In this document: positions 1 to 64,000 of the stretch, in pieces | Position numbering within the stretch: the first letter of the stretch is position 1 | Layout of the letters: every line of letters starts with the position of its first letter | Source of the DNA: Microbacterium sp. H1-D42 | GTDB lineage: Bacteria > Actinomycetota > Actinomycetes > Actinomycetales > Microbacteriaceae | DNA length: 64,000 bases | Reading direction: 5' to 3' | NCBI RefSeq assembly: GCF_022637555.1 | Contig: NZ_CP093342.1 | Span: 2,418,001 to 2,482,000 of the forward strand | Notes under the pieces: generated by a model | The model's input: the letters and a program-made list of their open reading frames with translations, nothing else | What the model was told of the DNA's origin: nothing | Databases searched by the model: none | Made by a program: the position numbers and the translations under genes

Positions 1-671
1 GCGGCGTGCGTGTGCTCGTCGCGACGGACGTCGCTGCGCGCGGCGTGCACGTCGATGATGTCGAGCTGGTCGTGCATGTCGACCCGCCCGTCGAGCACAA
101 GGCGTACCTGCACCGCTCCGGCCGCACGGCGCGCGCCGGTGCCGCCGGCACCGTGGTCACCCTGATGCTGCCTGAGCAGCGCAAGGATGTGCACGACCTG
201 CTGCGCAAGGCCGCGATCAAGGTCGCGCCCGAGCCCGCGACCGCCGCCGCTGTCGACGAGCTCGTGGGCGAGCGCGCCCCGCACGTGAAGCCTGCTCCCC
301 CGCAGCAGCAGAGCCAGCCCAAGCAGGGTGGCGGTCGCGGTGCAGGCCGTGGGCAGTCCGCCGGTGGCGGGCAGCAGGCGGCCGGTGGTTCGCGCCGTCG
401 TCGCTCCGGTGGCCAGGCCGCCGGCGGTCAGGGCGGTGCGGCATCCGCCGGGCAGTCGCAGCGTCAGGGCCAGCGCGGCCAGGGCGGGCAGAGCCAGGGC
501 AATCAGGGCGGTCGCGCCCAGGGACAGCGGGATCAGGCCGCCCGCGGCCAGAACGCTCCCCGCGGTGAGCGCAGCCAGGGCGGGTCCTCGCGTCCCGCGC
601 ACGGCGGTCCCACGCAGGGCGCACCTCGCACGCAGGGTTCCCGTCGCGCCAGCCGCCCGCAGGGCCGCTGA
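1..671 (+). CDS. DEAD/DEAH-box RNA helicase, C-terminal part (5' end outside window)
   Basis: This is the end of an ATP-dependent RNA helicase that remodels RNA. The visible part begins inside RecA-like domain 2. It shows motif V (VLVATDVAARGVHVDD) and motif VI (HRSGRTARAG), both used in ATP hydrolysis and RNA contact. From about visible residue 95 the protein becomes a long low-complexity tail rich in Gly, Gln, Arg and Ser with RGG/GQ-type pieces, typical of actinobacterial cold-shock helicases and probably an RNA-binding or condensate-forming extension. The reading frame is open at the window start, so the true start is upstream. A strong terminator follows the stop. The family is certain; the exact paralogue is not. 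Confidence 0.93.
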   Translation, partial: GVRVLVATDVAARGVHVDDVELVVHVDPPVEHKAYLHRSGRTARAGAAGTVVTLMLPEQRKDVHDLLRKAAIKVAPEPATAAAVDELVGERAPHVKPAPPQQQSQPKQGGGRGAGRGQSAGGGQQAAGGSRRRRSGGQAAGGQGGAASAGQSQRQGQRGQGGQSQGNQGGRAQGQRDQAARGQNAPRGERSQGGSSRPAHGGPTQGAPRTQGSRRASRPQGR

Positions 672-730
672 CCAGCATCCACGTCCGCGTCATCCGGCGC
701 TGCGCGCCAGTGACGCTCCCGTCGCAGAAT

Positions 731-764
731 GTCCCGTTCGGCTCACCGCCGAGCGGGACTTTTT
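731..764 (+). terminator. Rho-independent terminator after the helicase gene
   Basis: A 12-bp stem (GTCCCGTTCGGC / GCCGAGCGGGAC, one G-U pair) with a 5-nt loop is followed directly by a run of five T. It lies 60 bp after the helicase stop codon and points the same way. Confidence 0.85.
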
Positions 765-829
765 GCGACCCGAGTGGCGCGGGTCAGCATCCGAGCGAGA
801 GAAATCGCGACCGGAACAGCGCCGAAGCG

Positions 830-1168
830 TCAGCCTTCGAGCGCTTTCGCACGGGCAGCGGCGAGTTCGCCGTCTGAGATCACACCACGTGCGTGCAGGC
901 CGTCGAGCTCGATCAGACGCTCCTCGATCGACTTCGCAGGCGAGGATGCCGCCGTGGCTCCTGCAGGCGCCAGAAGAGCGCTGCGGCCGACCTGGGCGGC
1001 CAGCTGCGTCTCCATGGCGAGCGGGTCGTAGCCGGCTTGCTTGGCGACTCTCCAGTTGCGCACGCTGACCACGATGATGAAGATCACGGCGCCGACGAAG
1101 AGCACGCCGAACAGCACGAAGAAGACGCCCATCAGATCGGGCGCGGCTTCGAACATCACATCATCCAT
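830..1168 (-). CDS. SHOCT-domain single-pass membrane protein
   Basis: This is a 112-residue protein of unknown function. Residues about 12-37 form one hydrophobic membrane segment. The last 30 residues (SIEERLIELDGLHARGVISD and onward) match the SHOCT domain, a short C-terminal oligomerisation helix pair. An alanine/proline linker joins the two. The ATG is preceded by TAGCGT and six bases, so the mRNA is probably leaderless. It converges with the helicase gene. Function cannot be assigned; SHOCT proteins are often accessory membrane or phage-resistance-like proteins, but nothing here supports a specific role. Confidence 0.85.
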   Translation of the reverse strand: MDDVMFEAAPDLMGVFFVLFGVLFVGAVIFIIVVSVRNWRVAKQAGYDPLAMETQLAAQVGRSALLAPAGATAASSPAKSIEERLIELDGLHARGVISDGELAAARAKALEG

Positions 1169-1213
1169 GCGTGAACGCTACACCCCGCGCCGGCTCACGG
1201 ACGACCGCAGGGA

Positions 1214-2503
1214 TCAGCGGGTGGGGAACTGCCGCTCCGGCGATCCCGTGTACAGCTGCTGCGGGCGGCCGATCTTCGTCTGCGGGTCGAGGTTCAGCTC
1301 GCGGTACTGCGCCAGCCAGCCCGGCAGGCGACCGATCGCGAACAGCACAGTGAACATGCGGGTCGGGAAGCCCATGGCCTTGTAGATCACGCCGGTGTAG
1401 AAGTCGACGTTCGGGTATAGGCGACGCTCCTTGAAGTAGTCGTCTGCGAGCGCGATCTCCTCGAGCTCCTTCGCGAGATCGAGCAGCGGGTCGCTGACGC
1501 CGAGCGAGGCGAGCACCTCGTCTGCGGCATCCTTGACGAGCTTCGCGCGCGGATCGTAGTTCTTGTAGACGCGGTGCCCGAAGCCCATCAGCTTCACGCC
1601 GTCTTCCTTGTTCTTCACGCGCTCGACGAAGCGCTGCATGCTCTCGCCCGACTCGCGGATCTGACCGAGCATGGTCAGCACGGCCTCGTTCGCACCGCCG
1701 TGCAGCGGGCCGGAGAGCGCCTGGATGCCGGCGGAGATCGACGCGAACTGGTTCGCCCCTGTGGAGCCGACCAGGCGGACCGTCGAGGTCGAGGCGTTCT
1801 GCTCGTGGTCCTCGTGCAGGATCAGCAGCAGTTCGAGCGCCTTCGACATCACCGGGTTGACCTCGTACGGCTCGGAGTGCACGCCGAAGTTCAACTTGAG
1901 GAAGTTGTCGACGAAGCTCAGCGAGTTGTCGGGGTACAGGAAGGCCTGTCCCACGCTCTTCTTGTGCGCGTACGCCGCGATCACCGGAAGCTTCGCGAGC
2001 ATGCGGATCATGTTGATCTCGACGTGCTCGGGGTTGTTCGGGTCGGTCTGACCCTCGTAGTAGGTCGACAGCGCGGCCACGGCCGAAGAGAGCACCGACA
2101 TCGGGTGCGCGGTGTGCGGCAGCGCCGAGAAGAAGTGCTTCAGGTCCTCGTGCAGCAATGTGTGCCGGCGGATGCGCTCGTCGAAGTCGGCGAGCTCGGC
2201 CGGGGTGGGCAGCTCACCGTAGATGAGCAGCCAGGCGACCTCGAGGTACGTGCAGTTCTTCGCGATCTGCTCGATCGGGTAGCCGCGATAGCGCAGGATG
2301 CCCTTGTCGCCGTCGATGAAGGTGACGGCCGACTTGGTCGATGCCGTGTTCACGAACCCGTAGTCGAGACCGGTGTACCCGGTCTGGCGAGTGAGCGTCG
2401 AGAAGTCGATGCTGTTGGTTCCGCTGGTGGAACGCAAGAGAGGGAACTCCGCCGTCGTGTCACCGATCGAGAGGGTCGCCTTCTCGGGCTGAGCTGCGCT
2501 CAC
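1214..2503 (-). CDS. gltA: Citrate synthase (type II, hexameric)
   Basis: It condenses acetyl-CoA and oxaloacetate to citrate, the entry step of the TCA cycle. The 429 residues fit the type II family. The three catalytic landmarks are present: GPLHGGANEAVL (His), GFGHRVYKNYDPRA (His and Arg), and LYPNVDFYTGVIYKAMGFP (Asp). The frame is open for another 55 codons upstream, including an ATG at 2533. The chosen start is GTG at 2503, because AGGAGG sits five bases before it (2509-2514) and the resulting N-terminus VSAAQPEKATLSI resembles related enzymes. It is monocistronic and convergent with the SHOCT gene. Confidence 0.96.
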   Translation of the reverse strand: MSAAQPEKATLSIGDTTAEFPLLRSTSGTNSIDFSTLTRQTGYTGLDYGFVNTASTKSAVTFIDGDKGILRYRGYPIEQIAKNCTYLEVAWLLIYGELPTPAELADFDERIRRHTLLHEDLKHFFSALPHTAHPMSVLSSAVAALSTYYEGQTDPNNPEHVEINMIRMLAKLPVIAAYAHKKSVGQAFLYPDNSLSFVDNFLKLNFGVHSEPYEVNPVMSKALELLLILHEDHEQNASTSTVRLVGSTGANQFASISAGIQALSGPLHGGANEAVLTMLGQIRESGESMQRFVERVKNKEDGVKLMGFGHRVYKNYDPRAKLVKDAADEVLASLGVSDPLLDLAKELEEIALADDYFKERRLYPNVDFYTGVIYKAMGFPTRMFTVLFAIGRLPGWLAQYRELNLDPQTKIGRPQQLYTGSPERQFPTR

Positions 2504-2698
2504 GCCAACCTCCTGCTGCGTCTGAATCGTCATGGGGCGATGGCTGGCACGTGGCACCGGGTCGCGTGGCATGGAGCCGAACGCGATCACATCGCTTTTA
2601 CAGCCTAGCCGCGCCTCCGGCCTACTGTGACATCCGCCAAGAGATCGCCGATTCTGGCAGTGATCCACACAAAGGCCTCCGCAGGATGCGAAGGACTT

Positions 2699-3811
2699 TC
2701 ACGAATCGGATGCTGTCAGCCGGGCCGCCGCCTGCTGCACGCGCTCCAGTGGCGCGGTCAGCGACAGGCGCACGTGCTGTGCGGAGTGGTCGCCGTAGAA
2801 GTGGCCGGGGCCGGCGAGGATGCCGAGCCGCGCGAGGCGGTCGATCGACTCCCAGGCGTCGCGCCCCTCCGTCACCCACAGGTACAGCCCCGCCTCTGAG
2901 CCGTCGATCCGGAAGCCGGCCTGCCGCAGCGCCGGCGCGAGGGCATCCCGCCGCTGCCGGTAGAGGTCCTTCTGGGCCGCGACGTGCGCGTCGTCGCCCA
3001 GAGCCACGGCCATGGCGTGCTGCACTGGCTCCGGCGGCATCAGCCCCAGGTGCTTGCGGGCGGTGAGCACGTCGCCGACGATCCGGGCGCAGCCGGCGAT
3101 GAATGCGGCCCGATAGCCGGCCAGGTTGGACTGCTTGCTCAGCGAGTAGACGCTGAGAAGTCCCGCACGGGTGCCTCCGGTCACCCGCGGGTCGAGCACC
3201 GAGGGGATCGGCTCACTCTCCCACTGGCCCTCCCAGCCGAGCTCCGCATAGCATTCGTCGCTGGCCAGCACAGCACCCAGTTCGCGCGCGCGGCGCACTG
3301 CGGCGGCGAGTTCGTCGACGGTCCAGGTCCGACCGTCCGGATTGCCCGGCGTGTTGATCCAGATCAGCTTCGCGCCCTCCGGCCACTCGGCCGGGTCATC
3401 GGCGGCGACAGGGGTGGCACCCGCCACCGTCGCGCCGACGGCGTACGTCGGGTATGCGACCCTCGGATGCACGACGATGTCACCGGCCCCGAGGCCGAGC
3501 AGGGTGGGCAGCAGCGCTACGAGCTCCTTCGAGCCGATCGTGGGCAGCACGTTCGCGACGGTCAGATCAGGCACGCCGCGACGCCGCGCGTACCAGTCGA
3601 CGATGGCCTCTCTCACGGCCGGTGTGCCCACGGTCTGCGGATAGGAATGCGCGTCGGTCGCCTCGGCGAGAGCCGCACGGATCACCGCTGGCGTCGGATC
3701 GACCGGCGAGCCGATCGAGAGGTCGACGAGGCCGTCGGGATGCTGGGCTGCGCGCTCCCGGTACGGGACGACCGCGTCCCAGGGATAGTCCGCGAGGTCC
3801 CGGACGCTCAC
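2699..3811 (-). CDS. dapC: Succinyldiaminopimelate transaminase
   Basis: This PLP enzyme of fold type I converts N-succinyl-2-amino-6-oxopimelate to N-succinyl-LL-diaminopimelate with glutamate, supplying lysine and the peptidoglycan diamino acid. It has 370 residues. The Schiff-base lysine lies in VYSLSKQSNLAGYR, and NTPGNPDGR and SDECYAEL are the usual aminotransferase motifs. The GTG start directly abuts the fdxA stop codon with no spacing, so the pair is co-transcribed and probably translationally coupled. The fdxA-dapC arrangement is standard in actinobacteria and is the best support for DapC over a generic aminotransferase. Confidence 0.93.
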   Translation of the reverse strand: MSVRDLADYPWDAVVPYRERAAQHPDGLVDLSIGSPVDPTPAVIRAALAEATDAHSYPQTVGTPAVREAIVDWYARRRGVPDLTVANVLPTIGSKELVALLPTLLGLGAGDIVVHPRVAYPTYAVGATVAGATPVAADDPAEWPEGAKLIWINTPGNPDGRTWTVDELAAAVRRARELGAVLASDECYAELGWEGQWESEPIPSVLDPRVTGGTRAGLLSVYSLSKQSNLAGYRAAFIAGCARIVGDVLTARKHLGLMPPEPVQHAMAVALGDDAHVAAQKDLYRQRRDALAPALRQAGFRIDGSEAGLYLWVTEGRDAWESIDRLARLGILAGPGHFYGDHSAQHVRLSLTAPLERVQQAAARLTASDS

Positions 3812-4132
3812 CTACTCCCCCTGCGGGGGCAAGACGGAGACGACGGGGTGGTCGAAGTCGTACACGCCGACCTTCGCGGCGCCGCCGGGCGAGCCGATCT
3901 CATTGAAGAACTCGACGTTGGCCTTGTAGTAGTCCGACCATTCCTCGGGGAGGTCGTCCTCGTAGTAGATCGCCTCCACAGGGCAGACCGGCTCGCAGGC
4001 ACCGCAGTCCACGCACTCGTCGGGGTGGATGTACAGCATCCGCTCACCCTCGTAGATGCAGTCCACGGGACATTCGTCGACGCAGGCGCGGTCCTTGACA
4101 TCGACACAGGGAAGGGCGATCACGTACGTCAC
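3812..4132 (-). CDS. fdxA: Seven-iron ferredoxin
   Basis: A 106-residue small acidic cytosolic electron carrier. By family alignment Cys9, Cys17 and Cys50 should bind the [3Fe-4S] cluster, and Cys21, Cys40, Cys43 and Cys46 the [4Fe-4S] cluster; Cys25 is the usual extra cysteine. The C-terminal part (about residues 60-106) is the extension typical of actinobacterial FdxA. The GTG start follows TAGACT and six bases, suggesting a leaderless mRNA that also carries dapC. Its redox partner (for example a cytochrome P450 or ferredoxin reductase) cannot be deduced here. Confidence 0.96.
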   Translation of the reverse strand: MTYVIALPCVDVKDRACVDECPVDCIYEGERMLYIHPDECVDCGACEPVCPVEAIYYEDDLPEEWSDYYKANVEFFNEIGSPGGAAKVGVYDFDHPVVSVLPPQGE

Positions 4133-4141
4133 GTGATCAGT

Positions 4142-4576
4142 CTACGACCCCTCAGCAGTGCCGGTCTCTCGGGGCGGGGTGCCGGACGCCTGCGGGGGCA
4201 CGGGCGGCTGTGACAGCGCTCGGAGCCTGGCCATGTCCGGCCACGCGACCACGAGCAGCACGATGCCGGAGGCGACATACATCCAGATGTTGCCGAGCGG
4301 AGTGTCGGGCACCACGATCGACCCGCCGGGTCCGCGCTGCGAGATGACCAGGATGAGCACCATCATGCCGAGCCCCGCAGCCAGGGCGGCCCATCGATCA
4401 CCGGTCAGCGCGCGCAATGCGATGAGCAGTGCCGCACAGCCGATGGCGCCGACGATCAGCCCGACGGGCACAGGTCCCAGCATGAAGCTGTGTGCGATGG
4501 TGGCCGCGATGCCGTAGACGGCACCGACGAGGGCGGCGGCGAGCCAGGACAGGCCGCGGGTGAGGATGCTGCGCAC
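4142..4576 (-). CDS. Four-helix membrane protein, DUF6113-like
   Basis: This 144-residue integral membrane protein has four hydrophobic segments (about residues 8-30, 35-57, 62-82 and 92-112) and a proline-rich cytosolic tail. It contains no catalytic motif. Its size, topology and position immediately upstream of fdxA match a conserved actinobacterial family of unknown function that I believe is DUF6113, but the family number is from memory. The GTG start follows TAGGCT and six bases, consistent with its own leaderless promoter rather than readthrough from azlD. Confidence 0.75.
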   Translation of the reverse strand: MRSILTRGLSWLAAALVGAVYGIAATIAHSFMLGPVPVGLIVGAIGCAALLIALRALTGDRWAALAAGLGMMVLILVISQRGPGGSIVVPDTPLGNIWMYVASGIVLLVVAWPDMARLRALSQPPVPPQASGTPPRETGTAEGS

Positions 4577-4607
4577 AGAAACAGCCTAGCCACCCGACCA
4601 GCCTCGA

Positions 4608-4922
4608 TCAGACGGCCCAGCCGACGAGCCGCAGCAGCGCAGCGACGGCGGCAGCCGCCACGACCACGACGAGGAACGACTGCCGCATCCACAGCAGACC
4701 GGCGGCGACGAGGACCGCCGGCACTCGGGCATCCACCACCACCGCCTGCCCCGCACCCAATGTCTGCACCGCGACCAGCGCTCCCAGCAGCGCGACCGTG
4801 AGCAGATCGGAGATCCGGGCAGGGCGCGGCGCCTCGAGCAGGTGCGCGGGGATCAGGTACCCGAACGCCTTCAGCGCCACGCAGATGCACGCGGCCAGCA
4901 GCACCGCACTCCACACGCTCAC
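4608..4922 (-). CDS. azlD: AzlD-type small subunit of branched-chain amino acid exporter
   Basis: A 104-residue protein with four short hydrophobic segments, the normal size for AzlD. Together with AzlC it forms a two-component exporter for branched-chain and related amino acids in the inner membrane. Its first codons overlap the end of azlC by 4 bp, so both are made from one mRNA. The KAFGYLIP segment near the N-terminus is a family hallmark. Confidence 0.9.
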   Translation of the reverse strand: MSVWSAVLLAACICVALKAFGYLIPAHLLEAPRPARISDLLTVALLGALVAVQTLGAGQAVVVDARVPAVLVAAGLLWMRQSFLVVVVAAAAVAALLRLVGWAV

Positions 4923-5665
4923 AGTGCCACCTCCTTCGCCGGCTCGACGTCATCGCGGCCCAGCCAGTTGAACCAGCCGACGAGGATCGCGACGGCCTCA
5001 GCGACGAGCACCGGCAGCCCCGGCATGAGGAACGGCGTGAGCGAGCCGGCGACCACGGCCGCGGCGACCCCCACGGCCACCGCCTGGCGCTGCTTCAGGC
5101 GCGGCCAGAGCAGGGCGAGGAAGGCGGCCGCAGCCGCAGCATCCAGGCCCCACGCCTTGGGGTCGCCGAGCACGTCGCCCAGCAGCGCCCCGGCGAGGGT
5201 GGTGAGGTTCCAGCCTATGAAGACGCCGAGACCGGTGATCCAGAACCCGAGGCGACGCAGCCGCGTGGAGCTCTGCGAGATGGCGACGGCGGTGGACTCG
5301 TCGATGGTGACCTGAGCCGCGGCGGCGCGGCGCCAGAATCCGTCGCCGATGATCGACGACATGCGCATGCCGTAGGCGACGTTGCGCACGCCGAGCAGCG
5401 CCGCCGAGGCGACGGCTGAGGGAAGAGCAGCCAGGCCGCCGGCTCCGAACACCCCGATGAAGGCGAACTGCGAGCCGCCGGTGAACATCAGCACGCTCAG
5501 CACGCAGGTCTGCCAGACGTCGAGCCCGGATGCCACCGCGAGCGCGCCGAACGAGATGCCGTAGGCGCTGGTGGCGATGGCAACGCCGAGCCCCTCGCGC
5601 CACACCTCTCGGGTGCCGACGCGATCACCGTCGACATCCTCGACTGTTCGATCTGCTGAACGCAT
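4919..5665 (-). CDS. azlC: AzlC-type large subunit of branched-chain amino acid exporter
   Basis: This is the large membrane subunit of the AzlCD exporter (248 residues from the chosen start, about seven hydrophobic segments). SAYGISFGALAVASG and FTGGSQFAFIGV are typical AzlC motifs near the first two helices. An ATG at 5701 is in frame, but the ATG at 5665 is preferred. A TTGACT-17-CAGAAT promoter ends seven bases before it, making a leaderless transcript. The divergent XRE/cupin gene is the likely local regulator, as is common for azlCD. Confidence 0.92.
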   Translation of the reverse strand: MRSADRTVEDVDGDRVGTREVWREGLGVAIATSAYGISFGALAVASGLDVWQTCVLSVLMFTGGSQFAFIGVFGAGGLAALPSAVASAALLGVRNVAYGMRMSSIIGDGFWRRAAAAQVTIDESTAVAISQSSTRLRRLGFWITGLGVFIGWNLTTLAGALLGDVLGDPKAWGLDAAAAAAFLALLWPRLKQRQAVAVGVAAAVVAGSLTPFLMPGLPVLVAEAVAILVGWFNWLGRDDVEPAKEVAL

Positions 5666-5731
5666 GCGTATCATTCTGAACGGCGACACATCGTCAGTCA
5701 AGTCGAACGATCGTTTGCAATACTGAACGAC
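5649..5731. promoter_or_regulatory. Divergent azlC / XRE-cupin control region
   Basis: On the minus strand TTGACT, 17 bases and CAGAAT precede the azlC ATG by seven bases. On the plus strand CAATACT lies seven to eight bases before the regulator ATG. Between them is the perfect 10-bp palindrome AACGATCGTT (about 5705-5714). The heptamer CTGAACG occurs three times, at 5656, 5676 and 5723. These are candidate operators for the XRE regulator, so autoregulation together with azlCD control is likely. No binding site is established. Confidence 0.5.
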
Positions 5732-6277
5732 ATGGATCTGCGCGAACGACTCGCCCGCTCACTGCGCCGAGAGCGGGAATCCGCCGAATTGTCGGTGTCA
5801 GAGCTGGCGCGTCGCGCCGGGGTGTCGAAAGCCACGATCTCCCAACTGGAAAGCGGGTCAGGCAACCCCAGCGTGGAGACGCTCTGGGCGATCGGCGACG
5901 CCCTCGGCATCCCCTTCGCCACGCTCGTCGAGGAGCGCGTGAACGCCCCCCGGCTGATCCGAATGGGCGACCATGCCGGTGTGCCCTCTGCCGCCTCGCC
6001 CTATCTGGCGACACTGCTGTCGGCGGCCGCACCTGGTGCACGACGCGACATCTACCTCATTCAGGCCGAGCCCGGTGAGCCTCGTCGGTCACTCCCCCAC
6101 CACGCCGGCACCACGGAGCACGTCGTCCTGGTCAGCGGCGAGGCGCTCATCGGCCCCGCCGAAACGCCGGAGCTCATGCATCCCGGCGATTACCTCTCAT
6201 ACGCAGGAGACGCGCCTCATGTGTTCGAGGCGCGCCTTCCTGGCACGAGTGCCGTGCTCGTCACCGAGCTGCGGTGA
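5732..6277 (+). CDS. XRE-family regulator with C-terminal cupin sensor domain
   Basis: A 181-residue transcription factor. Residues about 8-62 are a helix-turn-helix of the Cro/CI type (LARRAGVSKATISQLESGSG is the recognition region). Residues about 105-178 form a small cupin barrel (HHAGTTEHVVLVSGEALIG, then HPGDYLSYAGDAPHVFEA) expected to bind a small ligand such as an amino acid. Divergent placement from azlCD suggests it senses amino acid excess and controls the exporter. The ATG lies within about eight bases of a plausible -10, so the message may be leaderless. Confidence 0.92.
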   Translation: MDLRERLARSLRRERESAELSVSELARRAGVSKATISQLESGSGNPSVETLWAIGDALGIPFATLVEERVNAPRLIRMGDHAGVPSAASPYLATLLSAAAPGARRDIYLIQAEPGEPRRSLPHHAGTTEHVVLVSGEALIGPAETPELMHPGDYLSYAGDAPHVFEARLPGTSAVLVTELR

Positions 6278-6284
6278 TGCGGGA

Positions 6285-7160
6285 TCAGTACCAGTTGACG
6301 GACTGCGAGTGCCCCCACGCGGAGCACGGCGAACCGTACGCGCGCTGGATGTAGTCCAGGCCCCAGGAAATCTGGGTGGCAGCGTTGGTCTGCCAGTCAC
6401 TGCCGGCAGTGGCCATCTTGCTGCCGGGCAGCGCCTGCGGGATGCCAGTGGCTCCGCCGTTGTTGTTGTACGCCTGGTAGTTCCAGCCGGACTCCTTGGT
6501 CCACAGCGATGCGAGGCATGAGAACTCGCCGTCGCCCCAGCCGTAGCGCTCGGCCGCCATCTTGCGTGCGGCGACCTTGGCCCCGTCGGGAGTGTTGACA
6601 GCGGCCAGTGCCTCAGCGGCGCGCTTGGCGTCCGCTGCGGCCTTCGCCGCGGCCCTCTCGGCCGCGATCCGCTCCGCCTCGGCCTTCAGCCTGGCATCCT
6701 CGGCGACCTTGTCGCGCTTCGCCGTCGCGAGCGCGTTGCGCAGCGCGGTGGTGTGGCTCTGCACGGCGGCGGTCTCCTGGGCGACGTCGTCGGTGAGTCC
6801 GGCAAGGGCGACTGCCGACAGGCCGTCCGTCGCAGCCAGGGCCTTGACATCGGCCTTCAGGCCTGTGATGTTCACTGCGGTCGACACCGTGCCCGGCTGC
6901 ACGTCGGATGCTGCCACGACATTGTTCAGCGCTTCGGCGTAGGTCAGCGCGATCTTGCCGTCATCGACGGCGTCCGACGCGCTCGCGAGCGCGGTATCGG
7001 ATGCAGCCAGGGCGGCGGGGGCATATACGATGCCGGCTGCTGCGGCGGCGACGAGGGCCGCACCGACGGCGATGCCGATCAGCGGGCGGCGCATTGCGGT
7101 GTTCGCGGAAGCGGCGGCGGCCACCCGGCGGGACACACGGGTGTTCTGGTGATGAAGCAT
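6285..7160 (-). CDS. Secreted lytic transglycosylase-like cell-wall hydrolase
   Basis: An exported peptidoglycan-acting protein of 291 residues from the ATG at 7160. A hydrophobic signal or anchor segment covers about residues 24-52. A long Ala/Glu/Lys-rich coiled coil follows (about residues 130-185). The C-terminal lysozyme-fold domain has SLWTKESGWNYQAY, where Glu is the likely catalytic acid, and GIPQALPGSKMA. Longer in-frame starts up to 7199 exist, but 7160 has GAAAG upstream and leaves an untranslated leader. This family is often preceded by a ydaO c-di-AMP riboswitch in actinobacteria, which fits the structured leader here. Confidence 0.88.
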   Translation of the reverse strand: MLHHQNTRVSRRVAAAASANTAMRRPLIGIAVGAALVAAAAAGIVYAPAALAASDTALASASDAVDDGKIALTYAEALNNVVAASDVQPGTVSTAVNITGLKADVKALAATDGLSAVALAGLTDDVAQETAAVQSHTTALRNALATAKRDKVAEDARLKAEAERIAAERAAAKAAADAKRAAEALAAVNTPDGAKVAARKMAAERYGWGDGEFSCLASLWTKESGWNYQAYNNNGGATGIPQALPGSKMATAGSDWQTNAATQISWGLDYIQRAYGSPCSAWGHSQSVNWY

Positions 7161-7199
7161 GGGTTCGACTTTCGGGTCGTCGTCGGCCCGGACCCGCAT

Positions 7200-7330
7200 G
7201 GGGGTTGCTCATCGGGAGCGGCTTCCCGGGCACGAAGAACGAGTCTGTCGGGTCGACCTGGGCAGAACCCCTCGCCGACCTGGGCATTCCGTGGTGGCTT
7301 CCCGGGAATCCAGGCATCAGCATTCAGGTG
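7200..7330 (-). promoter_or_regulatory. Candidate c-di-AMP (ydaO/yuaA-type) riboswitch in transglycosylase leader
   Basis: The roughly 170-nt leader of the transglycosylase gene reads, on the minus strand, GACCCGACAG (complement of about 7243-7255). This resembles the conserved ACCCGACAGCTAAC core of ydaO aptamers as I recall it. There are also GGGGTT, GGGAAGCC and a second CCCGGGAAGCC (7220-7230 and 7296-7306). The downstream gene class is a common ydaO target. Several core positions deviate, so this needs a covariance search. A -10-like TAACAT lies at 7335-7340. Confidence 0.42.
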
Positions 7331-7382
7331 AAGTATGTTATGGGTTCGTTATCTTCGGCTTCGGAGCCGCGGCGAGAACGAC

Positions 7383-7410
7383 GAAGGCCCCGGTCGTAAC
7401 CGGGGCCTTC
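7383..7410 (-). terminator. Terminator downstream of typA
   Basis: A perfect 12-bp stem (GAAGGCCCCGGT / ACCGGGGCCTTC) with a 4-nt loop lies 20 bp beyond the typA stop. There is no real T-run, which is common for GC-rich actinobacterial terminators. It also separates typA from the transglycosylase promoter. Confidence 0.75.
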
Positions 7411-7430
7411 GCACGCATGTGGAGTGCTGA

Positions 7431-9341
7431 TCAGACGTTCGCGTCCTGACGCTTCTGGCGCGAGGTCTCGCGGCCACGGGTCGTCTGGTCCAGGATCACC
7501 TTGCGGATGCGCACGACCTCGGGGGTCACCTCGACGCATTCATCATCCCGGGCGAACTCGAGGCTCTCCTCGAGCGAAAGGTCGCGCGGAGGCGTCATCG
7601 ACTCGAAGGAATCAGAGCTCGCCGCACGCATGTTCGTGAGCTTCTTCTCCTTGGTGATGTTCACGTCCATGTCGTCCGCGCGCGAGTTCTCGCCGATCAC
7701 CATGCCCTCGTAGACCTCCTGCGTGGGCTTGACGAAGAACGACATTCGCTCCTGCAGGGCGATCATCGCGAACGGGGTGACGACACCAGTGCGGTCAGCG
7801 ACGATCGAACCGTTCTGGCGGGTCGAGATGTGACCAGCCCAAGCCTCGTAGCCGTGCGAGATGCTGTTGGCGATACCGGTACCACGCGTGGTGGTCATGA
7901 ACTCGGTGCGGAAGCCGATCAGACCGCGCGCGGGAACGACGAACTCCATGCGCACCCAGCCGGTGCCGTGGTTCGTCATGCCCTCCATGCGTCCCTTGCG
8001 GTTCGCGAGCAGCTGCGTGATCGCGCCGAGGTACTCCTCGGGGGCGTCGATGGTGAGGTGCTCGAACGGCTCGAACGTCTTGCCGTCGACCTTCTTCGTG
8101 ACCACCTGGGGCTTGCCGACGGTGAGCTCGAAGCCCTCGCGGCGCATGTTCTCGACGAGGATGGCCAGCGCCAGCTCACCGCGGCCCTGCACCTCCCAGG
8201 CATCCGGACGGCCGATGTCGACGACCTTGAGCGAGACGTTACCGATCAGCTCGCGGTCGAGGCGGTCCTTCACCATGCGAGCGGTGAGCTTGTGGCCGCG
8301 CACCTTGCCGACCAGCGGCGAGGTGTTGGTGCCGATCGTCATCGAGATCGCGGGGTCATCGACGTGGATCTGCGGCAGAGCGCGCACGTCGTTGGGGTCG
8401 GCGATCGTCTCACCGATCGTGATGTCGGCGAAGCCGGCGATGGCCACGATGTCGCCGGGGCCGGCGGACTCGGCCGGGTAGCGCTCCAGGGCGCGGGTCA
8501 TCAGCAGCTCGGTGATGCGGGCGCTGCTGGTGGTGCCGTCGGCGCGCACCCAGGCGACCGTCTGGCCCTTCTGCAGCGTGCCGTTGAAGACGCGCAGCAG
8601 CGCGAGCCGCCCGAGGAACGGGCTCGAGTCGAGGTTGGTCACCCACGCCTGCAGCGGCGCCTCGTCGTCGTATGAGGGTGCCGGGATGTGCTCGAGGATC
8701 GCTTCGAACAGAGGCTCGAGGTCGTCGTTGTCAGGTAGCGCGCCGTTGTCGGGGCGGTTGCCGGAGGCAGCGCCGGCGCGGCCGGACGCGTAGACGACGG
8801 GCACGTCGAGCAGCGCATCGACATCGAGGTCGGGCACGTCGTCGACGAGGTCGGATGCCAGGCCGAGCAGCAGGTCCTGCGCCTCGGCCTCGACCTCGGC
8901 GATGCGAGCGTCAGGGCGGTCGGTCTTGTTGACCAGGAGGATCACGGGCAGCTTCGCCTCGAGTGCCTTGCGCAGCACGAAGCGGGTCTGCGGCAGCGGA
9001 CCCTCGGACGCGTCGACCAGCAGCACCACGCCGTCGACCATCGACAGACCGCGCTCGACCTCACCGCCGAAGTCTGCGTGACCGGGGGTGTCGATGACGT
9101 TGATCGTCACCGGCGTCTCGGTGTGCAGCCCGTTGTACGTGATCGCGGTGTTCTTCGCGAGGATCGTGATCCCCTTCTCACGCTCGAGGTCACCGGAGTC
9201 CATCGAGCGCTCTTCGAGGTGCGCGTGCTCGCCGAACGAGCCGGTCTGGCGCAGCATTGCCTCGACGAGCGTGGTCTTGCCGTGGTCGACGTGCGCGACG
9301 ATTGCGACGTTGCGGAGATCAGAGCGGAGGGCGTGCGCCAT
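7431..9341 (-). CDS. typA: Translational GTPase TypA/BipA
   Basis: A ribosome-associated GTPase of the EF-G family that helps 50S assembly and stress or cold adaptation. It has 636 residues. The G1 loop [10 protein letters not shown] is near residues 16-25, G2/switch I REKGITI, G3 [10 protein letters not shown], and G4 NKTDRPDAR. These are followed by the EF-G-like domains and the BipA-specific C-terminal domain, in which [18 protein letters not shown] is diagnostic. The ATG is preceded by TAGGA eight bases upstream. It is a single-gene unit, with the terminator at 7383-7410 behind it. Confidence 0.97.
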
Positions 9342-9381
9342 TCAGGAGTCCTAAAGGATGTGTGGGATGGAGGTTGCCGCT

Positions 9382-9445
9382 TGTGCTGAGCGAGCTCCAG
9401 CGAGACGAAGTGCCTGTGCTGAGAGAGCTTGAGCGAGACGAAGTG
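9382..9445. repeat. Tandem pair of 31-bp repeats between typA and the CPBP protease gene
   Basis: Two imperfect copies of a 31-bp unit (9382-9412 and 9415-9445) begin TGTGCTGAG and end GAGACGAAGTG, 33 bp apart, with about four differences. The GAGCGAGACGAAGTG core resembles intergenic repeats common in this family. They lie in the 166-bp divergent region and do not overlap the downstream leaderless promoter. Confidence 0.8.
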
Positions 9446-9507
9446 ACGTTCCAGGATACCGTATGGCCGGAAGTGCTTCCTGAGCGGGAGGTCGTAGCAT
9501 CAGAGCT

Positions 9508-10287
9508 GTGACCTCGTCAGTACCCGCTCCGTCTCGTGCCCGCCTCTGGTGGGAGATCGCGATCGTGCTGGCATTGGGGCTCGGTCAGTCCGCCGTGTAT
9601 GCGATCGTGCAGCTGGCGTACCGGCTCACGGACCCGATCCCTCTGGCTGATCAGACGGCGACCTTGAACCCGCCGCGCAGCGACCGCGAGATCTTCGACT
9701 TCATCTATCAGGTGCTGTCCATCGGGTTCGGGATCGTGCCCGTTCTGCTGGTCTGTTTCCTGCTGTGGCAGTCTCGCCGCCCGCACCTCGGCGCGCTTGG
9801 GCTGGATGGCGCGAAGCCTGCGAGGGATGTCGGCTGGGGCGCACTGCTGGTGCTCGCCATCGGCATCCCCGGCATCGGCCTGTACCTGCTCGGCCGCTCG
9901 CTGGGGTGGTTCGTCGCAGTGAACCCCGGTGGCCTTGACACGCACTGGTGGACGGTGCCGATCCTGCTGCTGTCGGCGGCTCGCGCGTCGATCCAGGAGG
10001 AGTTCGTCGTGCTCGGCTATCTGTTCGCCCGCCTGCGACAGCTGGGTTGGGGGCCGTGGCCGATCATCATCGCGACAAGTGTGCTGCGTGCCAGCTACCA
10101 CCTGTACCAGGGGCCAGGCGCCTTCGTCGGCAACCTCGCCATGGGACTGCTGTTCGGGTGGCTGTTCGCGCGCACCGGACGGCTGCTGCCGTTCCTGGTG
10201 GCGCACTTCCTCATCGACGCCTCGGTGTTCGTGGGCTACCCGTGGGCGGCGGCGACATGGCCGGCTCTGTTCGGACTGCCCGGCTGA
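9508..10287 (+). CDS. CPBP-family intramembrane glutamic protease
   Basis: A 259-residue membrane protein with about seven to eight hydrophobic helices. The CPBP (CAAX protease/bacteriocin-processing) signature is visible: motif 1 with the Glu pair in SIQEEFVVLGYLFARL, motif 2 SYHLYQG, and motif 3 HFLIDAS. Such proteins cleave membrane peptides or act in bacteriocin immunity; the substrate is unknown. The GTG start follows TAGCAT and seven bases, indicating a leaderless mRNA. It converges with the PH-domain gene. Confidence 0.92.
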   Translation: MTSSVPAPSRARLWWEIAIVLALGLGQSAVYAIVQLAYRLTDPIPLADQTATLNPPRSDREIFDFIYQVLSIGFGIVPVLLVCFLLWQSRRPHLGALGLDGAKPARDVGWGALLVLAIGIPGIGLYLLGRSLGWFVAVNPGGLDTHWWTVPILLLSAARASIQEEFVVLGYLFARLRQLGWGPWPIIIATSVLRASYHLYQGPGAFVGNLAMGLLFGWLFARTGRLLPFLVAHFLIDASVFVGYPWAAATWPALFGLPG

Positions 10288-10310
10288 CACCCGAGACGGA
10301 ACCAGCCCAC

Positions 10311-10868
10311 TCAGCGGGTGACGACCACCGCCACGATCGCCCACAGCAGCAGAACGCCGAACGCGGCGATCGCCATCCAGTCCCAGGTGCGCACGACCAC
10401 GGCATCCGATCGGGGCGACGCCGCCGCCTCGGCACGCAGTCGGTTCAGTCGCGCGATGCCGTCGTCGGTCTCAGCCACGCCGTGCTCTTTGACGCGTCCA
10501 GGAGACAGGCGTCGATCGCGCGTGCGCGCGGGCCCGCCGAAGCTGCGCACGAGCGCGCCGTCATCGAGGACCAGCTCCAGCTGCCACCGCATCTCGATGC
10601 GCTTCACGCGCGCCCACGGGATCCAGATGCGACGCAGCAGGTTCTGCACCTGCACGCCCGTCGCATCTGCGCGGACATCCGAGACGACACCGACCACATA
10701 GACGCACCAGACGATCAGCAGCGGCCAGGGCGCCAGCAGCAGCATGTTCGCGAAACCGGAGCGCACCACGGCATCGACCAGCAGCAGCACGGCCACCACG
10801 GTGACGAGCCCGAGGAGCACAAGTGCTCCGGTGACCCGGAAGATCCGTGGTGGCCGCGTGTCGCTCAT
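10311..10868 (-). CDS. PH-domain membrane protein
   Basis: A 185-residue protein with two N-terminal hydrophobic helices (about residues 10-30 and 38-62), a central bacterial PH-like domain (DATGVQVQNLLRRIWIPWAR, about residues 65-120) and one C-terminal helix (about 160-184). The role is unknown; related proteins are small envelope-associated proteins. The ATG follows CAGACT and six bases. It is next to, but probably independent of, the peptide transporter operon, whose end lies on the same strand just downstream. Confidence 0.85.
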   Translation of the reverse strand: MSDTRPPRIFRVTGALVLLGLVTVVAVLLLVDAVVRSGFANMLLLAPWPLLIVWCVYVVGVVSDVRADATGVQVQNLLRRIWIPWARVKRIEMRWQLELVLDDGALVRSFGGPARTRDRRLSPGRVKEHGVAETDDGIARLNRLRAEAAASPRSDAVVVRTWDWMAIAAFGVLLLWAIVAVVVTR

Positions 10869-10883
10869 ACGTCCAGTCTGCCG

Positions 10884-12527
10884 TCAGACGCCGCCGAGCG
10901 TCAGCGACGCTCCGGGGATGGCATCCAGCAGCCGCTTGGTGTACTCCTCCTGCGGGTTGGCGAAGATCTCGTCGACCGTGCCCTGCTCCACGATGCGCCC
11001 CTGCTCCATGACGCATACCAGGTCGGCCGCGACGCGGACCACGGCGAGGTCGTGCGTGATGAACAGGTACGTGAGGCCGAGGTCGCGCTGCAGGTCCGAC
11101 AGCAGGTGCAGGATCTGATCCTGCACCAGCACGTCGAGCGCCGAGACGGCTTCGTCGAGCACGACGATGTCCGGCTTGAGCGCCAGCGCCCGCGCGATCG
11201 CGACACGCTGCCGCTGTCCGCCCGAGAGCTCGTTCGGGTACCGCCACGCGAGCTCGCGCGGCAGCGCCACCTGCTCGAGCAGCTCGAGAGAGCGCTGGTG
11301 CTGCTCTTCACTGGTGCCGATGCCGTGCACCTGCAGCGGCTCTGAGATCAGGCTGCCGATGCTGCGGAGCGGATCCAGAGACCCGTACGGATCCTGGAAG
11401 ACCGGCTGCATGCGGCGGCGCAGCTTGAAGACATCAGCGCGCGACATCGTGCTCGTCGCCTGCCCGTCGATGAGGATCTCACCGTCAGTGGGCTTCTCCA
11501 GCTGCAGCAGCATCTTCGCGACGGTGGACTTGCCGGAGCCCGACTCCCCCACCAGCGCCAGCGTCTTGCCGCGCGGGATCGTGAACGACACCTTGTCGAC
11601 CGCGCGGAACTGCTCGCTGCGCAGGCCGCCGGTGCGGATCGCGTAGTCCTTGACCAGCTCGCGCACCTCGACGACCGTCGGGGCGTGCTCGATCGACTCC
11701 GCCGACCCGTGCGAACCTGCACCGATCCGCTGCGAAGCGAGGCTCGGCGCCGCGGCGACCAGCCGCTGGGTGTACGGATGCTGGGGGTTGGCGAGGATCT
11801 CCTGACTCGGCCCCGCCTCGACGATCTCGCCCTGGTTCATCACCAGAATGCGATCGGCACGCTCGGCCGCGAGGCCGAGGTCGTGCGTGATCAGCAGCAC
11901 CGAGGTGCCCCGCTCGGCGGTGAGAGACGCGAGATGGTCGAGGATCACGCGCTGCACGGTCACATCGAGCGCACTGGTGGGCTCATCCGCGATCAGCAGC
12001 TTCGGGTCGGCCGCCAAGCCGATGCCGATCAGTGCCCGCTGGCGCATGCCGCCGGAGAACTGGTGCGGGAACTGATGCATGCGCCGCTCGGCATCGGCGA
12101 GGCCGGCCTGCACCAGCACCTCGACCGCCCGATCGTTCACCTGCTTCTTGCCCTTGGCCAGTCCGTTCGCCCGCACGGCTTCCTTGACCTGGAAGCCGAT
12201 CGACCAGACCGGGTTCAGGTTCGACATCGGATCCTGGGGCACGTAGCCGATCTCGCGGCCGCGGATGCGCTCCATGTCCTTGCGGCCGGCCTTGGTGAGG
12301 TCCTTGCCGTCGAGCATGATGCTGCCGCCGGTCACCTCGCCCGTCCCGGGAAGCAGGGAGATGATCGCCGCCGCCGTGGTCGACTTGCCGGAGCCGGATT
12401 CGCCGACGATCGCCAGCGTCTCACCGGCGAGCACGTCGAAGCTGACACCGTGCAGGACCTCGCGCGAAGTCTTGCCGGTGCGGAAGGCCACCTTGAGGTC
12501 GCGGATACTGAGAAGCGGTTCGCTCAT
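10884..12527 (-). CDS. Peptide ABC transporter ATPase, fused DppD-DppF type
   Basis: One polypeptide of 547 residues carries both nucleotide-binding domains of a dipeptide/oligopeptide importer. Domain 1 (about 1-260) has Walker A GESGSGKST, signature FSGGMRQR and Walker B LLIADEPTSALD. Domain 2 (about 285-547) has GESGSGKST, LSGGQRQR and VVLDEAVSALD. Each contains the oligopeptide-type C-terminal extension. The ATG overlaps the permease stop as ATGA, so translation is coupled. The frame is open further upstream inside the permease gene, but that part is not coding. It is the last gene of the importer operon. Confidence 0.95.
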   Translation of the reverse strand: MSEPLLSIRDLKVAFRTGKTSREVLHGVSFDVLAGETLAIVGESGSGKSTTAAAIISLLPGTGEVTGGSIMLDGKDLTKAGRKDMERIRGREIGYVPQDPMSNLNPVWSIGFQVKEAVRANGLAKGKKQVNDRAVEVLVQAGLADAERRMHQFPHQFSGGMRQRALIGIGLAADPKLLIADEPTSALDVTVQRVILDHLASLTAERGTSVLLITHDLGLAAERADRILVMNQGEIVEAGPSQEILANPQHPYTQRLVAAAPSLASQRIGAGSHGSAESIEHAPTVVEVRELVKDYAIRTGGLRSEQFRAVDKVSFTIPRGKTLALVGESGSGKSTVAKMLLQLEKPTDGEILIDGQATSTMSRADVFKLRRRMQPVFQDPYGSLDPLRSIGSLISEPLQVHGIGTSEEQHQRSLELLEQVALPRELAWRYPNELSGGQRQRVAIARALALKPDIVVLDEAVSALDVLVQDQILHLLSDLQRDLGLTYLFITHDLAVVRVAADLVCVMEQGRIVEQGTVDEIFANPQEEYTKRLLDAIPGASLTLGGV

Positions 12528-13468
12528 CGCTGGGCCCTCGCCTTCGGGTCGACGGCGTCGCGCAGAAGCTCGCCGAGGGTGATGAATGCCAGCACGGTCA
12601 CCGTCAGCGCCAGTGACGGCCAGAACAGTGCCATCGGCGCTGTGCGGATGTTCGTCTGCGCCTGGCTGATGTCCAGACCCCACGACATCGTGTCGCCGCC
12701 GAGTCCGACGCCGAGGAACGACAGCACCGACTCCGCGACGATGGCGCCTGCCAGCGCGAGCGTGGCGACGACGATGACGGGTGCCATGGCGTTGGGCAGC
12801 ACGTGCGACAAGAGGATCTTGAAGCGCGACATGCCGACGGCTTCGGCGCCCATCACGAAGTCTGACTGTTTCACGCGCAGGATCTCAGCGCGCATGATCC
12901 TCGCGGTCCCCGCCCAGGCGAAGCCGCCGATGGCGAAGGCGAGCACCAGCTCGTTTCGCACCGGCATCACCGACATCACGACGATCGCAGCGATGATGTA
13001 GGGGATCGTGAAGAAGATGTCACCGATGCGGGAGAGCAGCGAGTCGAGCCAGCCACCGTAGAAACCGGCGTAGGCACCCATGATGACGCCGATGATGGTG
13101 CCGATCAGCGTCGCCAGCACACCCACCACGATCGAGGTGCGGGCACCCCAGATCACGCGCGAGTAGACGTCACAGCCCTGTCGGGTGAATCCGAGCGGAT
13201 GCCCTGACTCGGGTCCGCCGTTGCTGTTGGCGAGCTGGCAGTCGTTGTTCGGCGCCACGTTGGTGAACCACTGCGGGAAGATCGCGACGACGAGCACGAG
13301 CAGCACGAAAGCCGCCGAGATCCAGAACATCGGGCGACGACGCAGGTCGCGCCAGGCGTCCAGCCAGAGGTTGCTGCGCTTCTCGTCGATGCGCACCTCG
13401 TCCACCCGGACGGTGGTCGTGTCGATGGGAGCGACGTAGTGCTCCTGGTTCGATTCAGTTCGAGACAT
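12524..13468 (-). CDS. Peptide ABC transporter permease, DppC/OppC type
   Basis: An inner-membrane permease of 314 residues, six main membrane helices, with an N-terminal OppC extension (first about 40 residues cytosolic). The EAA loop that docks the ATPase is GAEAVGMSRFKILLSHVLPNA. It forms the translocation pore with the DppB-type partner. The start overlaps the partner's stop by 14 bp and its end overlaps the ATPase start by 4 bp. Four genes in the order substrate-binding protein, B, C, DF make a complete importer. Confidence 0.95.
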   Translation of the reverse strand: MSRTESNQEHYVAPIDTTTVRVDEVRIDEKRSNLWLDAWRDLRRRPMFWISAAFVLLVLVVAIFPQWFTNVAPNNDCQLANSNGGPESGHPLGFTRQGCDVYSRVIWGARTSIVVGVLATLIGTIIGVIMGAYAGFYGGWLDSLLSRIGDIFFTIPYIIAAIVVMSVMPVRNELVLAFAIGGFAWAGTARIMRAEILRVKQSDFVMGAEAVGMSRFKILLSHVLPNAMAPVIVVATLALAGAIVAESVLSFLGVGLGGDTMSWGLDISQAQTNIRTAPMALFWPSLALTVTVLAFITLGELLRDAVDPKARAQR

Positions 13469-14387
13469 AGCGGATCCTCGGATCGAGCAGGCCGTAGATC
13501 AGGTCCACGATGATGTTGATGAACACGTATACGACGACGAAAACGGTCACGAAGGACACCACTGTGGGGTTCTCTCCGCGGATGATCGCCTGGTAGAGCG
13601 TGTTGCCGACGCCGGGCACGTTGAAGATGCCCTCTGTCACGGTCGCACCGACCATGAGCACGCCGAAGACGGTGCCGAGATCGGTGACCATCGGGATCAG
13701 CGAGTTGCGCAGCACGTGCACGGGGATGACCCGGCGACGCGACAGGCCCTTGCTGTATGCGGTGCGCACCCAGTCCTGCCCCAGCGTCTCGATCGTCGAG
13801 GCGCGCGTGAGACGCATGCTGGTGGCATAGACGCTGAAGCCGAGCACGATTGCCGGCAGCCAGAGATCGCCCCAGTCGTTGTCGGCTCCCACCGTGGGTC
13901 TGAACCATCCGAGCTGGATCGCCAGGAAGTACTGCGCGAGGAATGCCAGCACGAAGATCGGCAGCGCGACGAAGATGAGCGCCAGCACGAGCATCGAGTT
14001 GTCGAAGAGGCCGCCCTTGCCGAGCGCCGAGAACAGGCCGATCACAATCGCCAGGGCGAACGCGATGCCGACTGCCATTACAGCGAGCCGCAGGGTGACG
14101 GGGAACGTCCGCGCAAGGATCTCGCTGACCGGCTGGCCCGAGAAGCTGACGCCGAAGTCGCCCTGGAAGATGCCGGTGATGTAGTAGAAGTACTGCACGA
14201 GGAACGGCTCGTCGAGGTGATACTGCGCACGCAGACTCTCGAGCAGAGCCGGATTCGGCGGTCGGTCTCCGAACAGCGCGGCGATCGGATCGCCCGGCAT
14301 CGCGAAGACCATGAAATAGATCAGCAGGGTGGCGCCAAAGAACACCGGGATCGCCTGCAGGATCCGTCTGAGGATGTAAAGAGCCAC
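13455..14387 (-). CDS. Peptide ABC transporter permease, DppB/OppB type
   Basis: A 310-residue inner-membrane permease with six helices. It starts with the family-typical LRRILQAIPVFFGATLLIYF helix. The EAA-like loop is YSKGLSRRRVIPVHVLRNS. The start is GTG with GGGAGG six bases upstream. An internal terminator lies between this gene and the upstream binding-protein gene, so permease levels are probably kept below binding-protein levels. Confidence 0.95.
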   Translation of the reverse strand: MALYILRRILQAIPVFFGATLLIYFMVFAMPGDPIAALFGDRPPNPALLESLRAQYHLDEPFLVQYFYYITGIFQGDFGVSFSGQPVSEILARTFPVTLRLAVMAVGIAFALAIVIGLFSALGKGGLFDNSMLVLALIFVALPIFVLAFLAQYFLAIQLGWFRPTVGADNDWGDLWLPAIVLGFSVYATSMRLTRASTIETLGQDWVRTAYSKGLSRRRVIPVHVLRNSLIPMVTDLGTVFGVLMVGATVTEGIFNVPGVGNTLYQAIIRGENPTVVSFVTVFVVVYVFINIIVDLIYGLLDPRIRYVSN

Positions 14388-14418
14388 CCTCGACCTCCCT
14401 TCGGGTAAGGAAGCACAG

Positions 14419-14454
14419 GAAAAAGGGGCGGTGGTGGTGTCACCACCGCCCCTT
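14419..14454 (-). terminator. Terminator/attenuator between peptide-binding protein and permease genes
   Basis: A perfect 14-bp stem (AAGGGGCGGTGGTG / CACCACCGCCCCTT) with a 4-nt loop is followed on the minus strand by TTTTT. It stands 12 bp after the binding-protein stop and 32 bp before the permease GTG, so it should end most transcripts after the first gene. Confidence 0.88.
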
Positions 14455-14465
14455 CACCTGGCGTG

Positions 14466-16100
14466 TCAGCCGATCTTGGTGATCTCGTTGTAGAGCGGCA
14501 CCGAGTTCCAGCCGAACTGGACGTTGTCCACCTTCTTGCCGAAGCCTCCGACGACGTTGGAGTACCACAGCGGCATGGCGGGCAGGTCCTTCAGCAAAAC
14601 CTCCTGTGCCTCCTGGAACAGCTTGTTCGCCTCAGCCGGGTCGGTGGCGGAGATGCCCTCCGACAGCAGCTTGTCGAAGTCAGCGCTGGAGTAGTCACCG
14701 TCGTTGGAACCGGCGTTGGTCGCGTAGAGCGGGCCGAGGAAGTTGTACAGACCCGGGTAGTCGGCCTGCCATCCGGTGCGGAACGCGGTCTCGATGGTGC
14801 GGTCGGTGACCTTGCCACGAAGTTCGGCGAACGTCGGGTACGGTGCACCCGATGCGTCGATGCCGAGCACGTTCTTGATCGAGTTCACGGTCGCGTCGAC
14901 CCAGGCCTGGTGGCCACCGTCGGCGTTGTACGCGATCTGGAAGGTTCCACTCCACGGGCTGATCTTGTCAGCCTCGGCCCACAGCTCCTTGGCCTTGTCG
15001 GGGTCGAATGCGAGAACCTCAGCGCCCTTGAGCGAGTCGGACCAGCCGTCGATGACCGGCGAGGTGAAGTCGCTGGCCGGGGTGCGGGTGCCCTGGAAGA
15101 TCACGTCGGTGATCTCCTTGCGGTCGATCGACATCGACAGCGCCTGACGGCGCAGGTTGCCCTCTTCGCCGCTGAAGTGCGCGAGACGCTCGGGGATCGT
15201 GAACGACTGGAAGATCGCCGCCGGCTGGTTCACCGCGCGGTCTCCGAGGTCGGACTCGAAGGTGCCGAAGGCGGAGTCCGGGATCGCGTCGAGCACGTCG
15301 AGCTGGTCACCCTGGAGGTCTGCGTAAGCAGCGTCCTGCGAGGCGTAGAACTTGATGTTCAGGCCACCGTTGGCGGGCGTGCGAGGGCCGTCGTAATCGG
15401 GGTTGACGACGAGGTCGATGCCCACGTCGTGCTTCCAGGCGCCTTCGCCGTCGAGCATGTACGGGCCGTTGCCGACCGGGTTCTCACCGTAGGCGGCGAG
15501 GTCGTCCCACGCGACGTCGGGCAGCGGGAAGTAGGCCGAGTAGCCCAGGCGCTGTGCGAAGTCGGATGCCGGCTTGTTCAGCGCGATGGTGAACGTGTAG
15601 TCATCCACCTGCTTCAGACCGGTCAGCTCGGAGTCCGCGTCGTAACTGAAGCCCTCGATGTCCTCGAAGAAGTAGCTGGAGAGCTGCTTGTTCGAGGCGA
15701 GTGCGCCGTAGTTCCACGCCTTGATGAAGTTGTCGGCCGTGACCTCTTCACCGTCGGTGAACTTCAGACCCTCGCGGATCTTGACGGTGAGGTGCTGCGG
15801 GTCGTCGACCTTGACCTCTTCGGCGACATCGTTGTAGACGGCGCCGTCGGCCGCGTACCCGATGAGGCCGGCGAAGATCGAGTCGAGGATCTTGCCGCCA
15901 CCGGTCTCGTTGGTGTTGGTCGGGATCAGCGGGTTCTGCGGCTCGGAGCCGTTCGCCGTGATGATCGCGTTCGGATCCGCCTTGGCATCACCGCTGTCGC
16001 CTTTATCCCCATTGCCGCTATCGCTAGCGCATCCGGCCAGCGCCAGAACGCCTGCGGTGAGCAGGCCGACACCGGCGAGGGTGATCTTGTTTCGCTTCAT
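14466..16100 (-). CDS. Peptide ABC transporter substrate-binding lipoprotein
   Basis: The extracytoplasmic peptide-binding component, 544 residues, SBP family 5. The signal peptide ends in the lipobox LALAGC (lipid-modified Cys at about residue 24), followed by an acidic/Gly/Ser linker and the large two-lobed domain. Landmarks include VKIREGLKFTDGEEVTADN and WQADYPGLYNFLGPL. The ATG at 16100 has AGGAGG eight bases upstream; an ATG 27 bp earlier is in frame but has no comparable site. First gene of the dipeptide/oligopeptide importer. Confidence 0.95.
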   Translation of the reverse strand: MKRNKITLAGVGLLTAGVLALAGCASDSGNGDKGDSGDAKADPNAIITANGSEPQNPLIPTNTNETGGGKILDSIFAGLIGYAADGAVYNDVAEEVKVDDPQHLTVKIREGLKFTDGEEVTADNFIKAWNYGALASNKQLSSYFFEDIEGFSYDADSELTGLKQVDDYTFTIALNKPASDFAQRLGYSAYFPLPDVAWDDLAAYGENPVGNGPYMLDGEGAWKHDVGIDLVVNPDYDGPRTPANGGLNIKFYASQDAAYADLQGDQLDVLDAIPDSAFGTFESDLGDRAVNQPAAIFQSFTIPERLAHFSGEEGNLRRQALSMSIDRKEITDVIFQGTRTPASDFTSPVIDGWSDSLKGAEVLAFDPDKAKELWAEADKISPWSGTFQIAYNADGGHQAWVDATVNSIKNVLGIDASGAPYPTFAELRGKVTDRTIETAFRTGWQADYPGLYNFLGPLYATNAGSNDGDYSSADFDKLLSEGISATDPAEANKLFQEAQEVLLKDLPAMPLWYSNVVGGFGKKVDNVQFGWNSVPLYNEITKIG

Positions 16101-16229
16101 TGCGCGTCCTCCTGTGGACAGGTACATGGGCGCGCCATCAGTGATCGCACCCGCAATGGCTCAAGGCTACATGGCCGCCACCCTGACACGGGTCCGCCGT
16201 TAATGAACCGTTACTGAGTTCACAGACGA

Positions 16230-16263
16230 CGACGCCCCCGCCACACATGTGGCGGGGGCGTCG
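16230..16263 (-). terminator. Terminator downstream of gcvP
   Basis: A 15-bp perfect stem (CGACGCCCCCGCCAC and its complement) with a 4-nt loop, 17 bp past the gcvP stop. It closes the glycine cleavage operon and insulates the peptide transporter genes on the same strand. Confidence 0.85.
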
Positions 16264-16280
16264 GAGCGCGCTGGCGGATG

Positions 16281-19169
16281 CTATGCGAATGCCTCGATGG
16301 GCGGGCAGGCGCACACCAGATTGCGGTCGCCGTAGGCCTGATCGATGCGGCGCACCGGCGGCCAGTACTTCGTCGCCACCAGTGAGCGCACCGGATAGGC
16401 CGCCACCTCGCGGGTGTAGGCCTGATCCCACTCCCCCGCGATGAGGCTCTCCGCTGTGTGCGGAGCATTCACCAGCGGGTTGTCCTCGGCGGGCCAGGTG
16501 CCGGCGGCGACAGCATCCGCCTCCGCCTTGATCGCGATCATCGCCTCGATGAAGCGGTCGACCTCGCCGAGGTCCTCCGACTCGGTCGGCTCGACCATCA
16601 GCGTGCCCGCGACCGGGAACGACATGGTCGGCGCGTGGAAGCCGTAGTCGATCAGTCGCTTGGCGACGTCGTCGACCGTGATGCCGGTGGCCTCCTTGAG
16701 CGGACGCAGATCGAGGATGCACTCGTGCGCGACGCGGCCCTGCTCGCCGGTGTAGAGCACCGGATAGTGGTCGACCAGGCGCGCGGCGATGTAGTTCGCC
16801 GAGAGCACTGCGGCTGCGGTCGCCTGACGCAGGCCGTCGGCTCCCATCATGCGCACGTACGACCACGAGATCGGCAGCACGCCGGCCGAGCCGTACGGTG
16901 CTCCCGAGACGGGGCCGCCGTCGAACACGAATCCACCGGCGTGCACGTCGCTCTGCGCCTGCGGGTGGCCCGGCAGGTGGGGCGCGAGGTGCGCCTTGGC
17001 CGCCACGGGACCGACACCAGGTCCGCCGCCGCCGTGCGGGATGGCGAACGTCTTGTGCAGGTTCAGGTGCGACACGTCGCCGCCGAGGTCGCCGAAGCGC
17101 GCATAGCCGAGCAGCGCGTTGAGGTTCGCGCCGTCGACGTACACCTGGCCGCCGGCCGCGTGCACGGCCGCCGTGATGTCGGTCACCTGCTCCTCGTACA
17201 CGCCGTGCGTCGACGGATACGTGATCATCAGAGCGGAGAGCGTCTCGGCGTTGGCCTCGATCTTGGCGCGCAGATCGTCGAGGTCGACGTTGCCGAGCTC
17301 GTCCGTGGCCACCACGACGACCTTCATGCCGGCGAGCACGGCGGATGCCGCGTTCGTGCCGTGCGCCGACGATGGGATCAGGCACACGGTGCGGTGATCG
17401 TCGCCGTTGGCGAGGTGGTAGCCGCGGATCGCCAGCAGCCCGGCGAGCTCGCCCTGCGAGCCGGCATTCGGCTGCAGCGAGACCGCGTCGTAGCCGGTGA
17501 CCTCGGCGAGCCAGGCCTCGAGCTGATCGATCATCGCGAGCGAGCCCTCGACGTCCTCGCGCGGGGCGAACGGGTGCAGCAGCGCGAACTCGGGCCAGGT
17601 GATGGCCGCCATCTCGGTGGCCGCGTTGAGCTTCATCGTGCACGAGCCGAGCGGGATCATGCCGCGATCGAGCGCGTAGTCACGGTCGGCGAGCTGCTTG
17701 AGGTAGCGCATCATGGCGGTCTCGGAGCGGTGCGCGTGGAAGACCGGGTGCGTGAGGTACTCGTCCTCGCGCAGCAGAGTCTCGGGCAGAGCCCCGGTGG
17801 AGCCGGCGCCGACGAAGCCGAAGACGCGCTCCTCCTTGCCGCCGAAGAAGACCGCGACGCGGTGCAGGTCGGTGAACGTGGTGGTCTCGTCGACCGAGAT
17901 GCCCACGGTGTCAGCATCCACCAGCCGCAGCAGGATGCCACCGGCGTGCGCCGCGGAGACGATCGACTCCGCCGTGCCAGGAACGGTGACGGTGACGGTG
18001 TCGAAGAACGCGTCGTGAGCGACGGATGCCCCGGCCTCGACCAGCCAGTCGCGCAGGAGCGCGGCCTTGGCGGCGACCTCCGCGCCGATCGCGCGCAGCC
18101 CGTCAGGACCGTGGTAGACGGCGTACATCGAGGCCATCACTGCGAGCAGCACCTGGGCTGTGCAGATGTTCGAGGTGGCCTTCTCACGGCGGATGTGCTG
18201 CTCGCGCGTCTGCAGCGCAAGACGGTAGGCGGGGTAGCCGACTGCATCCTGAGAGACGCCGACCAGGCGACCTGGGAGCTGACGCTCGAGTCCGGCGCGC
18301 ACGGCCATGTAGCCGGCGTGCGGGCCACCGAACGCCATCGGCACGCCGAAGCGCTGCGATGTGCCGACTGCCACATCGGCGCCGAGCGAACCCGGCGAGC
18401 GCAGCAGCGTGAGAGCGAGCAGGTCGGCGGCGGCGACCGCGATGCCGTTCGCCACGTGCACGGCATCGAAGACCGCGGACGGGTCCCAGATGCGACCGGA
18501 GGCGCCCGGGTACTGCACGAAAACGCCGAACAGCTCCGCGGGCAGCTCCTCGCCGGCGGCGAGGTCGCGCTCGACGAGCTCGATGCCGACAGCATCCGCT
18601 CGGGTGGCGAGCAGTGACTTGGTCTGCGGCAGTGCGTCGGCGTCGACGACGAACACGTTCGACTTCGACTTCGCGGCGCGGCGCGCCAGCAGCATCCCCT
18701 CGGCCACGGCCGTGGACTCGTCGAGCATCGAGGAGTTCGCCGTCGACAGCCCGGTGAGGTCGGACACCATGGTCTGGAAGTTGATCAGCGCCTCGAGGCG
18801 GCCCTGCGAGATCTCGGGCTGGTAGGGCGTGTACGCCGTGTACCAGGACGGGTTCTCGAGCACGTTGCGCTGAATCACACTCGGCGTGAACGTGCCGTGG
18901 TAACCAAGGCCGATCATGGCGCGGTTGACCGTGTTGCGCGAGGCGAGCGCGCGCAGCTCGGCGAGCGCCTCGGCCTCGGAGGCAGCACCGGGGATGACGG
19001 ACTCGGCGTCCGGCCCGATGTAGATCGAGTCCGGCACGGCCTGGCGCATCAGCGCCTCGACCTGATCCCAGTGCTCGAGGTCAGAGGCGACGCCCAGCGC
19101 GTCGAGCATGTGCCGCTGCGCCTCAGACGTCGTCCCGATGTGGCGGTCGGCGAATGAGGTCACTCTCAC
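16281..19169 (-). CDS. gcvP: Glycine dehydrogenase (decarboxylating), P protein
   Basis: The PLP-dependent P protein decarboxylates glycine and transfers the aminomethyl group to the lipoyl arm of GcvH. It is a 962-residue single-chain form (fused P1/P2). The PLP lysine is in [17 protein letters not shown] near residue 706. [11 protein letters not shown] and [13 protein letters not shown] are conserved. The GTG start overlaps the gcvH stop as GTGA. It is the third gene of gcvT-gcvH-gcvP, all under the glycine riboswitch. Confidence 0.97.
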
Positions 19170-19543
19170 GCCTCCGTGATCGCGACGTAGCCGTCGCGGT
19201 CGAGCAGTCCGTCGAGCGCGCCGTCGGCGATCTCGACCTTGATGAGCCAGGCGCCCTCGAACGGCGAGGAGTTCACCAGAGCGGGGTCGTCGACGACGGC
19301 GTCGTTGATCTCGACGACCTTGCCGGTGACGGGTGCGTAGAGCTCGGAGACCGACTTGGTCGACTCGGCCTCGCCGAAGACGTCGCCGCGGCTGAGCTCG
19401 GTGCCCACCTCCGGCAGTTCGACGAAGACGATGTCACCGAGTGCGTCTGCGGCGAAGTCGGTGATCCCGATCGTCGCGACGGCGCCGTCGGTGGCCACCC
19501 ACTCGTGCTCTTCGCTGTACTTCAGGCTGTTGAGATCGGTCAT
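19166..19543 (-). CDS. gcvH: Glycine cleavage system H protein
   Basis: The 125-residue lipoyl carrier protein shuttles the aminomethyl group between P, T and L proteins. The lipoylated lysine is Lys63 in the motif [25 protein letters not shown] and the C-terminal GWLIKVE-like stretch (AWLIKVEI) are typical. Start and stop overlap both neighbours by 4 bp, giving tight stoichiometric coupling. Confidence 0.97.
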
Positions 19544-20646
19544 TTCTTCCTCCGGTAGAAAGGCAGGGCGGTACGGGTCGCGGGGATCTTGGTGCCCCGC
19601 ACATCCAGGAACAGCTCGGTGCCCTCTTCGGCTGAAGAGGGGTCGACGTAGGCCATCGCGATCGGGTGGCCGAGGGTGGGGCTGAGCGCACCACTGGTGA
19701 TCTCGCCGACGACGGTGCCGTCAGCGAGCACGACGGGGTAGCCGGCGCGACCGGCACGGCGGCCCTCGGCGGTCAGGCCGATCAGCACGCGGGCATCCGA
19801 TGCGGGCGTCACCTGCTCCTTGCCGACGAAGTCCTCCTTGTCGGCGACCACGACGCGGCCGAAACCGGCCTGCGCGGGGCGGATGTCACGCGAGAGCTCG
19901 TTGCCGTACAGCGGCATGCCGGCCTCAAGGCGAAGGCTGTCGCGGGCGGCGAGGCCGGCCGCGACCAGTCCGTGATGCTCGCCGGCGACGACCACGTCAT
20001 CCCACAGCGCGGCCGCGTCATCTGCAGCCACGAGCAGCTCGAAGCCGTCCTCACCGGTGTAGCCGGTGCGGGCGAGCAGCAGCGGCTTGCCGTTGTAGGT
20101 GGCGGCAGCCCAGGCGTAGTACTTCTGCTCCGCCCACGGCACGGTGAGTTCGTCGATGCCGGCCACCGCGGCGAGGATCGCTTCGGAGTTCGGCCCCTGC
20201 ACGGCGATCAGACCGTACGCGTCTGAGACGTCCTCTGCGGCGACAGCCAGGTCGCCCGTACGTTCCTGCAGCGCCGCGCTGACAGCATCCCGGTTGCCGG
20301 CGTTGGAGATGATCAGGAAGTCGTCGTCCTGCAGGCGGTAGACGATCACGTCGTCGATGATGCCGCCGTCCTCGGCGAGCAGCAGCGAGTACTTCGCCTT
20401 GCCGATGGACATGACCGACAGTCGACCGGCCAGCGCGTAGTCGAGGTACTCGGCCGCAGCGGCTCCCCGCACGGTGAACTCGGCCATGTGCGAGATGTCG
20501 AAGATGCCGGCGGCCTCGCGCACGGCGCGATGCTCGGCGAGGTCGGACGTGTAGCGCACCGGCATCTGCCAGCCGCCGAAGTCGGTGAAGGATGCCCCGA
20601 GCGCCTCGTGGCGTTCGCGGAGCGGGGTGTAGCGGGGGTCGGTCAC
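19540..20646 (-). CDS. gcvT: Glycine cleavage system aminomethyltransferase, T protein
   Basis: A folate-dependent enzyme that releases ammonia from the aminomethyl-lipoyl group and forms 5,10-methylene-tetrahydrofolate. It has 368 residues. [13 protein letters not shown] near the N-terminus, FDISHMAEF, and the [13 protein letters not shown] motif of the folate site are clear. The start is GTG, and [20 protein letters not shown] matches the family N-terminus. First structural gene after the tandem glycine riboswitch. Confidence 0.97.
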
Positions 20647-20698
20647 GGAGTTCTCCCGGTCAGGATCGGGTAGGACGGCGTCTTCGTCGTCCTCGGAA

Positions 20699-20884
20699 CT
20701 CCCCCTCTGTCATCGGGCCTGAGAGCTTCACCCTGACCTTCGAGAAGGAGTGGGGCTTTCACCGTCGGCGGATGCCGGAGCATCGCTTTCCAGAGCGGCC
20801 GGACATGCGCGGTATGGATACCTGAGAGATTGGCGGGGAGGCTTGCTCCTTCGGTGCTCGGCTGCGATCACCGAGCTCTCCCGC
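20699..20884 (-). promoter_or_regulatory. Tandem glycine riboswitch controlling gcvTHP
   Basis: Two consecutive glycine aptamers precede gcvT. Aptamer I runs from GCGGGAGAGC (complement of 20875-20884) through CACCGAAGGAGCAAGCC to ATCTCTCAGGTAT (about 20818). Aptamer II has GACGGTGAAAGCCC (20753-20766), GGTGAAGCTCTCAGGC (20717-20732) and GACAGAGGGGGA (20699-20710). These are the conserved cores of the gcvT RNA family. Glycine binding normally turns on the cleavage operon. The 308-bp space between gcvT and the amidohydrolase gene is filled by this element and its promoter. Confidence 0.95.
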
Positions 20885-20954
20885 ACACGTCATACGGCCA
20901 TTGTTGAATTGGCTGTTCAGTTAGCCCTTACAGCATAGCGGGAGGTCGGCCCCG

Positions 20955-21866
20955 CTACGGGGTCGCGGCGCTCAGACCAAGAAGCCGTGCGCCATTGCTC
21001 CAGAGCACCGAGCGCATCCAGTCGTCGCCGAGGTCGAGTTCGGCGAGTCCCGCGAGCTGGCGGGCGTAGGCGTAGGGGATGTTCGGAAAGTCGGAGCCGA
21101 GCACGATCTTGTGCTGCAGGCGGCCCAGCCGCGCAAGGTACGCCGCCGGAATCGCGGGCTCATCGAAGTACCCGGTGGCGAACATCGTGGTGTCCAGGTG
21201 CACGTTCTCGTACTGCTCGGCGAGGTCTGCAAAGGCGTCGTATTCGGGCATCCCCATGTGCGCGATGACGAAGCCGAGGTCGGGGAACCGTGCGAGCACT
21301 TTCGCGATCGCATCCGGCCCGGTGTGCTGGCCTGGCAGCGGCTGGGACCCGGCATGGATCACGACCGGCACGCGCGCCGCGGCGAACGCGGCCCATGCCG
21401 GATCGAGCACGGGGTCGTCGGGCGCGAAGCCACCGACCTGCACGTGCACTTTGAAGAGACGGGCGCCGGCGGCGAGGGCTACCGGGACGTAGTCGGATGC
21501 CTCGGGCTCGGCATACAGCGTGCCGCAATGCACGACATCGGCGTTGGCGACCGCGAAATCGCGGTTCCAGTCGTTCAGCCATTCCGCCATGCCCGCCTTG
21601 TGCGGGTAGGTCAGTGCGGGGATCGCGCGCATGCCGAGGCGGCGTGCGATCGTGAGCCGCTCCTCGGTGCTGACCCGGTAGTGGATCGGCCAGGCTTTGC
21701 CGTAGTTGCGCTCGGCATCGTCGAAGTACGCCCAGACCTTGTCGAGCATCCGGTCGGGCAGGAAGTGCACGTGGATGTCAGCGAGACCCGGGACGCCGAG
21801 AGCGTCGAGGTAGGCGGGGATCTCGGCATCCGACTGCGGTCCTGGCGTGGTGTCGGATGCGGGCAT
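20955..21866 (-). CDS. Amidohydrolase-2 family metal-dependent hydrolase
   Basis: A 303-residue TIM-barrel hydrolase/decarboxylase. Metal or active-site landmarks are DIHVHFLPD (HxH) near residue 31, VVIHAGSQP, VIAHMGMPE and the final barrel Asp in VLGSDFPNIP. This class contains 2-pyrone, amino-carboxymuconate and other carboxylate decarboxylases and hydrolases. The substrate cannot be told here. The ATG follows TAGGCT and six bases, so it is probably leaderless; its promoter is back to back with that of the Nudix regulator gene. Confidence 0.88.
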   Translation of the reverse strand: MPASDTTPGPQSDAEIPAYLDALGVPGLADIHVHFLPDRMLDKVWAYFDDAERNYGKAWPIHYRVSTEERLTIARRLGMRAIPALTYPHKAGMAEWLNDWNRDFAVANADVVHCGTLYAEPEASDYVPVALAAGARLFKVHVQVGGFAPDDPVLDPAWAAFAAARVPVVIHAGSQPLPGQHTGPDAIAKVLARFPDLGFVIAHMGMPEYDAFADLAEQYENVHLDTTMFATGYFDEPAIPAAYLARLGRLQHKIVLGSDFPNIPYAYARQLAGLAELDLGDDWMRSVLWSNGARLLGLSAATP

Positions 21867-21905
21867 CCACTCAGCCTACGCAGGCGACCCTCTAGGCTCG
21901 TGCCT

Positions 21906-22571
21906 GTGACGACAGGGATGCCAGCAGACGACGCGATCGGCGTCGCCGTGTCGACAGTGATCTTCTCGCTGCGCGGCTCTTCAGACGGCGATCGGCTGAT
22001 GCTGCCGCTCGTGCGACGCACCAGGGAGCCGCACCTTGGCCAGTGGGCGCTGCCGGGTGGCTGGCTGGATCCTCGTGAGGACCTCGACGCGTCAGCATCC
22101 CGCACACTCGCCGAGACCACGGCTCTCAAGCCGAGCTATCTCGAGCAGCTGTACACGTTCGGCGACGTCGATCGCGCACCCAGTCGTGCCATCGCGATCG
22201 TGTACTGGGCGCTGCTGCGCTCGGATCTCGTCGATGCACAGCGCGCCGCGGCCGACGCGCCGGAGAACGTCGAATGGTACGACGTCGATGCCCTCCCCCC
22301 GCTCGCTTTCGACCACAACCGCATCGCCGACTACGCGCTGGACAGGCTGCGCAACAAGGTCGGCTACAGCCGGATCGCGGCCGGTCTGCTGCCGGACGAG
22401 TTCACGCTCACAGAGCTCCGAGAGGTCTATGAGGCCGTGCTGGGCGAGCGTCTTGATCCCTCGAACTTCCGCCGCCTGCTGGCTGACTCGGACGAACTGG
22501 TGCCTACTGAGTCGTTCCGCACCGGCAAGCACCGCCCGGCGCGGCTGTTCCGCTACGTCGCGCACGCCTGA
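21906..22571 (+). CDS. nrtR: NrtR-type Nudix-related regulator of NAD biosynthesis
   Basis: A 221-residue repressor-type protein. The N-terminal Nudix fold (about 8-145) has a Nudix box that is degenerate: GGWLDPREDLDASASRTLAE lacks the usual catalytic RE and EE pairs, as expected for a ligand sensor rather than a hydrolase. The C-terminal winged helix (about 155-220) includes FTLTELREVYEAVLGERLDP, typical of NrtR. It sits directly before nadABC and nadS, the same context as NdnR of corynebacteria. TAGGCT and seven bases precede the GTG, so it is likely leaderless. It probably senses ADP-ribose or a related NAD metabolite. Confidence 0.9.
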   Translation: MTTGMPADDAIGVAVSTVIFSLRGSSDGDRLMLPLVRRTREPHLGQWALPGGWLDPREDLDASASRTLAETTALKPSYLEQLYTFGDVDRAPSRAIAIVYWALLRSDLVDAQRAAADAPENVEWYDVDALPPLAFDHNRIADYALDRLRNKVGYSRIAAGLLPDEFTLTELREVYEAVLGERLDPSNFRRLLADSDELVPTESFRTGKHRPARLFRYVAHA

Positions 22572-22586
22572 GGTGCGGGGCCGGAT

Positions 22587-22619
22587 TGCACTTAGGGTCA
22601 AGTCGACATAATCTGTTCA
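22587..22619 (+). promoter_or_regulatory. nadA promoter with candidate NrtR operator
   Basis: A good -10 element, CATAAT (22607-22612), is preceded by TTGCAC about 15 bases upstream. The segment TTAGGGTCAAGTCGACATAA (22592-22611) overlaps the -10 and has imperfect dyad symmetry, so it is the best candidate for an NrtR operator. It is placed between nrtR and nadA, leaving about 40 nt of 5' untranslated RNA. Confidence 0.45.
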
Positions 22620-22660
22620 CGACGCAGTAAGTGTCGAAGTGACCAGAAGGCGGCGCCGGA

Positions 22661-23965
22661 ATGTCCACTCACCCCCTCAGCACGCTCGATCCGTCGGTCG
22701 ACCACGCCATCCAGGCGATCGTCGACGGAGCCTCGATCGAGAGCACCTGCACCACTGACCTGGCTGCAGGTCCCTGGGACTTCGACATCCGCCCCGGATA
22801 CGGGCCAGGCTCGTCGATGGGCGATGTGATCCCGACGGGCGCTCCCCGCCAGGGCGAGCTGCCCACCGCGTACCGCGAAGCAGACGAAGAAGACCTGCAC
22901 GACCGCATCCGCGCCGCGAAGGAGACCCTCGGCGACCGCGTCGTCGTGCTCGGCCACTTCTACCAGCGCGAGGAGGTGGTGCGGCACGCCGACTACGTCG
23001 GCGACTCGTTCCAGCTCGCGAACGCCGCACTCGAACATCCGGACGCCGAGGCGATCGTGTTCTGCGGCGTGCACTTCATGGCTGAGACCGCCGACCTGCT
23101 CTCCCGTCCTGAGCAGTCGGTGATCCTGCCGAACCTCGCGGCGGGCTGCTCGATGGCCGACATGGCCGACATCGATCAGGTCGAGGACTGCTGGGAGCAG
23201 CTGGCCGATGTCTTAGGCCCTCTGGATGAGGCGGATGCTGACGGACTCGTCCCGGTGATCCCGGTCACCTACATGAACTCCTCCGCCGCGATCAAGGGCT
23301 TCGTCGGCCGGCACGGCGGCATCGTCTGCACGTCGTCGAACGCCGCGACAGTTCTGGAATGGGCGTTCGCCCGCGGGCGACGGGTGCTGTTCTTCCCCGA
23401 CCAACACCTCGGCCGCAACACCGCGAAGGCGATGGGCGTGCCGCTGGAGCGGATGCCGATGTGGAACCCCCGTCGCCCACTGGGCGGCTCGTCAGCTGCC
23501 CAGCTCACCGACTCGCAGGTGATCCTGTGGCACGGATTCTGCTCGGTGCACCGCCGCTTCAGCGTCGACCAGATCGAGACGGCACGCGCTGAGCACCCTG
23601 ATGTGCGCGTGATCGTGCACCCGGAGTGCCCGATGGAGGTCGTCGATGCCGCCGATGAAGCGGGCTCCACCGACTACATCCGCCGAGCGATCGCCGATGC
23701 CACCGAGCCCACGACTTTCGCGATCGGCACCGAGATCAACCTGGTGCGTCGCCTGGCGGCGCAGCATCCTCAGCACGAGATCTTCTGTCTCGACCCGGTG
23801 GTCTGCCCCTGCTCGACGATGTACCGCATCCACCCCGGCTATCTCGCGTGGGTGCTGGAAGAACTGGTCGCCGGCCGAGTGCAGAACCGCATTCAGGTCG
23901 CAGATGACGTCGCGGCACCTGCGCGGGTCGCACTCGAGCGGATGCTGGCAGCGAAGCCGCGATGA
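22661..23965 (+). CDS. nadA: Quinolinate synthase
   Basis: A [4Fe-4S] enzyme that condenses iminoaspartate with dihydroxyacetone phosphate to quinolinate. It has 434 residues, including an N-terminal extension of about 65 residues before the core. Conserved pieces are VVLGHFYQREEVVRHADYVG, FCGVHFMAETA (cluster Cys), IVCTSSNAATVL and VVCPCSTMYRIHP. Three cluster-ligand cysteines are therefore in place. Its stop overlaps the nadB ATG (ATGA). Confidence 0.96.
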   Translation: MSTHPLSTLDPSVDHAIQAIVDGASIESTCTTDLAAGPWDFDIRPGYGPGSSMGDVIPTGAPRQGELPTAYREADEEDLHDRIRAAKETLGDRVVVLGHFYQREEVVRHADYVGDSFQLANAALEHPDAEAIVFCGVHFMAETADLLSRPEQSVILPNLAAGCSMADMADIDQVEDCWEQLADVLGPLDEADADGLVPVIPVTYMNSSAAIKGFVGRHGGIVCTSSNAATVLEWAFARGRRVLFFPDQHLGRNTAKAMGVPLERMPMWNPRRPLGGSSAAQLTDSQVILWHGFCSVHRRFSVDQIETARAEHPDVRVIVHPECPMEVVDAADEAGSTDYIRRAIADATEPTTFAIGTEINLVRRLAAQHPQHEIFCLDPVVCPCSTMYRIHPGYLAWVLEELVAGRVQNRIQVADDVAAPARVALERMLAAKPR

Positions 23966-25452
23966 AGGTTCTCGTCGTCGGGTCGGGCATCGCGGGACTG
24001 ACCACGGCGCTGCGTGCCGAGGCCCTCGGGCACGACGTGGAGCTGGTCGTCAAGGGCGCCATCGGCAGCGGGTGCACTCCCCTGGCACAGGGCGGCATCG
24101 CCGGGGCCTACGGCCCTGATGACTCCCCCGCGCTGCATGCGCTGGACACGATGCACGCGGGCGACGGACATGGTGACCCGCGCGCGATCGCGGCGCTGGT
24201 CGACGGGGCCGCTGCTGCCGTCGAGGCGCTGATCGACGCCGGAGTGGCGTTCGACCGCGGCGACGACGGCGAGATCGCGCGTGGACTCGAAGCCGCCCAC
24301 TCGCTGCCCCGCATCGCCCACGCCGGCGGGGATGCCACCGGCGCCGCGATCTCGGCTGCCCTGATCGACCGGGTTCGCGCATCGGGCATCCACATCCGCG
24401 AACACGCCTTCGCAGCGGATCTTCTCGTGACCGATGAGCGCGCCCATGGCATCCGACTGCTGGATCGGACTGTGCTCGCGGCCGATGCCGTCGTGCTCGC
24501 CACGGGCGGCGCCGGGCAGCTGTACGCGCACACGACCAACCCCGCGGGCGCGACCGGCGATGGCATCGCGATGGCGCTGCGCGCCGGTGCCGCCGTCGCC
24601 GACCTCGAGTTCGTGCAGTTCCATCCGACGGTTCTCGAATCGTCCGGCGTGCCGTTCCTGATCTCGGAGGCGGTTCGAGGGGCGGGTGCTGTGCTGGTGG
24701 ATGCCGATGGCCACCGGTTCCTGCTCGACCAGCATCCGGATGCCGAACTCGCCCCACGCGATGTCGTGGCCCGTGCGGTGACGCGGCAGGCAGCGGCGCA
24801 GGGCTCGCCAGTGCGGCTTGACGCGACCGCGCTCGGCGCTGCCGCGCTCGCCCACAGGTTCCCGACCATCGACGCCGAGCTGCGGCGACGCGGTCTGGAC
24901 TGGTCGCGCGAGCCGGTGCCGGTCACGCCCGCCGCGCACTACCTGATGGGCGGCATCGCAACCGATCTCGACGGCCGCACGTCGATGCCGGGGCTGTGGG
25001 CCGTCGGCGAGACCGCTCGCACCGGTGTGCATGGCGCGAATCGCCTGGCATCCAACTCCCTGCTCGAGGGAGCCGTCTTCGCCGCCCGTGCCGCCGATTC
25101 ACTTGGCGACACCCCACCACACGCATCCAGATCGCGATCGTTGTCGCCATCGAGCGCTGATAGCGACAACGATCGCGACCTGGACGGCACGACGCCCTTC
25201 ACCCGCGCCGATCTGCAGCAGCTGATGTGGGATGGGGTCGGGCTGCTGCGCACCCACGACGGGATGTCGGATGCTGTCGCGCAGCTGTCTGCATGGGCCG
25301 CGCCCGCGGGCACGACTGCGACCGCTCAGGAGGACGCGAATCTGCTGACGGTCGCTCGCGCCGTGGCATCCGCCGCCCTTGCCCGCACCACCTCACTCGG
25401 CGCGCACCACCTCTCGCACGCACCAGCCCCCGCCTTGATCGGAGCCTCATGA
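23962..25452 (+). CDS. nadB: L-aspartate oxidase carrying an in-frame palindromic insert
   Basis: An FAD enzyme that oxidises L-aspartate to iminoaspartate for NadA. It has 496 residues. The N-terminal dinucleotide motif is VVGSGIAGLTTALRAE. Substrate-site pieces include QFHPTVL, PRDVVARAV (Arg base) and GVHGANRLASNSLLEG. Between the flavin domain and the helical C-terminal domain lies a Ser/Asp/Arg-rich stretch (about residues 389-407) encoded by a 57-bp palindrome. The usual C-terminal ESRGxH motif reads TTSLGAH here, so one conserved Arg is absent. It overlaps nadA and nadC by ATGA. Confidence 0.94.
   Translation: MKVLVVGSGIAGLTTALRAEALGHDVELVVKGAIGSGCTPLAQGGIAGAYGPDDSPALHALDTMHAGDGHGDPRAIAALVDGAAAAVEALIDAGVAFDRGDDGEIARGLEAAHSLPRIAHAGGDATGAAISAALIDRVRASGIHIREHAFAADLLVTDERAHGIRLLDRTVLAADAVVLATGGAGQLYAHTTNPAGATGDGIAMALRAGAAVADLEFVQFHPTVLESSGVPFLISEAVRGAGAVLVDADGHRFLLDQHPDAELAPRDVVARAVTRQAAAQGSPVRLDATALGAAALAHRFPTIDAELRRRGLDWSREPVPVTPAAHYLMGGIATDLDGRTSMPGLWAVGETARTGVHGANRLASNSLLEGAVFAARAADSLGDTPPHASRSRSLSPSSADSDNDRDLDGTTPFTRADLQQLMWDGVGLLRTHDGMSDAVAQLSAWAAPAGTTATAQEDANLLTVARAVASAALARTTSLGAHHLSHAPAPALIGAS
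25127..25183. repeat. 57-bp near-perfect palindrome inside nadB
   Basis: Two 21-bp arms (25127-25147, starting CCAGATCGCGATCGTTG; 25163-25183, ending GATCGCGACCTGG) match at 20 of 21 positions. Symmetry continues inward through AGCGCT with one mismatch and one bulge. The unit is 19 codons long, keeps the nadB frame, and falls at a domain boundary. This is the form of a REP-like or Rickettsia-RPE-like palindromic element. Confidence 0.85.
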
Positions 25453-26300
25453 TCACCCCGGCCACCTTGCATCGCACCGTGCGCGCTGCCCTCGAGGAGG
25501 ACGCACCCTGGGGTGACATCACCTCCGCCGCTCTGCTCCCCGCAGACGCCACGGCCATCGCCGATCTGGTCGCGCGTGAGTCGGGGGTCTTCAGCGGCGG
25601 CGAGGTGTTCGCCGCCGCGTTCACCCTCACCGACCCGAGCGTGCAGGTCGATCTGCACTTCGCCGACGGTGATCGGTTCGCAGCGGACGACGTGCTGGCA
25701 TCCGTCACGGGACCAGCGCGCAGCCTGCTCACGGCCGAGCGGGTCGCCCTGAACTTCAGTCAGCGCATGAGCGGCGTCGCGACGCTCACCGCGGCATACG
25801 TGGATGCTGTCGCCGGCACCGGCGTACGCATCGCCGACACCCGCAAGACCACGCCGGGCCTGCGCGAGTTCGAGCGGCACGCCGTGGTCTCTGGCGGCGG
25901 CAGCAATCATCGCCGCTCGCTGTCAGATGCGGTGATGGCGAAGGACAACCACCTTGCCGTGCTGCGGGCGGGCGGTCAGGATCTGGCCACCGCTCTGCGC
26001 TCGGCACTCGGCAGCCTGCCGCACACCACGCATGTCGTGGTGGAGGTTGACCGGCTCGATCAGATCCCCGCTGTGCTCGACGGCGGCGCCGACACGGTGC
26101 TGCTCGACAACTTCTCACTCGACGACCTGCGCGCCGGCGTCGCCGTGCTCGCCGGGCGGGCGACGGCCGAGGCGTCAGGAGGAGTGAACCTCGACACCGT
26201 GCGCGCCATCGCCGAGACCGGGGTGCAGGTCATCTCAGTCGGCGCGCTCACGCACTCCGCTCGGGCTCTGGATCTCGGGCTCGACCTGCGGATCGGCTGA
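25449..26300 (+). CDS. nadC: Nicotinate-nucleotide pyrophosphorylase (carboxylating)
   Basis: Converts quinolinate and PRPP to nicotinate mononucleotide with loss of CO2, the last step of the de novo branch. It has 283 residues. EDAPWGDITSAALLP near the N-terminus, DTRKTTPGLREFERHAVVSG, and VEVDRLDQ/LLDNFSLDD are diagnostic phosphoribosyltransferase and quinolinate-binding motifs. The ATG overlaps the nadB stop as ATGA, and nadS begins four bases after its stop. Confidence 0.96.
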   Translation: MITPATLHRTVRAALEEDAPWGDITSAALLPADATAIADLVARESGVFSGGEVFAAAFTLTDPSVQVDLHFADGDRFAADDVLASVTGPARSLLTAERVALNFSQRMSGVATLTAAYVDAVAGTGVRIADTRKTTPGLREFERHAVVSGGGSNHRRSLSDAVMAKDNHLAVLRAGGQDLATALRSALGSLPHTTHVVVEVDRLDQIPAVLDGGADTVLLDNFSLDDLRAGVAVLAGRATAEASGGVNLDTVRAIAETGVQVISVGALTHSARALDLGLDLRIG

Positions 26301-26303
26301 CAC

Positions 26304-27443
26304 ATGCTCTACCTCGACCACGCCGCGACCACGCCGGTGCGCCCCGAGGTGCTCGAGGCGATGCGCCCGTACCTGACGAATGTGTTCGGCAACCCGTCGA
26401 GCCATCACACGGTCGGCGAGGCGGCGGCCGAGGCGCTGGAGTGGGCGCGCGGGCGGGTCGCCGCGGCGCTGGGGATGCGCGCCGCCGAAGTGATCTTCAC
26501 CTCGGGCGGCACCGAGTCGAACAACCTCGCAGTGAAGGGCATCGTGCTCGGGGCGCCGCGCGCGGGTCAGCCGACACTCATCACGACCCCGATCGAGCAC
26601 GAGTCGATTCTGGAGTCCGTGGACTATCTGCGGCGGCTTCACGACGTCGACGTGCGGATGCTGCCAGTGGACGCCCTTGGCGTGGTGACGCCCAATGCCC
26701 TGCGCGTGGCGCTAGCCAATGATGCCGTGCTGGTCAGCTTCGGCCACGCGAACAACGAGATCGGCACGGTGCAGGACGCCGCGGGGCTCATCGCCGTGGC
26801 CAGGGAGCACGGCGTTCCTGTGCATGTGGATGCGGTGCAGTCCGCGGGATGGCTCGACCTGCGCGATCTCGGCGCGGATGCCGTCTCGATCGCCGGCCAC
26901 AAACTCGGCACCCCCAAGGGCATCGGCGCACTGGGCGTGCGCTCGCGCGTGCCGCTGGAGCCGCTGCTGCATGGCGGCGGCCAGGAGCGCGGTCGCCGCA
27001 GCGGCACCGAGAACGTCGCCGGCGCCGTGGGCCTGGCGACGGCGCTGGACCTCGCCGAGTCCGAGCGCGAATCCGCCGCAGCGGCCGTCGCCGCGACGAC
27101 GTCCGAGTTCATCGCCGCAGTGTTGGATGCTGTGCCGCGGGCCGCCTTGACCGGCTCGCCCGACCGGCGCCTGCCGAATCTGGCGAGCTTCACCTTCGAG
27201 GGCACCAGTGGCGAAGCCGTGCTGCTGGAGCTCGAGCGCCGCGGGGTGGTCTCATCGAGTGGTTCCGCGTGCGCGGCCGGAAGTGACGAGCCCTCCCCCG
27301 TGCTGCTGGCGCTCGGCATCCCCGCCGCCACCGCGCAGACCTCTGTGCGCTTCACGTTCGGCCACACGCCGCTGCCCCCGGGGTCGGGCGATCATCTGGC
27401 GTCCCTCGTCGCTGCGGCGGTCTCAGCCGTCTCGGGTCCGTGA
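26304..27443 (+). CDS. nadS: Cysteine desulfurase, NadS/NifS type
   Basis: A PLP enzyme of 379 residues that takes sulfur from cysteine. The Schiff-base lysine is in SIAGHKLGTPKG, the HVDAVQSAG motif binds PLP, and the persulfide Cys is in SSSGSACAAGS. Its place as last gene of the nad operon indicates a dedicated role in building the NadA iron-sulfur cluster, as proposed for corynebacterial nadS. A general IscS role cannot be excluded from sequence alone. Confidence 0.92.
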   Translation: MLYLDHAATTPVRPEVLEAMRPYLTNVFGNPSSHHTVGEAAAEALEWARGRVAAALGMRAAEVIFTSGGTESNNLAVKGIVLGAPRAGQPTLITTPIEHESILESVDYLRRLHDVDVRMLPVDALGVVTPNALRVALANDAVLVSFGHANNEIGTVQDAAGLIAVAREHGVPVHVDAVQSAGWLDLRDLGADAVSIAGHKLGTPKGIGALGVRSRVPLEPLLHGGGQERGRRSGTENVAGAVGLATALDLAESERESAAAAVAATTSEFIAAVLDAVPRAALTGSPDRRLPNLASFTFEGTSGEAVLLELERRGVVSSSGSACAAGSDEPSPVLLALGIPAATAQTSVRFTFGHTPLPPGSGDHLASLVAAAVSAVSGP

Positions 27444-27574
27444 CCGGCGTCCCAGCTCAACGTCTGCTCCCCCACCCTGCTCGCGCTCTGTTCGCGCGTT
27501 GCTCGCGCATTGCTCGTGCTCTGGCCTGTGCGCTCCGCACGAAGCGCACGCCCCGAGTAGCGCAGAACCAGCGC

Positions 27575-28564
27575 TCAGCCCGCGGGCTGCGCGGCATCCC
27601 ACCAGTCGAGCACGCGCGCGCCGATCAGCGTCAGCCACTTCGACGGCTCGCCTGGCAGCACGTCGATGTCGATCCAGACCGCTCCTGGCAGCGAGTCGCC
27701 CTGCAGCCACGTGCCGTCCGGCTGCCGCGCTGCGCGCACCGACTCGACGGCCTCCGCCAGCCGCGGGTCGGGCTCGGTGCCCTCGAACTCCGCCACGCGC
27801 CGGAAGTGGTCCAGCGCGGCGAGCGCGCTGTACTGCCAGCGGCTGGGGGCGATGAAGTCCGTGACCCACGGCGCCACGAGCTCTCCTGTCGACAGCCGGC
27901 GCAGCAGCCGGCGCTCGAGCAGATACTCCTCACCCGCGTGGCGCGCCGCGCGCAGCGCCCCGTCACCCGTGAGCGTTTCGTACGCCAGCATCTCCACCAC
28001 GGCGTTCAGGGTCGAGTGGAAGGACGAGCGCACCGAGTCGCCCTCTTCGGCCTCGCAGTTCCAGCCGCCGTCGGCCAGGCGGTGCTCGGGGAACCACGCC
28101 GCGATCGCAGAGACGTCCGCTCCCAGCCACGCACCGGTCGCGAGTGTGAAGCCGTTGATGCAGACATCGATCTCTCCACCCCAGTACGGCCGGTCCTCGA
28201 ACTCCCACACGCAGTTGGCTGCCAGTTTCTCGGCTGTTCCAGACAGCGCCGCGGCGTCCAAGCCGAGATCGCGCAAGTCCTTCAGCGCCCATGTCGTGGC
28301 GATCCACGGCTGCGCGTCCCAGTCCCGTGCGCTGGCACCGGCGCCGTCGAACTCCCGCGACGGGAAGTACGCCCCTCCCGCCCATTGCCCGTCGGCATCC
28401 TGCCTGGCGAGGATCGCCGCGCCGACCCCCTCCGTCTCTACGAGGGCGCGCGTCGCCTGCCAGGTGTTCTCAGGCAGCCCAAGCAGATCGCGTTCGACCT
28501 GCCACCGCAGCGCCGGGTCGGATTCCCGCAGCCAGTCGGTCTTCTCGTCCGTCAGCGAACTCAT
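27575..28564 (-). CDS. Terpene-cyclase-fold (prenyltransferase/squalene-oxidase repeat) protein
   Basis: A 329-residue protein with alpha/alpha-barrel repeats like those of squalene cyclases and prenyltransferases: QDADGQWAGGAYFP, HRLADGGWNCEAEEGD and RQPDGTWLQGD are QW-like repeats. It is only half the length of a true squalene-hopene cyclase and lacks the DXDD protonation motif, so cyclase activity is unlikely. Similar stand-alone proteins are annotated as hypothetical squalene cyclase-like. TAGCGT plus seven bases precedes the ATG. The 130 bp between it and nadS hold only short GCTCGCGC-type repeats. Confidence 0.82.
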   Translation of the reverse strand: MSSLTDEKTDWLRESDPALRWQVERDLLGLPENTWQATRALVETEGVGAAILARQDADGQWAGGAYFPSREFDGAGASARDWDAQPWIATTWALKDLRDLGLDAAALSGTAEKLAANCVWEFEDRPYWGGEIDVCINGFTLATGAWLGADVSAIAAWFPEHRLADGGWNCEAEEGDSVRSSFHSTLNAVVEMLAYETLTGDGALRAARHAGEEYLLERRLLRRLSTGELVAPWVTDFIAPSRWQYSALAALDHFRRVAEFEGTEPDPRLAEAVESVRAARQPDGTWLQGDSLPGAVWIDIDVLPGEPSKWLTLIGARVLDWWDAAQPAG

Positions 28565-28645
28565 GCGCGCGACGCTACGCCGATACGCCGTCCCTCGATA
28601 CCCTTATCGCGCCGGGCGGCCTGTGCGGCGCAATAGGATCGAGGG

Positions 28646-29584
28646 GTGAGCGCGCGCGTGACGATGATCGTTCCGGGGCGCGACATCGCAGCATTCGCTC
28701 CGGCGGCCATCGCGTCGTTGCAGGCGCAGAGCGAGCAGCGCTGGCGCGCGATCCTCATCGACGACGGCTCGACCGACGACACCGGCGCCGTGTTCGCGGA
28801 CGCAGCCGCGGCAGACCGGCGCTTCGAGGTCCTTCATCACCACGAAGCCAGGGGTCTCGGGGCCGCCCGCAACATCGGTCTGGAGCGCGTCGACACTCCG
28901 TTCGTCGGATTCCTGGACGCCGATGACGAGCTGACCCCGCACGCGATCGAGCGGTGGCTGCGCACTCTCGACGAGTCCGGCAGCGACTTCGTCGCGGCGG
29001 CCTATGTGCGCTCCCGCCTCATCGACGGCGTGTACCGCCCCGGCCGCGTGCAGCCGTGGGTCTCGGATGCCACGAACCCGCGCCGTCTGGGTATGACCCT
29101 GGCAGACCACCCGGCGGCATCAGCGAACATCGTCGCGTGGTCGAAGCTCAGCCGCACGCCACTGTGGGACGACCTGCGCTTTCCCGAGAACGTCGCCTAC
29201 GAGGATCAGGTCGTCGCGCAGCGGATGTACACCGAAGCTCGCGCGTTCGATGTGATCCCCGATGTCGCTGTGCATTGGCGACTGCGCGCCGACGGCACCT
29301 CGATCACGCAGGGCAAGTCGCAGCTGCCGGTGCTGCACGACTATCTCGCGGCCCTCCTTGGCGGCATCGACGTGCTGACCGCGGCCCGACAGAGCGAGGC
29401 GGTGCGCACCCGCATCGCGCTCATCCGCGCCATGGATCTTCCGCCGCTGCAGCGCATCGCCGCGCAGCATCCGGATCCCGCCTACCGTGCCGCTCTCGAG
29501 GCGTTCCAGACAGCCCTGCGCGCCCTGCCGGAATACGACGCGGCGCGCCCCGACTCGACTCTGGCCGCGGCCCTGGCATGGTGA
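28646..29584 (+). CDS. Glycosyltransferase family 2
   Basis: A GT-A fold transferase of 312 residues. IDDGSTDDTG (nucleotide site) and FLDADDELT (DxD metal site) are present near residues 39 and 92. There is no membrane helix, so it is cytosolic or peripheral. The acceptor is unknown; the C-terminal half with VAYEDQVVAQRMY resembles capsule or teichoic-acid type transferases. The GTG follows TAGGAT and six bases. The SDR gene begins four bases after its stop, suggesting a two-gene unit. Confidence 0.9.
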   Translation: MSARVTMIVPGRDIAAFAPAAIASLQAQSEQRWRAILIDDGSTDDTGAVFADAAAADRRFEVLHHHEARGLGAARNIGLERVDTPFVGFLDADDELTPHAIERWLRTLDESGSDFVAAAYVRSRLIDGVYRPGRVQPWVSDATNPRRLGMTLADHPAASANIVAWSKLSRTPLWDDLRFPENVAYEDQVVAQRMYTEARAFDVIPDVAVHWRLRADGTSITQGKSQLPVLHDYLAALLGGIDVLTAARQSEAVRTRIALIRAMDLPPLQRIAAQHPDPAYRAALEAFQTALRALPEYDAARPDSTLAAALAW

Positions 29585-29588
29585 TCGG

Positions 29589-30356
29589 ATGAATCTCGAC
29601 GCACTGTTCTCGCTGCGTGGCCTGACCGCCGTCGTGACCGGCGGCTCGTCAGGGATCGGCCGTGGCATCGCCCTCGCGCTGGCCGGCGCTGGGGCATCCG
29701 TCGTCATCGTCGCCCGCGACCGCGCTCGCGTCGACGCGACCGTCGCCGAGATCGCCGCCGCCGGCGGCCTGGCTGCTGGCATCGCCGGCGACCTCAGCAC
29801 GCGCGACGGCATTCGTGCAGCGGCGGATGCTGCCGCCGAGCCGTTCGGTGAACCGGACATCCTGGTGAACTCCGCCGGCATCAACCTGCGACCGCCGTTC
29901 GGCGAGATCGACATGGACGTGTGGGATACCACGATGACCGTCAACCTCGAGGCACCGTTCCTGCTGAGTCAGCGCTTCGCGCCTGGCATGGTCGAGCGCG
30001 GGTTCGGTCGTCTGATCCATGTCAGCTCGCAGCAGGCGCATCGCGCCTTCGTCACCAGCGGCGTGTACGGCGTCTCCAAGGGCGGGCTGGAGTCCCTGAC
30101 GCGCTCACAGGCCGAGGCCTGGTCGGCGAACGGGGTCACGGCGAACACGCTCGTGCCCGGATTCGTGCTGACACCGCTGAACGCCAGACTGCAGCAGGAC
30201 ACCGAGAAGGTGCGGCAGCTGGCAGAGCGCACCATGGTCGGCCGCAACGGCGTCCCCGAGGATTTCGCCGGAATCGCGGTGTTCCTCGCCGGCCGCTCTT
30301 CGGGCTACATCACAGGGCAATCACTGTTCGTCGACGGCGGCCTGTCGGTGCACTGA
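29589..30356 (+). CDS. Short-chain dehydrogenase/reductase
   Basis: A Rossmann-fold NAD(P)-dependent oxidoreductase of 255 residues. The cofactor loop TGGSSGIGRG, NSAGI, catalytic Ser in HVSSQQ, and YGVSK (Tyr/Lys) are all present, followed by PGFVLTPLN and the C-terminal GQSLFVDGGL. Such classical SDRs include gluconate and 3-oxoacyl reductases; the substrate is not evident. Located four bases after the glycosyltransferase. Confidence 0.92.
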   Translation: MNLDALFSLRGLTAVVTGGSSGIGRGIALALAGAGASVVIVARDRARVDATVAEIAAAGGLAAGIAGDLSTRDGIRAAADAAAEPFGEPDILVNSAGINLRPPFGEIDMDVWDTTMTVNLEAPFLLSQRFAPGMVERGFGRLIHVSSQQAHRAFVTSGVYGVSKGGLESLTRSQAEAWSANGVTANTLVPGFVLTPLNARLQQDTEKVRQLAERTMVGRNGVPEDFAGIAVFLAGRSSGYITGQSLFVDGGLSVH

Positions 30357-30368
30357 CCGTACGCCGGG

Positions 30369-32261
30369 TCAGGATTCGCGATCGTCGATCACGCGCGACG
30401 CGGCCAGCTGCTGCGCGGCAAGGCTCGAGTACAGCCCACCCTGTGCCAGCAGTTCGGTGTGCGTGCCGGATTCGACGATGCGGCCCGCGTCGACGACATG
30501 GATCATGTCCGCCGCGATCACGGTCGAGAGCCGGTGCGCGATCGAGAGCGTCGTGCGCCCCTGCGCTGCGGTGTCCAGCGCGTCCTGCACCACGCGCTCC
30601 GACACGGTGTCGAGGGCCGAGGTCGCCTCGTCGAGCAGCAGCACGGGCGGATCCTTCAGCAGCACTCGCGCGATCGCGATGCGCTGCTTCTCGCCGCCGG
30701 AGAGGCGGTAGCCGCGTTCGCCGACGACCGTGTCGTACCCCTGCTCGAAGCCGGCGATGACGTGGTGGATGTTCGCGGCGCGACAGGCGCGCTCGAGATC
30801 GGCGTCGGTGGCGTCCGGTTTCGCGTACCGCAGGTTCTCTCGGATGGTCGCGTGAAAGAGGTACGTCTCCTGCGAGACGATCCCGATCTGATCGATGATG
30901 GATGCCTGCTTCAGGCTGCGCACATCGGCGCCCGAGAATCGCACCGTGCCGGCCGAGGCCTCGTACAGCCGAGGCGCGAGGTAGAGGATCGTCGTCTTGC
31001 CTGCGCCGGAGGGACCGACGAATGCGACGTGCATGCCGGGGTCCGCAGTGAACGAGACGCCGTCCAGCGTCGGGCGAGTGTCGGGCGCAGCATCCGGATA
31101 GCGGAAGACCACATCCTCGAACGCGATCCGTCCCCGCGGACCCGGCGCCTCGGCGACATCGATCGCATCGGGGCGATCGCTGATCTGCGGCACCATGTCG
31201 AGGTACTCGAAGATGCGCGCGAACAGTGCCGCCGAGGTCTGCAGATCGAGCGCCACGCGCATCAGCCCCATCAGCGGCATGAGCAGCCGCGCCTGCACGG
31301 TCGTGAACGCGACGACCGCACCGGCGGTGATGTCAGGGGCGCCGCCGGTGAGGAAGAAGCCCGCCACGAGGTAGATGATGGCAGGCACGCTCGACATCAG
31401 CACCTGCACGACGGCGAAGAAGCCCTGACCGCTCATCGCGCGCTTTACCTGCAGGCGCACCTGGTTGCGGTTCTCGTTCTGGTACCGCACCGACTCGGTG
31501 CGCTGCCGGTTGAACGACTTCGACAGCAGGATGCCCGAGACGCTGAGGGTCTCCTGCGTGATGCTCGTCAGCTCTGACAGCGACTCCTGCGTCTCTGCCG
31601 CGATCCGTGCGCGCACCTGACCGACGCGACGCTGGATCAGCACGAGCACCGGCATCATGATCACGGCGATGATCGTCAGACGCCAGTCGATGAGGATCAT
31701 CGCGACCAGCGAGGCGATGACGGTGACCGTGTTGCCGAGGATGCTGGTGACGGTGTTGGTCAGCACTCCCGACACCCCGCCGACGTCGTTCTGCAGGCGC
31801 GACTGGATCACGCCGGTCTTGGTGCGGGTGAAGAAGCCCAGCTCCATGGCCTGAAGGTGCTCGAACAGCTTCACTCGCAGGTCGCCGGTGACGTGGTTGC
31901 CGACAGTGGAGGTGAGCCACGTCTGCACGACGCCGAGCACGGCCGACAGGAGGAACAGCCCGATCATGGCGCTCACGAGCGTGATCAGCAGCGGGATCTG
32001 CGGCCCACCGCCCTGCAGTGGGAACAGCGCATCGTCGAAGACGCGCTGCACGAGCAGCGGCGGGATGACGGCCAGCCCGGCGCTGATGACGACGAGCAGC
32101 GCGGTGAACACCAGGCGAGCGCGGTACGGCGCGAACAGCGCCACCACGCGCCGCCCGAGACCCGGCACCTTCGGGGCATCCGCATTCAGGCGCCGCTGCG
32201 CCTCGATGTCGACGCCGCGGAATCCGCCACCACCTCCGCCGCGCCCGCCACCCATGCTCAT
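30369..32261 (-). CDS. ABC exporter half-transporter (membrane and ATPase domains fused)
   Basis: A 630-residue homodimeric-type exporter. A Gly-rich head (about 1-15) is followed by six membrane helices (about 40-330) and an ATPase domain with Walker A GPSGAGKTT, signature LSGGEKQR, Walker B VLLLDEATSALD and the switch His in SIAHRL. This is the MsbA/BmrA class exporting lipids or drugs; cargo is unknown. Start chosen at 32261, since TAGCCT lies six bases before it; the codon two residues earlier is in frame. Confidence 0.93.
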   Translation of the reverse strand: MSMGGGRGGGGGGFRGVDIEAQRRLNADAPKVPGLGRRVVALFAPYRARLVFTALLVVISAGLAVIPPLLVQRVFDDALFPLQGGGPQIPLLITLVSAMIGLFLLSAVLGVVQTWLTSTVGNHVTGDLRVKLFEHLQAMELGFFTRTKTGVIQSRLQNDVGGVSGVLTNTVTSILGNTVTVIASLVAMILIDWRLTIIAVIMMPVLVLIQRRVGQVRARIAAETQESLSELTSITQETLSVSGILLSKSFNRQRTESVRYQNENRNQVRLQVKRAMSGQGFFAVVQVLMSSVPAIIYLVAGFFLTGGAPDITAGAVVAFTTVQARLLMPLMGLMRVALDLQTSAALFARIFEYLDMVPQISDRPDAIDVAEAPGPRGRIAFEDVVFRYPDAAPDTRPTLDGVSFTADPGMHVAFVGPSGAGKTTILYLAPRLYEASAGTVRFSGADVRSLKQASIIDQIGIVSQETYLFHATIRENLRYAKPDATDADLERACRAANIHHVIAGFEQGYDTVVGERGYRLSGGEKQRIAIARVLLKDPPVLLLDEATSALDTVSERVVQDALDTAAQGRTTLSIAHRLSTVIAADMIHVVDAGRIVESGTHTELLAQGGLYSSLAAQQLAASRVIDDRES

Positions 32262-32436
32262 GTCCAAAGGCTAGTCCGCGATGGACGCCCCCGAGTCGAA
32301 TGCGCCACCGGCACAAGAAATATCGACGGTGCGGGAATGCGCATGCCGGGGTCCGGGTTACGATTGACGGCTGATCTCTCGCATCCGCATCTCGGATTCG
32401 CGATTCCCATTCGAAAAACGACCTCTGAGGAGACCC

Positions 32437-33909
32437 ATGTCTGCTGTCCACACCGGGTCATCCCCTGTGGTCCACGCACCCGGCGACATCCCCCGCAAGG
32501 ATATGGCCGTCATCTGGGTGCTGCTGACCGCCGCCTTCGTCGCGATCCTGAACGAGACGACGATGGGCATGGCGATCCCGCACCTCATCGAGGACCTGCA
32601 CATCACTCCGCTCGCCGCGCAGTGGGTCACCAGCGCCTTCATGCTGACGATGGCAGTCGTCATCCCGACCACCGGTTTCCTGCTGCGTCGATTCACGACA
32701 CGGCAGATGTTCCTCGCCGCCCTGACGCTGTTCTCCGCCGGCACCCTGCTGGCGATCTTCGCCACCGGCTTCCCGATGCTGCTCGGTGCGCGCATCGTGC
32801 AGGCCTCGGGCACGGCGATCATGATGCCGCTGCTGATGACCACGGTGATGAATCTCGTGCCGCCGGCTTCGCGCGGACGCATCATGGGCCGCGTCAGCGT
32901 CGTGATGTCGCTCGCCCCCGCGCTCGGACCGACGATGTCCGGCTTCCTGCTCGACCACTACGGCTGGCGCGCGATCTTCGTCGTCGTGCTGCCGATCGCC
33001 CTGGTCGCGATGTTCATCGGCTGGCGCTGGCTCGCGAACGTCGGCGAGACCATGGAAGCACCGATCGATGTGCTCTCGATCATCCTGTCTGCGTTCGGCT
33101 TCGGCGGTCTGGTGTACGGCCTCAGCCAGATCGGCGGACTCACCACCGGCGCGAACCCCGTCCCGCTGGTCGGCGCTCTCGCCATCGGCGTGATCGGCCT
33201 CGCGCTGTTCCTCTGGCGTCAGGTCGTGCTGCAGAAGAAGGACGACGCGCTGCTGGATCTGCGCATCTTCCAGTCGAAGGACTTCTCGCTCGCGATGGGC
33301 CAGATGTTCCTGCTTTCGCTGGCGTTCTTCGGCAGCATCACTATCATCCCGCTGTTCCTGCAGGACGCCCTGCAGCTGGATGCCACCCAGGCGGGACTCA
33401 TCGTGCTGCCCGGTGCTCTGGCGATGGGCCTGCTCGGCCCGTTCATCGGCCGCATCTACGACAGCCGCGGCACGCGCGTGCTGCTGGTGCCTGGCTCCAT
33501 CCTCGCCGCATCGATGCTGTGGGTGTTCACCACCGTCGGCACCGACACCTCGGTGTGGGTGGTGCTGGTCGCCCAGACGCTGCTCTCGGTGGGCCTCGCC
33601 CTGTCGTTCACGCCGCTGTTCACCGCGGCGCTGGCGTCGCTGAAGCCGAAGTTCTACTCCTACGGCAGCGCCGTCATCGGCACCGTGCAGCAGGTCTCCG
33701 GCGCCGCCGGCATCGCGGTCATGATGACCGCGTTCACGGCCGTCGTGCTGGCCGGCGGCGGCACTGAGGTGCCGTCGGCTGTGGCTGCGGGCACGCGCAC
33801 CGCTGTGACGATCGGCGCGATCATCGCAACCGTCACGATCATCGGCGCGTTCCTGATCCGCAAGCCCGAGGACGACAGCGACGAGGCTCCGGCGCACGCC
33901 GGACACTGA
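32437..33909 (+). CDS. MFS drug-resistance transporter, DHA2 type
   Basis: An inner-membrane proton antiporter of 490 residues with about 14 hydrophobic segments, the DHA2 topology. Motif C of antiporters is in SLAPALGPTMSGFLLDHYGW, and QASGTAIMMPLLM plus RGRIMGR match the family. It is expected to export lipophilic or cationic drugs; substrate not known. GAGGAG is four bases before the ATG. It is divergent from the ABC exporter and ends before a hairpin at 33925. Confidence 0.94.
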   Translation: MSAVHTGSSPVVHAPGDIPRKDMAVIWVLLTAAFVAILNETTMGMAIPHLIEDLHITPLAAQWVTSAFMLTMAVVIPTTGFLLRRFTTRQMFLAALTLFSAGTLLAIFATGFPMLLGARIVQASGTAIMMPLLMTTVMNLVPPASRGRIMGRVSVVMSLAPALGPTMSGFLLDHYGWRAIFVVVLPIALVAMFIGWRWLANVGETMEAPIDVLSIILSAFGFGGLVYGLSQIGGLTTGANPVPLVGALAIGVIGLALFLWRQVVLQKKDDALLDLRIFQSKDFSLAMGQMFLLSLAFFGSITIIPLFLQDALQLDATQAGLIVLPGALAMGLLGPFIGRIYDSRGTRVLLVPGSILAASMLWVFTTVGTDTSVWVVLVAQTLLSVGLALSFTPLFTAALASLKPKFYSYGSAVIGTVQQVSGAAGIAVMMTAFTAVVLAGGGTEVPSAVAAGTRTAVTIGAIIATVTIIGAFLIRKPEDDSDEAPAHAGH

Positions 33910-33924
33910 CGAACGCGGTCAGAC

Positions 33925-33958
33925 GACGGCGTCTCGCGCTTCGGCGCGGGGCGCCGTC
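33925..33958 (+). terminator. Hairpin terminator after the MFS gene
   Basis: A 15-bp stem with two G-U pairs (GACGGCGTCTCGCGC / GCGCGGGGCGCCGTC) and a TTCG loop begins 16 bp after the stop. No T-run follows. Confidence 0.65.
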
Positions 33959-33962
33959 GGCG

Positions 33963-34019
33963 TCTGGCGGTCAGTCGCGTCTGGTCAGGCCGTGGGCAGC
34001 GCTCTGGCGGTCAGTCGCG
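33963..34019. repeat. Short direct repeat of 17 bp
   Basis: TCTGGCGGTCAGTCGCG occurs at 33963-33979 and again at 34003-34019, 40 bp apart. The second copy overlaps the 3' end of a small minus-strand gene. Confidence 0.7.
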
Positions 34020-34169
34020 CTTCTCGGCGCCGGCGGCGGTGACCGTCGACCCCGGAATCACGCACACCCCGTCGACGCACACGCCCATGGCGGTGTCGTC
34101 GCCGAGCAGCTGCAGGCCGGGAAGCACGGCGAGAGCCTCGCCGCCAGGGGCCTTCTGCGCATCAGTCAT
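34011..34169 (-). CDS. Small hypothetical protein (52 residues)
   Basis: A short open frame starting MTDAQKAPGGEALAVLPG. It is supported by TACCAT placed six bases before its ATG, the same leaderless arrangement as many genes in the window, and by GC-biased third positions. It contains two cysteines in GVCVDGVCVIPG, spaced as C-x4-C. There is no signal peptide or membrane helix. Function unknown; it sits between an MFS terminator and the DUF6328-like gene, transcribed divergently from the latter. Confidence 0.6.
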   Translation of the reverse strand: MTDAQKAPGGEALAVLPGLQLLGDDTAMGVCVDGVCVIPGSTVTAAGAEKRD

Positions 34170-34224
34170 ACCTCGATGGTACGCGCCCTGGCGGCAGTCG
34201 GCTCGCACGTGTACCGTCCCTGCC

Positions 34225-34293
34225 ATGATGATCTTCACCCCGTCACCGGGCTTCCTGCTCGCATCGGCCCTGAGCGAGCGGAGCCGTCCTTGA
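34225..34293 (+). CDS. Possible 22-residue leader peptide upstream of DUF6328-like gene
   Basis: TACCGT (34212-34217) and seven bases precede an ATG that opens a 22-codon frame (MMIFTPSPGFLLASALSERS, then RP). Its TGA overlaps the TTG start of the next gene as TTGA. It may serve as an upstream coupling peptide. The encoded peptide has no recognised features. Confidence 0.45.
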   Translation: MMIFTPSPGFLLASALSERSRP

Positions 34294-34769
34294 GCGCCCC
34301 CGATGCGCGAAAGGACGGCCGCGACGAGACCGAAGACGAGCGCGCTGATCGCAATTGGGATGAGCTGATGCAAGAGCTGCGCGTGATGCAGACCGGCACG
34401 CAGATCCTCACCGGCTTTCTGCTCGCCGTCGCCTTCCAGCCGTTGTTCAACGACCTGAGTGAGCTGCAGCGGATGCTGTACGTCCTGCTGGTGCTGCTCG
34501 CCGCCACGGCCACGGTGCTGGCACTCACCCCGGTGGGGATGCATCGCATCCTGTTCGCACGCGGCCGCAAAACCGAACTCGTGCGGGTCGCCAATCGCAT
34601 CGTGAAGGCCAACCTGGTCGTCATCGCCGCGCTCACCGTCGGGGTGACCGTGCTCATCATCGACTTCACCTTCGACCACGTCTTCGCCCTCATCGCGGCC
34701 GGAGTGGGCGTGATCGCCATCGTCGTGCTGTGGGTGGTGCTGCCGGTGGGCCTCCGCGCCCGCGACTGA
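34290..34769 (+). CDS. DUF6328-like four-helix membrane protein
   Basis: A 159-residue membrane protein of unknown function. A charged N-terminus with DELMQELRVMQTGTQILTGF leads into four hydrophobic segments (about 45-65, 72-92, 110-130 and 135-155). This conserved core is typical of the family I know as DUF6328 (number from memory). There is no ATG or GTG before the conserved core, so TTG at 34290 with CGGAG seven bases upstream is the most reasonable start, overlapping a leader frame. Confidence 0.78.
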   Translation: MSAPDARKDGRDETEDERADRNWDELMQELRVMQTGTQILTGFLLAVAFQPLFNDLSELQRMLYVLLVLLAATATVLALTPVGMHRILFARGRKTELVRVANRIVKANLVVIAALTVGVTVLIIDFTFDHVFALIAAGVGVIAIVVLWVVLPVGLRARD

Positions 34770-34789
34770 CCGTCTGACAGAATCGTGCG

Positions 34790-35362
34790 GTGATCATCGA
34801 GACGACGCGCCTGCGGCTGCGCGAGATGGATGCTGGTGACCTGCCTGCCCTTCGGGCGATCCTGCAGGATCCGCTGGTGATGGTCGCCTACGAGGGCGCC
34901 TTCGATGATGACGGCGTCGATGAATGGCTGCAGCGGCAGCGCGACCGCTACCTCGCCGACGGGTTCGGGCTGTGGGCGGTCGAGTCCCGCGACACCGGCC
35001 GGGTGATCGGCCAGTGCGGGCTCACGAGGCAGAGCGGATCAGGCGAAGAGGCCATCGAGGTCGGCTACCTGTTCTGCCACGACGTGTGGGGGAAGGGGTA
35101 CGCGACAGAAGCGGCGGCCGGATGCGTGCAGCTCGCCTTCGACACCATCGACGCGCTGCCAGGCGATGCCGTGCATGCGCAGATCCGCGACACGAACATC
35201 GCGTCGATGAATGTCGCCATCCGCCTCGGCATGACGGTGCGTGGTCGCTTCACGAAGCGTTACCGCGGCATCACCATGCCGCACCTCGACTTCGCCGTCT
35301 CGCGCTCCGCCTGGGAGGTGCGCAAGCGCGAGGTGGGAAACCCCTCCGAGTCGATGCGCTGA
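34790..35362 (+). CDS. GNAT acetyltransferase, RimJ/RimL type
   Basis: A 190-residue N-acetyltransferase. It starts with the RimJ-like IIETTRLRLREM strand, and the acetyl-CoA loop is in HDVWGKGYATEAA (about residue 100). IRDTNIASMNVAIRLGM is the usual C-terminal motif. It acts on a protein N-terminus or small amine; substrate unknown. CAGAAT plus six bases precede the GTG. Confidence 0.92.
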   Translation: MIIETTRLRLREMDAGDLPALRAILQDPLVMVAYEGAFDDDGVDEWLQRQRDRYLADGFGLWAVESRDTGRVIGQCGLTRQSGSGEEAIEVGYLFCHDVWGKGYATEAAAGCVQLAFDTIDALPGDAVHAQIRDTNIASMNVAIRLGMTVRGRFTKRYRGITMPHLDFAVSRSAWEVRKREVGNPSESMR

Positions 35363-35446
35363 GGTTGAACGATCGCCGCAGGTGCGGAATCGTGGCCGGG
35401 ACATCGCGCCGGACGGCGTGGTGTCCGCAACCGGAAGGAGAGCGCG

Positions 35447-35737
35447 ATGCTCACCCTGACCGAGAACGCAAACACCATCGCGGCGACCATCGTCGCCCAG
35501 CAGAGCACCGGTCCGGATGCCGGTCTGCGCATCCATTCGTCTGGTACCGACGCCGAACCGCGATTCGCGGTCACCGTCGCCGCGACCGCCGAACCCGGCG
35601 ATGCCATCGTCGGTGACGAGGAGATCCACGTCTTCCTCGAGAAGACGGCCGCCGAAGCCCTCGACGACAAGGTGCTCGACGCCGCCGTCGATGAGCAGGG
35701 CGCGGTGTCGTTCACGCTGCTGCCTCAAGCAGTCTGA
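35447..35737 (+). CDS. HesB/IscA-like protein lacking cysteines
   Basis: A 96-residue protein with the A-type iron-sulfur carrier fold: MLTLTENANTIAATIVAQQS at the N-terminus, GLRIHSSG, and VFLEKTAAEALDDKVLDAAV. The three cluster-ligand cysteines of IscA are all absent; the protein has no cysteine at all. It is therefore not a conventional iron-sulfur carrier. AAGGAG is six bases before the ATG. Alone between a GNAT gene and a terminator. Confidence 0.85.
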   Translation: MLTLTENANTIAATIVAQQSTGPDAGLRIHSSGTDAEPRFAVTVAATAEPGDAIVGDEEIHVFLEKTAAEALDDKVLDAAVDEQGAVSFTLLPQAV

Positions 35738-35750
35738 GATCGAGACTGCG

Positions 35751-35780
35751 AGAGCCGCCGCCCCACGGGGTGGCGGCTCT
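35751..35780 (+). terminator. Terminator after the HesB-like gene
   Basis: A 12-bp stem AGAGCCGCCGCC / GGTGGCGGCTCT (one G-U pair) with a 6-nt loop lies 14 bp after the stop, followed by TCTTC. Confidence 0.75.
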
Positions 35781-35849
35781 TCTGCATCCGCTGTTCGATG
35801 CGCCCTGCGTATGCCGAGGAGCGCATGCGCCCTGCCCTAGCTTGGAGAC

Positions 35850-36425
35850 ATGCTTCGTCGTCTCATCGCGCGGGTGTACTGGACTTTCAGCCACTGGACG
35901 TTGCAGACACAGCCCGCCCCCACCCGCCCTACCCTGCTGATCGGGGCGCCGCACACCTCGAACTGGGATTTCGTGCTCATGCTCGCCATTGCATGGAAGC
36001 TCGGGATCGACGTGCACTGGCTGGGCAAGAAGAGTCTGTTCAATGGACTGGCCGGACCGATCATGCGAGCGATCGGCGGCATCGCCGTCGATCGCGAGAA
36101 CCCGAGCCGCATCGTGGGCGAAGTCGTGTCGCAGGCGCACTCGGGTGAGGTGTTCGCACTCGTCGTCACCCCCGATGGCACGCGAAAGGGCCACACCTAC
36201 TGGAAATCGGGCTTCTACCGCATCGCCCGCGAGACCGGGATGCCCGTCACACTCGGCTACGTGGATCGCACCACCATGACCACCGGTCTCGGCCCCACGA
36301 TCGAGCTGACCGGAGATGTCGCCGACGACATGGATCGCATCCGCGCGTTCTACGCCGACAAGTCGGGTCTGCGCCCCGAGCACCGCGTCGAACCGCGCCT
36401 GCGCGAAGAGTCCGCAGCGAACTGA
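35850..36425 (+). CDS. 1-acyl-sn-glycerol-3-phosphate acyltransferase-like protein
   Basis: A 191-residue PlsC-fold acyltransferase of membrane lipid metabolism. The catalytic box appears as PHTSNWDF, a variant of HX4D with SNWD typical of the short actinobacterial/glycerol acyltransferase subgroup. VTPDGTRKGHTYWKSGFYRIA is the substrate-phosphate motif. No membrane helix is evident. TAGCTT and six bases precede the ATG. It is likely to acylate lysophosphatidate or a related lysolipid. Confidence 0.9.
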   Translation: MLRRLIARVYWTFSHWTLQTQPAPTRPTLLIGAPHTSNWDFVLMLAIAWKLGIDVHWLGKKSLFNGLAGPIMRAIGGIAVDRENPSRIVGEVVSQAHSGEVFALVVTPDGTRKGHTYWKSGFYRIARETGMPVTLGYVDRTTMTTGLGPTIELTGDVADDMDRIRAFYADKSGLRPEHRVEPRLREESAAN

Positions 36426-36471
36426 CCCGCACGCGGCGAGCCTGGCCGAGCCATCGACCGCCCCTGAGCTC

Positions 36472-37116
36472 TCATCCGCCCAGGCTGGTGACGAGATTGA
36501 TGACGGTGGCGAGGATCACCGCGCCGAACAGGTAGGCGAGCAGCGTCTGCGCCACGACGATCCGCCGGATCTCGCTGGTGGAGACGTTCGTATCCGCGAC
36601 CTGGTACGTCATGCCGAGTCCGACCGAGAAGTAGGCGAAGTCGGAGTACTGCGGGTCTTCACGCTGATTGAACGAGATGCCGCCGATCGGCTCGGAGTAG
36701 TAGATCCTCGCGTAGCGCAGCATGTAGTCGACCTGGATCAGCGCCCAGGATGCTGCCACGCCGAGCACCGTGATCGCGGCGAGCAGATTGCCCTCGAGCT
36801 CGGGGGCGTTCCTCGCCTGCAGCACCACGACGCCCACCGCAACGAGGCTGACCAGGCTGCCGATGATCGCGATCAGGCGGGCCGTGCGCCGACCGGGATC
36901 CTCCGCGAGGGCATGCGTGCGTGTGGCGTCGGCGTCCATCGGCCAGACGACCAGCAGCACCCAGATCGCGTTCACCAGCGCGAGCGCGCCCCAACCGCCG
37001 ACGACCCCCACCGCAGGGCCGAAGACAGCCCCCATGCCGACCCCCGCGGCGATGCCGAGCAGAATGGCACATCCGAGGCGCAGACGCACGTGCGCGCGAT
37101 CAGCGGTTTCGGCCAT
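36472..37116 (-). CDS. DUF1345 membrane protein
   Basis: A 214-residue integral membrane protein with about five hydrophobic helices. The conserved DUF1345 region is very clear: DPQYSDFAYFSVGLGMTYQV, then ADTNVSTSEIRRIV, then YLFGAVILATVINL. Function unknown. An in-frame ATG lies 15 bp further upstream, but TACGAT is six bases before the ATG at 37116, which gives a leaderless start. Confidence 0.92.
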   Translation of the reverse strand: MAETADRAHVRLRLGCAILLGIAAGVGMGAVFGPAVGVVGGWGALALVNAIWVLLVVWPMDADATRTHALAEDPGRRTARLIAIIGSLVSLVAVGVVVLQARNAPELEGNLLAAITVLGVAASWALIQVDYMLRYARIYYSEPIGGISFNQREDPQYSDFAYFSVGLGMTYQVADTNVSTSEIRRIVVAQTLLAYLFGAVILATVINLVTSLGG

Positions 37117-37168
37117 GCCCGCATCGTACATCCGGCCACGACAGCAGTACCCGCGCGCGACACGACGG

Positions 37169-38233
37169 TCAGGCGTCGATGCGCACAGGCTCCTGCCGCG
37201 TCCGCAGGGTGTCCCACACCACGCGGAAGACCCGGTGCAGCATGGCGATGAACACCACAGCCCACACGATCACGGCCACCACCAGGGCGACCTGTCCGAC
37301 CAGGCCTGCGGCCGGCAGTTCGTCAGCGGTGCCGAGTGATATCGATGCCGCCGCGAACATCCCGATCGGGAAGACCATCGACCAGAGCGTCGCCACGTAG
37401 GTCAGCGGCACCTTGTGCACGACGTGCCGCCACACACCGGCGCCGACCAGCAGCGGAATGAGCCACACGCAGAACACCCAGAAGATCACCACCGTCGCAG
37501 CGATCAGCGGACGCACCGCATCGACCATCGGCGATCGCTCCATCTCGACGATGCTCGCGCCGGCCACAACGGCGATCGCAAGCGCACCCATCGCGACCCA
37601 GTAGGCGGGATCGAACTGCTGCGGCGTGACGCCGAAGTGCACGACGCGCAGCAGAACGAGCATCGCCATGGCCGCGTAGAGGATGACCCCGACCGACCAG
37701 GCCAGCACAGCCAGCATCCCCACCCACGGCGCGGCGACCGCGTCGACGTACGGCCGCAGCTGAGCCATGCCGATGGCCAGCGATTGGCTGGCAACGGCCC
37801 AGATGAACCACGTGCCGTTCGCCCGAGCGAGGATGGGCTTGCCGTCACGCGTCATCAGCACCTGCCACGGCAGCAGGTACCCGAAGACGAACCACAATAG
37901 CCCGGCAAGCAGGAACAGCGGCGTGGCAGCAGCGATCATGCCCTCCTTCGCCAGCCGCACCCCGAGCACGTCAGTGGCGGCGACGATGGTGAAGAATGCG
38001 AAGGCGATCTCGGGGTCACGCACGTCTGTGGCGACCTGACGGCGGAATTCGACGGCGCGCCAGATGTACAGCGCCCACAGCACGACGTAGAGCCCGGCTG
38101 CGATCCACATCAGCGCAGCGGACAGGGGCAGCACGCCCGCGTCGTGCAATCCGATCGATACGATGCCGGTGCCCATGACCGCGGCGAAGTAGCCGGGCGC
38201 CAGGTGGGCGATCGCGTGCCGAATCGGATTCAT
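37169..38233 (-). CDS. Tellurite-resistance/dicarboxylate transporter (TehA/SLAC1-like) family
   Basis: A 354-residue membrane protein with ten hydrophobic segments, as in the TDT/SLAC1 fold. PGYFAAVMGTGIVS near the N-terminus is the family signature; LYAAMAMLVLLRV is in the middle. Family members are anion channels or C4-dicarboxylate/sulfite exporters. The transported ion cannot be chosen here. Tandem with DUF1345 on the same strand but 52 bp apart. Confidence 0.9.
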   Translation of the reverse strand: MNPIRHAIAHLAPGYFAAVMGTGIVSIGLHDAGVLPLSAALMWIAAGLYVVLWALYIWRAVEFRRQVATDVRDPEIAFAFFTIVAATDVLGVRLAKEGMIAAATPLFLLAGLLWFVFGYLLPWQVLMTRDGKPILARANGTWFIWAVASQSLAIGMAQLRPYVDAVAAPWVGMLAVLAWSVGVILYAAMAMLVLLRVVHFGVTPQQFDPAYWVAMGALAIAVVAGASIVEMERSPMVDAVRPLIAATVVIFWVFCVWLIPLLVGAGVWRHVVHKVPLTYVATLWSMVFPIGMFAAASISLGTADELPAAGLVGQVALVVAVIVWAVVFIAMLHRVFRVVWDTLRTRQEPVRIDA

Positions 38234-38257
38234 CTCGCGGGTCTCAGTCGACGGTGG

Positions 38258-38827
38258 TCAGTCCCAGTCCAGATACTCCTCGATCACGACCGCGGTCTCG
38301 ATCGGGTGCGTGGCCGGGAAGAAGTGGTCGGCGCCGGCGATCGTCGTGACGCTGGCACGCTCGGGTGCCGTCGCGCGCAGCGCCTCGGCGTTGGCTGCCG
38401 GGGTGACGTCGTCGTGCTCGGCCTGGATCATCAGCACCGGGATGCCAGGGGCGAGAGCGAACTGCGCGTCCTCGACGCCGAGCATGAGCAGTCCGTTCAC
38501 CCGATCGGTGTGCTCTGCGGCGAACACCCTGGCGATCGTGCTGCCGTGGCCGTGTCCGCCGATCCAGGTGTCGGCGATGTCGAGATGGTCGAGAACGGCG
38601 ACAGCATCCGACGCCCTCTCGCTCGCGGTGAGCCCATCGGCGGCCGTGCGCGCGCCGATGCGCACGACGCGGAAGCCGGCTTCTTCGGCGAGGTAGTGCG
38701 AGATGACGCCAAGGCCGTCGGCCTCGAGGTCGCGGTTCGTGACGAGCACGAGCGTGACGGGGCCCTCGCCCTCGTCAACGAACGGCACTGCACGGCCTTC
38801 GGGCTCGAAGGTGCTCTTCTGCGTCAC
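38258..38827 (-). CDS. Alpha/beta-hydrolase-fold protein without the serine nucleophile
   Basis: A 189-residue protein with the alpha/beta-hydrolase core. The nucleophile elbow reads IGGHGHGSTIA, so the expected GxSxG serine is Gly. The acid (AEHDDVTP) and His (AGADHFFPATHP) positions look intact. It may be a non-catalytic or altered enzyme, unless the following Ser acts. The start at GTG 38827 is preferred over a longer frame because AGAGAGAAC precedes it and the upstream residues are not conserved in style. Confidence 0.82.
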   Translation of the reverse strand: MTQKSTFEPEGRAVPFVDEGEGPVTLVLVTNRDLEADGLGVISHYLAEEAGFRVVRIGARTAADGLTASERASDAVAVLDHLDIADTWIGGHGHGSTIARVFAAEHTDRVNGLLMLGVEDAQFALAPGIPVLMIQAEHDDVTPAANAEALRATAPERASVTTIAGADHFFPATHPIETAVVIEEYLDWD

Positions 38828-38918
38828 TGTCGTGTTCTCTCTGTGCGGTGCGGCGTGGTGCTCTCGGCGCATTCGCCGACCTCATCACCGTACGCAACCA
38901 CGACACCCGCCGACAAGT

Positions 38919-39314
38919 TCACCGGGCCGTGTGCACCTCATCGAACTCCTGGCGCAGGTATCGCGGTGCCTGTACACGCCAGGCCTCGGTCACGAGTTCG
39001 TTGAAGTGGTCGGGGTCGACGGCCGCCATGCGGAACGCGATCTTCGGTTCACTCCATCTGGTGGTCTCGCGCAGGAACACATCAGGGCTCATCTGCACGA
39101 GTGCCCGCGCCTCGAGGGGCTCGGCGACCTTGACACCCACGACGAGCTCTGCGGCGATGATCGCGCGCATGTCCTCGGGGATGCTCGGCCAGGGGTGGCA
39201 CTCCCACGCGAAGAGCTTGCCGCGCACGAACCAGGCTGCGCCCCCGGTCATCGCGCGCTCCTCGCAGCCAGGCAGCGCGTCGGCGATGCGCCGCAGATCA
39301 TCAAGAGTGGCCAT
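38919..39314 (-). CDS. MmcQ/YjbR-family protein
   Basis: A 131-residue protein with the double-wing YjbR fold: ADALPGCEERAMTGGAAWFV, VQMSPDVFL and the C-terminal LVTEAWRVQAPRYLRQEF are typical. These are cytosolic proteins of unclear, possibly DNA-binding or scaffold, function. The ATG at 39314 is chosen; TACTCT lies eight bases before it. Confidence 0.87.
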   Translation of the reverse strand: MATLDDLRRIADALPGCEERAMTGGAAWFVRGKLFAWECHPWPSIPEDMRAIIAAELVVGVKVAEPLEARALVQMSPDVFLRETTRWSEPKIAFRMAAVDPDHFNELVTEAWRVQAPRYLRQEFDEVHTAR

Positions 39315-39430
39315 ACACACAGAGAGTACGATGTGCCACGGACAATAGCGCATGCCGAATCCGATGGCACGGCGAGCATGATCCGACGATCACGACGCAC
39401 GACAGAATCACACCCGGGGGGGGACGACGG

Positions 39431-39850
39431 ATGGGCGCTGACTGGGCGCGACTGTGTGAACTGCTCGACGACGACCCCGAGCTGGGGCCCGGCGTCGAGC
39501 GCAGCTTGGATGCCGATCCGTGGATCGCTCTGATCGACGGCCTCGACGACGCGGGTGCTCTCGCGTACCTCGAGAGCACCGACTCGGGAGTCGAGCTCGC
39601 CGATGCTCTGGCGCAGCTGCCCCGTGTCTTCCGCGCGGGCGCCGAGCTCGACAGCGTGGGTGACGTCGACGGAGAGCTGGCGACGGCGATCGCGGTTGCC
39701 GACGGCATCCTCTCTCGTCATGACCTGCGCATCGTCCGACTCGAGGAAGACGAAGACGCCTGCCCGCTTGTCGTCGTCCCGCACTCGCACGTCGCCGAGA
39801 TCGTCGCACTGGCAGCACGCTGCGGTCACGGGGCGCACCTCTTCTCGTAG
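39431..39850 (+). CDS. Hypothetical acidic protein
   Basis: I do not recognise this 139-residue protein. It is highly acidic and alpha/beta in style, with LCELLDDDPELGPGVERSLD and a C-terminal stretch ending ALAARCGHGAHLFS. There is no signal peptide or membrane segment. A run of eight G (39416-39423) before ACGACGG serves as a strong ribosome-binding site. It is preceded by the divergent YjbR gene. Confidence 0.75.
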   Translation: MGADWARLCELLDDDPELGPGVERSLDADPWIALIDGLDDAGALAYLESTDSGVELADALAQLPRVFRAGAELDSVGDVDGELATAIAVADGILSRHDLRIVRLEEDEDACPLVVVPHSHVAEIVALAARCGHGAHLFS

Positions 39851-39980
39851 GACCGATTTTCTTCTGAGAGCCCGCGGAACGGGTGCAGTTCAACCCGAAG
39901 CGCTGTTACAGTGACGCCGTGTGCGGCTGCCGAACACGGGGCTGATCGACATCAGGTCCGAATGATCGAAGGAGAACGCG

Positions 39981-40415
39981 ATGGCCGAGAAATCCGAGGG
40001 GCTGTCCGCGCAGGAGCGCGAGGCGGTCAAGGAGCGCGCCGCCGAACTGCGCGCTGAGCAGAAGGCTGGCAAGTCACGTGAGGCCGGCGAGAAGGCGATC
40101 CGCGAGGCCATCGACGCAATGCGGTCGGACGACCGTGAGATCGCGGAGGGCATCGGGCGGGTGGTCGCGAGAGTCGCCCCTCAGCTGGTGCCGAAGACCT
40201 GGTACGGATTCCCTGCGTATACGGATGCCGCAGGCAAGGTCGTGGTGTTCTTCAAGCCCGCTGCGAAGTATGAATCGCGCTACGCGACCATCGGCTTCGA
40301 GGAGGCTGCGCAGCTGGACGACGGCGACATGTGGGTGACCTCGTTCGCGATCCTCGCCTGGACGCCGGACACCGAGCAGACCGTCACCGAGTACATCCGC
40401 ACTGCGGCCGGCTGA
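39981..40415 (+). CDS. DUF1801 (YdhG-like) protein
   Basis: A 144-residue protein. After a charged helical N-terminus (about 1-45) comes the DUF1801 fold: KTWYGFPAYTDAAGKVVVFF and YATIGFEEAAQLDDGDMW. Members have been called iron chaperones by analogy to frataxin, but that role is unproven for this type. AAGGAG stands six bases before the ATG. Confidence 0.85.
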   Translation: MAEKSEGLSAQEREAVKERAAELRAEQKAGKSREAGEKAIREAIDAMRSDDREIAEGIGRVVARVAPQLVPKTWYGFPAYTDAAGKVVVFFKPAAKYESRYATIGFEEAAQLDDGDMWVTSFAILAWTPDTEQTVTEYIRTAAG

Positions 40416-40428
40416 CCCGGCATCCGAC

Positions 40429-40866
40429 TCACGGCTTGGTCAGGTCCTGCGCGAGCATCACGATTATGCCGCTGGGCCCGCGGACGTACGCGAGCTTGTA
40501 GACGTCCTGATAGTTCGCCACGCCGCGCAGCGGGTGGCACTCGTGTCGTGCGGCGATCTCGAGCGCTGCATCGATGTCATCGACTGAGAAGGCGACCCGG
40601 TGCATCCCGATCTCGTTGGGCAGCGTCGGCGACGTCTCGATCGCGTCCGGGTGGATGTACTCGAACAGCTCGAGTCGGCCGTGTCCGTCTGGCGTCTGCA
40701 GCATGGCGATCTTGGCGTGATTGCCGTCGAGACCGACCGCGGTGTCGGCCCACTCACCGCTCACGGTGTCGCGCCCGACGACGGTCAGTCCGAGGTCGGT
40801 GAAGAACGCGATCGTGGCCTCGATGTCGCGTACCGCGATGCCCACATTCTCCATTGCGATAGCCAT
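40429..40866 (-). CDS. VOC-family (glyoxalase/dioxygenase fold) protein
   Basis: A 145-residue vicinal-oxygen-chelate protein. MENVGIAVRDIEATIAFFTD at the N-terminus and LPNEIGMHRVAFSVDDIDAA in the second module are typical. Metal-site His and Glu residues are plausible (HRVAF, LELFEY), so a glyoxalase or isomerase role is possible. The ATG at 40866 follows TAGCGT and seven bases; the frame further upstream is not needed. Confidence 0.9.
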   Translation of the reverse strand: MAIAMENVGIAVRDIEATIAFFTDLGLTVVGRDTVSGEWADTAVGLDGNHAKIAMLQTPDGHGRLELFEYIHPDAIETSPTLPNEIGMHRVAFSVDDIDAALEIAARHECHPLRGVANYQDVYKLAYVRGPSGIIVMLAQDLTKP

Positions 40867-40994
40867 GCGCTTCACGCTAGCTGGCGTCCCATCGACGCGC
40901 AATACACCCGCCACGACAGCTTGCCCGCGCGCGACACGCGAGGCTGTGCAGACCCACAACCGCGCACAGGTAGATCAGGTTTTCCACGGCCGTG

Positions 40995-41041
40995 ACGCTA
41001 CATATAGGCTTCGCAAGGGCGATAGACACTACATATAGTGG
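40995..41041 (+). promoter_or_regulatory. Two NrdR boxes upstream of nrdDG
   Basis: Two 16-bp boxes, ACGCTACATATAGGCT (40995-41010) and ACACTACATATAGTGG (41026-41041), are 31 bp apart start to start, three helical turns. This fits the NrdR consensus acaCwAtATaTwGtgt and its paired arrangement in front of ribonucleotide reductase genes. NrdR should repress nrdDG when dATP is high. Confidence 0.9.
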
Positions 41042-41097
41042 TGCTGCGCTCCGGTGGTCGGAAGGACGCAGATGGCTCGACAACTCTAGGAGAACTC

Positions 41098-42915
41098 ATG
41101 CGCACACCGGAATCCCGCCCCGAACCGCGAACGGTCGAGGTCGGCAGCACGATCGACGAGTACCTCTCGCGCGGCGATTGGCGCGTCAACGCGAACGCCA
41201 ACCAGGGCTACTCGCTCGGCGGACTCATCCTCAACTCGGCAGGCAAGCTCATCGCCAACTACTGGCTCGACGAGGTCTACGCACCCGCGGCCGGCACTGC
41301 CCACCGCGAGGGCGACCTGCACATCCACGACCTCGACATGTTCGCCGGCTACTGCGCCGGCTGGTCGCTGCGCATGCTGCTCGAGGAGGGCTTCAACGGG
41401 GCACCCGGCAAGATCGCCTCCTCTCCCCCGAAGCACCTCACCAGCGCGCTCGGACAGATGGTCAACTTCCTCGGCACGCTGCAGAACGAGTGGGCCGGCG
41501 CCCAGGCGTTCAGTTCGTTCGACACCTACCTCGCCCCGTTCGTGCGCCTTGACGCGCTGACGTACGAGCAGGTCGAGCAGGCGATCCAGGAGTTCGTGTT
41601 CAACCTCAACGTGCCCTCCCGCTGGGGCACGCAGACGCCGTTCACCAATCTCACGTTCGACTGGACCGTTCCCGATGACCTCGCCGACCAGCATCCACTC
41701 ATCGGCGGCGCCGTCTGCGACTTCACGTACGCCGACCTCACCGCCGAGATGGCGGTCATCAACCGCGCCTTCATCGCGGTGATGAGCCAGGGAGACGCCG
41801 ACGGACGCTCATTCACCTTTCCGATCCCGACGTACAACATCACCAAGGACTTCGATTGGGACGGTCCGCTGGTCGACGAGCTGTTCGCGATGACGGCGAA
41901 GTACGGCCTGCCGTACTTCCAGAACTTCGTGAACTCCGACCTCGATCCGCACATGATCCGCTCGATGTGCTGCCGGCTGCAACTCGACCTCACCGAGCTG
42001 CTCAAGCGCGGCAACGGTCTGTTCGGCTCGGCGGAGCAGACCGGTTCCTTGGGCGTGGTGACGGTGAACTGCGCGCGGCTCGGCTTCGTGCACCCCGGAG
42101 ACATGGATGCCGTGTACCGCCGCCTGGATGAGCTGCTGGACGTCGCGCGCGACAGTCTCGAGGCCAAGCGGCGCGTGATCGACCGGCACATCGAGGGTGG
42201 GCTGTTCCCCTACACGAAGCGGTACCTGGGCAACCTCGACAACCACTTCTCGACGATCGGGGTGAACGGGCTGAACGAGTTCGTGCGCAACTTCACCCTG
42301 GACGACACGAACATCACCTCCGACGAGGGTCGAGAGCTGGTCGGAGCCCTGCTCGATCACGTCCGCGCGCGCATGGTGGAGTTCCAGGAGTCCACCGGCA
42401 ACATGTACAACCTCGAGGCGAGCCCCGCCGAGGGCGCGACGTACCGGCTCGCGAAGTCCGACATCGAGCGCTTCGGGCAGGCGATCGTGCACGCGGGCAC
42501 CCCTGCCAACCCGTACTACACGAACTCGTCGCAGTTGCCGGTCGGCTTCACCGACGATGCGTTCGAGGCAATGGAGCTGCAAGAGGCACTGCAGGGCAAG
42601 TACACCGGCGGTACGGTGCTGCACCTGTACATGGGCGAGGCGATGGTCTCGGCCGCGGCGTGCAAGACGCTGGTCAAGCGGTGCCTGGAGGGCTTCCGCC
42701 TGCCGTACATCACGGTGACGCCGACGTTCTCGATCTGTGCACAGCACGGGTACGTCTCGGGTCATCACGAGAACTGCCCTGACTGCGGCGCCGCGTGCGA
42801 AGTGTGGACGCGCGTGATGGGCTACTTCCGTCCGATCTCGTCGTTCAACATCGGCAAGAAGGGCGAGGCTGCCGAGCGGCTGTATTTCGACCAGTGCGTG
42901 CCGGTTCCGGCATGA
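41098..42915 (+). CDS. nrdD: Anaerobic (class III) ribonucleoside-triphosphate reductase
   Basis: A glycyl-radical enzyme that makes deoxynucleotides without oxygen. It has 605 residues, shorter than enzymes of about 700 residues because the N-terminal ATP-cone is missing. Near the C-terminus a Cys4 zinc site is formed by SICAQHGYVSGHHENCPDCG with a following Cys. The glycyl-radical site is WTRVMGYFRP, Gly about 575. AGGAG precedes the ATG by five bases. nrdG overlaps the stop by 4 bp. Confidence 0.96.
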   Translation: MRTPESRPEPRTVEVGSTIDEYLSRGDWRVNANANQGYSLGGLILNSAGKLIANYWLDEVYAPAAGTAHREGDLHIHDLDMFAGYCAGWSLRMLLEEGFNGAPGKIASSPPKHLTSALGQMVNFLGTLQNEWAGAQAFSSFDTYLAPFVRLDALTYEQVEQAIQEFVFNLNVPSRWGTQTPFTNLTFDWTVPDDLADQHPLIGGAVCDFTYADLTAEMAVINRAFIAVMSQGDADGRSFTFPIPTYNITKDFDWDGPLVDELFAMTAKYGLPYFQNFVNSDLDPHMIRSMCCRLQLDLTELLKRGNGLFGSAEQTGSLGVVTVNCARLGFVHPGDMDAVYRRLDELLDVARDSLEAKRRVIDRHIEGGLFPYTKRYLGNLDNHFSTIGVNGLNEFVRNFTLDDTNITSDEGRELVGALLDHVRARMVEFQESTGNMYNLEASPAEGATYRLAKSDIERFGQAIVHAGTPANPYYTNSSQLPVGFTDDAFEAMELQEALQGKYTGGTVLHLYMGEAMVSAAACKTLVKRCLEGFRLPYITVTPTFSICAQHGYVSGHHENCPDCGAACEVWTRVMGYFRPISSFNIGKKGEAAERLYFDQCVPVPA

Positions 42916-43649
42916 GTGCGCAGCGCGCCGGCGAGGCGATCGATCTGCGGGTGGCGGGGATGTCGAAGCTGTCGAGCGTCGACTGGCCGGACAAGCTGGT
43001 GACGACGGTGTTCCTGCAGGGATGCCCGTGGGACTGCTTCTACTGCCACAACCCCGCACTGATCGATCCGCGAGCCGCCGGCGCGCTGGGGTGGTCTGCC
43101 GTGTGGCAGCACCTGGAGCGGCGGGTCGGCCTGCTCGACGGCGTCGTGTTCACTGGCGGCGAGGCGACGATGCAGCACGAGCTGCTGCCTGCCGTGGCCG
43201 CTGCGCGGTCGCTCGGCTTCGGCGTCGGGCTGCACACCGGCGGCGCGTATCCTGGCCGGCTGGCGGCCCTGTTGCCGCTGCTGGACTGGATCGGATTCGA
43301 CATCAAGGCGACCGCGTCAAGGTACGAGAAGGTCGTCGGCCGCCCCGGCTCGAGCGAGAAGGCGTGGCACAGTCTGGATCTGGTGCTCGACGAGCAGCAG
43401 CGCCGTGCCGGCACCGCCGCGCCTCTCGACCTCGAGGTGCGAACGACCGTGCACTCCGAGGCGGTCGACGAGCAGGGGCTGGCCGAGTTGTCGGCCCGGT
43501 TGTCGGATGCTGGCGTGCGCACCTGGGCACTGCAGCGGTTCCGCGACACCGGGACCCGTGATGTGCTCCCCCGTGTGACCGCGCCGGGTCGCCGCATCGA
43601 TCTGGGCGCTGCACCCACCGACCGGTTCGAGCGCGTCATCGTGCGCTGA
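42912..43649 (+). CDS. nrdG: Anaerobic ribonucleotide reductase activating enzyme (radical SAM)
   Basis: A radical-SAM activase that installs the glycyl radical on NrdD. It has 245 residues, longer than the 154-residue E. coli form. The [4Fe-4S] motif CPWDCFYC (Cx3Cx2C) is at about residues 39-46, with FTGGEATMQ for SAM binding. The ATG overlaps the nrdD stop as ATGA, so both are always co-produced. Confidence 0.95.
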   Translation: MSAQRAGEAIDLRVAGMSKLSSVDWPDKLVTTVFLQGCPWDCFYCHNPALIDPRAAGALGWSAVWQHLERRVGLLDGVVFTGGEATMQHELLPAVAAARSLGFGVGLHTGGAYPGRLAALLPLLDWIGFDIKATASRYEKVVGRPGSSEKAWHSLDLVLDEQQRRAGTAAPLDLEVRTTVHSEAVDEQGLAELSARLSDAGVRTWALQRFRDTGTRDVLPRVTAPGRRIDLGAAPTDRFERVIVR

Positions 43650-43752
43650 GCGGTCCGATTCGGCCGTCTGAGCACCCGCAGACGCCCGGCCCTCGCTGTG
43701 CGCGACCACCCGCGCAGCGCGGGTCGGGCCCTTATCGGCAGAGAACGGCGCG

Positions 43753-44121
43753 TCAGTCGCAGAACGGGTCGAGCGAGGTCTTGATCTGCTCGATGGCCTC
43801 GATCGACTCCGGCGAGGTCGGGTCGACGGACTCGGCGAGCTTCTGCGCGTTGGATCTGATCAGATCCCCCGGCTTGCCGCCGATGTCATCCGCGAGTCCT
43901 TTCAGCGTGGCGACCAGGTCGTCGCGCGTCGATGCGACCTGATCCGCGGTCGCATCGCCCTGGTCCAACAGCCCCTCGTACTGCGCGTAGGCATCGTCGA
44001 AGGACGTGCACACCTGGTCGACGTCGACGCCGACGGCGTCCCCGGCGAACTGCGCCACCTGTGAGCACCCGGCCAGAAGGCCGATGGCGAGGACGGCGGG
44101 GATCAGGGCGAGTCGGCGCAT
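43753..44121 (-). CDS. Small lipoprotein
   Basis: A 122-residue secreted lipoprotein. The signal peptide MRRLALIPAVLAIGLLAGC ends in the LLAGC lipobox (Cys19). The mature part is acidic and helical, with two more Cys (VCTSF and the terminal PFCD) that could pair. Function unknown. TACGCT and six bases precede the ATG; the longer frame upstream is not used. Confidence 0.85.
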   Translation of the reverse strand: MRRLALIPAVLAIGLLAGCSQVAQFAGDAVGVDVDQVCTSFDDAYAQYEGLLDQGDATADQVASTRDDLVATLKGLADDIGGKPGDLIRSNAQKLAESVDPTSPESIEAIEQIKTSLDPFCD

Positions 44122-44205
44122 CGTGCCAGCGTACTGGGCCGTGCTGTGCACGACGTTGCAGCTCGGACGAGAACCAAGGCACCGTGCATCCTGTTCAATG
44201 ATCAG

Positions 44206-45213
44206 ATGATCACCACGCCGCCTGCCCTCAGCATCCGATCCCTCGACGCCACCTCGCCGGCCGAGATCGAGACGTTCTGGCGGGTGCGGAACGCGGCTCA
44301 TCACGCGGACCGCCCTCATGCTGTGCTGGAAGGACTCGGAGCGCTCCGCGAGCTCATCGATCGGCCGACGCCGTACCACGAGCGGATCTGGCTCATCGCG
44401 CTGCTCGACGGTGAGATCGTCGGGATCGTCGAACTGGAGCTGCCACTCGCTGACAATGTGCACTCGGCCGCGATCGATGTAGCCGTCGCCGTCGATGCGC
44501 GTCGTTCCGGCGTCGCCAGTGCTCTGCACGCTGCTGCCGTCGCTCGCGCTCACGCCGCTGGGCGCTCGGTGCTGGTCGGTGAAGTGTCGGCGCCGAACCT
44601 CGCCGGCAGCGCGGCGATGGCGTTCGCCGCGGCCATGGGCTACCAGCGCGTGCACCTCGAGCACCATCTCGTGCTGGACCTGCCGGCGCCGTCCGATGCG
44701 CTTGCGGCGCTGGGTGAGGTGGATGCTGAGTACGAGATCATCTCGTGGGCCGATGCCTGTCCGCCCGAGTGGCGTCCGGCGTATCTCGCGATGCGCAACC
44801 AGATGAATGCCGACGTCCCGCGCGGCGACGCCGACGTGGAGCCTGTTCTGCTCACCGACCAGAGACTCGCCTCAAGTGAGCAGCTGCTTGCGGCCTCGTA
44901 TCGGATCCTTGTCGCGGCCGCCCGGCATCGCGCGACGGGGGCGTTCGCCGGCTACTCCGTCGTCTTCCTGCCGCACGAAGACGTGGAACTGGCCTGGCAG
45001 GATGCCACGCTCGTCATGCCTGAGCACCGCGGCCATCGGATCGGGCTCGCGCTGAAGCGCGCCAATCTCGAGCGCATCGCTGCGCAGCATCCATCCCGCC
45101 GCGTGGCGCACACCTGGACCGACCCCGACAACACCGCCATGTACCGGACCAACAAGCGGGTCGGATTCCAGCGCGCGGAAGTCACGTGCGAGATGGAACA
45201 GAAGATCAGCTGA
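44206..45213 (+). CDS. Double-domain GNAT acetyltransferase
   Basis: A 335-residue protein with two GNAT domains. The first (about 10-155) has VAVDARRSGVASALHAAAV as its acetyl-CoA loop; the second (about 165-335) has LVMPEHRGHRIGLALKRANL, the more intact loop. This arrangement resembles mycothiol synthase-like and other tandem GNATs, but substrate motifs of MshD are not seen. TTCAAT and six bases precede the ATG. Confidence 0.88.
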   Translation: MITTPPALSIRSLDATSPAEIETFWRVRNAAHHADRPHAVLEGLGALRELIDRPTPYHERIWLIALLDGEIVGIVELELPLADNVHSAAIDVAVAVDARRSGVASALHAAAVARAHAAGRSVLVGEVSAPNLAGSAAMAFAAAMGYQRVHLEHHLVLDLPAPSDALAALGEVDAEYEIISWADACPPEWRPAYLAMRNQMNADVPRGDADVEPVLLTDQRLASSEQLLAASYRILVAAARHRATGAFAGYSVVFLPHEDVELAWQDATLVMPEHRGHRIGLALKRANLERIAAQHPSRRVAHTWTDPDNTAMYRTNKRVGFQRAEVTCEMEQKIS

Positions 45214-45218
45214 ATCGG

Positions 45219-45620
45219 TCAGCCGGCGAGGTCACCCACAGCGGGCGTCATGATCTCGACCCGATTCCCGAATCCGTCGCGCGCGTGGAAACGGACATAA
45301 CCCTCGAACGTGTCGCGCTCCGCCCAGGAGACGTCGAATCCGCCGCGTTCGATCCGGGCTGCGACCTGCTCCAACTCCGCGAGCGAGTCGCACACGAGGC
45401 CCGGATGCGCCTTCTTGGCCGGGACGAACGGGTCATCCACACCGAGGTGGATCTCGGCGGTGACCGTGTCGCCGTCATAGGCACGGAACCAGCATCCGCC
45501 ACGACCGGCGAGGGAAGGCGGCTTCTGCACTTCCGTCAGGCCGAGGGCGTCGGCGTAGAAGCGCCGCGCTTCTGCTTCTCCACCGCGCGGAATGGACACC
45601 TGAACATGGTGCAGTTTCAT
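45219..45620 (-). CDS. VOC-family glyoxalase-like protein
   Basis: A 133-residue protein starting MKLHHVQVSIPRGGEAEARR, with the paired beta-alpha-beta modules of the VOC fold and a C-terminal ARDGFGNRVEIMTP. His and Glu at the expected metal positions (HHVQ, AEIHLG, VEIM) are present. The ATG overlaps the carbamoyltransferase-like stop by 4 bp, and TAGGAG is six bases upstream, so the two form one unit. Confidence 0.9.
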   Translation of the reverse strand: MKLHHVQVSIPRGGEAEARRFYADALGLTEVQKPPSLAGRGGCWFRAYDGDTVTAEIHLGVDDPFVPAKKAHPGLVCDSLAELEQVAARIERGGFDVSWAERDTFEGYVRFHARDGFGNRVEIMTPAVGDLAG

Positions 45621-46450
45621 CGGGGACTCCTACTCGTCAATGCGCGCGCCATCACAGCCTGCTGCACGGGCTTGAGGCCGCACTTGAACTCATAGCCCAC
45701 GAAGGCTTCGTGCTCGACAGCATCCGCACTCACTTCGCGTCCTCTCACGAACGGCGGGCACGGCGCCAGCCGCACCCCGCTCGGCGCGCGGTCGAGCAGT
45801 TCGGCTGTCACTCGGTACGGCGCCAGGAGCTCGGCGTGTGCACCGGGGCCGTCGGTGATCACGACGTCGGCCGATGCGATCGCGCGGCGCAGGTCGCCTT
45901 CCCATCGGATGCCCGGAACACGAAGGTCCATCGGGCAGCTCTGCGTGAGGTCCAGACCGAAGGCCTGCGCGGCCTCCCACCAGGCGCGGCCGATGTTGCC
46001 GTCGGCGCCGACGAACAGATAGCGCAGCTGACGGGCATCCGCGACGCGCGAGAGCGCGTACAGGTCGGAGAGCACCTCGCAGGGATGGTTGGCGTCGGTC
46101 ATGGCGTTGACGACAGGCAGTGCGTCGGGGGATGCCAGCCGCTGCAGCACCCCGATGTCGGGATGCCGCACGACGGCGATGTCAGCCCACTGAGCGAGGT
46201 ATCCGGCGACGTCGACGAGATCTTCACTTTTGTCGAGAGTCTCGGGCGGGAACGTGATCGGCTGCAGCCCCATCTCGGCTGCACCCCGCTCGAATGAGAA
46301 GCGCGTGCGCAGGCTGGACGGTGGGAAGAACATCGCCACGGCGCCTGCGAAGCACGGGCCCCGTCCTTCGGCGTATTCGTCGGCCAGGGCGAAGAGGGAA
46401 TCGAGGTCGTCTGTGGTCCACTCGGTCAGCGAAAGCAGGTGGGTCGTCAT
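45617..46450 (-). CDS. Divergent aspartate/ornithine carbamoyltransferase-fold protein
   Basis: A 277-residue relative of the ATC/OTC enzymes, shorter than the usual 300-330. The carbamoyl-phosphate loop reads SSLRTRFSFERGA (canonical SxRTRxSFE kept). The second motif is HPCEVLSDLY, where Gln of HPxQ is Glu. The OTC DxxxSMG loop and the HCLP motif are not found; the latter is APCPPFVRG. The true substrate is therefore open. Upstream partner in a two-gene unit with the VOC protein; no arginine or pyrimidine genes are near. Confidence 0.85.
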   Translation of the reverse strand: MTTHLLSLTEWTTDDLDSLFALADEYAEGRGPCFAGAVAMFFPPSSLRTRFSFERGAAEMGLQPITFPPETLDKSEDLVDVAGYLAQWADIAVVRHPDIGVLQRLASPDALPVVNAMTDANHPCEVLSDLYALSRVADARQLRYLFVGADGNIGRAWWEAAQAFGLDLTQSCPMDLRVPGIRWEGDLRRAIASADVVITDGPGAHAELLAPYRVTAELLDRAPSGVRLAPCPPFVRGREVSADAVEHEAFVGYEFKCGLKPVQQAVMARALTSRSPR

Positions 46451-46569
46451 CTTCTCGCTTCCTGTCGCGTACGCGATTCGAATCTACGCCGATTTCGCAG
46501 AGGGCTTTCTTGCGCCGACCCGCGGGGCTAACTTGAACACGTCACCGACGTCGTCTGCGAGGAGCGATC

Positions 46570-46911
46570 ATGGCGCAATACATCATCTACTTCAACCAGC
46601 AATGGGTGGGCGACCACTCTTCTGAGTGGTTTGCGTCGCGCGGGCCGCTCGCGAATGCGGTGGTGGACGAGATCAAGGGTGCCGGCGCCTACGTGTTCGC
46701 CGCGGGCGTTGATGAGGACATCGACGGCGCCTTCAGCGCAGATGCCACCAGCGGCGAGGTCGTGGTCCGCACCGGACGCGTCGCTCCTGGTGAGGCGTAC
46801 CTCGGCGGCCTGACGATCATCGACGTCCCCGACGAGGACACGGCGAAGATGTGGGCGGGCAGGATCGCCGAAGCGTGCGGCTGGCCGCAGGAGGTCCGCC
46901 CGGTCTTCTGA
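46570..46911 (+). CDS. YCII/DGPF-like small protein
   Basis: A 113-residue protein. MAQYIIYFNQQWVGDHSSEW and GAYVFAAGVDEDIDG, then PDEDTAKMWAGRIAEACGWP, suggest the YCII/DGPF ferredoxin-like fold found as accessory proteins near ECF sigma genes and in degradation enzymes. No sigma gene is adjacent here. GAGGAG precedes the ATG by five bases. Confidence 0.83.
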   Translation: MAQYIIYFNQQWVGDHSSEWFASRGPLANAVVDEIKGAGAYVFAAGVDEDIDGAFSADATSGEVVVRTGRVAPGEAYLGGLTIIDVPDEDTAKMWAGRIAEACGWPQEVRPVF

Positions 46912-46955
46912 GCATTGGGCCTTGCGAGCGGCGGCGACCTGTAAGACTGGGCGGC

Positions 46956-47450
46956 ATGACGCTGACAACCGAAGAGTGGGAAGCCGCCGTCCGCGAACTC
47001 TGGGGGCGCTTCGACGCCCTGGAACGGGAAGACGGCGTGGCAGCGATGCGTGGCCTCGCCGCGCAGTCTCCCGCCGGTGATGGTCGGGGCGCGTTCGAGC
47101 TCGCAGGCATGTACGACTCGATGGGCTTCGAGGCTGAAGCCGGCGCCGAGTATGAGCGTGCGCTCGCACTCGGACTCGATGACGCCCGGCATGCGCGGCT
47201 CGCCGTCCAATACGGATCGACGCTGCGCAACCTCGGCCGCCTCGATGAGGCGATCGCCGTCCTGCGAGCCGCGCCGACGCATGAATCGACCGGATCAGCA
47301 CCTCGCATCGTGCTCGCACTTGCGCTGCACAGCGCCGGTCGCAAGGACGAAGCTCTGCGAGAGGCGATCGAGGCGCAGATCGATGCGCTCCCCCGCTATC
47401 AGCGCTCGATGCGGAACTACGCCGCGTCACTCACCGACGGCTCCGACTGA
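46956..47450 (+). CDS. Tetratricopeptide-repeat protein
   Basis: A 164-residue helical protein with TPR-like repeats (GAFELAGMYDSMGFEAEAGA and RLAVQYGSTLRNLGRLDEAI). It resembles the actinobacterial TPR_5 family of unknown role. A -10-like AAGACT lies seven bases before the ATG. Its 3' end overlaps the convergent DUF2809-like gene by 34 bp. Confidence 0.88.
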   Translation: MTLTTEEWEAAVRELWGRFDALEREDGVAAMRGLAAQSPAGDGRGAFELAGMYDSMGFEAEAGAEYERALALGLDDARHARLAVQYGSTLRNLGRLDEAIAVLRAAPTHESTGSAPRIVLALALHSAGRKDEALREAIEAQIDALPRYQRSMRNYAASLTDGSD

Positions 47451-47884
47451 GTCGCCTCGCCACGGGGACGCGCACGCCGCAGCATTCCGAGGATTCCCGC
47501 AGCGAGCGCGATACCCACCGCGTACCAGAGCAGATCCCCTGGCGAGAAAGCCGTTCCGAAAACAAGCCGCAACGGAGGAAACGCTGCTCCCCACTGAGCA
47601 GGTAGCGGGGACAACTGCAGCAGTTCCACGCCGAAGCACCACACGAGCGCTGCGGCCCCCGTCACCCACCACGACGCCCGCGGGGCGACGAACGCGACGA
47701 GCAGCACGATCAGGACGGCATAGAGAACGTCGCCCAGCGCGTCGCTGATGATGCCGGCCGGGGCGAGCAGATGCACGGCGAGCCCTGCGGCGACGGTCCC
47801 GATCGCGGCCAGCGCGAGGACGGATCGACGAACCCGACGCGTCTCGCGTCGGTCTGGTTCGCTGAGCGATTGAGCGGATGCCAC
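47417..47884 (-). CDS. DUF2809-like membrane protein
   Basis: A 155-residue protein with four hydrophobic helices. VWCFGVELLQLSPLPAQWGA and FSPGDLLWYAVGIALAAGIL are the VanZ/DUF2809 hallmarks. Function unknown. The start is taken as GTG at 47884 with GAGGCT six bases upstream; a longer frame exists. It overlaps the TPR gene tail to tail. Confidence 0.82.
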   Translation of the reverse strand: MASAQSLSEPDRRETRRVRRSVLALAAIGTVAAGLAVHLLAPAGIISDALGDVLYAVLIVLLVAFVAPRASWWVTGAAALVWCFGVELLQLSPLPAQWGAAFPPLRLVFGTAFSPGDLLWYAVGIALAAGILGMLRRARPRGEATQSEPSVSDAA

Positions 47885-47915
47885 GGGTCCAGCCTCGCAC
47901 GTCGGGCTGGGCACA

Positions 47916-48329
47916 TCACCGCGTTCGCGCGGTCACCGTGCCGGAGCCGACCGCGCACAGATACTCGCCCTCGGCGTTCTGCACGTGGATCTCGACCTGA
48001 GTCGCGGCCGTGCGCGACGTGCTGCCCTGGGTGCGGGCGCGGGCGATCAGCCGCTCCCCCTGCGCGGGGCGCAGGTAGGTGAGCGCGACCCCCGAAGTGA
48101 GCACATCAGGGCCGAGGGTCAGGCCACCGGCGAAAGTGATCGCATTGTCGGCCAGGTAGCACAGCACGCCGCCGTGGACGTAGCCGTGCTGCTGCAGCAG
48201 CTGCGCGTTCACGTCGAGCTCGAGCGTGATCCCGCTCTCATCGAATCGTGTCAGGACCGTGCCGAGCATCATGCTGAAAGGCTGTGCCTGCAGCACACCG
48301 CGCGCTTCCTCGAGGGTCAGCGTCGTCAT
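47916..48329 (-). CDS. PaaI-family hotdog-fold thioesterase
   Basis: A 137-residue acyl-CoA thioesterase of the PaaI type. The catalytic region is QLLQQHGYVHGGVLCYLADN (HGGxxxxxxD). It hydrolyses phenylacetyl-CoA-type or other aryl/acyl-CoA esters, substrate unknown. The ATG at 48329 has GAGGAG seven bases upstream; the frame opens seven codons earlier. Confidence 0.92.
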   Translation of the reverse strand: MTTLTLEEARGVLQAQPFSMMLGTVLTRFDESGITLELDVNAQLLQQHGYVHGGVLCYLADNAITFAGGLTLGPDVLTSGVALTYLRPAQGERLIARARTQGSTSRTAATQVEIHVQNAEGEYLCAVGSGTVTARTR

Positions 48330-48430
48330 CGAGTGTCTCCTCACTGGCATCCCGAATCGGCGGGCGAGGCGACTCTACTCGACGTACCTCGCTGATCAGC
48401 GTGCACAGTTGACTCTTCTGCACCGACGTC

Positions 48431-48901
48431 TCAGAGCGGGCCGAGCACCCTGCTCGGCTCGATGTCGAGGGAAAGGCTCTGCAGTACGACGAGCAATTGG
48501 CGCTCCTCGTACCGGAAATGGCTCTCCATGATCGCGGCGATGCCTTCAAGATGGCGGGCCAGCGTCTCGCGGGGCTCGGATGACGACGCTGCCGCCTGCA
48601 GTTGGCCGATCAGGTGCGCGATCATCGAATGATCCTGCTCGAGCTTTCGCAGCACGTCGCGCAACTCCGGATGCGCCTCGCCGATCGCCGGGAACAGCTG
48701 ACGGTCCTCACCCTCGTGGTGCTCGGTCAGTGCGACACAGAAGCCGTGACAGAATAGCAGCAGTTCGCGGCTCGCAGCCTGCGCGGGTGCACCGGACGCC
48801 AAGGCTTCCTGCGTCACCGCCAGGGCATTGCGCAGTCGCGCGTGGACGCTGCGCAGTTCATCGGCCCAGGCGACGAGCCTGGACTTCTCACCCTCAGTCA
48901 C
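48431..48901 (-). CDS. Hemerythrin HHE-domain protein
   Basis: A 156-residue four-helix-bundle protein with a di-iron site. Expected iron ligands are in LLFCHGFCVALTEHHEGED, EQDHSMIAHLIG and MESHFRYEERQL. It may bind oxygen or nitric oxide or act in iron and redox sensing. The start is GTG. No partner gene is adjacent. Confidence 0.92.
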   Translation of the reverse strand: MTEGEKSRLVAWADELRSVHARLRNALAVTQEALASGAPAQAASRELLLFCHGFCVALTEHHEGEDRQLFPAIGEAHPELRDVLRKLEQDHSMIAHLIGQLQAAASSSEPRETLARHLEGIAAIMESHFRYEERQLLVVLQSLSLDIEPSRVLGPL

Positions 48902-49098
48902 GTGAGGGTGAAGGTGTCGACGGGTTCATTCGTCCTCATCCTTCGGATTCCACGCCTCCATGCCTGGCACGGTCTGCCACCGGCACGCGATGCTGGCACC
49001 AAGCTAACACGCCTGGTCCTCCGGAGCCGATCTCCGAGAGCCGTTCGGGTGCCGCCGCGTGGCTCGACCGGAAAGCGCCCGGCTAATACGCTCGACGT

Positions 49099-49905
49099 AT
49101 GGAACTGAGCGACGCAGAGGTTGCGATTGCCGCGACCCTGGCAGGGTCTGACGTCGTCGCGCGGGGATACGGGACCAGCCCCCGCCGGTTCGCCAAGTCT
49201 GCGACAGACTTCGCCACCCAGACCGACATCGATGCCGAGTCCGCGATCCTGAGAATTCTCGGCGAGCACCGGCCGGATGACGCGCGCATCGGAGAAGAAC
49301 TGGGTACGTCCGGCGGCGAGCACGCCGAGCGGCGGTGGTACATCGACCCGCTCTGCGGAACTCAGAATTTCGCGGCAGGCACGCCGCTCGTCGCCGTGAA
49401 CGTCGCGTTGCTGTCCGATGGTGTTCCTCTTGCGGCTGCGGCGGCAGATCCGATCGCTCAGGAACTCTTCTGGACCGACGGCGTGCGCGCCTATCGCCGT
49501 CACAACGGTGACGACCAGCAGCTCGCGCCGACGGCGCATTCAGGCCTCGTCGAGGTGAACTGCGACGGACCGCTGGATCAGGCATTCGTCGGTGGACAGC
49601 TTGTGGGTGACCCGAGACTGCGCGAGCGCTACGGACCTCGGGTGATCTCGTCGACGCTCGGCGTCGTCTGGGTAGCAGCAGGGCGGCGGGCCGCTTACAT
49701 CTCGGATGGAGATTTCAGGGACAATATCCACTTCGCTGCGGGCATCGCGCTGTGCGAGGTAGCCGGCTGCATCGTCAGCGACCTGAGCGGAAACGCGCTG
49801 CACACCGGTCGCGGTCTGCTCATCTCAGCTGACAGCGCGACCCATGACCGGATGGTCGCGCTCGTCGATCCCCATCTTCGGTCGGTGCTGTCGACGAGTC
49901 ACTGA
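49099..49905 (+). CDS. Inositol-monophosphatase-like protein with altered metal ligands
   Basis: A 268-residue member of the IMPase/FBPase superfamily. The Glu site is IGEELG. The core reads WYIDPLCGTQNFAAG, where the second metal Asp of DPxDGT is Cys. The second acid motif WDxAAG reads IHFAAG, so its Asp is His. The protein may still bind metal differently or may have lost phosphatase activity. TACGCT and six bases precede the ATG. Confidence 0.87.
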   Translation: MELSDAEVAIAATLAGSDVVARGYGTSPRRFAKSATDFATQTDIDAESAILRILGEHRPDDARIGEELGTSGGEHAERRWYIDPLCGTQNFAAGTPLVAVNVALLSDGVPLAAAAADPIAQELFWTDGVRAYRRHNGDDQQLAPTAHSGLVEVNCDGPLDQAFVGGQLVGDPRLRERYGPRVISSTLGVVWVAAGRRAAYISDGDFRDNIHFAAGIALCEVAGCIVSDLSGNALHTGRGLLISADSATHDRMVALVDPHLRSVLSTSH

Positions 49906-50474
49906 GATTCGGTCGAGGGCGACTTGGGGAATCGTGCGCGCAACGCGTCGCGTGCTTGCTGAGCACCACGGCGAACCTCGACCAGCGGATCCTTGAGCAG
50001 CGTCCGGATGGAGTCGAGGTCGTCCATTGTGCCCACCGCGCCAAGCGCCCGTGCCGCGGCGATCCGCACGCGCGGCGTGTCATCGGTGATCAACGCAGTC
50101 AACTCGGCGACCGCGGGCAGATCACGCGCGGCGATGACGCGCGCTGCCATCTCGCGCACACGCCAGGCCGGGTTGCCCAGCGCGCGGATGACGGCGGGAG
50201 CAGCCGATTCATCCCATGCGTACAACAGAGTGCGAGTGCCCCACAGCTCTGGCCAGTACAGCGGCGGGGCTCCGTCGAGGATGCCCTGCGCGTGCTCACC
50301 TCCGACAAGGATCAGGAACGAGTCCCCCTCGTTGTTGCCGGCCATCAGCGAGAGCGCGCGAGTGACGACTTCAGATTCGCCATCGAGCTCGACAGCGCTC
50401 TCGATGCGCTGCGCGAGCGGGATGCTGTCGGGCAGAGAGCCGTCGGAGGATGTGGCGTGAGGATTTTGAGGCAC
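49899..50474 (-). CDS. HEAT-repeat protein
   Basis: A 191-residue helical-repeat protein. The C-terminal half has two to three HEAT units (VIRALGNPAWRVREMAARVI, then ALITDDTPRVRIAAARALGA and TLLKDPLVEVRRGAQQARDAL). The N-terminal half is unique. Likely a scaffold. TACCGT and six bases precede the GTG. Its stop overlaps the phosphatase-like gene end by 7 bp. Confidence 0.87.
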   Translation of the reverse strand: MPQNPHATSSDGSLPDSIPLAQRIESAVELDGESEVVTRALSLMAGNNEGDSFLILVGGEHAQGILDGAPPLYWPELWGTRTLLYAWDESAAPAVIRALGNPAWRVREMAARVIAARDLPAVAELTALITDDTPRVRIAAARALGAVGTMDDLDSIRTLLKDPLVEVRRGAQQARDALRARFPKSPSTESQ

Positions 50475-50514
50475 GCTTCAACGGTAGTCCCTGATGAGAT
50501 CCACCAGTGTTGAC

Positions 50515-51129
50515 CTACGCCGCGGGATCCACTCGCCAGCGCATGAGGACGTTCCCGGACTCCTCCCACACGTGCGTGCCAAGGAGCTTGAGCGCGACTG
50601 GGGGCCTGCGGTCGAACAGCGGCACTCCCCCGCCCGCTATGAGCGGGAAGGTCACCAACTGCAACTCATCGACCAGTCCCGCGTGCATGAGGTCGTTCCA
50701 GAGCACTCGCCCGAGCAGGATCAGGATGCCGCGCCCTTCGCCTTGCTTCAGCATCCGCACTTCATCCCGCGCATCGGCGATCCGCACGATCCTGGTGTGT
50801 GGCCACGCGGCGACGTCCGCGTCGCTGATCGTGTCGGAGACGACGATCTTTTCGACCGCCATGATCAACTCGGCGAACTCGCGTCGGATCGCCGTCGCAT
50901 CCGGATCCTCGAGCACGCTGGCCCAATAGGTCATGTTCCCGAGGAATGACCGTCGTCCCGACAGCAACAGCGTCCCTGCGTCGCGCAGGAGGGCCGTGGT
51001 GTGAAAGTCGAACGAGTCTGCGCCGTGATAGTCGGGATGCCAGTGCTCGAAGAACGAGGCGATGTCGTGGTCATCGTCCTCGTACATCCCGTCGACGGTG
51101 GCGAAGTTGCAGACCGTGAGCGCGCGCAT
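50515..51129 (-). CDS. Dihydrofolate-reductase-fold (RibD C-terminal) protein
   Basis: A 204-residue NADPH-binding protein. It starts with VCNFATVDGMYEDDD and has LLSGRRSFLGNMTYWASV, ILILLGRVLWNDLMHAGLVD and FPLIAGGGVPLF, all typical of RibD_C-type stand-alone reductases. It is not FolA. The substrate is unknown. TAGCAT and six bases precede the ATG. Confidence 0.9.
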   Translation of the reverse strand: MRALTVCNFATVDGMYEDDDHDIASFFEHWHPDYHGADSFDFHTTALLRDAGTLLLSGRRSFLGNMTYWASVLEDPDATAIRREFAELIMAVEKIVVSDTISDADVAAWPHTRIVRIADARDEVRMLKQGEGRGILILLGRVLWNDLMHAGLVDELQLVTFPLIAGGGVPLFDRRPPVALKLLGTHVWEESGNVLMRWRVDPAA

Positions 51130-51279
51130 GCCGCGATGCTAGCGTACCGACAACAACGCCTAGCTGTTGAAGCGGAACCCCACGGCATTGCGTCGTCGAT
51201 AGGCATCACGCCGCGACCGCAAAGGTCCCGCAGGCTGTGCAGACGCTGCCCGCGCGGGCCGGATCTTATGCTGTCAAGG

Positions 51280-51714
51280 ATGGAACTACGCTCGGCAAAG
51301 ACCACCGACATCGAATGGCTCGTAGAACTCCGCGCCCAGGTGCTGCACACTGACCTGGAACGGCTCGGAAGGTATGACGCCGTCCGAGTCCGTCAGCGGA
51401 TGCGGGACGGATTCCGTCCCGAAAGCACACGGATCATCGTCTTCAAGGGCGAGGATGTCGGGTCCATCTCAGTGCGGGAGGAGCCGGATACTCGCTGGAT
51501 TGAGCACTTCTATATCGCGCCGGTAGTGCAGAACAGAGGCATCGGGTCGAAGGTGCTGACCCTCATCCTCGCCGAGCACGATCCGCTTACCCATCGGCTG
51601 AATGTCCTCCAAGGCAGCCCCGCTCGCCGCCTCTACGAGCGCCACGGCTTCACCGTCGACTCCGAGGATGATGTGGACGTTTGGATGACGCGCCGAGGTC
51701 ACGCCTCAGCGTGA
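51280..51714 (+). CDS. GNAT acetyltransferase
   Basis: A 144-residue single-domain N-acetyltransferase. IEHFYIAPVVQNRGIGSKVL is the acetyl-CoA loop and RLYERHGFTVDSEDD the C-terminal motif. Base composition appears slightly less GC-rich than neighbours by eye. It is placed immediately beside the 3' end of ychF and flanked upstream by a short copy resembling the last ychF codons, so it may be a recent insertion. TATGCT and seven bases precede the ATG. Confidence 0.9.
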   Translation: MELRSAKTTDIEWLVELRAQVLHTDLERLGRYDAVRVRQRMRDGFRPESTRIIVFKGEDVGSISVREEPDTRWIEHFYIAPVVQNRGIGSKVLTLILAEHDPLTHRLNVLQGSPARRLYERHGFTVDSEDDVDVWMTRRGHASA

Positions 51715-51727
51715 GCCGGACCGACGA

Positions 51728-52801
51728 TCAGTTGTTGAAGCGGAATTCCACCACGTCGCCGTCCTGCATGACGTAGTCCTTGCCCTCGAGGCGGGCCTTG
51801 CCCTTGGCGCGCGCCTCGGCGACGGACCCAGTGGCGACGAGGTCATCGAAAGAGATGACCTCGGCCTTGATGAAGCCCTTCTCGAAGTCGGTGTGGATGA
51901 CTCCGGCCGCCTGCGGTGCCTTCGCACCCTGCGGGATCGTCCAGGCGCGCGACTCCTTGGGGCCCGCGGTCAAATACGTCTGCAGCCCGAGCGTCGCGAA
52001 TCCGATGCGCGCCAGCTGGTCGAGGCCCGACTCGGTCTGACCGGTGGCCTCCAGCAGCTCCTGAGCGTCCTCGGGGTCGAGGTCGATCAGCTCCGACTCG
52101 ATCTTCGCGTCGAGGAAGACCGCCTTGGCCGGGGCGACCAGTGCCTCGAGCTCGGCCTTGCGCGCAGCATCCGTCAGCACCGACTCATCCACGTTGAAGA
52201 CGTAGATGTACGGCTTCGCCGTCAGCAGCCCGAGTTCGCGGATCGGTGCGAGGTCGATGTTCGAGTGCGAGAGCAGCTCACCACGTTCCAGGGCATCCTT
52301 CGCCGCCGTCGCTGCCTCGAGAACCGAGCCGTCGATGGTCTTGCGCTTGGTCTCCTTCTCGTACCGAGGAAGGGCCTTCTCGAGCGTCTGCAGGTCAGCC
52401 AGCATCAACTCGGCGTTGATGGTCTCCAAGTCGTTCTTGGGATTCACCGCACCTTCGACGTGCACCACGTCGTCGTCGACGAATCCGCGGACGACCTGAG
52501 CGATGGCATCCGCCTCACGGATGTTCGCGAGGAACTGGTTACCAAGCCCCTCACCCTCGCTCGCGCCGCGCACGATGCCGGCGATGTCGACGAACGACAC
52601 CGTCGCGGGCAGCAGGCGCTCGCTGCCGAAGATCCCGGCCAGCACGGCGAGCCGCGGATCAGGCAGGCTGACGACGCCGATGTTCGGCTCGATCGTCGCG
52701 AACGGATAGTTCGCCGCGAGCACGTCGTTCTTGGTCAGCGCGTTGAAAAGGGTGGACTTGCCGACATTGGGCAGGCCGACGATACCGATAGTGAGAGCCA
52801 C
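51728..52801 (-). CDS. ychF: Redox-regulated ATPase YchF (Obg family)
   Basis: A universally conserved P-loop ATPase (357 residues) of the Obg family, linked to ribosomes and oxidative stress. G1 is GIVGLPNVGKSTLFNALT; the central coiled coil is about 130-200; the C-terminal TGS domain includes KGFIKAEVISFDDLV. It ends VVEFRFNN. Start taken at GTG 52801 to give VALTIGIVG, the family N-terminus; TAGACT lies eight bases before. Confidence 0.97.
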   Translation of the reverse strand: MALTIGIVGLPNVGKSTLFNALTKNDVLAANYPFATIEPNIGVVSLPDPRLAVLAGIFGSERLLPATVSFVDIAGIVRGASEGEGLGNQFLANIREADAIAQVVRGFVDDDVVHVEGAVNPKNDLETINAELMLADLQTLEKALPRYEKETKRKTIDGSVLEAATAAKDALERGELLSHSNIDLAPIRELGLLTAKPYIYVFNVDESVLTDAARKAELEALVAPAKAVFLDAKIESELIDLDPEDAQELLEATGQTESGLDQLARIGFATLGLQTYLTAGPKESRAWTIPQGAKAPQAAGVIHTDFEKGFIKAEVISFDDLVATGSVAEARAKGKARLEGKDYVMQDGDVVEFRFNN

Positions 52802-52858
52802 GGGCACTCAGTCTACCGGGGCATTGCCGCACCGCCGCCGCGGAGGGATACTGAGGCC

Positions 52859-53506
52859 GTGAACGACTGCTGCCCGCCGAACCGCTATGAGCGCGAGTTC
52901 AACCCGCGATTCTCGCGCGAGCTCACGCGTCGGTACCGACGCGGCGGGCTCACGACCAGCGCGCGGTGGATGGTCGACTTCGCTGAGAAGGTCGGTCTCG
53001 ACGGCGCAACGGTCCTGGAGATCGGCGGCGGCATCGGCGACATCCAGGTCGAAGCACTCAAGCGCGGCGCCGCGCACACGACGAACCTCGAGCTCTCCTC
53101 TGCCTACGAAGACGACGCCGTCGCCCTGCTCGACGAGGCCGGGTTGCGCGATCGCGCGACGCGGATGCTGGGCATCGACCTCGCGCAGAAGCCGGATGCC
53201 GTGGATCCGGCCGACTTCGTCATGCTGCACCGCGTCGTGTGCTGTTACCCCGACTACGACCGCCTGCTCAGCGCCGCTGCAGATCATGCGCAGCGCGCCG
53301 TGGTGTTCAGCCACCCTGTGCAGGGCTGGGCTGGCCGCATCGCGGTGCGCGTGGTGAACGCGTACTGCGCCCTGATGCGCCGCGAGTACCGTGCCTTCGC
53401 ACATTCGCCTTCGGCGATGCTCACCGTGCTGCGCCGGCACGGTTTCGAACCGCGTTTCAACGAGCGCAGCGGCCCGTGGCGAGTGGTGGGTGCGGTGCGC
53501 GCGTAG
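52859..53506 (+). CDS. SAM-dependent methyltransferase
   Basis: A 215-residue class I methyltransferase. The SAM motif VLEIGGGIGDIQVEALKRGA is clear, with FVMLHRVVCCYPDYD as a later motif. It resembles Mg-protoporphyrin or small-molecule O-methyltransferase-like proteins, but no specific assignment is safe. GATACT and six bases precede the GTG. Confidence 0.9.
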   Translation: MNDCCPPNRYEREFNPRFSRELTRRYRRGGLTTSARWMVDFAEKVGLDGATVLEIGGGIGDIQVEALKRGAAHTTNLELSSAYEDDAVALLDEAGLRDRATRMLGIDLAQKPDAVDPADFVMLHRVVCCYPDYDRLLSAAADHAQRAVVFSHPVQGWAGRIAVRVVNAYCALMRREYRAFAHSPSAMLTVLRRHGFEPRFNERSGPWRVVGAVRA

Positions 53507-53651
53507 GCGTCAGGTGCAAGGCGTCGGATGCCCGTAATCAGCGATCCGCGCCAGTACCCGCGCTCGAGATCAGGCGAATGCCCCGGCAGCAGGTGAATTC
53601 GCGCGAAATCGGCCTGCCACGCCCGGCCCGCGTGCGGCGGACCCGAACTCC

Positions 53652-54392
53652 CTACCCGCGCTGCGCGCGGAAGGCCGAGGTCACATACGGGACATCGATG
53701 GTCGCATCGCCGGCCAGGCCGAGTTCGTCGAAGAGGGCATCCATCCCCTGCCGCACAGCCTCGCGCGTCTCGTCGGATGCCGTGATCCAGTGACTGCGTG
53801 ATGCGGCCATCCGATGCAGCTGAGCACGCGTCATGGGGCGCAGCCACTCCCAGCGCTCACTCTGCACCGCATCGAACGGTGCGGCGACGGTCGGCCCGCC
53901 GGCGTCGATCATCTCTTCGGCGACGCTGGAGCTCATGACCTCCGTCAGCCGCCGCACCCAGTCCACGCGATTGTCGCGCGTGTTCCAGATCAGTCCCAGC
54001 GTGCCGCCCGGGCGCAGAACCCTCCCGACCTCGGCGGATGCACTGGCCGGATCCACCCAGTGCCAAGCCTGGCCGAGCACGACGGCGTCCAGACTGGCAT
54101 CCGGCAGCGGCAGAGCCTCCGCGCTGCCGACGAACGTCGGCACCCCCGGCACGGTCTCGCGCAGTTTCGCGAGCATCGCAGCATCCGGATCGACCGCGAC
54201 GACTTCCGCCTGCGGCGCATCCGCCAGCACCCGCGTCAACTTGCCCGTGCCGGCCCCGACATCGGCGATGCGCCGCGAGCGGTGCGCGAGCGTCTCCAGC
54301 ATCCATGCCACGGCCTCGAACGGGTACTCGGGCCTCGCCGCCTCGTAGTCATCCGCCGCTGCACCGAAGGAAGTCGCTCGCGAATCGCTCAT
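53652..54392 (-). CDS. Class I SAM-dependent methyltransferase
   Basis: A 246-residue methyltransferase of the UbiE/type 11 group. Motif I is IADVGAGTGKLT, followed by VVAVDPDAAML and DAVVLGQAWHWVDP. FGAAADDYEAARPEYPFEAV at the N-terminus is typical of actinobacterial family members. Substrate unknown. TAGTCT and six bases precede the ATG, divergent from the exonuclease gene. Confidence 0.92.
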   Translation of the reverse strand: MSDSRATSFGAAADDYEAARPEYPFEAVAWMLETLAHRSRRIADVGAGTGKLTRVLADAPQAEVVAVDPDAAMLAKLRETVPGVPTFVGSAEALPLPDASLDAVVLGQAWHWVDPASASAEVGRVLRPGGTLGLIWNTRDNRVDWVRRLTEVMSSSVAEEMIDAGGPTVAAPFDAVQSERWEWLRPMTRAQLHRMAASRSHWITASDETREAVRQGMDALFDELGLAGDATIDVPYVTSAFRAQRG

Positions 54393-54450
54393 GCGTTCAG
54401 ACTACGGCGCGCCTGCGGGCCCGGCGCACCCTTCGAACAACACTGGAATC

Positions 54451-55035
54451 GTGCCTTTGGACTTCACCGCAATCGACTTCGAGACGGCGAACTCCAGCCC
54501 CGCCTCCGCCTGCTCCGTCGGACTCGTCCGCGTGCGTGACGGCGAGGTCGTCGCTCAGACCGGATGGCTGATCCGTCCGCCCGCGGGACACGACGAGTTC
54601 AACATGTGGAACACCAAGATCCACGGCATCCACCCGCACGACGTCGCGGGCGCCGCCACCTGGGCCCAGCAACTCGACCGCTTGTGCACGTTCGCCGGAG
54701 ACGACGTGCTCGTCGCGCACAACGCCGGTTTCGACCTCAAGGTTCTGACCACCTCATCGCAGGTGGCCGGTTTCGCTGCTCCCCCGTACCGGTCGCTGTG
54801 CTCGCTGGCCGTCGCCCGCAAGACCTACGAGCTCGAGTCCTATCGCCTGCCGGTCGCCGCAGCCGCCGCCGGCTTCGGCGAGTTCGCACACCACGACGCG
54901 CTGGCCGACGCCCGCGCGTGCGCGCAGATCGTCATCGACGCCGCCCGCCGCGCGAAGGCGGACGATGTGGATGCCCTCGGTGCAGCGCTCGGCGTGCGAC
55001 TCACCGAACCCGAACTTCAGCGCGCCGTGGCCTGA
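54451..55035 (+). CDS. DEDD-type 3'-5' exonuclease
   Basis: A 194-residue exonuclease domain protein like DNA polymerase III epsilon. The four acidic residues are in AIDFETA (DxE), VAHNAGFD and HHDALADA. It degrades single-stranded DNA or trims RNA. The GTG at 54451 follows AACACT and six bases. No polymerase subunit is nearby, so it is a stand-alone exonuclease. Confidence 0.92.
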   Translation: MPLDFTAIDFETANSSPASACSVGLVRVRDGEVVAQTGWLIRPPAGHDEFNMWNTKIHGIHPHDVAGAATWAQQLDRLCTFAGDDVLVAHNAGFDLKVLTTSSQVAGFAAPPYRSLCSLAVARKTYELESYRLPVAAAAAGFGEFAHHDALADARACAQIVIDAARRAKADDVDALGAALGVRLTEPELQRAVA

Positions 55036-55062
55036 TCGTCTGGCATCCGCGACAATGGTCGG

Positions 55063-55446
55063 GTGACCAACGACGTGAGCCTCGAAGTGATCGAGGGAAC
55101 CTTCGACCTGGCCCGTCAGGGGCGCACCGGCCCGCTGGGCGAGATGATCGACGCCGGAGTGCCTGTCGATGTCCGCAATCCGCGCCAGGACACGCTGCTG
55201 ATCGTCGCGACCTACGCCGAGCACGGCGAGACGGTCGCCGACCTGATCGCGCGGGGCGCGAACCTGGATGCTGTCAACGCAAACGGTCAGACGGCGATCT
55301 CATGCGCCGTGTTCCGCCGCAACGAGCCGCTGCTGCGCATGCTGCTCGACGCGGGTGCGGATCAGGATGCCGGTGCGCACACCGCACGGCAGGTCGCCGA
55401 CCAGTTCGGGCTCAGCGACATGCGCACGATTCTCGACTCGTACTGA
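55063..55446 (+). CDS. Ankyrin-repeat protein
   Basis: A 127-residue protein with three ankyrin units, for example GEMIDAGVPVDVRNPRQDTL and LIARGANLDAVNANGQTAIS. It is a cytosolic protein-binding module, partner unknown. GACAAT and six bases precede the GTG. Located 27 bp after the exonuclease stop. Confidence 0.9.
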   Translation: MTNDVSLEVIEGTFDLARQGRTGPLGEMIDAGVPVDVRNPRQDTLLIVATYAEHGETVADLIARGANLDAVNANGQTAISCAVFRRNEPLLRMLLDAGADQDAGAHTARQVADQFGLSDMRTILDSY

Positions 55447-55485
55447 GTGCTCGACTCTTCCTGACGACCGGCTGATGCTGGCGAC

Positions 55486-55788
55486 TCAGGCGCCGCCCGG
55501 CACCCACGACAGCAGCGCGATCACGACACCGGAGAAGACGACGAACGCGCCGACCATCCACCATGAGCTCAGCTCGTGCCCCTCGTCTCGGCGCACGCGG
55601 AAGAGCACGTCGGTGCGACGCGCCGGGTCGATAGCGGGCTTCGCCGCTGCCGCTGCCTGCTGCGCAATCACCGCGGCCGCGATCTGCTCTTCGGTCACCC
55701 GCAGGATGCGTCCGGTTTTGGTGGTGATGTGCTGCACGCGACTGGGTTCGTCGGAGCTCGGCTTGTCAGACTCTTCGTTCGATGACAT
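55486..55788 (-). CDS. Hypothetical single-pass membrane protein
   Basis: I do not recognise this 100-residue protein. A polar N-terminus with HITTKTGRILRVTEEQIAAA is followed by an Ala-rich helix and one C-terminal membrane segment (about 76-96). It is probably anchored with its N-terminus in the cytosol. AGGAGAGG is five bases before the ATG. Confidence 0.75.
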   Translation of the reverse strand: MSSNEESDKPSSDEPSRVQHITTKTGRILRVTEEQIAAAVIAQQAAAAAKPAIDPARRTDVLFRVRRDEGHELSSWWMVGAFVVFSGVVIALLSWVPGGA

Positions 55789-55883
55789 CCCGACCTCTCC
55801 TGTTCCTGCCTTGCCGACGCATATGGCGCGTCAGACACCCCTCATTCTGCCAGGGTGCGCAGGAAATCGCGGCATTCAGCCGA

Positions 55884-56870
55884 TCAGAGCCACTTCGAGA
55901 CGAGGTGATCCGAGGTGATGCGGCGCAATGTGCCCGACGCGCTGCGCAGCACGACGCTCTCGGTGTAGAGGTAGCCGCCCTCGCGGCGCACGCCGCGCAC
56001 GAGCTGGCCATCGGTGACACCGGTGGCGACGAAGATCGTGTTGTTCCCCTTGACGAGGTCGTCGGCCTCGTAGACCTTGTCGATGTCGAGGCCCGCGTCG
56101 ATGCCACGCTGGCGCTCTTCATCGTCGCGCGGCCAGAGGATGCCCTGGATGTGACCACCCAGCGCCTTGATCGCACACGCGGTCACGATGCCCTCTGGAC
56201 TGCCGCCGATGCCGACGCACATGTCGGTGCGGGCGTCGTGACGGGCGGCGTTGATGCCGCCGGCGACGTCGCCATCGCTCATCAGGCGCGTTCCCGCACC
56301 GGCATCCCGGATCTCCTGGATGAGCTTCTCGTGCCGCGGCCGGTTCAGCACCGAGACGACCATCTCGTCGACGGGCTTGTCGAGTGCCTTCGCGAGGCGG
56401 CGGATGTTCTCGCCGATCGGCAGACGGATGTCGACGACGCCGACGCCGGCGGGGCCCGTGACGAGCTTGTCCATGTAGAACACGCTGGACGCGTCGAGCA
56501 TCGAGCCGCGGTCCGAGACGGCGAGCACCGAGAGCGCGTTCTGTCGTCCGGCGGCGGTGAGCGAGGTCCCATCGATCGGGTCGACGGCGATGTCGCACTC
56601 GGGTCCGCGGCCGGTGCCGACCTCTTCGCCGTTGAACAGCATGGGGGCGTTGTCCTTCTCCCCCTCGCCGATCACCACGCGGCCCTGGAAGTCGACGGTT
56701 CCGAGGAACGCGCGCATCGCGTCGACGGCAGCGCCGTCGGCGGCTTCCTTCGCGCCGCGGCCGATGAACGGCACCGCGCGGATCGCCGCCGCTTCGGTGG
56801 CGCGCACGAGTTCCAGTGCGAGGTTGCGGTCGGGACGGAGGGGGCTGAGATCGGCCGTGAGACTCACCAT
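55884..56870 (-). CDS. glpX: Class II fructose-1,6-bisphosphatase
   Basis: The gluconeogenic phosphatase of actinobacteria, 328 residues. GEGEKDNAPMLFNGEEVG, then ECDIAVDPIDGTSLTAAG and IGGSPEGIVTACAIKALGG carry the metal and substrate sites. In actinobacteria this is usually the sole FBPase. The ATG at 56870 follows TATGCT and six bases; a longer frame to 56927 is in frame but unsupported. Divergent from fba, the reverse-direction glycolytic enzyme. Confidence 0.97.
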   Translation of the reverse strand: MVSLTADLSPLRPDRNLALELVRATEAAAIRAVPFIGRGAKEAADGAAVDAMRAFLGTVDFQGRVVIGEGEKDNAPMLFNGEEVGTGRGPECDIAVDPIDGTSLTAAGRQNALSVLAVSDRGSMLDASSVFYMDKLVTGPAGVGVVDIRLPIGENIRRLAKALDKPVDEMVVSVLNRPRHEKLIQEIRDAGAGTRLMSDGDVAGGINAARHDARTDMCVGIGGSPEGIVTACAIKALGGHIQGILWPRDDEERQRGIDAGLDIDKVYEADDLVKGNNTIFVATGVTDGQLVRGVRREGGYLYTESVVLRSASGTLRRITSDHLVSKWL

Positions 56871-57052
56871 GCGGTCAGCATAACGATCGGATGCAACGAA
56901 ATTGCCGACTTTTCCACGAAACGCCATGAAGGAATCAGCGTTCTTAACGGTGCCTCAAGAACTCGTGGTGGGGGCGTGCAACAGCCGAAAGATCTCTCCT
57001 GCACGCGGCTAAAGTTGAGGCTGACCCCCGCACACCAGAAGCAGGAGAATCC

Positions 57053-58081
<1,029 letters not shown>

Positions 58082-58098
58082 CGCGCACCAGAACAAGA

Positions 58099-58133
58099 CG
58101 AAGCGCCGCCGAACGCTGTCCGGCGGCGCTTCG
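58099..58133 (+). terminator. Terminator after fba
   Basis: A 13-bp perfect stem (CGAAGCGCCGCCG / CGGCGGCGCTTCG) with a 9-nt loop lies 18 bp after the fba stop. Confidence 0.8.
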
Positions 58134-58231
58134 CTGTCACTGGGGCCTTGTCCCGGGATTCACCCGCGTGGGTGAGTCGCTCACCCCTCGGGAGGATGCT
58201 GCCGAGCGGCCGCTGCGCGGAACATGGGCGC

Positions 58232-58675
58232 ATGACCACACACCACAGCATCCCCTCCAGCATGGACAGGTCCGGCTCGAATCAGCACTCAGCAGTGCAC
58301 GCGGATCGTCTCACGGTCGGCGCGGCCGTCACACTTCTCGTCATCAGCGTCCTGCACACTGCGGCCTTCGCATTTCACCAGTGGTGGGGTCCGTGGCTCG
58401 CAGGCCCCCTCCGCACGGAGCAGCTGCCGATGGAGGCCGTCGCGCAGTTCTGGGGCCTCCCCGGGGGATTCGTCGTGCCGGGTGTGCTGCTGGCGCTTCT
58501 GATTCTGCAGACGGGCCGACGCGGCCACACGATGCCGGCCTACGTCGGCGTCATCCTCGGCGCCTGGGCGCTGACCTGCGTGTGGATCGTCGGGCCGAGT
58601 GGATTCCTGCTGCTGCTCGTCCCCGCCGTGCTGCTGCTGGTCGCACGAGGGCGGGCACGCCGACGCGCGCCGTGA
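58232..58675 (+). CDS. Hypothetical four-helix membrane protein
   Basis: A 147-residue membrane protein with a polar N-terminus (about 25 residues) and four helices. AVAQFWGLPGGFVVPGVLLA is its most distinctive part and recalls the DUF6463-type proteins, though I am not certain of the family. No catalytic motif. The ATG at 58232 is chosen; the frame opens earlier. Confidence 0.72.
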   Translation: MTTHHSIPSSMDRSGSNQHSAVHADRLTVGAAVTLLVISVLHTAAFAFHQWWGPWLAGPLRTEQLPMEAVAQFWGLPGGFVVPGVLLALLILQTGRRGHTMPAYVGVILGAWALTCVWIVGPSGFLLLLVPAVLLLVARGRARRRAP

Positions 58676-58693
58676 GCGAGTCGCGCGTCAGGT

Positions 58694-59194
58694 TCAGCCC
58701 CCGATCTTCTCGCCAGCGGCATCCACCACCCACCAGACATCCTTCACACCCTGACCGTTGGTGTCGCCGGCCTTGGTGTCGCCGGCGAAGAGGTACAGCG
58801 GCCAGCCGTTCAGCGTGACCTGCATCTTGCCGTCGGCGGTCTTGATGGTGCCGAGCTCGCCCGTGACGCCGTCACCCTTGGGCGTGTCGCCCGTGGCGAT
58901 GATCGGCGGCCAGTTCTGCAGGCAGGCGCCGGTGCAGGCGCTGGTGTCCGCGCCCTGCGTGTCGGTGTCGAACATGTAGGCCGTCATGCCGTCGCCGGTG
59001 ACGACGATCTCACCGAGGTCGGTGTCGGCGAGCTTGAGCTCGGATGCCGAGGTGCTGCCACCGCCATCGCCGTACATGCCGCCGCCATCGCTGCTCGAAG
59101 GGGCCTCCGTTCCGGAATCCCCGGCTCCTCCCGAGCCGCAGCCGGTGAGGATCAAGCCGAGGGCGAGTGCGGCAACCGCGAGTGTCCTGCGCAT
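58694..59194 (-). CDS. Lipoprotein with Yx(FWY)xxD repeats (COG4315 type)
   Basis: A 166-residue secreted lipoprotein. The signal peptide ends LILTGC (lipid Cys about 19), followed by a Gly/Ser/Asp linker. The mature domain has the COG4315 signature twice: AYMFDTD and LYLFAGD, with SACTGACLQNWPPI between, where two Cys may pair. Members are suspected of metal or redox-linked envelope roles. GAAAGGA is seven bases before the ATG. An ECF-type promoter identical in form to that of the neighbouring sigma gene lies 50-80 bp upstream, so it should belong to that regulon. Confidence 0.92.
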   Translation of the reverse strand: MRRTLAVAALALGLILTGCGSGGAGDSGTEAPSSSDGGGMYGDGGGSTSASELKLADTDLGEIVVTGDGMTAYMFDTDTQGADTSACTGACLQNWPPIIATGDTPKGDGVTGELGTIKTADGKMQVTLNGWPLYLFAGDTKAGDTNGQGVKDVWWVVDAAGEKIGG

Positions 59195-59246
59195 GTTCGT
59201 GTCCTTTCGTGGGCGCGCTCGCTGGAAGAAGCGAAGCGCTGACTGT

Positions 59247-59274
59247 GACACGAGACGGGTGCGCCCAGGGTTCA
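59247..59274 (-). promoter_or_regulatory. ECF-sigma promoter of the lipoprotein gene
   Basis: On the minus strand TGAACC, 16 bases and CGTGTC. The expected transcription start is about 45 nt before the lipoprotein ATG. The same hexamers and spacing occur before the sigma gene and the DUF2231-like gene. Confidence 0.85.
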
Positions 59275-59321
59275 TCCGAGCCACCCAGGGTTCATCCGAC
59301 TCGCCCAGAGTTCATCCGAGT
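59262..59321. repeat. Three tandem 20-bp repeats at the lipoprotein promoter
   Basis: Units CGCCCAGGGTTCATCCGAGC, CACCCAGGGTTCATCCGACT and CGCCCAGAGTTCATCCGAGT follow each other without a gap. The first contains the -35 TGAACC (reverse strand); the third overlaps the end of the anti-sigma gene. Confidence 0.92.
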
Positions 59322-59995
59322 TCTGTGCGCAGCAGCACTTCACCCGCTGCAGTGCGGATCTCCACTGCGCGGATGTCGTCGATCGCGAGTGCGGTCCCGG
59401 CCGAGAGTCGCGCCGTGCGGCCGGGCTCGACCCGCCATGTCGACAGGTCGGACTCGGCCCCATCCGCGCCGACGACCGCGAGAACGTAGGTCCACCCCTC
59501 GTCGGGAGCATCCGCCCCGTAGTCGCAGGCCATGTCGATGCGCGTGCCCCATGCCAACGAGGTCAGTTCGACTTCAGCATCCACCTGCACGGGAACGACC
59601 TGCTCGAGCGCCACCGACACGGCGGGTCGGGGCGACAGCGCGACGACTCCGACCGGCACGGCGATCGCGATCGCCGCTGCGATGCCGACGGCCGCCCACG
59701 TGCGCCGACGCCGCGTGCGACGACGGGCCCGCGCGATGTCGAGCAGCTTCACCCCGGCCGCAGCGGTGTCGTCCGCATCAATGTCGCCGGCGCCGGATGC
59801 CACGGCATCGGCATTCAGACGGGACAGCAGCCCGACCGCCGGCGTGAGTTCGGCGACCGCCGCGCGACACCGCGCGCAGCCGGCGAGATGTGCCTCGTAC
59901 TGCGCCCGATCGGATGCTGACAGCGCCCCCAGCGCATACGCGGCATCCCAGGTCGCGAACCGCTCGTGCTGGTCGTTCACACGATCACTGCTCAC
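59312..59995 (-). CDS. Anti-sigma factor with zinc-finger-like N-terminus
   Basis: A 227-residue inner-membrane protein. The cytosolic anti-sigma domain has the ZAS-type HLAGCARCRAAV (Hx3Cx2C, about 36-43). A single membrane helix covers about 98-122. The outer C-terminal domain (about 125-227) is the RskA type. It holds the ECF sigma factor inactive until an envelope signal destroys it. Its start overlaps the sigma stop as GTGA. Confidence 0.93.
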   Translation of the reverse strand: MSSDRVNDQHERFATWDAAYALGALSASDRAQYEAHLAGCARCRAAVAELTPAVGLLSRLNADAVASGAGDIDADDTAAAGVKLLDIARARRRTRRRRTWAAVGIAAAIAIAVPVGVVALSPRPAVSVALEQVVPVQVDAEVELTSLAWGTRIDMACDYGADAPDEGWTYVLAVVGADGAESDLSTWRVEPGRTARLSAGTALAIDDIRAVEIRTAAGEVLLRTELG

Positions 59996-60498
59996 CTGGT
60001 CACCCCTCTCTCCTGCAGCGCCAGCCGCAGGGCCCTCAGTCCGTAGTGCATCCGCGACTTGACCGTGCCGCCGGGAATGCCGAGTTCTTCCGCGATCTCA
60101 TCCACGCTGCGACCCCGATAGTGCGCCGCGACGATGACCGCCCGGTGTTCGTCGCTGATGGTGGCGAGCGCGTCTGAGATCAGCATCTGATCGAACAGCC
60201 GATCCGTCTGATCATCGACCGCCCGCTCCGGCAGCTCGGCCACCGGATTTTCGTGCCGGCGCCTGGCGCTGCGCGCCTCATCGATGACGATGTGCCTGGC
60301 GACCGTGAAGAACCAGGCGCGGGTCGTGGAGGCATCCTGCTCGAGGATCCGCGGGGTGCGCCATGCGCGCAGCAGCGTCTCCTGCACGACATCGTCGGCC
60401 GATCCGCGATCACCGGTCAAGCTGACGACGTAGCGCCGAATGGGCGCGGCGTGCACGTCATACAGCGCGGCGAGTCGTTCATCGTCGTCAGCGGTCAC
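59992..60498 (-). CDS. ECF sigma factor, SigK-like
   Basis: A 168-residue extracytoplasmic-function sigma factor. Region 2 has ADDVVQETLLRAWRTPRI and FFTVARHIVIDEAR; region 4 has YRGRSVDEIAEELGIPGGTV. GTG at 60498 is chosen because GGAGG stands five bases before it and the protein then has normal length. In-frame starts at 60543 and beyond would place coding sequence over its own promoter. It should transcribe its own operon, the nearby lipoprotein and the divergent DUF2231-like gene. Confidence 0.94.
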   Translation of the reverse strand: MTADDDERLAALYDVHAAPIRRYVVSLTGDRGSADDVVQETLLRAWRTPRILEQDASTTRAWFFTVARHIVIDEARSARRRHENPVAELPERAVDDQTDRLFDQMLISDALATISDEHRAVIVAAHYRGRSVDEIAEELGIPGGTVKSRMHYGLRALRLALQERGVTR

Positions 60499-60514
60499 AT
60501 CAGCCTCCGTAGGA

Positions 60515-60542
60515 GACACGAGATCCGGATGCCCGCGGTTCA
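60515..60542 (-). promoter_or_regulatory. Autoregulatory ECF promoter of the sigma operon
   Basis: TGAACC, 16 bases, CGTGTC on the minus strand. The predicted mRNA begins about 10 nt before the GTG and just includes the GGAGG site. Confidence 0.85.
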
Positions 60543-60545
60543 TTC

Positions 60546-60573
60546 TGAACCGAAGAAGGCTCCGGATCGTTTC
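60546..60573 (+). promoter_or_regulatory. ECF promoter of the DUF2231-like gene
   Basis: TGAACC, 16 bases, CGTTTC, then six bases to the ATG, giving a leaderless mRNA. Its -35 is back to back with that of the sigma operon, forming the palindrome CGGTTCATTCTGAACCG. Confidence 0.85.
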
Positions 60574-60579
60574 TCCAGT

Positions 60580-61050
60580 ATGAACCTGTTCGACTTCGAG
60601 TTGGCCGGCCTGCCTCTGCATCCGCTGCTTGTGCACGCGACTGTCGTGCTCACACCACTGACCGCACTCGCCCTTGCCGTCGCCGCGCTCTGGCCCGCGG
60701 CCCGTCGGCGGATGGGCCTCGCGCTGCCGATCGCCGCTCTGATCGTGGCGGTGCTCGTGCCGGTGACGATCCTCGCCGGCGAATCGCTGGCCGATCTCGT
60801 CGGCCGCACGCCCGCGGTGAGCCGCCACGAATCGCTCGGCATCATGCTGCTGCCCTGGGCAGTCGCGCTGCTGCCGGCGTCGGTCGTGGTGTGGTGGATG
60901 GGGCGCCCATCGCCCGCCGCGTCGCGCCGACCGAGGTGGGTGTCAGTGACGGTCGCGGCGATCGCCGTGGCCGTGGCGGTCGTCACGCTCGTGCTCGTGG
61001 TGCTGACCGGGGATGCCGGCGCGCGGACCGTCTGGGAGGGGACGGTCTGA
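60580..61050 (+). CDS. DUF2231-like membrane protein
   Basis: A 156-residue membrane protein with four helices. LAGLPLHPLLVHATVVLTPL carries the His-rich start (HPLLVH) typical of DUF2231, where the His residues may bind heme or a metal. Divergent from the ECF sigma operon and sharing its promoter type, it is a probable direct target. Function unknown. Confidence 0.85.
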   Translation: MNLFDFELAGLPLHPLLVHATVVLTPLTALALAVAALWPAARRRMGLALPIAALIVAVLVPVTILAGESLADLVGRTPAVSRHESLGIMLLPWAVALLPASVVVWWMGRPSPAASRRPRWVSVTVAAIAVAVAVVTLVLVVLTGDAGARTVWEGTV

Positions 61051-61053
61051 CAG

Positions 61054-61812
61054 TCAGTCGGCGACCGTGGGGTCGATGGGCTGGAAGACCTGGCCCTCCT
61101 CCTCGACGTCGACCTCGACCGTATCGACGTCGGCGTCTCCGCGCAGGCGCGACACCGCATCCGAGAACTGCTTCTCGAGCGCGTCGGCAGCGGAATCCGC
61201 GTCACCCGATGCGAGGGCGTCGAGCAGCGCGCGATAGGTCGACGACACCGACCGGCGCACCGAGTAGCCATCCGGCACGCTGAAGCTCACGATGCGGGTC
61301 TGCATCACCAGGGTGGCCATCGCTCGGGTCATCCGCTCGCTGCCGGCAGCGTCCACGAGCACCTGATGGAACTCCAGGTCCGCGTCGCCGATGGCTCTGG
61401 CATCGTCTCCGTCGCTGACGGCGACGAGGTCCTCATACGCGCGCGTGATGCGGGTGAGCACCTGCGGGTCGGCGCCGCGTGCGACCCGCCGCGCGGCCTG
61501 CGCCTCGATGGCCAGGCGCATCTCGTACACATCGGCGATCTGGTCGCCTTCGATCACCGCGACACTCATCCCTCGCCCGGGCACCGCGACCAGAATCCCC
61601 TCCTGCACCAGCCGCTGTGCGGCCTCGCGCAGCGGGCTGCGGCTCACTCCGAGCTGTGCGGCGATCTCGACCTCACCCAGCGAAGAGCCGACCGCGAGCG
61701 CTCCCGAGAAGATCGCCTTGCGCAACTCGATCGCGATGAGGTCGACGGTCGACAGCCGCGGCACGCGCAGCACTGACGCGCGGCCGACCGAACGGGGCAG
61801 GTCACGGGGCAT
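61054..61812 (-). CDS. GntR-family regulator with FCD domain
   Basis: A 252-residue repressor. The winged helix (about 20-85) includes VEIAAQLGVSRSPLREAAQRL. The helical FCD sensor domain (about 95-225) has the metal/acid-binding pattern DLEFHQVLVDAAGSERM with further His/Asp positions. An acidic tail follows. Divergent from ehuBCD, it most likely controls ectoine uptake and use. This differs from the MocR-type EnuR known in proteobacteria. The ATG at 61812 has GAGGAG six bases upstream. Confidence 0.92.
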   Translation of the reverse strand: MPRDLPRSVGRASVLRVPRLSTVDLIAIELRKAIFSGALAVGSSLGEVEIAAQLGVSRSPLREAAQRLVQEGILVAVPGRGMSVAVIEGDQIADVYEMRLAIEAQAARRVARGADPQVLTRITRAYEDLVAVSDGDDARAIGDADLEFHQVLVDAAGSERMTRAMATLVMQTRIVSFSVPDGYSVRRSVSSTYRALLDALASGDADSAADALEKQFSDAVSRLRGDADVDTVEVDVEEEGQVFQPIDPTVAD

Positions 61813-61894
61813 GCAGGTCTCCTCATCCGTTAGAACGCGTTCCCATTGTCGCGCGCGCGGCGGCACATTGCCGCGCACGACTCCAGGACAACAG

Positions 61895-61950
61895 TTTTGT
61901 CTCGTTGTCGACAATCTGCACGTCCGATTGTACGTGCATAGACAATCTCC
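61895..61950. promoter_or_regulatory. Candidate GntR operators between the regulator and ehuB
   Basis: A perfect palindrome TTGTCGACAA (61905-61914) fits the FadR/FCD-type half-site pattern TTGT-ACAA. A second dyad, GATTGT...ACAATC (61926-61947), lies 21 bp on, and GACAATCT occurs in both. These are the best operator candidates in this 201-bp region. Confidence 0.55.
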
Positions 61951-62013
61951 CGTATCGTGTGTCGCGGTCGTCGCCCACTCCGGCGACGACAGACAGTCAC
62001 GAAGAGGAGCATC

Positions 62014-62913
62014 ATGAGCAAGCGCACAGTCCGAACCGCACTCGCCGCACTGGGGGTGCTGACCCTCGCTCTCACCGGATGCGCGTCGGGTGACAACGGC
62101 GACGCCGGCGGTGACGGCGGCAGCGACGCCCAGACAACCCTCGAGAAGGCGCAGGAGTCGGGCACCATCACGCTGGCCGTGGCCTCCGAGCGCCCGTACT
62201 CCTGGGTCGAGAACGGCGAGCCGACCGGCGCCACCATCGCCATGCATGAAGAGATCTTCAGCAACCTCGGCATCGACGACATCAAGGTCGAAGAGGTCGA
62301 GTGGAACTCACTCATCCCCGGATTGAACGCCGGACGCTGGGACGTCATCAGCGCGGGAATGTCGATCCTGCCCGACCGCTGCAAGCAGGCCGCCTTCGGC
62401 GATCCCGAGATCATGTACACGACGACGCTCGCCGTGCCGAAGGGCAACCCTCAGGGGCTGACCGACCTCGACTCGGTCGTGAAGAAGGGCGACGTCAAGC
62501 TGGCCGTGCAGTCCGGGGCCATCGAAGAGGGCTACGCCAAGGAGCTCGGCATCGGCGACGTCACCAAGGTCGACAGCGCCACCGCCGGCCTCGAGGCCGT
62601 GCAGTCGGGTCGGGCGGATGCCTTCGCCCTGACCGCCGTCTCGCTGAACTGGATGACCAAGGACAGCGACGATCTCGAGACCACCGACGCCTTCGTGCAG
62701 GAGATCGACGGCGTCGAGCAGATCGGCGCCGGCGCCACGGTCTTCCGCAAGGAGGACAAGGACCTGCTCGAGGCATACAACAAGGAGCTCGCCAAGATCA
62801 CCGGCGACGAGAAGTCGTACCTCGACCTCGTCGAGCCGTTCGGCTTCACAGCCGAGAACCTGCCACCCGCAGATCTGACGACGGACCAGCTCTGCTCCGG
62901 CGACCTCGGCTGA
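62014..62913 (+). CDS. ehuB: Ectoine/hydroxyectoine ABC transporter substrate-binding lipoprotein
   Basis: An SBP family 3 lipoprotein of 299 residues. The lipobox is LALTGC (Cys about 23), followed by a Gly/Asp linker. The binding domain has ASERPYSWVENGEPTGATIA, then WNSLIPGLNAGRWDVISAGM and ILPDRCKQAAFGDP, the pattern typical of EhuB rather than of glutamate-binding proteins. It captures the compatible solutes ectoine and hydroxyectoine. GAGGAG precedes the ATG by four bases. Confidence 0.88.
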   Translation: MSKRTVRTALAALGVLTLALTGCASGDNGDAGGDGGSDAQTTLEKAQESGTITLAVASERPYSWVENGEPTGATIAMHEEIFSNLGIDDIKVEEVEWNSLIPGLNAGRWDVISAGMSILPDRCKQAAFGDPEIMYTTTLAVPKGNPQGLTDLDSVVKKGDVKLAVQSGAIEEGYAKELGIGDVTKVDSATAGLEAVQSGRADAFALTAVSLNWMTKDSDDLETTDAFVQEIDGVEQIGAGATVFRKEDKDLLEAYNKELAKITGDEKSYLDLVEPFGFTAENLPPADLTTDQLCSGDLG

Positions 62914-62923
62914 CTCACACGTC

Positions 62924-63649
62924 GTGACCGAGAATCTCGAGGCGCTCCAGCGGGCGCTGCCCCACCTGCTCGACGGGTTGTTGATCACCGTCGAGCTCAC
63001 GGTGGGCGGCGCCCTGCTGGCGTTCGTCATTGCCATCGCGCTCGGCCTGCTGGCACGGTCAGGCAACATCCTGCTGCGCGGCTTCGCCCGCACGGTGATC
63101 GAAGTGTTCCGCGGCACTTCGCTGCTGGTGCAGCTGTTCTTCCTGTTCTTCGTGCTGCCGCTCCCGCCGTTCAATCTGGAACTGCCGCCGGTCTTCGTCG
63201 GCATCCTCGGTCTGGGGCTCAACTACGGGGCGTACGGGGCGGAGGTCGTGCGCGGCTCGATCAACTCCGTGCCGCGAGGCCAGTGGGAGGCGACGACAGC
63301 GCTCAGCCTGTCGCGCACGCAGCGCATGTGGCGCGTCATCTTCCCTCAGGCCTGGGCGCTGATGATCCCATCGCTCACCAACCTGCTGATCCAGTTGCTG
63401 AAGGGCACGGCGGTGGTGTACCTCATCACGATCGTCGACCTCACCGCGCAGCTGAACAAGCTCCGCATCGACACCGACGTGTTCTTCGCCTACTCCCTGG
63501 GGCTGGTCATCTACTTCGTGATCGCGTACATCCTCACCATCGCCATGAACGCCCTCGAGGCGCGTGCCAAGCACCGCCTCGGCCAGGGCACCCGGCTGCG
63601 TGAAGCAGTCGCCGCGCCCACCGTCGACGCAGAGGGGGACGTCCCGTGA
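62924..63649 (+). CDS. ehuC: Ectoine/hydroxyectoine ABC transporter permease EhuC
   Basis: A polar amino acid-type permease of 241 residues with about five helices. The EAA loop is ATTALSLSRTQRMWRVIFPQA. It pairs with EhuD to form the pore. The GTG starts ten bases after ehuB, and its stop overlaps ehuD as GTGA. Confidence 0.88.
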   Translation: MTENLEALQRALPHLLDGLLITVELTVGGALLAFVIAIALGLLARSGNILLRGFARTVIEVFRGTSLLVQLFFLFFVLPLPPFNLELPPVFVGILGLGLNYGAYGAEVVRGSINSVPRGQWEATTALSLSRTQRMWRVIFPQAWALMIPSLTNLLIQLLKGTAVVYLITIVDLTAQLNKLRIDTDVFFAYSLGLVIYFVIAYILTIAMNALEARAKHRLGQGTRLREAVAAPTVDAEGDVP

Positions 63650-64000
63650 ACGACGATCGAGTCATCTGGAACTGGGATCACGTCTTCGCCGCTCTGCCGG
63701 ACATGCTGTGGGCGTTCCTCACCGTCACGCTGTTCGTCACGGTGCTCGGCAGCATCATCGCCGCGGTGCTGGGGCTGCTGATCGCCCTGGCGCGCAGGAG
63801 CACGCCGCGTCCGGTCGCCGCGATCCTGACGTTCGTGATGAACTTCATCCGCATGACGCCGCTCGTGGTGCAGCTGCTGTTCGCGTACTACGCCTTCACC
63901 GCCGTGCCGCCGCTGACGCTGGGTGTCATCATCTTCGGCATCCACTACGCCACCTACATGGCCGAGGTGTACCGCGCCGGTATCGACGCGGTACCGCACG
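63646..64000 (+). CDS. ehuD: Ectoine/hydroxyectoine ABC transporter permease EhuD (partial, runs off the window)
   Basis: The first 118 residues of the second permease. WNWDHVFAALPDMLWAFLTV is the EhuD-type N-terminus, and the EAA loop is just beginning at the window edge (MAEVYRAGIDAVPH). GAGGGGGAC precedes the GTG. The ATPase (ehuA) and utilisation genes are expected downstream but are not visible. Confidence 0.87.
   Translation, partial: MNDDRVIWNWDHVFAALPDMLWAFLTVTLFVTVLGSIIAAVLGLLIALARRSTPRPVAAILTFVMNFIRMTPLVVQLLFAYYAFTAVPPLTLGVIIFGIHYATYMAEVYRAGIDAVPH

Follow-up and report, generated by a model that had tools for sequence, protein, structure and literature searches.

A small locus of Microbacterium sp. 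H1-D42 very probably encodes an autoregulated SigL/RslA-type ECF switch with a local regulon of three transcription units (Table 1). It lies near one end of the window, that is, the whole stretch of 64,000 nucleotides that was analysed (contig NZ_CP093342.1, positions 2,418,001 to 2,482,000). As judged from profile scores and nearest solved relatives, the sigma and anti-sigma factors belong to the SigL and RslA families. A promoter-like element of this sigma clade, TGAACC-N16-CGT(G/T)TC, is kept before their own operon, before the gene of a PF03640 lipoprotein and before a divergent DUF2231 gene. As far as our literature search reaches, the lipoprotein and the DUF2231 protein are new targets for the SigL regulator family, on which the published work found concerns mycobacteria; the same search found no function for either protein family. 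Dozens of other actinobacteria show a readable copy of the promoter, which allows these conserved targets to be named.

Table 1. Features of the sigma locus; positions are those of the window, and transcription starts are predicted.
Feature	Position	Strand	Details
PF03640 (Yx(FWY)xxD) lipoprotein, two repeats, paired Cys	58694..59194	-	112.3 bits, cut-off 24.4
Lipoprotein gene promoter	59247..59274	-	TGAACC-N16-CGTGTC; predicted +1 ~59240, leader ~46 nt
20-bp unit repeated 2.8 times, TGAAC in each copy	59264..59320	-	First TGA is the anti-sigma stop, last copy is the lipoprotein -35
RslA-like membrane anti-sigma factor, HxxxCxxC zinc motif	59312..59995	-	zf-HC2; RslA 3hug_B, E 5e-17; one TM-like region
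ECF sigma factor, SigL family, GTG start	59992..60498	-	NF007227, 220.9 bits; SigL 6dv9, E 3.7e-49
Promoter of the sigma/anti-sigma operon	60515..60542	-	TGAACC-N16-CGTGTC; predicted +1 ~60508, leader ~10 nt with Shine-Dalgarno
Palindrome CGGTTCATTCTGAACCG, two back-to-back -35 elements	60536..60552	.	
Divergent DUF2231 gene promoter	60546..60573	+	TGAACC-N16-CGTTTC; predicted +1 at 60580, the A of ATG
DUF2231 four-helix membrane protein	60580..61050	+	40.3 bits, cut-off 26.4; model pLDDT 90.5

The sigma factor scores above the cut-off of 202 bits in NF007227 (PRK09645), the SigL model. The SigL of Mycobacterium tuberculosis (6dv9) is also its closest relative among solved structures, with an E value of 3.7e-49 versus 1.2e-13 for the best sigma factor that is not SigL. 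The nearest solved relative of the anti-sigma factor is RslA (3hug_B, aligned over residues 8-69), with which it shares a ZAS motif, in the form of a zf-HC2 domain with HxxxCxxC, and a membrane anchor, a single hydrophobic TM-like region. The HxxxCxxC motif occurs in the anti-sigma region of all 65 loci of the genus and of all 80 listed loci from named genomes, some genomes being shared between the two sets. The SigK/RskA pair is likewise an ECF sigma factor with a membrane anti-sigma factor; however, the window sigma reaches only 80.7 bits against the SigK cut-off of 226, and the anti-sigma 16.3 bits against the RskA_N cut-off of 27, so that neither identity was retained. SigE, SigC and SigM were also rejected, the sigma factor falling under the cut-offs of these models. 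The regulator is thus of a known kind, as the NF007227 score and the best solved relatives of both proteins indicate, and its -10 element is one already known.

The -35 element of mycobacterial SigL is said, in the work of Hahn 2005 and Dainese 2006, to be TGAACC, and a MAG of the Mycobacteriaceae carries TGAACC with CGTGGT at -50 of its sigma gene. For the -10 element, the available text of a structural study gives T-12 G-11 N C/A-9 A-8 G-7, preferably preceded by C-14 G-13, and one strand of its P-sigL scaffold starts with CGTGTCAG (PMC6372665). The CGTGTC element found at the promoter of the window sigma, a trait of the SigL family, is common to both systems, standing also in the scaffold sequence of the M. 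tuberculosis sigL promoter (PMC6372665). The systems differ in the residues that read this element. In the window sigma, Thr48 and Gln54 take the places of His54 and Asp60, the residues of M. tuberculosis SigL shown to read positions -12/-11, a difference in a specificity trait and not in a criterion of family. In addition, the DUF2231 promoter has T at -11, where M. tuberculosis SigL is strictest for G. The specificity of the window sigma is therefore not identical to that of M. tuberculosis SigL. Among 66 sigma sites of the genus the base at -11 is G in 53, T in 9 and C in 4, and the genus sigma perhaps reads this position more loosely. The targets differ as well, being a PF03640 lipoprotein and a DUF2231 protein in the window, whereas one report connects the SigL of mycobacteria with mpt53 and with polyketide genes (PMC9469519).

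The initial annotation had described three sites with agreeing hexamers and spacing, and its coordinates, strands and 16-nt spacer all proved correct. In dinucleotide shuffles, 0.06 matches to TGAACC-N16-CGT(G/T)TC are expected per window and three or more occurred in 0 of 100. It had also proposed a whole-genome motif search. Exact matches number four in the genome, a single contig of 3.66 Mb, with three of them at this locus and the fourth (3472096) inside a 482-aa ORF, so that the three window sites are the sole exact copies outside ORFs. Allowing up to one mismatch to TGAACC-N16-CGTGTC yields 25 matches, of which 22 lie elsewhere, namely the exact copy at 3472096 and 21 sites that differ at one position; of these, 19 are in ORFs, two each precede an ORF and one has no ORF behind it. 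Since 19 of the 22 off-locus matches are in ORFs, the regulon looks local in this genome.

Within the genus, the sigma sequence was used to search 149 genomes, and the 65 loci with E <=1.1e-48 (63 genomes, the window included) were read. TGAAC-N17/18-CGT is present within 165 nt upstream of the sigma gene in all 65. Compared with the full motif, 30 of these sites are exact, 27 have one mismatch, seven have two and one has three. At most one mismatch is thus found in 57 of 65 sigma loci; among 1300 windows drawn at random from these loci, four come within one mismatch and a further 50 contain a match with two. The site also precedes the lipoprotein gene in 20 of 20 loci (11 exact) and the DUF2231 gene in 20 of 21. 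Conversely, nine unlinked DUF2231 paralogues in sigL genomes, 43-49% identical, have no site directly upstream, nor do the lipoprotein homologues of the two sigL-less genomes that have one. Three other second copies comprise one with no site and two with a degenerate, distant site. The comparison across related genomes, by which the proposed ECF regulon of three local units could have failed, has instead lent it support.

The two TGAACC hexamers of the divergent promoters lie 3 bp apart and form the perfect-looking palindrome CGGTTCATTCTGAACCG, which might suggest that TGAACC/GGTTCA does not serve as an ECF -35 element but as an operator to which some regulator binds, with a dyad where the promoters diverge. 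Such an operator seems most improbable, even though gaps of 1-3 bp between the -35 elements recur in 13 of the 20 genus loci that have both promoters. The gap ranges over 1-16 bp in these loci, and the palindrome is therefore no fixed operator. The lipoprotein site, moreover, is single, yet its distance to CGT is the same as in every other copy, and TGAAC is paired with CGT at 17-18 nt in all 65 sigma sites. The palindrome is best read, as originally annotated, as two back-to-back -35 elements.

With these elements as ECF promoters, the membrane-anchored anti-sigma factor would hold the sigma factor in resting cells through its HxxxCxxC zinc domain, until oxidation or another envelope signal releases it. 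For RslA, the available text of one study describes zinc release upon oxidation and an 8-fold loss of affinity for the sigma factor (PMC2877774). The sigma-RNA polymerase would then transcribe all three units. The divergent promoters, with -35 elements so close together, would probably not both be occupied at once, and two polymerases would exclude each other.

The distance from the -10 hexamer to the start codon had been called sensible for all three units. It is 16 nt for the sigma gene and 52 nt for the lipoprotein gene; for the DUF2231 gene, with only 6 nt, a sensible distance would mean a leaderless transcript. According to the available text of PMC6372665, the best spacer is 6 nt and the first nucleotide lies 2 nt upstream of the duplex DNA. 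Counted from CGTGTC, this spacing places +1 at the seventh nucleotide, which is the A of the DUF2231 ATG. The same count predicts leaders of 46 nt for the lipoprotein mRNA and of 10 nt for the sigma mRNA, the latter holding little beyond its Shine-Dalgarno sequence. Of 20 DUF2231 sites in the genus, 18 have the ATG 6 nt behind the CGTNNN hexamer and two have it 7 nt behind; among the listed loci of named genomes it lies 6-7 nt behind the -10 element in 19 of 20. This amounts to 39 of 40 sites across both sets, which share some genomes. From this distance the DUF2231 transcript is probably leaderless, and the gene would be a clean natural model of a leaderless stress mRNA.

Beyond the genus, the sigma alignment was run against named genomes and gave at least 80 loci, partly from the same genomes as the genus set. 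In 66 of the 80 loci listed, the sigma gene is preceded by the core site at a distance of no more than 200 nt. The remaining 14 comprise six with the site before a preceding yceI gene, one cut by a contig end, six from Nocardia and one from Lentzea. Among the loci listed, the site accompanies the lipoprotein gene in 29 of 31 rows, against 12 of the 496 remaining ORFs of these loci. For DUF2231 the count is 20 of 20 rows after dropping that of a Cryobacterium MAG (L224), because it lies less than 100 nt from another match, and 21 of 22 in another count, in which L224 is without a site of its own. The full layout is present in listed loci of Agromyces (two loci), Streptomyces avicenniae, Prauserella, a Brevibacterium MAG and a Demequinaceae MAG. 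The layout is therefore old or widely transferred.

The promoter is also found at an unlinked cassette in other Microbacterium. This cassette combines a small membrane protein for which no Pfam match was found, a CDP-alcohol phosphatidyltransferase that scores 47.1 bits in PF01066, and a divergent dehydrogenase-like gene whose best Pfam score (ADH_zinc_N, 30.4 bits) is under the cut-off of 31.8. The transferase gene is present in 30 of 149 genomes. Where sigL is present too, the site occurs on the coding strand in 18 of 21 transferase loci and divergently in 19 of 21. Of the three loci without a coding-strand site, two (G049, G101) are represented by matches confined to the later part of the gene, and in G049 the sites were seen in a separate check; the third is a 47% identical partial match. 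In the nine transferase loci without sigL, no site was found at the conserved place on the coding strand (0/9) or divergently (0/9), and a stray regex match occurred elsewhere in two. One genome (G019), in which the nearest match to sigL is just 40% identical, has a transferase gene of 58% identity but lacks the site.

These counts bear on a rival reading, in which the ECF promoters are served chiefly by a different, SigE/SigH/RpoE-like sigma factor and SigL is only a target. Other ECF sigma factors are usual in this group and are expected in all such genomes. The similarity of SigL, SigE and SigH sites, noted in the available text of PMC4821874, would allow another sigma to read them; however, the site tracks the sigL orthologue, being at the conserved place of the transferase gene in 18 of 21 loci with sigL versus 0 of 9 without, and a main role for another sigma is very unlikely.

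A further pattern is the distribution of the two cassettes among the 63 sigL genomes: the lipoprotein occurs in 20 and the transferase in 21, never together, and 22 genomes have neither cassette. The corresponding P value of 3.8e-5 presumes that genomes are independent, which they are not. The presence of the same promoter at an unlinked, lipid-type cassette suggests that the sigma factor acts as a switch for the envelope in general, whose cargo can be exchanged. Target cassettes replaced as a whole while the promoter stays the same would make a compact case of regulon rewiring. The regulon had been described as self-contained, which is accurate for the H1-D42 genome; it does not extend to the family, since other sigL-bearing Microbacterium have the same promoter at an unlinked place.

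The proteins encoded by the window cassette offer some indications of function. The lipoprotein matches PF03640 (Lipoprotein_15) in two stretches, far above the gathering cut-off, and an alignment of 38 relatives shows no variation at Cys87, Cys91, Trp95 and Pro96. Its structure model is confident over residues 51-166, for which no informative PDB fold was matched. The SCO0930-family lipoprotein of Streptomyces is related over the PF03640 part; the window protein is not a member of that family, scoring 115.3 bits against an equivalog cut-off of 275 (NF040526). SCO0930 is named in the SigU regulon in the available text of PMC6295645, and is thus also under the control of an ECF sigma, although a different one. 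The DUF2231 protein exceeds the PF09990 gathering cut-off and has four TM-like stretches, seen as four long helices in its model. Compared with the PDB, this model retrieved generic helical bundles only, with no Foldseek E value below 0.001. His14, His19 and His83 are invariant in 45 of 45 DUF2231 proteins. Basic residues concentrate in loops 1 and 3 (means of 3.0 and 4.2 versus 0.2-1.1 elsewhere), from which the positive-inside rule predicts that both ends of the protein and the three histidines face outward. The invariant cysteine pair and histidines strengthen an earlier hint of redox or metal residues in the targets.

A redox role is also suggested by the partners found elsewhere. The slot divergent from the sigma gene is occupied by a Rieske protein in seven loci (Cryobacterium, Leifsonia and a related MAG) and by an FMN_bind protein in two others, all with the site, and a YceI gene, also with the site, heads the sigma operon in six loci (Cellulomonas, Promicromonospora, Myceligenerans). 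Pfam confirmed Rieske in the three tested of seven, and likewise the single FMN_bind and the single YceI protein submitted. The presence of the site in 15 of 15 such loci is partly circular, because it was the motif that led to these genes. The Cryobacterium MAG L224 has a Rieske gene followed directly by a DUF2231 gene, which is cut by the contig end, is 46% identical to that of the window and scores 20.9 bits, under the cut-off of 26.4; it lacks a site of its own because of its place behind the Rieske gene. A phylum-wide search found DUF2231 matches in 64 of 149 genomes. Among long DUF2231 frames, a C-terminal Rieske-like motif was recognized by eye in 14 of the 17 read, and all 10 submitted to Pfam proved to carry both domains in a single ORF. 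The window protein has the same PF09990 membrane domain as these fusions of Actinomycetota, but has no Rieske domain. The literature search found no paper naming both DUF2231 and Rieske.

As DUF2231 and Rieske proteins swap places, adjoin and are fused, a role in envelope redox is proposed. Tentatively, the two targets could form an envelope redox pair, in which the invariant histidine cluster of DUF2231 at the outer membrane face partners an extracytoplasmic redox protein, elsewhere a Rieske or FMN-binding protein; we infer possible electron transfer in the window from the association of DUF2231 with Rieske. The replacement at the same slot and the fusions together provide a first testable role for DUF2231. 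A real possibility, if somewhat short of probable, is that the targets are instead envelope lipid or surface maintenance proteins, the Rieske and FMN-binding cases being lineage-specific additions. The alternative cassette, with its CDP-alcohol phosphatidyltransferase and dehydrogenase-like gene, is consistent with this, as is the tie between mycobacterial SigL and polyketide-lipid genes in the available part of PMC9469519; the DUF2231-Rieske fusions, the Rieske-DUF2231 gene pair of L224 and the invariant cysteine pair of the lipoprotein argue against it. A purely redox role for the sigma factor is in turn countered by the many Microbacterium that carry the site at the transferase/dehydrogenase locus and by the 22 sigL genomes with neither cassette, and, the cargo being exchangeable, a redox role would apply at most to the window cassette.

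A broader redox proposal, to be regarded as rather doubtful, is that SigL-type sigma factors across Actinomycetota drive an exchangeable electron-transfer cassette of the envelope. DUF2231 would be the membrane partner on the quinone or haem side, and PF03640, Rieske, FMN-binding and YceI proteins would be interchangeable, each recruited by gaining TGAAC-N17-CGT. In other Microbacterium this cargo would have been swapped for a lipid-synthesis cassette, the two never having been seen together. For the lipoprotein, the gain would have placed the promoter on the anti-sigma stop codon.

The TGA of the lipoprotein -35 element is exactly this stop codon in 16 of the 20 loci of the genus. The window is among the four exceptions, with TGAAC copies at 59314, 59294 and 59274 on the minus strand; the stop codon is the first of these, whereas a -10 partner accompanies the third alone. 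The exact 20-bp steps, about two helical turns, could suggest a functional array, in which several -35 elements raise promoter strength. This is improbable, given that only the last copy has a -10 partner, that a single TGAAC is present in the scanned stretch of 17 of 20 loci (the window and one other have three copies, a further one two) and that the -35 element is simply the stop codon in most of them. Local duplication explains the 20-bp repeat before the window lipoprotein gene.

Second sigma/anti-sigma pairs are found in two genomes (locus L100 in genome G116 and locus L101 in G066), with 53-55% identity to the pair of the window. Both are preceded by TGAAC(C/T)-N16-CGTCTC, at -118 and -155 respectively, and they may represent paralogous regulons. 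Unlinked SigL-type cassettes with the promoter also occur in other Microbacterium (loci L339, L340, L342, L343 and L349-L369), and comprise genes for a CDP-alcohol phosphatidyltransferase and a small membrane protein with no Pfam match, together with a divergent dehydrogenase-like gene.

The motif scan of the window's own genome (G000) returned a one-mismatch site, L321, immediately past the end of the upstream ORF and about 80 nt ahead of a 176-aa ORF. This site may mark a distant member of the regulon, or may have arisen by chance. Outside the genus, TGAACC-N16-CGT lies ahead of one ORF some kilobases downstream of the sigma gene in Nocardia (L235, L240, L248, L255 and L256) and Rhodococcus (L250); its product, which resembles a thiamine-pyrophosphate enzyme, is a possible SigL target in these two genera.

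The convergent neighbor of the lipoprotein gene encodes a product with four TM-like stretches and a DUF6463 score of 24.9 bits, below the cut-off of 26; among the 65 genus loci, tblastn matched it near the regulon in the window only. In loci that lack the lipoprotein, a MOSC-domain protein gene often follows the anti-sigma gene; ORFs resembling that of L120 are present in L131, L068 and L111, and the ORF on the other side is presumably IspH-like.

Features in and beyond the window
Feature	Location	Strand	Basis
One-mismatch site L321, TGAACC-N16-CGTGCC	G000, contig C1, 414227-414254		Motif scan of genome
MOSC-domain protein gene	L120, 2736-3281	minus	PF03473, 124 bits
Convergent neighbor of the lipoprotein gene	Window, 58232-58675	+	Pfam score, TM-like stretches
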